From Echinostoma caproni (lineage: Eukaryota > Platyhelminthes > Trematoda > Plagiorchiida > Echinostomatidae), in assembly GCA_900618425.1 (NCBI GenBank), contig UZAN01045828.1, forward strand, positions 3,067-31,174: a stretch of DNA of 28,108 nt, in the 5' to 3' direction. Under the pieces are notes generated by a model. It was not told the DNA's origin. It did not search any database and saw only the letters and a list, made by a program, of their open reading frames with translations. Below, one piece after another: positions 1 through 28,108 of the stretch (positions are counted from its first letter, which is position 1; every line of letters begins with the position of its first letter). The position numbers and the translations under genes were made by a program.

Positions 1-8
1 ATGTTAGT

Positions 9-34
9 CCCACCCCACCCCCAACCCCAACCCC
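9..34 (-). other. Potential G-quadruplex tract
   Basis: The plus strand has five C runs of 3 to 5 bases separated by one or two A residues, so the minus strand has five G runs of at least three with very short loops. This meets the usual pattern for a G-quadruplex (and an i-motif on the C strand). No neighbouring gene is visible, so no role is assigned. Confidence 0.5.
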
Positions 35-604
35 GCACGCCCGCCTATCCCACCATTTTGCATTGTCCTTTGACATTTGTAAATGACACGAAATGTTACA
101 CGGGGACGAATGACGTATTGTGAGAAATAGGAGGAGGAGGAGGTGGACGAGAACAGCCCAACTCAACATGTGTTAGTCATGCAATACCGTAAGCCAGCGA
201 TACGTTCGAAATCATATCAGTAATGTCATAGAATGAATCTCAAACCAGTAGTAAATAAGTTGCATCTTGTAGTTTATTACGGGTAAGCTGATGATCATGA
301 ATCAATGATCAGACAATACACTTCCCGAACGGGAACACCTCTTGTCTACCGGAAAAAAGAATAGGAAAAATTATGATTCGCCACTTCATGAATAAAAGCA
401 ATAATAAAAACCACATGGGACGCTTTGGGAAAGAAAGGTGACTACATGGTGAACCAACTCGAAAAACCATACTTTTGCTCCATTCCAAGTCCTTCGTGGC
501 TCATTTTATTATAGTTGGGCTGTCTAGTTTTTTCCATGATTCGTTTTCACCTCCAGAACTGTCAGTCCACCTTTGGGAAACGATACACGCGGCAGGTAAC
601 CAAA

Positions 605-712
605 TCGAGTTTCGCTGTCATCCGTTGTATACATTCACCGGTCAAGCCAGGATTCGAATCACGGACTCCACCCTCGGATGGTATGTGTGTTATCCACTTT
701 GCCAACCAATTC
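605..712 (-). repeat. tRNA-headed SINE relic with decayed hammerhead core
   Basis: Read on the minus strand, an A-box-like TGGCAAAGTGG (694-704) is followed at normal tRNA spacing by a B-box-like GATTCGAATCC (650-660). Together they form an internal RNA polymerase III promoter of tRNA type. Just downstream on the minus strand, CGGATGA (618-624) and CGAAAC (608-613) sit where the SINE copies at 24.4 and 27.9 kb have CUGAUGA and CGAAAC, but almost all of stem II is missing. I infer a decayed member of the same SINE family. The tRNA-like head is seen directly; the hammerhead relic is weaker. Confidence 0.5.
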
Positions 713-3182
713 ATACCGAGTTAAAGTTGTTCAGTAACTAACGGAGACACTGCCGTCGAATCAAATCCTTCGTATAGGGTGGGAATATACACGCCTGCTA
801 AAGTATAAACTAATAAAACCTTATCCCGCACTACCGCTTCTAAGTGATTGTGTTAACATGAAAACCTACATGACGTATAAATGATGCGCACACAGACTGA
901 TGATTGAGGTTAATCAATATGGGTTCAATAAGGGAGAAACAAAGCAACAATATCACGTCCGTAGTTCAAGAGTACTCCGATGGGCAACTAGAGGATAATT
1001 CACCCGGTTGAAAGCCCTATTCTTATGAAGTTAATAACACCTTGTTTAGTCTGTTTTCAGGCTTTGACCAGCCAGATATGTTTATAAACTCTTTCTGCAA
1101 TTTTGCAGTACTCTTGCAGTCATTCACCCTCATGAAGCATAGAACATTGGTCAACAGGTGAGTACTTCTCCAAGGCTTGAATGATGACAAACAGCTGCTC
1201 CTGGGGATTCGGACGATTTATTGGTTGTCTCACACACGCGTGATATAGGTTATCCTTTCCAGTCATGGCATACTTAAACCGTATTATGTACACCATCTGA
1301 GGAACGAATTGTAAATCTAATTTTCTCGTAATTTTGTCTTTTTTGTCAACAACTGATCTGATCCTTTCCATTCTCTGCTCGTCTACCTTCCCCACCGAAA
1401 TGCTCACTTGGTTCACTCGTCATCCCAACCCACCACGTCACACGACACGAGTCCGTCAATGGACAAAACCAAACAGAAACTCGCGTTCCTGGCACACCGC
1501 ATTCTATGCCCCAAAACAATCAACCCCCCCGGGGAACCGGTGTGAAACGTGACAACATTCACTGAGTGATTTATAAAATAAAGCATACACAAGCCATAAA
1601 TAAATCGCTCCTGAATCAACACTTCACTCGAATCGGTTGATCAGGTACGGCATGTGCAATTACAAATCCGATGATGCCTACTCAAGCAAGCAGCGGTGTT
1701 AAAGCGTCTCTCGTTGACCTCATACCGGCCCGGCAGCGACGTGTTAAAATCTAACCACTGTCGCCAAACTGCCTCATCTCTTGACGATCCACAACAATAA
1801 CTTGACAATTGATTGAACACTGTTTGTACAAATGTCTACTCATTAAAAAACGCGCCCGAGGTCATGATTTCACTCCTTTTACTATTGACGGATTCACATA
1901 ATTTAATTTTATACTAATATCATTTATATGCGTGAGCCATGTTTACTTGCAAATGAATCATTCGTTGTTCTTATTACAAGCTCTCTCCATTGCTTTTTCC
2001 TATCAAATTGAACATTCTCTTAGGGACTTGGAAGATATTTTTCCGAATCGCAGTAGGTGTAAACGTGACACTGTTTACATATCCATGTTCTGCTGCTCTG
2101 CGTTCTTCAACGCAAGCAATCAACCAACACATTACTTTGGGGGGATTCGACTGACAGATTCGCCAACTGATTGTCTCTCTGATAGTATCTGTTGCCTTCA
2201 CCATGTCTCTTCTGTGGTCTATAAATTTTCAAGTAGCCACCAGTGGCCTGTTACTTCTTTCATTCCAGGCAAAACTTTACGTTCTCCTAAGTTCCATATG
2301 ATATTCAGTTGATTTGTACAAAGGTTTGGCAAATTAAACTTGATCAATAAAATACGGAGCATTACGGAAACATTTATGAGCAAAGAGACGTGAACAACCA
2401 AAATATTGATACCATTAAACGGACAACAGTGGTTTGTGAATAACAACTTAGGCCATATGTGGGTCAATGTTCCCTTTTTGCACTGCATGCTGTCATAGGA
2501 CTAACGTGAATCCCATCAGATTTGTTTTACTGCTACCAGTCATATCCATGCGAGTCGTTGAAGGTTGATTCTGTTTTGTTTTTTTATAAAAACGTGCTTT
2601 CGCATCATTTCGCTTTTCCTTACTTTGGATTAGAACAAACATTGTCTTTGTTTGTAGCTCGGCAGCACAGTGTAAAAACCATAGGTTAAAAATGATTGTG
2701 TCTATTGTTTACTGGACATGAATGAATGGACTTTCCTATAAAGTGACTGGTATTTTATTGGAATCTAACTTTTATGCACGTAGGCTATCAATTGTTAGGT
2801 GCTGTTTAAATTCTTCATAGTAAAGAGATGGTATCATCTAGTTGATATTATTGAGGGGAGAGTTGGCAAGCGCTGGTTGGGTCATTTTGCTACATCTGCA
2901 TACGTGTATGCTACAGTTAAACAACGAAAGTAAAATGTAGTAAAAGATGCTCGTTAACACGCTACGCACAGAAGTGAAAGCGGATGTGGTCGATTACCAA
3001 AACCCGGTTAATGCGACAATCCATTATGGCTGTTTTCATAACTCCGATTAGCAACTGTAAATAGTTAAATTCTTTGTGTTCTCTGGCTGATTTATACTTT
3101 GTCGTTGGGGTTTGAATGGCATCTGTCTTTGTTCATTCATCTTTTTTGTTTACTCAAAGATCCGAATCTTGTCTCCTCAGCT
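713..3182. other. Intergenic stretch, no gene recognised
   Basis: Only short open frames occur here. The longest coherent ones are 98 codons on the minus strand (1120-1416) and 126 codons on the plus strand (1932-2312). Neither shows a motif, signal peptide or domain that I recognise, nor convincing splice context. Treated as non-coding or unrecognised repeat. Confidence 0.4.
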
Positions 3183-3259
3183 GATGATGATAATAGAGGT
3201 CCAAGAGGTGATCCCATAGCAACACAATCCGTTTGATGACAGATCTCCCCGTCAAAGCC
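3183..3259 (-). pseudogene. Penelope-like reverse transcriptase relic (motif B region)
   Basis: One minus-strand frame reads FDGEICHQTDCVAMGSPLGP and continues LLSSS. This matches the RT segment of Penelope-like elements usually written as F.GE.Y.Q.DGVAMGSPLGP, that is RT motif B, with the usual DG changed to DC. The frame runs on to a stop near 3150 without the expected following helix or the YVDD motif, and the sequence upstream on the minus strand (3260-3340) is not clearly in frame. I infer a short, old fragment of a Penelope-like element, separate from the copy at 12.3-13.4 kb. A GIY-YIG part was not found nearby. Confidence 0.6.
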
Positions 3260-4320
3260 ACTCGGATACGAAGTTTTATCTCGTTCTTTCTGTTATGGAT
3301 GGCGTGATCCAGTGTTGCAGATCGGAAATGGAACAGCCCACTCAGTCAATCCATAGACCGTGAGCACTTCCAAACTACACATTAACAACAAAAAACACTA
3401 CCCTTTCATTTCCAAACCACATATCACAAGACCACAATCAAGCACTCATATTCACGACATCAGACCATTACATTAGTTTGACAATTTTTGACCCCATATA
3501 TAACTGTGTTAGCACAAGGAAGAACTTATCAAAAACAAGATTTCTTCGCTACAGTGTTCTCTTTAATTTAAGTTGACTCAGAATAATTTCAAGCTGTCCC
3601 ACTGACCTCATCGTAGCTGTCAGGCATGTGCACTTCTAAAGCCACCATGCAACATAGACTTATTAACCTTTGGCTGAAGTGCGGGGTTGACTATTATGAG
3701 ACATATCTCGGTCACACACCAATTCCCATGATATATCTTGATTGCTAGTACGCGTATGCCCCCCCCCCAAAAAAAAAAAAGTGATATCGGGTCGTGCTGC
3801 GCTGATCAAATGGATCACGTGCAATCAACGCTGGACCTTACGTCCGTCGCATGATGCTGCAATAGAATTCATAGACTGCAACTCAAGTGGCCACACTGGG
3901 TCATCGGTTGACCATGTTCGATCGATATACGTATGACCAGACTCACATTCAGCTTGTGCGATGCATGCGGATTGTAGTCCATCCGTATCATCGCCACAAG
4001 GCACAAACAAAAGTTCTACAATAAAAATGGCTAGTTTGACCATGTATCCAGAACGGAATAAGTTATGTCTATCAACCCAATTGCGATTAAAATAACGCAG
4101 AGTCGGGAAAGTTGAAATATGCCATAATTTTTTCATGAGTACCGAATTTTGTAAGAAATTTCAAGTTCAAAATTTGGAATGTTTTTCGAGAAAGCACTTT
4201 TCTTAGTATGCAGTCAAAATTTATTAATGTTTATCGCTGAAATCTTATAAATCTATCAACACTTCCACGAGACAAAATAAACCGGGTGTTAAGGCCAAGA
4301 TATTCACAACGGCTAATGCA
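3260..4320. other. Intergenic stretch, nothing recognised
   Basis: Apart from the C/A homopolymer at 3759-3780, no feature is supported. A 103-codon minus frame at 3825-4136 resembles no family that I know. Confidence 0.4.
3759..3780. repeat. Homopolymer C10 then A12
   Basis: Ten C residues are followed directly by twelve A residues. This is a simple low-complexity tract and a likely site of length error in the assembly. Confidence 0.8.
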
Positions 4321-4323
4321 AAC

Positions 4324-4376
4324 TAGCTTCGATCGGTAGTGATCCGATATCACCCTGGAGGACGTGTTTAAATCCC
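4324..4376 (+). repeat. Possible degenerate tRNA-like SINE head
   Basis: TAGCTTCGATCGG (4324-4336) loosely resembles an A box and TGTTTAAATCC (4365-4375) a B box, at tRNA-like spacing. Both diverge from consensus and no complete tRNA cloverleaf is evident. Weak; it could be chance. Confidence 0.25.
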
Positions 4377-6340
4377 ACCACCACCAACTGACTCCGGGAT
4401 CTTAATAAGGATGACAATTTGTATTTCGATCTCAGTGGTGATCTTTTTCCAATCCAGTTGGGCCAGTCGTACAATCGGTCGGGAGGGGGGATATGATCAT
4501 CAAAAAGGAGATGAGATTTTAGGTCGAATGCGATTGTTTAATGTTTGGTCATTGCGCAATGAAAGGAAAACTGGACCACTCGGTACCAACCATCACAACC
4601 TGTGTCACTTCGCACACAAGCAGACACACACGCAGACGCTAAACCCAGTACAAATTAAGGGGTTCAGTTTCTTAAAGGCTATTGTCTCCTATCAACTTGC
4701 AATTGTGTTATTCAATTCAACTTGCTTGACTTAAAAAATGGATCACATTATGGATAGTAAGTCACGGTAATTCAGCCCCGTATGTACTTTGTACATGATA
4801 ATTACAGATATATTTGGCTCTAACATGCATACCGTTGCCAGTTAACCGCACCGTAACATCCCAAGTTCTTAGCATTCGCATGGATGAAAACGTCTTCTAC
4901 ATCTCTGCAACAAGGTCAGGTCAACAGGCTTAGCGTTTTTGAAATTGAGCGTATGAACACACCACCACAAAGTTGACAGCGAAACAACTCAAATTAATCA
5001 GCTTAACTTGTGCTATCCCAGCGAAATCAGGGGGTATTATACAAGTGTTGGATTAAGGCATCCACCTCCCCCGCCCCCATCACCGAACTTATCTATCTAT
5101 GCGAAACTGCAATGATTCGGAAAATCATGCATAGGAACAAATACAAAAAATCCCATCTTTATTTGAGTCGCTGTGGTCCTAACTGACTGAAGTCAAAACT
5201 AGAAAGTTGTGCTCATCTACTGCTTGCTTATTCTGATCATAACAGTAAATTCATTTCATAACTGTCATTGTTCTAATGTCACCAATTGTAAATCAACAAT
5301 GAACATATGACTTACGGATTATTTTTTAGTCAATTTGCAATTTTACACTTCATTGCTAATCAAACCACTCATACGAATGCAGAGTGATACAAAGCGCCAT
5401 CACTCCTTCCCACCTACCAAGACACGAATACACACAATCAAACCGTGTCATTGTCTGTCTCACCACGCATCATTCTCTCCCAGCATGAACTACAAAAACA
5501 ATACACTTTAGTTGACGGACTGCTGAAAACAAACTGGTCTACTTCCGTGTATCCTCACAAATAAGCTATTGTCTAGTAATGACTTGAGAACTTGGCGGTC
5601 TCGCCCTATTGTAATGACCTTAGTTGGAACGCCCATCTCGGACGTGGTACCTAATTCGAGAAGGACTGTGCAAGCGTTCACCTCAGCTCACCGACACACA
5701 CATACAGCACCCCAGAACGATTGGTATGGCAACCGATATTTCTAAACTGAGGTCACTTGTGGGTTGACCTATATTAGTTGCGGTTATTTGTAAGAAAACT
5801 ACACATTTTCTTGTCTGCAAACCCGGATAAATTGGTACAACGTGGGGAATTATTTTTGGTTTTGCTTTCAGGATAATTTCACTTCGGTTTTACTCAATCA
5901 AGTAAGTTTTTTCATATTAATAATCATGCTGTTACTTTGATATATAGTACTGATTGATTTTTCTACTACTATTCAAACGCAATGCCATCCCCATTCGGAC
6001 CTGAATTGAGAACATGAACTTGGGGTGTTGGGAAGACTATTAAATGTATCCATCCAAAACAGGGAGAAGCTCACATCATGCAACAAATTGATCTTTTCTA
6101 ATATTGTTCCAAGAAATTAATGAAAGCCTCATGAGACAGAGATCAAACCGGTATTAACGGAATTTTGACGATTTTCGATCACATGATTGCTCAATGATCC
6201 ACTTGCGGTTTTGGATTATTCTTGGATTGCTGTTTTTCTATCAGTTTTTGTTTTTCTCTACTCGATCCGATTTATCTCTCTCATGCACGTCTGAGTCATC
6301 AAACTGAAATATTCTCAACGTCGATTATGCAGTACAACCG

Positions 6341-6364
6341 ATAATAATAATAATAATAATAATA
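6341..6364. repeat. AAT/ATA trinucleotide microsatellite
   Basis: About eight consecutive ATA/AAT units in an otherwise unremarkable intergenic stretch. Confidence 0.9.
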
Positions 6365-7860
6365 CTGACTACCTCGGGTTATCGTACGAGTGCTTCCGTT
6401 GGGAAGGTATGTTGTTTAAAATCGGTCATTTTTCTCTCCTGCACACTTAAACTATCAGTAACACTTTCCTGGTGGTTTTTGCTAACCGAAATTTCTCCAT
6501 CTTTTCCAAAAATGGCTTCTATTCAGTCAGTGTCTTGTCATATCTTGTATCTAATCTTCATCTTTCGATAGCTTTTTCCTAGTTTATGCACTTTGGAAAC
6601 CGTAGAACTGTGAATCCAGATGTCACAGATTTTGGTAAATGTCAAGTATAAGTGCTCTTAAATGGATTTCAATTCAGTCAGTAATCCACTGGGCCCTAAA
6701 TGCACTACTTCAATGTTTAGAACGGATCGGTAAAATAAGGAACGAACGCATCTTATTTTTCCTGTTTCCTCTGACTGCAAAATCCTTACACGTAACTAAA
6801 AGTGAATTCAAAACTCGTCTATCACCATGACATAGAAGCATTTGCCATTTATATTTCGGGTTTGTCATTAGCAAATTCCACATCCACGTGAGGTACCTGA
6901 GTTATTCGGGAAGGTTTCCAGACGAACCATTATAAAATCGCATTCAATCGAACAGAATGACGCGCAGGATAACCACAGTATTCGTAGAACATCCTCCACG
7001 TTATGGTCCTTAGAGCCAGGTCAAGCGGTATCACTCAAATGAAGCTTCGAAACCAGTATCGCATATAATGAAAATCCAAGAAGATTGCTCGACTTTGACA
7101 CATTTTGTGTTTATTCGAGTGATGGCAATCCCCTTTTAAGGAGAGTTATTCGTGCACTTCTGTAACGAAATAAAATAAAACGTGAAATCGAAGAGAATCG
7201 AAAACGTTGTCCCCATTTGCAACCACATTTATCAATTGCTGAATTCAATGAAGTTGGATGAAATTGCGACGATGCATGGAAACCAAACTGATGGCAATGT
7301 GTTTTGTGCGAATCATCCAATAGGTAATCACAGCATGTCCTTCGGCAAAGAAAGAAAATAGATAAACTAGGACCAACGGTGATCCGATTTGGATCTGATC
7401 TTAAGTGTGAATCACGTTAGATTCGCCGTTCAGGTACGTCGGGATGTAAACGGTTGTTGCTCGCAGATAGCATTTGATGTAGCTGAATGTTTCAGACAGT
7501 GGTGTTGATGAATCACACTTTTGCTTTAAACTGTGCAAATAACGATTGTTTTACTTCCCCTCGAAACCACAATAAATAGGTTGGTTCTTTTTATTGAACA
7601 AGGCAATGAAAAGATCAGGGTTACGAAAGTTCCAGGTGAGTTGAAAAATCTAAACATTGAGTGCTCTACTGGTAATTTCCATCAGCATAACTAAATGGGT
7701 ACTCATATGAAAGTCAGACTGTGTTTATTAGCTTATTAAATTATTACATGCAATACGCCTATTCGGACTCGTAAATTCAATTCTTTATTACTGCATGATT
7801 TTGAATGAAGTTATGGTCCATTCACAAGGTGTATCACTATCGCAGCAGTAAGTTTACACT

Positions 7861-7975
7861 GATGACAATGACGATAATGGTAACAAAAGGAACCGTAGTG
7901 ATTTGGTGAACTATTCTGCTTATCACCTCGCCGATGACGATGATGATAATGATGTAATATTGATGTGGATGATGC
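7861..7975. repeat. GAT/GAC-rich low-complexity patch
   Basis: An imperfect run of GAT, GAC and AAT triplets. It creates a short acidic frame on the plus strand and an isoleucine-rich frame on the minus strand. Both are by-products of the simple repeat, not genes. Confidence 0.6.
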
Positions 7976-9588
7976 TGACGGCAACGATAACGAAGACTAC
8001 CATTAAGACGGCTTTCTTTGTTATCATTCGATGGTGTTGTCTTCAAAATAACCGAATCAGATCTCGCTATCGATTTGCATCAACATCCTACTCTCTGTTA
8101 GATTATTCATTGTTCATTCTCTTATCCAGATAGTAATTGTATATGTCAGTTTGCCTTAGCATATTGTTGCCATTAGCAACCTCCATTAGAATGTCCATGC
8201 CATCTCAACTCTATCCGGTTTGTGCTGCGCGTGAACCATAGAAATTTCATTTCAGACCGATTGACAAGGCGGATGTGTCTCTCGGATACCGATGAGCCAG
8301 ACGTTTTACGGATGTACAAGGTGACAGTTGTATTGTGGTTCCACCGTCAGACCAGTGTGTCAAACTCGGTCAATCATTCCATTGTGTCTCCAGGAAAAAA
8401 GGAGAAACAAGCTGCCTATTAAGATATTGCCCGAGGATTAACATAAGATGCATCAAGGGAAGAGTGCACTTATTCGCAATCAAAACTCATCTATGAGGGA
8501 GAAGTTATACGCTACACGCAAGTATCTGTTTTTTGCACTGTTGAAGGTCTAAGAATTTCACAGTTTTCCCCTTTTCGAAGAGCTTACTCATGAGTAACAT
8601 AATGATGAACTTATTGTGATTTACACAACGGTTTCTACACTGCTTAAAAGTAGTCGAAACATATCAAACGGATTATCTGCCTCTCTGCAATATCATCAAT
8701 ACGATTTCTTACGGTACAAACACTGTGAAAGATAGCCTGGTCCTTCAAGGTGAAAAAATGGGATTTCGCACGCTTTCCGCTCAATTTGCCAAGGATGCAA
8801 CACTACTGTGGTCGATCAATTAATTGTTACGTTGAAGCAAGTTCTGTAGGTCGATTTAATAGAAATCTAACTCATAGATCTAGTAAAATGCTCTCCGGTA
8901 AGCCCAACCCAGAAGCAATGACGATTGAGAATAGGTTAATACATACCGGATTTGAGTGAACACTCATTATACGTGTGTGAACCGTTCTGATAATTCTTAA
9001 GTGAAAAAAGACGAGCACAAAGAGAATGGTAAAATCCCAACACTTTCGGCACTCCTTCATTCTCTCACCCTAGGGGATTTTGATTTCAACTTCAAGCGAA
9101 ACTGCCATAACTTCAAATGAATTCGTTGTAACAGCATATCAATCCACCAGCGGCGTCCTATTACGGAATCACACAATGTGGAAGGTATTTTAACCATCAC
9201 CCGTTGCGTATTAGACAGAGTTCATCACAACAAATGTTCACATCTGTTTTGAAGAAAACGGCTGTAGTAGATGTACATGCCACCACCTTAATACCAACTT
9301 AACAACAAGGTTTTTTCTTTCAGATAAAAGCACTACAATTTAAATTGTTTGAGGTGGCAGTAAGAACCAATAGGTGATAAAGGTAGGCAAACATATTATA
9401 GGTAAAAATAGGAATATATTAAATGGTGATTTGCGTTTGCTAAACAAGCAGACGGCAACCACTGGCTGACTATTGTTATTTTTTAAAAAGGAATCTCTAT
9501 TGAATACCAGGTAGAAATTCCCTTCAGTTAGTTGTGTTGTGTCTGGCTGGCTGGCTGGTTAACTAAAATCCATTTTTGTCGCATTCAG

Positions 9589-9677
9589 TCCGGACTGCAA
9601 GAATCACATTCGTTCCGCGTGTGGCAGGGACCTCGTTGATTGGCGCCGTCTCGCTTGGTTTCAAGAACAGAACAACC
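9589..9677 (+). CDS. Isolated exon-like segment, 29 codons
   Basis: A pyrimidine-rich tract ending TTCAG (up to 9588) precedes an open stretch, followed by a good donor context C|GTGAGT (9678). In one frame (first codon at 9590) it encodes PDCKNHIRSACGRDLVDWRR followed by LAWFQEQNN, which is rich in Cys, Trp and charged residues and unlike the surrounding chance frames. If real it is an internal exon with phase 1 at both ends. No adjoining exon could be placed and I do not recognise the family, so this may be chance. Confidence 0.22.
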
Positions 9678-9851
9678 GTGAGTTGAACCAGAGGATACCA
9701 AGAAGCGTTGCCTCAATTCACTAGCGGAAAAAAGAGTTCCAACACCACATCAGATCACGAAGCGATACAATTCAGGGATCCAGATGGAAAGGAAGTATTA
9801 TATTCTCCGCAGGCAGCAAATAAGTAAGCTTAATTGTGAACGTTATAGTGT

Positions 9852-9950
9852 TAACACAGCGATGTCGGTAGAAAATTATATTCGCCGACGTTTCGCTTAC
9901 CGTGGGTAACCTATCTCAAGGTAAATTTTACAATCAAAATTATTGTGTTA
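9852..9950 (-). ncRNA. Decayed hammerhead-like ribozyme fold in a repeat
   Basis: On the minus strand CUUGAGAUA stands where CUGAUGA is expected. It is followed by a hairpin GGUUACC-CAC-GGUAAGC (one G-G mismatch), then GAAA (892-895 region), a stem III of GUCGG paired with CCGAC, and an AUC triplet where the cleavage site would be. Outer strands UAACAC and GUGUUA could form part of stem I. The order of core, stem II, GAAA, stem III and NUH is that of a type I hammerhead. The core is mutated and position 16.2 is unpaired, so activity is unlikely. Hammerheads of this general kind are known in the long terminal repeats of Penelope-like elements; assignment to one here is inference. Confidence 0.4.
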
Positions 9951-9975
9951 CATTCAATTTTAGCAACCGAGTAAA

Positions 9976-9990
9976 ACGTACGTACGTACG
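9976..9990. repeat. Short ACGT tandem tract
   Basis: Nearly four copies of the self-complementary unit ACGT in tandem, forming a perfect palindrome 26 bases beyond the hammerhead-like repeat. Confidence 0.7.
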
Positions 9991-12284
9991 ATCCTGTTGT
10001 TAAATCTTATCCACTGTTTCTTCCAACACCTAAACTACCGGGTTAATTGCAAATGGTTCGAAACAAGATATGAAATTAAAAATCTGCTGCACTAGTCCAT
10101 TGAAGGTCTGGACTTAACCTGCTTGTGTAACTATTTTCCGTTATTACGTTCACAACTGAGCATATTAACCGACTTTGTCATTCTATCTGAACGTTAACTC
10201 GTATTTGCAGCCGATCAAAATCATTAAGAAACAGAATCCTTAGATGGTATTCAAACATTCACTTTTGGGCAGGAAAATTACGCACCTATATTTTCACATG
10301 TGGTCACTCAGTCATTTTCGAACCCTGCAAAAGACCTTTTCCAATATACTCGGTCGATTGTCCTGTTTTGTCTCCTTTAGGATTTTACGCCACGGCATAT
10401 AAATCATCCATCATATTTCTTCAATTTCAACTAAGATTCAGTCGTGAAGCTTAATTATCGATGAATGCCCTCATGTTTTAGTCAACTTGACTGGTTCACT
10501 CAAAGGATTCTTGTCGACCCTTCTGAGCCCATATAAGTATATGTAAAAGAAAAATAAGAAGATATATATATTTACGCTCCTTTATTTCACTTCGTTTTTT
10601 CTTTTACTTCCTTTTACTGAACATTTAATTGATGCAGACAACTTTCAGGAACGGACAGCGGCGGATCAATGGGCAGCCATCTAGGTGGGTCAAATCAAGT
10701 TTTATCTTCTGAAACCCAATATATTCCATTCCTTATTGGTCTCCCCAGGAAGTCATCTATTCGTATTGAGAAGGCATTCTCACAATTAACCATAAAGAGT
10801 TGTGCATAAATTCTTTGTCAGTTTTTGCAAAACAGTTTGTGTATTTATCTTATTCTGTTATTAAATGTTTTCTTTCTCCATCAAATGTGTGACAGACAGA
10901 CTGTATTTTCTGAATGAAATTCAACCAGATAAGTTTACATAATCCATGCCAAATAACACAACCATAGAAGGCCAATTAAATACACTAATAGTTACAAGAA
11001 CTCTATGATCAAAGGGCTTCCACGTGGTAATAAAAGCTACCTACTCATTATGTGACTTATAAGAGACAGATTATTCATCCTACAGATTCAGATATCACAT
11101 ACTAAGAGACAAAATAAGACAAGTGACCGAGTTAATTGGAATAGCTCTTATGCAGGATTCGGAAATAAGAGACTGACTACATCAAAAAGACAGGTGCCTA
11201 GATTTTCCTGCCTAAAACTGGATGTCTGAATACAATTTAAACTTTCAATTACAGCCTAACACATCTGTTCAACGTATACTTTCTGAACAGAACAAAATTA
11301 TTTATCAGGATTCTCGCAGTTATTTATTCCCATCCCCGCTATTTCACTATTCGATATCAACACCAAAGTCATTCATGTTTGATACTATACCGATCACTCT
11401 AAGTAGGAATATGCTAGTGGGGTTGGAACAAGGCAGTGTTCTCGGTACCCTGTCTCAAAAGCACAGTCAACTCACCTTTTGCCTCTCCGTCGTAAACTGC
11501 ACTTCTTGGATTTCCGCGTACTTCCATCACGTGGTTAAAGTTACATATGATCCCCGAGTATCTTATGTTCAACCTCAGATTCCCAAAGCATAACGGATTC
11601 ATTAGACGAATCCGGTAGATAAGGTGTTTCCTGTTCCATATAGATGGGACAGCACAATGTGCGAATGAGATCGCCGAAAACATGTTCGTTTACGCTTTGT
11701 GTACACCGAAATTGCTGACTGAATGATAACAGTGGAATTCGCGTTTACACTTAGTGATTTTTTTCAAATAGGTGCACGCCCATTGATGACAGCCAAAGAA
11801 ATCACTTTAGGGTAGTGTAGGCCTACTATTTCTTCACCTTAATAAGTAACATTCACTCTGGTTGCTCCATGAGTTCGAAATGACCATATGTAATAGCTGG
11901 ATTGTATTTTACCATGTAATTATGTAACTTTCTAATTATACACCTGTGCCGCGACTGACTACGGAGAAACTTGAAAATGTATCCAAGGTCTTCGCTGCGT
12001 AGGCTATTAGGACAGAACTTATTGTGATAAACGGTGGACAAGGTAAACCCAATAGGAATGACTACTTACTCCCTACAGAAATTGCAATTCCATACCTTGA
12101 TCTGCTCTTGGTTACTCGTAAGATTTTTTTCTACCACATTATGAAATTTATTGTCTGTTACATTTTTGTTGAGCTGAGTGATAGTATTTATTGGACTAGG
12201 ACTGGTTGTCAAACGATAATACGTGTGAATGAATTGGGTCTGGTTGTGCTTCACACTGTGGTTTGCGTCGCGCCTGTTTTTCCA
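9991..12284. other. Intergenic stretch, nothing recognised
   Basis: No gene, RNA or clear repeat is recognised. A 123-codon plus frame at 11222-11593 has no familiar motif. The stretch lies downstream (minus sense) of the Penelope-like element and may include decayed parts of it. Confidence 0.4.
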
Positions 12285-12477
12285 TCAATCTGGCGTTCCT
12301 CATTGGTTGTACAATCGTTGCGTAATGTTTATCGATTTCCACTTGTCAGGTGAATGAGTTGGTCGAAAGCAGCCATTCAAGAATCAGGAGTCCCTCTTTC
12401 TCTTTGCCCATGCCACTACTTTTGCGTCCTTGATTCTCACCTTGCGACCTGTCATTATGCAATGTTTTCAGAGGTGA

Positions 12478-12783
12478 CTACGGGTCAGCGAGTTGTAGCG
12501 CAAATGTATGTTCGAGTAGGCGAGTGCATAGCTGGTTGCTTATCTCTCCTACGTAACGCTGCTCACAGTCTAGGCACGGAATTGCGTGCACAGCGCCCGG
12601 TTGGTCGTATGGTTCTACGTGGTCCTTGCCGTTGAACAAAATTAACCGCAACATCATAGGTTTGTGGGCAATGGTAACACCCAGAGGGCGAAGGATGCGA
12701 TCGACGGTTTCTGATACCTCATGTATGTATGGTAATAAGAGTTTCATTGTCCTCTCTTCATCTTTCTGGAAGACGAGGATCAT
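12478..12783 (-). pseudogene. GIY-YIG endonuclease part of the Penelope-like element
   Basis: The frame contains LLLPYIHEVSETVDRILRPLG, close to the linker that precedes the nuclease in these elements, then AVHAIPCLDCEQRYVGE and a downstream CTRLLEH. In the family the nuclease reads roughly G.VY.IPC..C...Y.GET...L..R..EH: the CxxC, the second Y.GE and the R..EH are kept, while the first Tyr (VY) is now His and the T after GE is Ile. The enzyme nicks target DNA for retrotransposition. Loss of the first conserved Tyr and later frameshifts make this copy inactive. It overlaps the end of the RT frame by 26 bases in another frame. Confidence 0.78.
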
Positions 12784-13108
12784 CTTTTATCAGATTATGT
12801 ATGCTCTTCGGAGTTAGTTGTATCGATGTGTTCGTGAACAGAGATGTGACGTCGAGGGACACCATGTTTCCTTTTGGATTCAGCTTTAATTCTCTTGCAT
12901 GGTCTCGGAATGTGAACGGGTTTTTTATGCCGTTATCTTCTAGAATAGATGGGCGTAATAAATGGAAGAGATAATTAGCCAGCTGATATTTGAGAGCCGT
13001 TCTCAAAGGAACGATCGGACGTAGTGGTACGCCGCTTTTGCGCCCCTTTGGTAGTTCGTAGATTCGCGGGATGGGAACCCCGTTTGATATCTTTGTATTG
13101 TTTTTCAC
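12758..13108 (-). pseudogene. Penelope-like RT, N-terminal half only
   Basis: The 116-codon frame reads IPRIYELPKGRKSGVPLRPI, then a Tyr-Leu-Ala helix, then MVSLDVTSLFTN, followed by a helix ending DDPRLPER. PRIYGLPK(IH)K.GVPLRPI and the motif A segment VS.DVT.LFT are hallmarks of Penelope-like RTs, and the motif A Asp is present. The RT should continue through motif B (MGSP) and the catalytic YVDD, but the sequence passes straight into the linker before the GIY-YIG nuclease. Given the usual family length, some 300 codons are missing (inference). The first Met is arbitrary; the coding region runs in from further upstream. Confidence 0.8.
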
Positions 13109-13360
13109 TCAGCTTGTTGTTGTATTGAGTTCTGTGAGCTTTGTATTCAATCTGTTACGTAGATTTCTATGGGATTTTCTATAACTGGCTGATATGTCTC
13201 CGAATCACTAATGAGTCTATCAATTTTGTTTTTATACTGTTTTGTCTAGCATCGCAAGCGCATTAACCTTATTCGTTAGTGAAATGACGATGTCTTCATT
13301 TTTGCATTGTGCTATGATCTCAGACGGTGGTAGGTGGTGTCTCTCAAACGTGTGAGTTGA

Positions 13361-16300
13361 TGGCAGATTTTGGTCTTGAGCTGTTGACACTTTTCTTCAA
13401 TCAGTGGACACTGNAAGTCCGGCCTCAATTGAGATGATGAAATCGATCGGCATTGGGTTAGTATCCCCTGCTCAGGTCTCTACGTTGCTGAAATCTCACC
13501 CTTTTGGGGGCATACAGCGTTTACCTGACTTCACCTCTCGGTTGTGACCGCTGAAGACCTGGACCGTATGACCTGAATTATCAAACTACATAAAACTGTC
13601 CTAGGATAGGCATGGTATCCGCTCAATCGACGACGACGATGCGCACTACCAACGTTGACTGACTTAGGAAGCTTTCAAACGCCAGTGAAAGCCCTGAAAG
13701 CGTTTGATCACCACCATCCCCACGTATCACTAAAGCGCGGCCATTTATTTGCATGTATTTCCATCACATCACAGAGTACAAATAGACTAAGTGTCGGGTT
13801 GAATTCCACAAGCATTTTTGTTGCTGGTTAGAACGCCTGAGAACAAATTTCTACTCGTTCTTTTCCCCCATGCCTGTTCAGGATTTACCTTTCTGGTATT
13901 TTAAATTTTCCTTTCAGTCATCTCGAACTCACTTCAGGGTTCAATTCTCTACCGAAGAACAAACAAAACCAAAATTAAAGTGCGGTACTTTGGTGACCCT
14001 ATGCACCAAACGGACGTACCTGAAACACCCTCTTCCTTTATCCACTTCATCAATCCAAGACATGGAAGCAAAATTGATATTAGCCAAGCATTTTACGTGT
14101 TTTCAATTAGTTGTAAATGCACATTCGCGAAGCAATAATCAGTCATCGCTTGCAACTGCAAATGTTAAAAAATACTTGAGACAACTTTGTTGTGATTACG
14201 TCATTATTACATCATAACAGACGCTATAATATGACCTTCTCCCCTCACTGCCATCACCAGCATTCACCTTCTGCCTTCTCGTGGTGGGTGTTTTCCCACC
14301 AAAATGATAGGACGAAAAGCCGACATCCAGGGCTATAACCGGGTTGGTGAACCATTAGGAGTTCACCTAGGGGAGTTGGCTAAAAACTCAAACCAAAAAC
14401 CAACCAAAAGGAGGCGTACGAACCACACACACCTTTCTGGTTGTGGCAATGGTCACTGGCTTCATTGGGCACCGAGATGTATTGGGCCCCTTGGACGTTT
14501 GACCCCGTCCAAAGGGCGTGTGATCCGGTGAACTGGACACCAGCCCCCAATGGATTACGATTTTCGCACACCGCCCCGCTGCCTTGAGGGTCAGGATTCA
14601 AACGTATGTGAAAATATAATATATATTAGCATTCACAAGCTCAACTTCATAACTTATCAAATCCTGTTATCTAGTTTGACGTGACCCCTCAGTCAAACCC
14701 GAGCTGGCAAATAAGTTGTCCACTATTCCGCTTTAATAACTTATTTGAACTAGCATGTTTCTTGTGTTGATATGTCTGTATGAATCAACGTTTATGGCTG
14801 AGTGATAGCATGCAAAATTCATTGTCAATTGCAATTCTGCTCATAGATGTCTTTTTGTCCTAACGAATGACAAAACAGCACACCGTAGACTTAGCAATAA
14901 TGAAAAACAATCAGATTCAGTCGGTTCGTCCAGTGTTGTTAGCCTCGTGTTGAGCAAAAAAAGAAACAAATTGCAACGATGAGAAAATTACTGGTGAATG
15001 CGAATGGGCGAGTGTGCTTGTGTGTATGAAAAGTCACAGATGAGGATAGAGAACAGAGGAAGGGAGATGTACAGGGCATATCGACCTCTTAGAAACTGGT
15101 GGTGGGGGGAAACGGTCAACAGAGTGAGACAGAGGGGGAAACAAAAAGCAAAGCACAAGTGTTTGGTACAGTTGGAAAACTGTAGATCGTGTTATTCTCT
15201 TCTTTCTCGACCGGGAAATAGGTCGACTGGCAGCAGCCGAGGGTGGCGCGGTACAGTTCAGGAAGCAGGATTAGGTGGGATAGAAGTGAGCGGATGTAAG
15301 TGAACAGATCACATCTGTTCCAGTATGCAATTGTCCCATACTGTTTGGCTAATTGATCGATTTGTGGGAGTAGGGCTCCACGAGTGCTATTGTTAGTCAG
15401 TTAGTTGGAGTCGGACCAGAGATGACACAGAGAGATCCGGTTTTATTCCATTTCACGCACAACCATTAGGATAAGATTCACTTGATTCACGAGACGATTG
15501 GCACTGTTGAATACGACTTGTTGCCTGTCAAGATAAACAAACGANTAAAAGAGAAAGTTTGACAGAATCTTGAGGCAGTTTTATGGAAATGAGGGATGTG
15601 TTGATGAATTATAGAAGGAAAAAACTATCAGTTCTTTGAAAACAATTTTTGGTTTGGGAACAAGATCATGCGGTCAAATTTTAGGGACCAGAGAGTGGCT
15701 AATCCAAGGACTACTAGAAGAAAAATTTTAGTTAGGAGGTTGATAATGGCGGGATCCCAGTATACAGCCGACAGTTCGTTACGACGGTAACCAAAACCGT
15801 AAGATAGCTGCTACCCAAAAATTGTGCAAACTAGGCATCTAACGCATAGCAGAAACAACCGAGGTATTACACAGACATTGGTAACACAAAGCAAATCTGA
15901 AAGGATTTCATTTTACAAAGCTCGAGGTGGTGGATAGGAGAAAACCAAGCCACCTGATTGAAGGGTCCCGATTTGCGGATTATTGGACGCATATCAGCAA
16001 AAAGATGCCTGTCAAATTGTCTCGGTATTACGGACCATTTAGGCTCAATACTAAACCTATCCCATTAAAGTTTTATGTTTCGCTACTCTAATTACCAAGT
16101 TTTAGTGTACCAGTTAACACAAATTAATGGAAGACAAATAAGGGGTTTCCCTACTTCTATTGTTCAACACATCAAGATGAAAACTTCGGGCAACGAGCTG
16201 ACAACACAAGTCCACGACTGCTTCAATCGCACATACAATGAAAACATTTCTCTTGCAATTTCCCTGGTTTCGGAAATGCGAGAAAGCAATAAGATGATCG

Positions 16301-16605
16301 TCACGCATCCCAGAATCACATATTCCTTGTTAAAGGCTCCGTGTTATGCCAAACCACATCCCCGAGCTAGTAGTCCTGAATTCATTCAGAGTAAGGTTTA
16401 AATGGTGTGTGAGTTTGAATGTTTTGAAAGAATACTGTCGAAGCTTCCGCGCATTAGGCAAGAGGTGGCCAGTGACCTCAGCCACAGCATACTAAAAAAC
16501 CTATAGTCTATCTTTTAAAATGTGCGTATTTTTATTACACATCCACCTGTGATGAACAACAAACCAGGTAAACGTCATTGTCACGAGGACATACGGGACG
16601 TTTAT
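13361..16605. other. Intergenic stretch, nothing firmly recognised
   Basis: Single unknown bases stand at 13414 and 15545. Frames of 115 codons (13870-14217, plus), 101 codons (14998-15303, plus) and 108 codons (16075-16401, plus) show no motif that I recognise. The GC-richer patch at 14300-14610 looks like a repeat, but I cannot pair it with another copy in the window. Confidence 0.35.
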
Positions 16606-16735
16606 GGAAACCGGTAACCTGAACCTCGGGACTTGGATTGGTGAACCACATAAGACCCCGCTAGACTAGATGTGTTATTGAGCCAGACGACAGCGGTGCC
16701 TACCACCAAGTCGCCAGTGGCAGTGGCTGAGTTTC
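16606..16735. repeat. Dispersed repeat, copy A
   Basis: This segment shares an ordered series of blocks with 24722-24835: GGGACTTGGA, then a GGT(G/A)AA(C/T)CACATAAG block, then GCGACAGC or GACGACAGC, then CC(T/C)ACCACC. The copies are diverged and in the same orientation. I do not know the family; a SINE or the end of a LINE is possible. Confidence 0.55.
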
Positions 16736-17392
16736 AGTTTCGGGTTTCTCTTTAGAGATTTACTTTTTGCCTGGAACCATTCACCTGCCGTAAATAATTA
16801 CTCTAGCTTGAAAGAATAACATACAGGGAGTAGGAAATGGACTCGGAACACAGTTTTAGTGAAAAGTCGGACAGTTTATCACAAATCGTGTTCTAATGAA
16901 CGGGAGAAGTGAAAACTAGGGTCATGAGAAAGGAACGTTCACTTATTGGAACCAGCACTTTGCAATATGATAACTGGAATCGAGAAATGGGTATTTTCAT
17001 ACAAAATAGGTCGAATTAGAACACCTCTGGAGCCCAAGCGATTATCAAGTGCGAGCAACATCCAGTCACGGGACAGCAATGCGATTTGTTCTCGTTCTGT
17101 GTAGAATCCTCTCGCAAAAAACACTGTGATTACATAAATTGTAATGTACTGGTTAGTGGATGAATGAGCTTGACCACGACTGTTTATCTTACGTGACACT
17201 GATATAATCAAATGGTCGTCAAGCCCATTTGGGAAAAAATACACGGTACAAACTAATCAAACCTCACTGACTCCATTTTGATGCGATCATTTTATTCGTT
17301 AGCATACAACCGTTTGTCTTCAATAGGTCAACTGAGGTTGTAGGAGCATAGCTGACGGAATATTTTGGTATGGTTTTATTTTTAGTACACTG

Positions 17393-17393
<1 letters not shown>
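16736..17393. other. Intergenic stretch, nothing recognised
   Basis: No gene or repeat is recognised. A minus-strand frame of 101 codons (16939-17244) has no familiar features. Confidence 0.4.

Positions 17394-17442
<49 letters not shown>
17394..17442. repeat. TG dinucleotide microsatellite at gap edge
   Basis: About 24 perfect TG units run directly into the assembly gap. The true length is unknown and the repeat is the likely reason the assembly broke here. The Thr-His or Cys-Val runs in translated frames are artefacts. Confidence 0.95.
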
Positions 17443-17977
17443 NNNNNNNNNNNNNNNNNNNNNNNNNNNNNNNNNNNNNNNNNNNNNNNNNNNNNNNNNN
17501 NNNNNNNNNNNNNNNNNNNNNNNNNNNNNNNNNNNNNNNNNNNNNNNNNNNNNNNNNNNNNNNNNNNNNNNNNNNNNNNNNNNNNNNNNNNNNNNNNNNN
17601 NNNNNNNNNNNNNNNNNNNNNNNNNNNNNNNNNNNNNNNNNNNNNNNNNNNNNNNNNNNNNNNNNNNNNNNNNNNNNNNNNNNNNNNNNNNNNNNNNNNN
17701 NNNNNNNNNNNNNNNNNNNNNNNNNNNNNNNNNNNNNNNNNNNNNNNNNNNNNNNNNNNNNNNNNNNNNNNNNNNNNNNNNNNNNNNNNNNNNNNNNNNN
17801 NNNNNNNNNNNNNNNNNNNNNNNNNNNNNNNNNNNNNNNNNNNNNNNNNNNNNNNNNNNNNNNNNNNNNNNNNNNNNNNNNNNNNNNNNNNNNNNNNNNN
17901 NNNNNNNNNNNNNNNNNNNNNNNNNNNNNNNNNNNNNNNNNNNNNNNNNNNNNNNNNNNNNNNNNNNNNNNNNNNNN
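17443..17977. other. Assembly gap (N run, 535 bases)
   Basis: Unresolved bases only. Frames that cross it are meaningless. Confidence 1.
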
Positions 17978-19675
17978 GTTGGCAATCTTCTTGGGCCGTT
18001 TACGTATACACACGGAAATCAAGTTCAGCAGGGGGGTATGGTGGATTTCGCAATTAAAGCCGTCAAGTGTTCGATCAATAATGAGATCTGAAGAAATGTT
18101 CAGATACAAACCGGAATGGCACATATTCTTGATCGGATCGGACCAGAGAGAGGTTCTCAGAGCATTCACAACCGGCAGATAGATTCGTGCACTGAAAATT
18201 GAGCTCTAAATGCGAATAAATGAAACCCTTAAAAATGTGATGATAAAAAAGGCATGCGATAGATCTACTATCGACATTTTTACGAGTGTGTAATCAGGAG
18301 CGCATCAACATCACTGATTGAACAGTAAAGGAGGAGCAAGGAATTTAATAACAAGCTAAACAAAAACACTGATAAGTTTATTTTAGGAGTAAATTTTGTT
18401 TGTAAGGTGGACTTGAGAGCCGCAGTGTGAGAAGAAACGATCGGAATGACAACCAGATTGATTTACAGGAGCACGTGATGCTGACCTCTGACGCAGATTC
18501 TCAAAATCGAGTTGAGAATAAAGCATACCACAGATAAAGTTGAGCGTGGCTGTGTTGTTGAAAAAATGTTTCCAAAATCACTCTATTATCCATAATTGAT
18601 CAACCTCTTTTTAATGAACACTTCGTGGGAATTAGCAGTGAACCATGAGGACATGCGACTGTTCCGTTAAGGCAACGTAAGTCGTGGAACCTGAAGTGGC
18701 GAATACCACAGAACAGCTGATTCACATCTATGCGATATATGAGCGGCTCCGATTTGAATGTGAACAAAGAACCGAACATAGTAAACAAGTCACCATGAGA
18801 AGGACATCATTAGAAGTCAGTCCTAGTAGAAAAAGATGATTTTGGGATTACTTCTATTCTCTAGATGTCAAGTATCTAGCGGTCCATCATTGACTGCCGT
18901 TGCATCACACTATGGAAAAGCATAGTTTCATGCATTTTCGTGCGCCGGTTTTGGTTGCTGTCTTTTGACCGCCCATTTCGATAAAAGAGCAGAATGAAGA
19001 TTGGAATGTTGAGAGCAAATTCAAGATACAGAATTCATATAAACTGAGGTTGCAAGAATAATGAGCAGATTCGTGGGTGTCACTGTTTCCGACACAGCCT
19101 TGTCGCTCAGTGTCTCTAACCACCGGTTACCATGATCACGGGGTCCCCATCCAAGGAGCCCAACGGAACTTATGCAATCCAGTGCCTATTTAGCGTTTTT
19201 ATACCCCCATGCCATGTCTTTGTTTGGCCGCCCTTGACCTTTTTCCAACAGCTACCTGTCTCGGAAAACATCGCTCGCTGTGTTAACCTAATGGGTGACA
19301 AGCGCAGCACATGTCCCAACCAAAGCATTGTACAAATGTTTCATTGTTGTTTGGAATCGTGAACAGTGTCTGAGCACGCAGATCCCACATAAAGCTCCAA
19401 ATGGATGCACGTGGTTCGAACACTGCGATAGTGAAGCTGGTTGCCACCAAAGTCGGGTTACGTTAGTCAGGTTCCTACCTCTGACTGTAAAGCTCAGAGT
19501 AAGCCGGTGAAAACTAGATTCACCACTCGAACACTAACATCCTATCTACGGGTGGTAAACGGTTCTTCCGTCATCCGGGTCAGTATCACCGCCTAGCCAA
19601 AGACCTTATGTGGTTCGCCACAGGGATATGGTGTCGGTTGCCTCTCATCTCACTGTGAATACTACAACTAGCAGG
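17978..19675. other. Intergenic stretch, probably old repeat near its end
   Basis: No gene is recognised. A 64-codon minus-strand open segment abutting the gap (17978-18169) has no known motif. The part from about 19100 leads into the Jockey/CR1-like element and may be its decayed 5' region, but I found no ORF1 features such as zinc knuckles. Confidence 0.35.
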
Positions 19676-19679
19676 ATCA

Positions 19680-20310
19680 CTTCTCAAGCGTGTTCTCACT
19701 CGAAAACCGCACTCACTAACATTCGTGGCTTGAACCACAATATTGATTCTGCACATCAATTTCTTCACTGCATTTACCCCTCTTGCTCTATTTTTATCCG
19801 AAACACAACTTTCTGCTTCTGCAGACACCAGCCGTCTTCGGTTTCCTAATTATTCTCTTCACACTTCGTTCATCCCCAAAGCTGGTGTTTGTGCTTTCAT
19901 TCGTCATTTAATTGTTTCTACCTCGCTCTCCCACTTAAATCTCACCAACCGCGAGTTCCAGATTATGTGGCTTAGAATTCGGTCCCCTTCTTCCAATCAC
20001 TATTTCTGCCCTGTATAGCGTTCCCCAAATAGTAGTGACTCTCCACTTTTAATATTTTTTCGGCAAACATTGATAGCATTGTTGAAGCAGACCCCAACGC
20101 ACAGTTCACAATTTTGGGTGATTTTAATGTTCATAGCAGGGATGGGCTGTTACACTTTTCAGCGACATCGCCCCTTTGACGTGAAGCAGAAATACTTGCC
20201 CTATTAAAAAGCCCTCGCCAACTGATTGATATCCCGACTCGTATCCCCGACCGTGCTGGTGACCAGATCCTCTTATCACTGGACCCACACAAGCCACCAG
20301 AACCCAAATT
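19680..20310 (+). pseudogene. APE-type endonuclease of the Jockey/CR1-like element
   Basis: The N-terminal strand LTNIRGLNHNIDSAHQFLH (from about 19707) lies in one frame. The catalytic LFLSETQLS motif (about 19788) is in another. After further shifts come FTILGDFNVHSRDG (20106-20147) and a following ALLKSPRQLIDIPTR segment. SETQ carries the metal-binding Glu and GDFN the Asp/Asn pair of APE-family nucleases, which nick the target for target-primed reverse transcription. The C-terminal SDH motif was not found intact. At least three frame changes show it is dead. Confidence 0.75.
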
Positions 20311-20323
20311 TCAAATTTTTATT

Positions 20324-21180
20324 ATGGGATATAACTTACAAAGACTTCGCTTTTACAAATCCCATAGGGTTTGGTTCGGTATTCATCCCATAGTCCTCAA
20401 AATATGCGCTCCAAAACTGGATCTCCTCCTACGCCGCTTATTCTCTCTATCCCTCGATTCCGAGATATTCTCGACCTCGTGGAAAATATTAGATGTTTTC
20501 CATCCCCAAACGCGACGACCACTCAGACCCAAACAACTACTGCCCCATCTCTCTCTCATATCAGTCATTTCGAAGATTATGGAATCAATGGTTCCTGATC
20601 AACTCCGTTACCAAATGGAGCAGAACAAGACGCTTAGCGACCGCCAGTACGGTTTTTGATCCCACAGATCATTCGATGACCTTCTGGCGCTCATTTCGCA
20701 TACCTCGTCAGCGGCACTCGACAACCACGGAGAAACCCACATAGTGTCATTGAATATATCAAAAGTTTTCGACCGTGTCTGGAACGCGGGTCTGAGGGCT
20801 AAACTACCTAACTTTGGCTTTACTTGGGAACTTGTGTCCTGAATAGCAAGCTATCTCAAAGACCGCAGCATCTCCGTTCGAGTGGATGAGACCATGTCTC
20901 GTTCCGTGCCTGTGAATGCTGGTGTTCTCCAGGGTGCCGTACTTTTCCCTTCCCTTTTCCTGATGCTTACGATGACCTTCTTTTTTCAACTTCAAATCCT
21001 ATTCATGCTTTTGACGATGACACCACCCTGCGTCCTTCTTTGCCCTAATCCCAACCTTTGTTTAATTCTGTCTTCCGCACTCAGCCCTCCCCATATTCCC
21101 CTTCTTCCGACCTGCAATACTCCCTCAAGCAACTTGGATGTCGCCCACCTAAGGTTGTTGCCAAATAACACTGTAATGTG
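20324..21180 (+). pseudogene. Reverse transcriptase of the Jockey/CR1-like element
   Basis: Fragments in shifting frames give DHSDPNNYCPIS, then SVISKIMESMV and LSDRQYGF (near 20630-20660). They are followed by GETHIVSLNISKVFDRVWNA (about 20732-20790, motif A with FDRVW), AGVLQGAVLFPSLF (about 20918-20960, usually GVPQGSVLSP.LF) and IHAFDDDTTLRPSL (21001-21042), where the catalytic box is FDDD instead of FADD. Both catalytic Asp codons remain, but motif A SK.FD and motif B are altered and the frame is broken. Confidence 0.78.
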
Positions 21181-21216
21181 CCATAAAATGGATTGCAGAT
21201 TCTGAAGAATCGTCAA

Positions 21217-22049
21217 TCACTGAATCTGAGGGCCTCGAACGTGAGGACCCTGATGCAGGTAGGTCAACAAGCTTGTCTGGCTCGTACAATGGAATCCTTG
21301 GGATCGATATTTGCTGCGTGTCGGAAACTCGGATCCAGGATCCTATTACTGTAAGCCACCTGAGTGTGCCAGATTTGTCCTCGAGATACGTTCTTAGCAC
21401 ATCAGGTGACGATGATGCTCGTTCAGTACGTCAACGCGGGGTAGGTATAGTACTCAGCAACAGGGCGGGGTCTTCTCCTGTTGACTGGATCCCCGTCAAC
21501 AGTCATTTATGTGCAGTTCGTCAATCAATCAGCGTCCGGAAGGAAAGCAACATCAAAAGGTGTTTGTTCGTCATATCGGCATATGCACCGACTAATTGCG
21601 GTTTTGACACACAAAAGGACGCTTTCTACGATGAATTCACCGATCTCATGCGGCTGAGTCGAAGTTCCGACATAGTTGTACTTGTAGGTGACTTCAACGC
21701 GCAAGTTGGAAAAATGAGCGCATCGGCAGCTTGCTTAGGCGGTAGTTGTGCTCTGCCCTGCCAACGAACAGATAAAGACGATCGACTTCTTCAGCTCTGT
21801 GCAAACCATCATCTGTTCCTATCAAGCACCAACTTTCAACACAGACTTCGACGAACGGTACCGTGGCGCTCCAGTTCAACTGGTACGCTAACTCAAATCG
21901 ACCACATAGCAGTAAGCTACCGTTGGCGTGGCTCCCTACAAAATTGCAGGTCCTATTGGACCACCCACGTTGAGTCTGACCACGCATTAGTTTTGATGCC
22001 GTTCACTCTGCAACTGACTGATCGTCAACAAATTAGCAAACTCGGATAG
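21217..22049 (+). pseudogene. RTE-like APE endonuclease domain, nearly intact
   Basis: The first part, SLNLRASNVRTLMQVGQQAC then LARTMESLG (21217-21297), lies one frame away from the rest. A single-base loss near 21300 shifts into the long frame IDICCVSETRIQDP and onward to the stop at 22047. Key residues are visible: SETR (Glu codon 21324-21326), a SAYAPTN strand, GDFNAQVG (21687-21710), QIDHIAVSYRW, and ESDHAL with SDH at 21975-21983 carrying the catalytic His. These are the metal-binding and catalytic motifs of APE nucleases, which nick genomic DNA for priming. Only the frameshift and a stop before the linker break it. Confidence 0.85.
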
Positions 22050-22250
22050 CTCATCATCGATTTTCTGTTCCTATAGTTCGTGCACTCTGAGTCAGAGCTA
22101 GTACGTGAGCTAAACGCGCTTCAAAGTGATGTGTTAGATGAGCAGTGAGATCAGATTAGACGAGCAATGTATTCCGCTGAGAATGTTGTTTGCGGGACTG
22201 AGCCTCATATCCGTCGAAGGCATTAGATATCTGGTGAGTGTGTAGCACTG

Positions 22251-22568
22251 ATGAATCGAAAACGACAAATCCCGAGCTGCCAGGATCAAAACAGTGTTAG
22301 GTGGCGCCTGAAGCGTCGGCTGACGAAGAGCCTTAACAGGGACCGTGAGAACTGGCGGGCAACAATAGCTAGTGAGATGGAAGTAGCAGCTGCATCAGGG
22401 AGTAGTCAAAGAGTGTTCGGACTGATATACAACACGGGAGGTTGGCGAACTTCAGTTAGTGAAACAGTTTGCTACAAGAGAGGGAAAGCTATTCACAATA
22501 GGGATGAACGACTTGATCGCTGGACAGAATACTCCAGCGAACAGTTTAACTGGCCTGCCGCTAACTAG
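22251..22568 (+). pseudogene. RTE-like linker between EN and RT
   Basis: The 105-codon frame holds RRLTKSLNRDRENWRATIAS, then EMEVAAASGSSQRVFGLIYN and, near the end, RLDRWTEYSSEQFNWP. This is the arginine-rich helical linker found between endonuclease and RT in RTE-type elements (pattern LT..L..DR..WW...A.EME.A...G). Between 22050 and 22250 the frame is closed by several stops, and a stop at 22566 separates it from the next piece. Confidence 0.75.
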
Positions 22569-22659
22569 GTTGGCTCATCCGCAACGGAAGCTCCGTGAGC
22601 AGTCTCGTGTGATTCTCCAACAAAAACAGAAGTTCAGTCCTGCATTCAAGCTCCAAAGT

Positions 22660-23485
22660 GGAGAAAGACAGTAGGACCAGATGAGCTTCCTCCCACTCTC
22701 TTCAAGATGTGGAGTAATAACCTCGTAAGGTCTATTACCACCCTCGACAAGATTGCGAAAAACACCGTGGGATAAGTTTGATTCCGATCGTCAACAAAGT
22801 GCTATCCTCGGTCATACTTCGAAGTCTGACTCCTTTAAGAGAGATCAACATCCGTGAACAGCAAGCCGGATTCCGGCCTGGTCGTGAATGTATTGATAAA
22901 ATGTGTATGTTGCATCAGGTACTCGAGCTGCGTCACACCCACCACCGGCCAACGATCGCAGTGTTCCCTGACCCGAAAGGAGCTTTCGACTCAGTTGACC
23001 GCAAAGCTTTGATGGGCTCCCTTCTTCGAAAAAGAATGCCCCAGAGGTACATTTACCTACTGAGGTCACTGTACTCACATACCTCCGGTCGTGTAAGGGT
23101 TTACAACAAGCTAAGTAGGCCGTTCGTCACCAGCAGCGTCATCCGTCAAGGATGCCCTCTTTCGCCTTTTCTGTTCAGTTTCGTCGTAGACGAAATACGG
23201 GAGAACGCACTAAGTGGACCCCAAAACGTAGATATTGAATGGGCAGCTGGAGAAAAGCTGTGCGATTTAGAGTACGCCGATGACATCGTCTATCTGTTCG
23301 AATGTATCGAAGACGCGCAAAGCACACTTAATAGACTAACAAGTGCAGTAGCCACATTGGGTATATGCTTCGCACCTTCAAAGTGCCAAGTGGTGCTGCA
23401 GGAATGGGTTTCGTCTACTCCCGCTCCGAAACTAAATGGTTGGTTGGAGACATTGAAGGATATGGCAGCGAACCGACAGCAGTGA
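22660..23485 (+). pseudogene. RTE-like reverse transcriptase domain
   Basis: An initial piece, RKTVGPDELPPTLFKMW (about 22661), is followed by two stops and a frameshift. The main frame (from 22778) then reads IPIVNKVLSSVILRSL, EQQAGFRPGRECIDKM, FPDPKGAFDSVDRKAL (motif A), VIRQGCPLSPFLFSFVVDEI (motif B), LEYADDIVYL (catalytic YADD, 23273-23284) and a following thumb-like helix ending PSKCQVVLQEW. All RT core motifs are present. FPDPKGAF departs from the usual FLDFKAAF, but the Asp is kept. The frame stops at 23483, where the usual C-terminal tail is lost. Confidence 0.85.
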
Positions 23486-23702
23486 TGTTCTTGTTGTCAT
23501 TTCTTATCAGGTTAGAATGCCTGAAGCGGTATGTATGCAGAGTTCGATTGCGTACTCTGTGTGTTGATCATAGAGGTTCACCTTCTTCCCCCTCCTTCAA
23601 AATAGGCCCATCCCTGTCCACCTTAAATTGTACCACTAACATTGTACGCTTTGCGAGTTTGGCAGCGATCGGTGAAGTTCACCTCACTATATTTCGCTAT
23701 AA

Positions 23703-23715
23703 GATGATGATGATG
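23703..23715. repeat. Short GAT tandem tract
   Basis: Four GAT units between the RTE-like remnant and the next RT fragment. RTE-type elements often end in short tandem repeats, so this could be the old 3' tail. The link is inferred. Confidence 0.45.
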
Positions 23716-24270
23716 TCCCGAATAATTACCGTCCTGTTCCTTTCACATCTGTTCTATTTGAAACCCTTTGCTCCAATCATCTGCTTTTGCCCGTTGAATT
23801 TTAAGGACTCCTGACCGATCGCCAATACGGCTTCCAAGCACTGACCTGATGTCTCTCTTCTAATAATTATGGTGAGCTGCATTTGATACACGGAGAAACG
23901 CACCTGGCCTCGCTCGGCGTTTCAAATGCCTTCGACCGAGTTTGGCGCAAAACTGCCTACGTTCCATTTACCTGCGGCTATCGTATATTGTTTTTAAAGT
24001 TTGCTCTGTAAGCGAACCATCTTTCGAGTCGATGTGGTTCTATTTCAGCCGTTCCCTGTATGTACCGGCGTCCTCCAAGGTCCACTACTTGCGCGCACCA
24101 TCCTCTATTTATCACTAACTTTCCTTGCAAGACTTTCAATCTAATCCAATCGTTTTTGGATGACGCCATTTCATTGCTTCATGAATGTAGTGCGGTCAGC
24201 ATGTCACTGGACTCCTAGCATGACCACATCTCGCATTACATTCAATGCAAACCATGGAACTTTTTTCTTT
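23715..24270 (+). pseudogene. Second Jockey/CR1-like RT fragment
   Basis: Read in shifting frames, the segment gives NNYRPVPFTSVLFETL (about 23721), LLTDRQYGFQALT (about 23808), HGETHLASLGVSNAFDRVWR (about 23890-23950), CTGVLQGPLLA (about 24062-24095, usually GVPQGSVL) and QSFLDDAISLLHE with the catalytic box FLDD (24153-24164). The order matches the RT of the 20.3-21.2 kb copy, so this is another copy and not its continuation. Several stops and shifts show it is inactive. It ends where the hammerhead SINE begins. Confidence 0.72.
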
Positions 24271-24288
24271 TTATAAAGATTATATTTT

Positions 24289-24455
24289 CAAGTGCGTAAT
24301 GGAGGATTTGATTCGGTTTCAAATGGGAATTCGTCGTATATATGGCAAATGAAGCGTGAACTGAAGCACTGGACAACTGTTTCGACCTGTTTAGGTCTCA
24401 TCAGCAGTGCGAATCCATCGACCTAACTGGGGATCGAACCCAGGACCTCACTGGA
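24289..24455 (-). repeat. tRNA-like SINE with hammerhead ribozyme, copy 1
   Basis: On the minus strand a canonical B box GGTTCGATCCC (24430-24440) is followed by a hammerhead ribozyme and then a body that matches the copy at 27798-27995 almost base for base (CTTCATTTGCCATATA, GACGAATTCCCATTTGAAA, AATCAAATCCTCCA). The 3' end is around 24289, followed by A/T-rich sequence. The A box side is missing: upstream of the B box the sequence becomes a retrotransposon endonuclease fragment. A pol III type promoter plus a hammerhead is the known organisation of the schistosome Sm-alpha SINE-like family. Family identity is inferred. Confidence 0.82.
24366..24410 (-). ncRNA. Hammerhead ribozyme, type I, complete core
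   Basis: Minus-strand parts in order: stem I 5' GCACUG, core CUGAUGA, stem II GACCU-AAAC-AGGUC (five perfect pairs), core GAAA, a minimal stem III CAGUUG (two pairs, two-base loop), cleavage triplet GUC, and stem I 3' CAGUGC, which is fully complementary to the 5' strand. All conserved core bases of the type I hammerhead are present. The predicted self-cleavage is between plus positions 24372 and 24371. A very short stem III is typical of hammerheads from mobile elements and often lowers monomer activity. Core and pairing are seen; activity is inferred. Confidence 0.9.
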
Positions 24456-24640
24456 AGAAGCGATAGAATAATGGATATAGGTGCAGAAACCAGCTTTAGG
24501 AAGAAAAGAAAAACTAAGGAAGTATTTAGGGATTTGAAGGAGAGATTCGCGTATCGATCAGAAAGCCAAGGGAAGAGGATTGGAGAAAATGATGTACAGA
24601 ATTATTATTAGGGTTTGAACTACGAATGTTAGTGAGGACA
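24456..24640 (-). pseudogene. Jockey/CR1-like endonuclease N-terminal fragment
   Basis: Minus-strand sequence starting CTCACTAACATTCGT matches the plus-strand start of the element at 19.7 kb. It encodes LTNIRSSNPNNNSVHHFLQ and, further on, FLPKAGFCTYI, corresponding to FIPKAGVCAFI there. The SETQ segment has been lost. The fragment stops exactly where the SINE copy 1 homology begins, which suggests the SINE (or a rearrangement with it) truncated it. Confidence 0.7.
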
Positions 24641-24721
24641 ATAGAGCGTTGTAAGTTTTTAGGTGGAGTGCGCGTTCTATGATTCATGTGAGTTGTATTT
24701 TTCATTTGAGGTGTGAGAGAA

Positions 24722-24870
24722 GACCGGCAACCCAATTCTGGGACTTGGAGTGGTAAATCACATAAGGTACCAATAGGTGGAGCATGGTAGTGAACCGGCG
24801 ACAGCAGGGTTGCCCACCACCTGGAGAAGTAGATGACATTTAAACCGGATATCTCAGTCGCCCAGTGAGT
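24722..24870. repeat. Dispersed repeat, copy B
   Basis: Diverged second copy of the 16606-16735 repeat, in the same orientation. On the minus strand, near 24845-24870, there is a weak tRNA-like pair (GGGCGACTGAG and GGTTTAAATGTC), so a SINE origin is possible. Confidence 0.5.
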
Positions 24871-25467
24871 TGGTTGATTTAAAAGTCCCATTACTTACGG
24901 TACTCAACCGTGATAGTAAAATTGCTCTGGTACCCTAAAACAGTGCTCTGTGTTAGTCATATAATGTCGGTGGTTTTCATCCTATGCCGAGTGCCCCCAC
25001 AACCTGTTCATTCCATATACTCACTTAGTTTGTATACTTTGAGAACTTTACAGTGTGATAAGCAATGAAAGAGAAAGGCCTTATAATGGCTGCTCGGTTA
25101 TTAAAATTAGTGACTTTGAATGTCGAACCACAAATCGTCCTGATGGGGTCAGCTTGGGCCAGATGACGTCGATGCGGCTTTCCACCGCAATAGTCGTTTC
25201 TTTAAGCTACATGCACTTAATCAGTTTAGCTGGTATGCGTTAGCATTGAGTCGCTCAGTTTTTATCGTTTCTGATGGAGTAAATATCTTCTTTCTATTTC
25301 ACATGGAAGGATTCTATTTGGTATTTTCTGCAAATGAACCCATTTTTTAGTTGACTTGATTCTTCCCAAAGTATCCACAAAATCTCCATGCTGTTTTTCA
25401 GTTCATTTATCTTTCTATTGTTTGTAGTAGCCATTGAACACTTCCATCATTCGAATAGCGGAACAAA
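24871..25467 (+). promoter_or_regulatory. Upstream region of PDCD10 with possible 3' splice sites
   Basis: No coding region is recognised here. Pyrimidine-rich 3' splice-site-like sequences end at 25401 (CTGTTTTTCAG) and 25427 (TTTGTAG), some 40-70 bases before the PDCD10 start codon. They could be the end of a 5' UTR intron or a spliced-leader acceptor, both of which occur in flukes. No TATA-like element is convincing. Confidence 0.3.
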
Positions 25468-26404
25468 ATGGCAGCAGCGAGGTGGTCCAACACAAATGCA
25501 CCTCAAGGCCCACTTATGAGCAGTGCTAATGCAACACGTCAAATCATTTTTGAACCAACTTTCGTCAAGGTACATCATCTTTGCATACAATTAAAGTCCA
25601 TATTCGTTCCAGATGGAAGAGGTAGATTACGCATCAACTCAGAAGCTCAAAGAAGCGTTTTACAAAGTTTGTTACACATGTACTTAGCGTATATCCGATT
25701 GTTTGTGCAGGTGGAGAAACGTTATCCAGGCTTCAGCCAGGAATTTATCATTGGTTTACTTCAGCGGTTGGGATTGGAGAAAGAGGTGGATTTGTTTGAA
25801 ACCGGCCTTCGAATTGCTGGTTTTCAAGAAGGAGGTAGCAATAAAATCAGCATTATGCAGCATATTTTTTTCATCCCTCAGCTCCCATTCATCGTACCGG
25901 ACATCGGCGCCAACAGTTAATGGAGTTAGAGCATCGGGCACAAGAGCTGAAGAAGATTTTGAGCACAATACCGGATGAGATTTGTGATCGTCGATGTTTT
26001 ATTGAGTTGATTAAGTAGGTCCAAGTCCCAGTTGAATAATTGTTTTTCTTTTTTCAGACTTATTGCTAGTGCAATCAAACAGCTTCTGGATTCAGTCACA
26101 CACGTCTACGAATCTTCACCTTCCGGGGCTCACAAGAAGGCGCTCGGGGAGCAAAAGCAAAATTTTTTACTCTACTGCCGACAGTTTAGCTCGAATTTGA
26201 AAGACTACTTTAAAGACAACAAGTAGGTTCTGATGCTTATGCTATTGCCATTCATTGATTCATTATTTTTAAATAATCATTGCTATTTTAAACTAATTTA
26301 TCAATCTAGTGTTGTGTTTAAATTAGCTCAGGACGAAACAGTTGTCCAGTGCTCTCTGTCGGTCATCACACATTTCCATCACAACCATTTCAATTGCAAT
26401 GTGA
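25468..26404 (+). CDS. PDCD10: PDCD10/CCM3 homologue, six exons
   Basis: Programmed cell death protein 10 is a small adaptor. In animals its N-terminal dimerisation domain binds GCKIII kinases and its C-terminal focal-adhesion-targeting-like four-helix domain binds CCM2, striatin (STRIPAK) and paxillin. My exons are 25468-25569, 25613-25666, 25711-25834, 25882-26014, 26058-26222 and 26332-26404, all with GT/AG introns. Joined, they give 216 residues (vertebrates about 212). Exon 2 reads MEEVDYASTQKLKEAFYK and runs into VEKRYPGFSQE, matching the [20 protein letters not shown] region of the human protein. Exon 4 has LKKILSTIPDEICDR (117-130) and exon 5 LIASAIKQLLD (139-149) and LKDYFKDN, all diagnostic. 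Exon 1 starts at the only suitable Met. The last exon is the least certain: alternative acceptors at 26309 and 26326 give longer or unrelated tails, but the 26331 acceptor keeps the Lys codon and the family length. Confidence 0.9.
25570..25612 (+). other. PDCD10 intron 1 (43 nt)
   Basis: Donor AAG|GTACAT and acceptor TTCCAG, phase 0. Removal brings exon 2 into the frame that matches PDCD10. The retained sequence stays open, so unspliced translation gives a misleading insertion. Confidence 0.85.
25667..25710 (+). other. PDCD10 intron 2 (44 nt)
   Basis: Donor AAA|GTTTGT and acceptor TTTGTGCAG, phase 0. Together with intron 1 it totals 87 nt, so retaining both restores the frame by chance. Confidence 0.85.
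25835..25881 (+). other. PDCD10 intron 3 (47 nt)
   Basis: Donor GAG|GTAGCA and acceptor TTTTTTTCATCCCTCAG, phase 1. Retention leads to a stop at 25918. Confidence 0.85.
26015..26057 (+). other. PDCD10 intron 4 (43 nt)
   Basis: Donor AA|GTAGGT and acceptor CTTTTTTCAG, phase 2. The split codon is Lys138. Confidence 0.88.
26223..26331 (+). other. PDCD10 intron 5 (about 109 nt)
   Basis: Donor AA|GTAGGT is identical to that of intron 4, phase 2. The acceptor choice (26331, CTCAG) is inferred from protein length and the conserved Lys; 26309 and 26326 are alternatives. Confidence 0.6.
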
Positions 26405-26443
26405 AATCCTGTCTGTTGTCGTCGGAAGACTGTCACAGTTATG

Positions 26444-26449
26444 AATAAA
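26444..26449 (+). terminator. Polyadenylation signal of PDCD10
   Basis: Canonical AATAAA 40 bases after the proposed stop codon. Cleavage would be expected roughly at 26460-26475, giving a very short 3' UTR, as is common in compact fluke genes. Confidence 0.75.
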
Positions 26450-26469
26450 CAAATTACACATGAAAATGT

Positions 26470-26660
26470 TCAGGTCGTTTAAGTCACCGTCATCGACGTA
26501 CTTTGGTCCCTAAGGTCCGAGGTTCGAACCCCTTCCCCAACCTCCAGCATAAGTAGTGAGCCTCATGTTCATGCGGAGTAGCACTCATTCAGTAGCTCGT
26601 GACTGATGAAAGAACTACGAGGAGGGCAGCTGTCGAGCTTCTGTTTTTGTATTCGTTTTC
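26470..26660 (+). repeat. Possible SINE-like repeat with B box
   Basis: GGTTCGAACCC (26521-26531) is a perfect pol III B box, followed by a repeat-like body. A convincing A box was not found upstream. It begins right after the PDCD10 polyadenylation signal. A CTGATGA at about 26605 lacks a following stem II and GAAA, so no hammerhead is called. Confidence 0.4.
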
Positions 26661-27428
26661 GATTTGTTGTTTTTGTCTTTCTGCTTCCCTTCGGGAGCCA
26701 AAAATAGGTTTGCGAGATTTAACTGTTGCTATGCACTAGTGCATCAAATCGTCCCACCAGTTTGTACCTGTAGCTTGCTTGTACAAAGTTAAAACCGATT
26801 GATTCACTCAGTTCATACACATTCGGAAACGTTTGTTTTTCCGATGAGAGGGAACTGAATACGAATGTTCGCCTACTTCGTCGCGCATGTCGGTTTGGAT
26901 CTGTTAAGTTTTATACTGTGCTAGTAAATTTCAATCCACCTGGCAAGGATGGTACCGAACCAAAAATCTATTCTCCTGCTGTTCCATTGGTCAATGTTCC
27001 CAATTGGTTCCAATAGTCTCGATTACCAATCGCGTGTAGTATTGGTAATAGACGGATTTTACTCAGTCCCATATCCAAACCAAGCGCATGCTCAGCAAGA
27101 TTGTAGGGTTAGCCATAGATGTAAGATTTTATCCTGATGTATTCCGGAAGTATTTTTTATTATACGAAAGTGGATAGAGTAAAAGGGGTAAACCCCATGA
27201 TCCAAGGATATGCTGTACGTGGGAAGGTAAGGGGAACATTCAAGCCAAAACCATCTTGTGGATTCTGAGTTTAAAGGTAAGGAAGTTGTACGTTGAAGGG
27301 AAGACCGAAATGGACTAAGTGTTCAACAGCTGTTCTGTTCTTGGGAAAAATGATGATTGAAAGTTAGAAATGCGACACCTGGGGATAGTCACTTGAAATG
27401 AGTGGCTAGCCGCTTGTGCGCGGGGTCT
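26661..27428. other. Stretch with one unassigned open frame
   Basis: About 80 plus-strand codons without Met lie open at roughly 26775-27017, including VNFNPPGKDGTEPKIYSPAV. The composition looks protein-like but I cannot assign a family; an LTR or LINE remnant is possible. The rest holds nothing recognised. Confidence 0.25.
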
Positions 27429-27797
27429 TCAAGAAAGAGCAAGCGGGAGACGAATAGAAGCGGAAAGTTCACTAGAGTAAAATCCAAAGTAGTTTTGATG
27501 GAATAAGGATAAAAAAGCGACTATCCGACGGTGAGCTAGTGACTGAAAATTACGTGTTAGGGATGGGTCTTTGATGATACGAATAGCCTTACGTTGAACT
27601 CGATGAAGAAGAGAAAGAGGTGGATCAAGCTCCACCCCACACATGACTGCAGTATTCAAGTGTAGGGCGAATCTGAGCTTTGTAAAGCGACAAGGGGTGA
27701 TTTGGGNTGCGCAGGAGACAAGTAGATAAATATATAGTGACCATAAATGAGAAAAATATAAGGTAAGGATTGCATGGATTTGTAAAACGGAGAATTT
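27429..27797 (-). pseudogene. Jockey/CR1-like RT C-terminal fragment
   Basis: Read on the minus strand, LSLYKAQIRPTLEYCSHVWGG (one frame) is followed after a one-base shift by PPLSLLHRVQRKAIRIIKDP, then LTRNFQSLAHRRIVAFLSLF. LYKAQIRP.LEYCSHVWGGA and L..VQ.KAIRLI..P..T..L.SL.HRR.VA.L..FYR are the conserved post-RT region of Jockey/CR1-type LINEs. One unknown base (27707) lies just before it. The upstream part is cut off by the SINE copy 2. The element's EN fragment at 24.5 kb cannot belong to this copy because the order on the minus strand is reversed. Confidence 0.82.
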
Positions 27798-27995
27798 CAT
27801 GTGAGTATTGGAGGATTTGATTAGATTTCAAATGGGAATTCGTCGTGTATATGGCAAATGAAGCGCGAACTGAAAAGCTAGGAAGCACTGGACAACTGTT
27901 TCGACATGTTCAGGTCTCATCAGCAATGCGAATCCATCGAACCAATTACCTCATGGGCAGAACGTAAACACACTACCCACTCGGCCACCGGACAG
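27798..27995 (-). repeat. tRNA-like SINE with hammerhead ribozyme, copy 2
   Basis: On the minus strand an A box TGGCCGAGTGG (27977-27987) and a B-box-like GGTTCGATGGATTC (27930-27943) precede the hammerhead, followed by the body shared with copy 1. Relative to copy 1 it lacks 16 bases between the two GGT(T)CGAT repeats, which fuses the B box to the sequence before stem I. It also has about ten extra bases after the ribozyme. It ends near 27798, next to an RT fragment on the same strand. Confidence 0.85.
27885..27929 (-). ncRNA. Hammerhead ribozyme, type I, copy 2
   Basis: Same layout and length as copy 1: stem I GCAUUG with CAGUGC (one G-U pair), CUGAUGA, stem II GACCU-GAAC-AUGUC (one C-U mismatch), GAAA, stem III CAGUUG, and GUC. 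The core bases are intact. The stem II mismatch may weaken it. Predicted cleavage is between plus positions 27891 and 27890. Confidence 0.85.
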
Positions 27996-28108
27996 CTGAT
28001 CAGGCCGTTTTTCATTTTCCATTTACACGCTATAGCATAACCCATCTTTCCATCACGACGAGACTGCACCTTGACGCGGTGTGATGGCTTGCGTGCCTCC
28101 ATGACCCT
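27996..28108. other. Window end, nothing firm
   Basis: The minus-strand sequence upstream of SINE copy 2 looks repeat-like (a short frame at 27920-28102 runs through both), but no family is assigned. Confidence 0.3.

What the first reader, a model, noticed from the sequence alone, without database searches (positions are those of the whole stretch)
24366..24410. Complete hammerhead ribozyme inside a tRNA-like SINE
Every conserved type I core base is present, with a perfect stem I (GCACUG/CAGUGC) and a perfect five-pair stem II. It sits directly after a pol III B box. Hammerheads in SINE-like repeats are established for schistosome Sm-alpha, so the class is known, but this copy predicts a catalytic RNA that ORF-based annotation would miss.
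Basis: partly seen in the sequence, partly recalled or inferred. Interest (0 to 1): 0.75.

Follow-up and report, generated by a model that had tools for sequence, protein, structure and literature searches.

The report
Hammerhead ribozyme in a fluke SINE
A short tRNA-like repeat in what looks like a fluke genome carries an intact-looking self-cutting RNA motif, much like the well-known schistosome Sm-alpha elements, so it is a new member of a known kind and not a surprise.

Summary
Rfam's type I hammerhead model matches 24366-24410 (minus) over its full length: 49.4 bits, cut-off 34, E 3.8e-10. Against the model consensus, 7 of 14 pairs changed on both sides and still pair; none broke. The host repeat is real: a second copy, 27940-27795, is 86.3% identical over 146 columns, 10 of them gaps, with a hammerhead just under the cut-off (33.9 bits). 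A 25-nt hammerhead fragment lies at 26329-26353, plus strand. The tRNA-like head is pieced together: copy 1 has a B box in a T-arm-like string but no A box; copy 2 has an A box 44 nt before a B-box core. Protein neighbours point to a digenean fluke, perhaps near Echinostoma. It works like Sm-alpha/Sj-alpha or metazoan retrozymes. No tandem array or clear target-site duplication was found here. Genome-wide copies could not be counted: the genome search failed in 11 of 11 attempts. New member of a known kind; cleavage is predicted, not shown.

The parts
24366..24410 (-). Hammerhead ribozyme type I, copy 1; predicted cleavage between 24372 and 24371
   Evidence: RF00163, 49.4 bits, E 3.8e-10, full model; 7 of 14 pairs changed on both sides against the Rfam consensus, 0 broken
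24357..24417 (-). Extended stem I: outer helix UGGAUU/AGUUCA separated from the inner six pairs by a C/UUC internal loop, where a stem I-loop II contact could form
   Evidence: Predicted in the fold of 24352-24424 (where 19 of 200 shuffles fold as well and the core is misfolded) and kept when the core is forced single-stranded; the tertiary contact is inference
24427..24443 (-). tRNA T-arm-like string CTGGG-TTCGATC-CCCAG containing the B box (24440-24430)
   Evidence: Only perfect match to the T-arm pattern in the window, but 37 of 200 random sequences had one, and the predicted fold of 24410-24450 does not form it
24286..24365 (-). 3' body (tail) of copy 1, shared with copy 2
   Evidence: blastn 86.3% over 146 columns, 24421-24286 against 27940-27795; the repeat finder D1, D2
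27885..27929 (-). Hammerhead type I, copy 2: core intact, one broken stem II pair (C-U), one G-U wobble in stem I
   Evidence: 33.9 bits against gathering 34, E 1.2e-5 for 6109 bases; pair count
27976..27987 (-). A box TGGCCGAGTGGG of copy 2
   Evidence: Only match in the window to a strict A-box pattern; 44 nt before a B-box core; such a pair in 0 of 200 random sequences (pattern chosen after seeing the site). A looser A-box consensus is also matched perfectly elsewhere in the window
27937..27943 (-). B-box core GGTTCGA of copy 2; the T-arm 3' side appears deleted (16 nt against copy 1)
   Evidence: the deletion is read by eye, MAFFT placed the gaps differently
27795..27884 (-). 3' body of copy 2, with a 10-nt insertion beside stem I relative to copy 1
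26329..26353 (+). Truncated hammerhead: 3' half (stem II 3' side, GAAA, helix III, cleavage site, stem I 3' side), 24 of 25 identical to copy 1, followed by a different sequence
   Evidence: the repeat finder I2, blastn E 2.4e-6, identity, sequence

Best explanation
This is a degraded copy of a SINE with a tRNA-like head that carries a type I hammerhead ribozyme downstream of its internal pol III promoter, in the manner of schistosome Sm-alpha/Sj-alpha, in a digenean fluke perhaps related to Echinostoma. A full-length copy would be transcribed by pol III from the A and B boxes (inferred). The hammerhead would cut its RNA after 24372 (inferred from the motif), possibly helped when two units in one transcript share helix III, because ACAGUUGU can pair with itself. 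The resulting RNA would be reverse-transcribed by a retroelement enzyme supplied in trans (inferred). This genomic copy lacks a recognisable A box and is probably no longer mobile.
For: Full-length Rfam hit with a large margin. 7 of 14 pairs changed on both sides and kept against the model consensus. Strict motif in 0 of 100 shuffles. Second copy sharing ribozyme and tail, and a head similar at 21 of 28 ungapped positions around the B box. Strict A box with a B-box core 44 nt on in copy 2, 0 of 200 random sequences. B box in copy 1. Schistosome precedent in print: SINE-like Sm-alpha with a hammerhead and tRNA-derived head, with A and B boxes (passages of PMC2770079, PMC2576457, PMC8490949, PMC4918200). 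Fluke host: the RT ORF's best hit by E-value is Schistosoma haematobium (53% over 91% of the query), next Dicrocoelium; an Echinostoma caproni protein has 75% over 56% (rank 6 of 90). The PDCD10-like ORF finds other flukes ahead of the one schistosomatid, Trichobilharzia (7 hits).
Against: No tRNA by ARAGORN and no tRNA match by Rfam at E up to 5 in 22000-28108. Copy 1 has no A box. blastn between the copies stops at 24421/27940, before both B boxes, and MAFFT leaves 13 of 36 head positions mismatched, so a shared head rests on a short stretch. No convincing target-site duplication. Only two copies and one fragment are known here. The isolated ribozyme is predicted to misfold by 5.2 kcal/mol; the double hammerhead is 5.0 kcal/mol above the dimer minimum. 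Divergence in the ribozyme (3 of 45) is not significantly lower than in the tail (14 of 96; p 0.27). On the dimer idea, published invertebrate retrozyme hammerheads mostly cleave well as monomers (abstract of PMC7229834, passage of PMC7761336).
Confidence: 0.8

Rival explanations
1. It is a metazoan non-LTR retrozyme: a 150-450 bp unit with a type I hammerhead that forms small circular RNAs and is reverse-transcribed into tandem copies, with the tRNA-like head incidental. This overlaps with the best explanation.
For: The abstract of PMC7229834 says most classical type I hammerheads of animals lie in such units, and a passage names platyhelminths among the hosts. The plant retrozyme paper draws a Schistosoma mansoni unit that carries a tRNA sequence (PMC4918200, legend passage). 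GC of the copies is 0.46 and 0.44, under 50% as described for such units.
Against: No tandem array in this window: Tandem Repeats Finder reported only a TG run, the two copies lie 3.5 kb apart and the fragment is in the opposite orientation. No circRNA evidence is available here.
Confidence: 0.3
2. The hammerhead comes from a Penelope-like element, whose pseudo-LTRs carry minimal type I hammerheads.
For: Decayed frames at 12478-13108 minus look to me, by recall, like a Penelope reverse transcriptase and a GIY-YIG-like end; the one homologue found for one frame, P0098, matches RVT_1 weakly, under its cut-off. PLE hammerheads are in print (PMC7761336, passages).
Against: Those frames are 11 kb away, and Pfam gave no match for either up to E 10. 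PLE motifs usually lack the non-conserved helix III nucleotides, whereas this one has them. tRNA-like boxes sit upstream in copy 2.
Confidence: 0.06
3. A chance match, or a dead relic with no present function.
For: Copy 2 has lost a stem II pair. Divergence is not significantly lower in the ribozyme than in the tail.
Against: E 3.8e-10, 0 of 100 shuffles, paired changes and repeated copies exclude chance in practice. A relic of a once active element remains possible.
Confidence: 0.03

Closest known systems
Sm-alpha / Sj-alpha SINE-like elements of Schistosoma (Ferbeyre 1998 and Laha 2000 are cited in papers whose passages I saw; I read neither)
   Same: tRNA-like head with A and B boxes, type I hammerhead, multicopy. 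Compared with the Rfam type I consensus (not with Sm-alpha itself): self-complementary helix III octamer (ACGCGCGU there, ACAGUUGU here) and a similar six-nucleotide loop II (CAAAUA there, UAAACA here)
   Different: Against the Rfam consensus, stems I-III differ at 7 of 14 pairs. The host may not be a schistosome. The tail was not compared with Sm-alpha because no Sm-alpha sequence was available here. The tRNA of origin is unresolved (Sm-alpha: tRNA-Gln-TTG in PMC2770079, tRNA-Glu in PMC4918200)
Metazoan non-LTR retrozymes (PMC7229834)
   Same: Small non-coding unit with a type I hammerhead, GC under 50%
   Different: Single dispersed copies rather than tandem repeats in this window; circular RNA not tested
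Hammerheads of Penelope-like elements and Terminons (PMC7761336 passages)
   Same: Type I topology, weak helix III
   Different: Here helix III nucleotides are present and the context is tRNA-like

Membership tests
Hammerhead ribozyme type I (RF00163) | Covariance model score above the gathering cut-off, full length | tested here: met
   49.4 bits against 34, positions 1-45 of 45; copy 2 just misses at 33.9
Hammerhead ribozyme type I (RF00163) | Self-cleavage at the predicted site | not testable with these tools
   Needs an in vitro assay
Sm-alpha-type SINE | Internal pol III A and B boxes upstream of the hammerhead | tested here: inconclusive
Copy 1: B box in a T-arm-like string, no A box. 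Copy 2: strict A box and B-box core 44 nt apart.
Sm-alpha-type SINE | Dispersed multicopy repeat | tested here: met
   Two copies, 86.3% over 146 columns, plus one fragment; genome-wide number unknown
Sm-alpha-type SINE | Target-site duplications | tested here: inconclusive
   None convincing among exact matches of 7 or more in about 110-130 nt of flank on each side; element ends are uncertain
Sm-alpha-type SINE | Sequence homology to Sm-alpha outside the ribozyme | not tested
   No Sm-alpha sequence was fetched; the 1998 paper is not held
Metazoan non-LTR retrozyme | Tandem repeats of 150-450 bp | tested here: not met
   In this window only: Tandem Repeats Finder found only a TG run; copies are 3.5 kb apart
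Metazoan non-LTR retrozyme | Circular RNA | not testable with these tools
   No RNA data
Penelope-like element | Hammerhead within or beside a Penelope reverse transcriptase | tested here: not met
   In this window only: the nearest candidate frames are 11 kb away and unconfirmed

The most novel reading that the evidence does not exclude
In flukes the hammerhead may be an exchangeable central module shared by several SINE families: the fragment at 26329-26353 keeps 24 of 25 ribozyme bases but runs into a different 3' sequence. If genome-wide copies showed the same ribozyme joined to different tRNA heads and different tails, the hammerhead would be a conserved central domain of a SINE superfamily across the Digenea, kept by selection.
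Probability: 0.15. Interest if true: 0.5.

Novelty: new member of a known kind. Interest (0 to 1): 0.22.

Why it matters
If the host is indeed outside the schistosomes, it extends the Sm-alpha type of ribozyme-bearing SINE to another fluke family. That would date the association to before the split of these lineages, or show that it arose more than once. It also adds an element that gene-based annotation would miss. None of this changes the known picture that type I hammerheads are common in animal repeats.

Tried and rejected
Genome-wide copy number and consensus: the genome search on the own genome was asked 11 times and never answered.

Viral origin: a pattern covering the ribozymes of copies 1 and 2 gave 0 matches in viral contigs. 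This says little about an animal repeat.

Penelope link: Pfam up to E 10 gave nothing for the two candidate frames. A search with one frame found one homologue, which matches RVT_1 at E 0.0028, under the cut-off. Left as a weak rival.

A bacterial-type promoter and terminator scan of 24200-24600 found nothing and is not relevant to pol III.

Target-site duplications: the only exact match of 7 or more for copy 1 (8 nt) has one side inside the tRNA-like head; copy 2 had none.

The T-arm is not persuasive alone: 37 of 200 random sequences held one, the 41-nt head region folds no better than shuffles (170 of 200 as good), and its predicted fold is not the T-arm. Fold controls for the ribozyme itself: copy 1 45-mer z -2.48 (3 of 200 shuffles as good), extended copy 1 z -1.43 (19 of 200), copy 2 z -0.25 (74 of 200).

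A helix III with a two-nucleotide loop was first tried in an energy evaluation and gave invalid values. It was replaced.

Literature searches for a hammerhead element in non-schistosome flukes: hammerhead ribozyme with SINE and trematode gave 6 papers (passages of 4 seen, the other 2 by listing). Hammerhead with Echinostoma gave 3 (passages of one seen, on Schistosoma mucin genes; the other two by listing, unrelated). Hammerhead ribozyme with Clonorchis gave 1, on Schistosoma, listing only. Hammerhead with Opisthorchis and ribozyme gave 0. A five-term search that included both Fasciola and Schistosoma gave 2, passages of both seen, both about Schistosoma; Fasciola without Schistosoma was not searched. 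A search with at least 4 of 5 flatworm SINE terms gave 6, all judged from the listing except PMC2770079. The held library omits most subscription papers, and Rfam's species lists were not seen, so I do not claim that it is unreported.

Full report
Observation. cmscan of the whole window against Rfam 15 gave one match at gathering level, RF00163 Hammerhead_1, at 24366-24410 on the minus strand, full length, 49.4 bits against a cut-off of 34, E 3.8e-10. The RNA reads GCACUG-CUGAUGA-GACCU-AAAC-AGGUC-GAAAC-AGUU-GUC-CAGUGC. A strict core-plus-stems motif, written after seeing the hit, occurs once in the window and in 0 of 100 dinucleotide shuffles. Against the Rfam consensus, 7 of 14 pairs differ on both sides and still pair, 7 are the same and 0 are broken; 14 of 17 unpaired positions are identical. 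That is what a conserved fold looks like, not a chance string.

Second and third occurrences. The repeat finder and blastn show a second, 27940-27795 minus, 86.3% identical over 146 alignment columns, 10 of which are one gap. It contains a hammerhead at 27885-27929 with 33.9 bits, just under the cut-off, E 1.2e-5 in a search of 6109 bases. Its core is intact, but one stem II pair is broken and 10 extra nucleotides sit beside stem I. A third piece at 26329-26353 on the plus strand holds only the 3' half of the ribozyme, 24 of 25 identical, followed by sequence that blastn at E 0.05 did not match to the other tails.

The tRNA-like head. ARAGORN found no tRNA in the window, and Rfam gave no tRNA match at E up to 5 in 22000-28108. 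The head is visible only in pieces. Copy 1 has the B box at 24440-24430 within a string CTGGG-TTCGATC-CCCAG (24443-24427) that could form a tRNA T-arm, with no A box (up to 1 mismatch) upstream of it. A perfect T-arm string is not rare, occurring in 37 of 200 random sequences, and the predicted fold of the 41-nt region does not form it. Copy 2 has a strict A box at 27987-27976 and a B-box core starting at 27943. The 44-nt spacing is that of a tRNA (recalled), and such a pair occurred in 0 of 200 random sequences, with a pattern chosen after seeing the site. blastn does not align the heads, but without gaps they agree at 21 of 28 positions around the B box before fading upstream. By eye, copy 2 has lost 16 nt after its B-box core relative to copy 1; MAFFT places the gaps differently, with 13 of 36 head positions mismatched. 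No convincing target-site duplication was found.

Structure and activity. With its flanks, copy 1 can extend stem I by an outer helix UGGAUU/AGUUCA beyond a C/UUC internal loop; this is predicted both in the minimum energy fold and with the core forced open. Such an internal loop is where natural type I ribozymes make contact with loop II (established knowledge; the contact here is inference). Helix III has only two or three pairs. The isolated 45-mer has a hammerhead energy of -10.4 kcal/mol against -15.6 for a competing fold. The octamer ACAGUUGU is self-complementary if G-U pairs are allowed, so two units could share an eight-pair helix III. That double hammerhead scores -29.0, better than two single hammerhead folds (-20.8) but worse than the dimer minimum of -34.0 and than two competing monomer folds (-31.2). 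Published invertebrate retrozyme hammerheads mostly cleave well as monomers, which speaks against a need for dimers. These energy models ignore tertiary contacts, so activity is an open question that needs an assay. Divergence between copies is 3 of 45 in the ribozyme and 14 of 96 in the tail (p 0.27), so there is no evidence of selection on the ribozyme.

Host. The reverse transcriptase ORF at 22721-23485 finds 90 proteins, with flukes at the top. The best by E-value is from Schistosoma haematobium (53% over 91% of the query), then Dicrocoelium; an Echinostoma caproni protein, rank 6, has 75% over 56%. A PDCD10-like ORF at 25459-25920 finds 7 proteins: 1 of unnamed source, then Dicrocoelium, Paragonimus (2), Opisthorchis (2) and, last by E-value, Trichobilharzia. 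A digenean is clear; that it is not a schistosome, and perhaps near Echinostoma, is an inference.

Known background. Schistosome Sm-alpha and Sj-alpha are SINE-like elements with a hammerhead: about 38,500 hammerhead matches by blastn in S. mansoni and about 5,000 in S. japonicum, with Sm-alpha-like elements resembling tRNA-Gln-TTG (PMC2770079, passages). Boxes A and B accompany the hammerheads found in S. mansoni mucin genes (PMC2576457, passages). Functional evidence for hammerheads in W-element families is reported in PMC8490949 (abstract and passages). Metazoan retrozymes with type I hammerheads, platyhelminths included, are described in PMC7229834 (abstract, section 13 and passages), and the plant retrozyme paper draws an S. 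mansoni unit with a tRNA part (PMC4918200, legend passage). PMC3088659 reports hammerheads across all domains (title and passages). I saw no paper on a fluke outside Schistosoma in the searches made, but the library is partial and most listed papers were seen only as listings or passages.

Verdict. The hammerhead is real and lies in a repeat of the Sm-alpha kind. It is a new member of a known kind, probably in a new host, in a damaged copy, with cleavage not shown. The most novel reading, a ribozyme module shared by SINE families with different tails, rests on one 25-nt fragment and could not be tested because the genome search did not complete.

Noticed in passing
window 650-704, minus strand: Another tRNA-like pair of boxes (TGGCAAAGTGG from 704 and GATTCGAATCC from 660, also 44 nt apart), with no Rfam hammerhead at gathering level, perhaps a different tRNA-derived SINE.
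   Followed up: partly
window 26521-26625, plus strand: A B-box-like GGTTCGAACCC about 170 nt downstream of the truncated hammerhead. About 70 nt further on, a CTGATGA lies between AGCTCG and CGAGCT and looks like a decayed hammerhead-like string (by eye); Rfam gave no match there up to E 5.
   Followed up: partly
window 12478-13108, minus strand: Broken frames of a retroelement that by recall look Penelope-like; Pfam gave no match.
   Followed up: partly
window 21177-23485, plus strand: Remains of non-LTR retrotransposon genes: endonuclease (PF14529) at 21177-22049 and reverse transcriptase (PF00078) at 22721-23485.
   Followed up: partly
window 25459-25920, plus strand: An exon-like frame resembling programmed cell death protein 10: Pfam E 0.0022, under the cut-off, and 54% identity to its best match.
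   Followed up: partly
window 27429-27909, minus strand: Frames that read to me like the 3' end of a LINE (by recall; no Pfam match for 27429-27827), into or beside which SINE copy 2 seems to have inserted.
   Followed up: no
window 17394-17442 and beyond: A TG run of 24.5 copies, followed by a long run of N (read as X in the frames; 538 N in the window).
   Followed up: no
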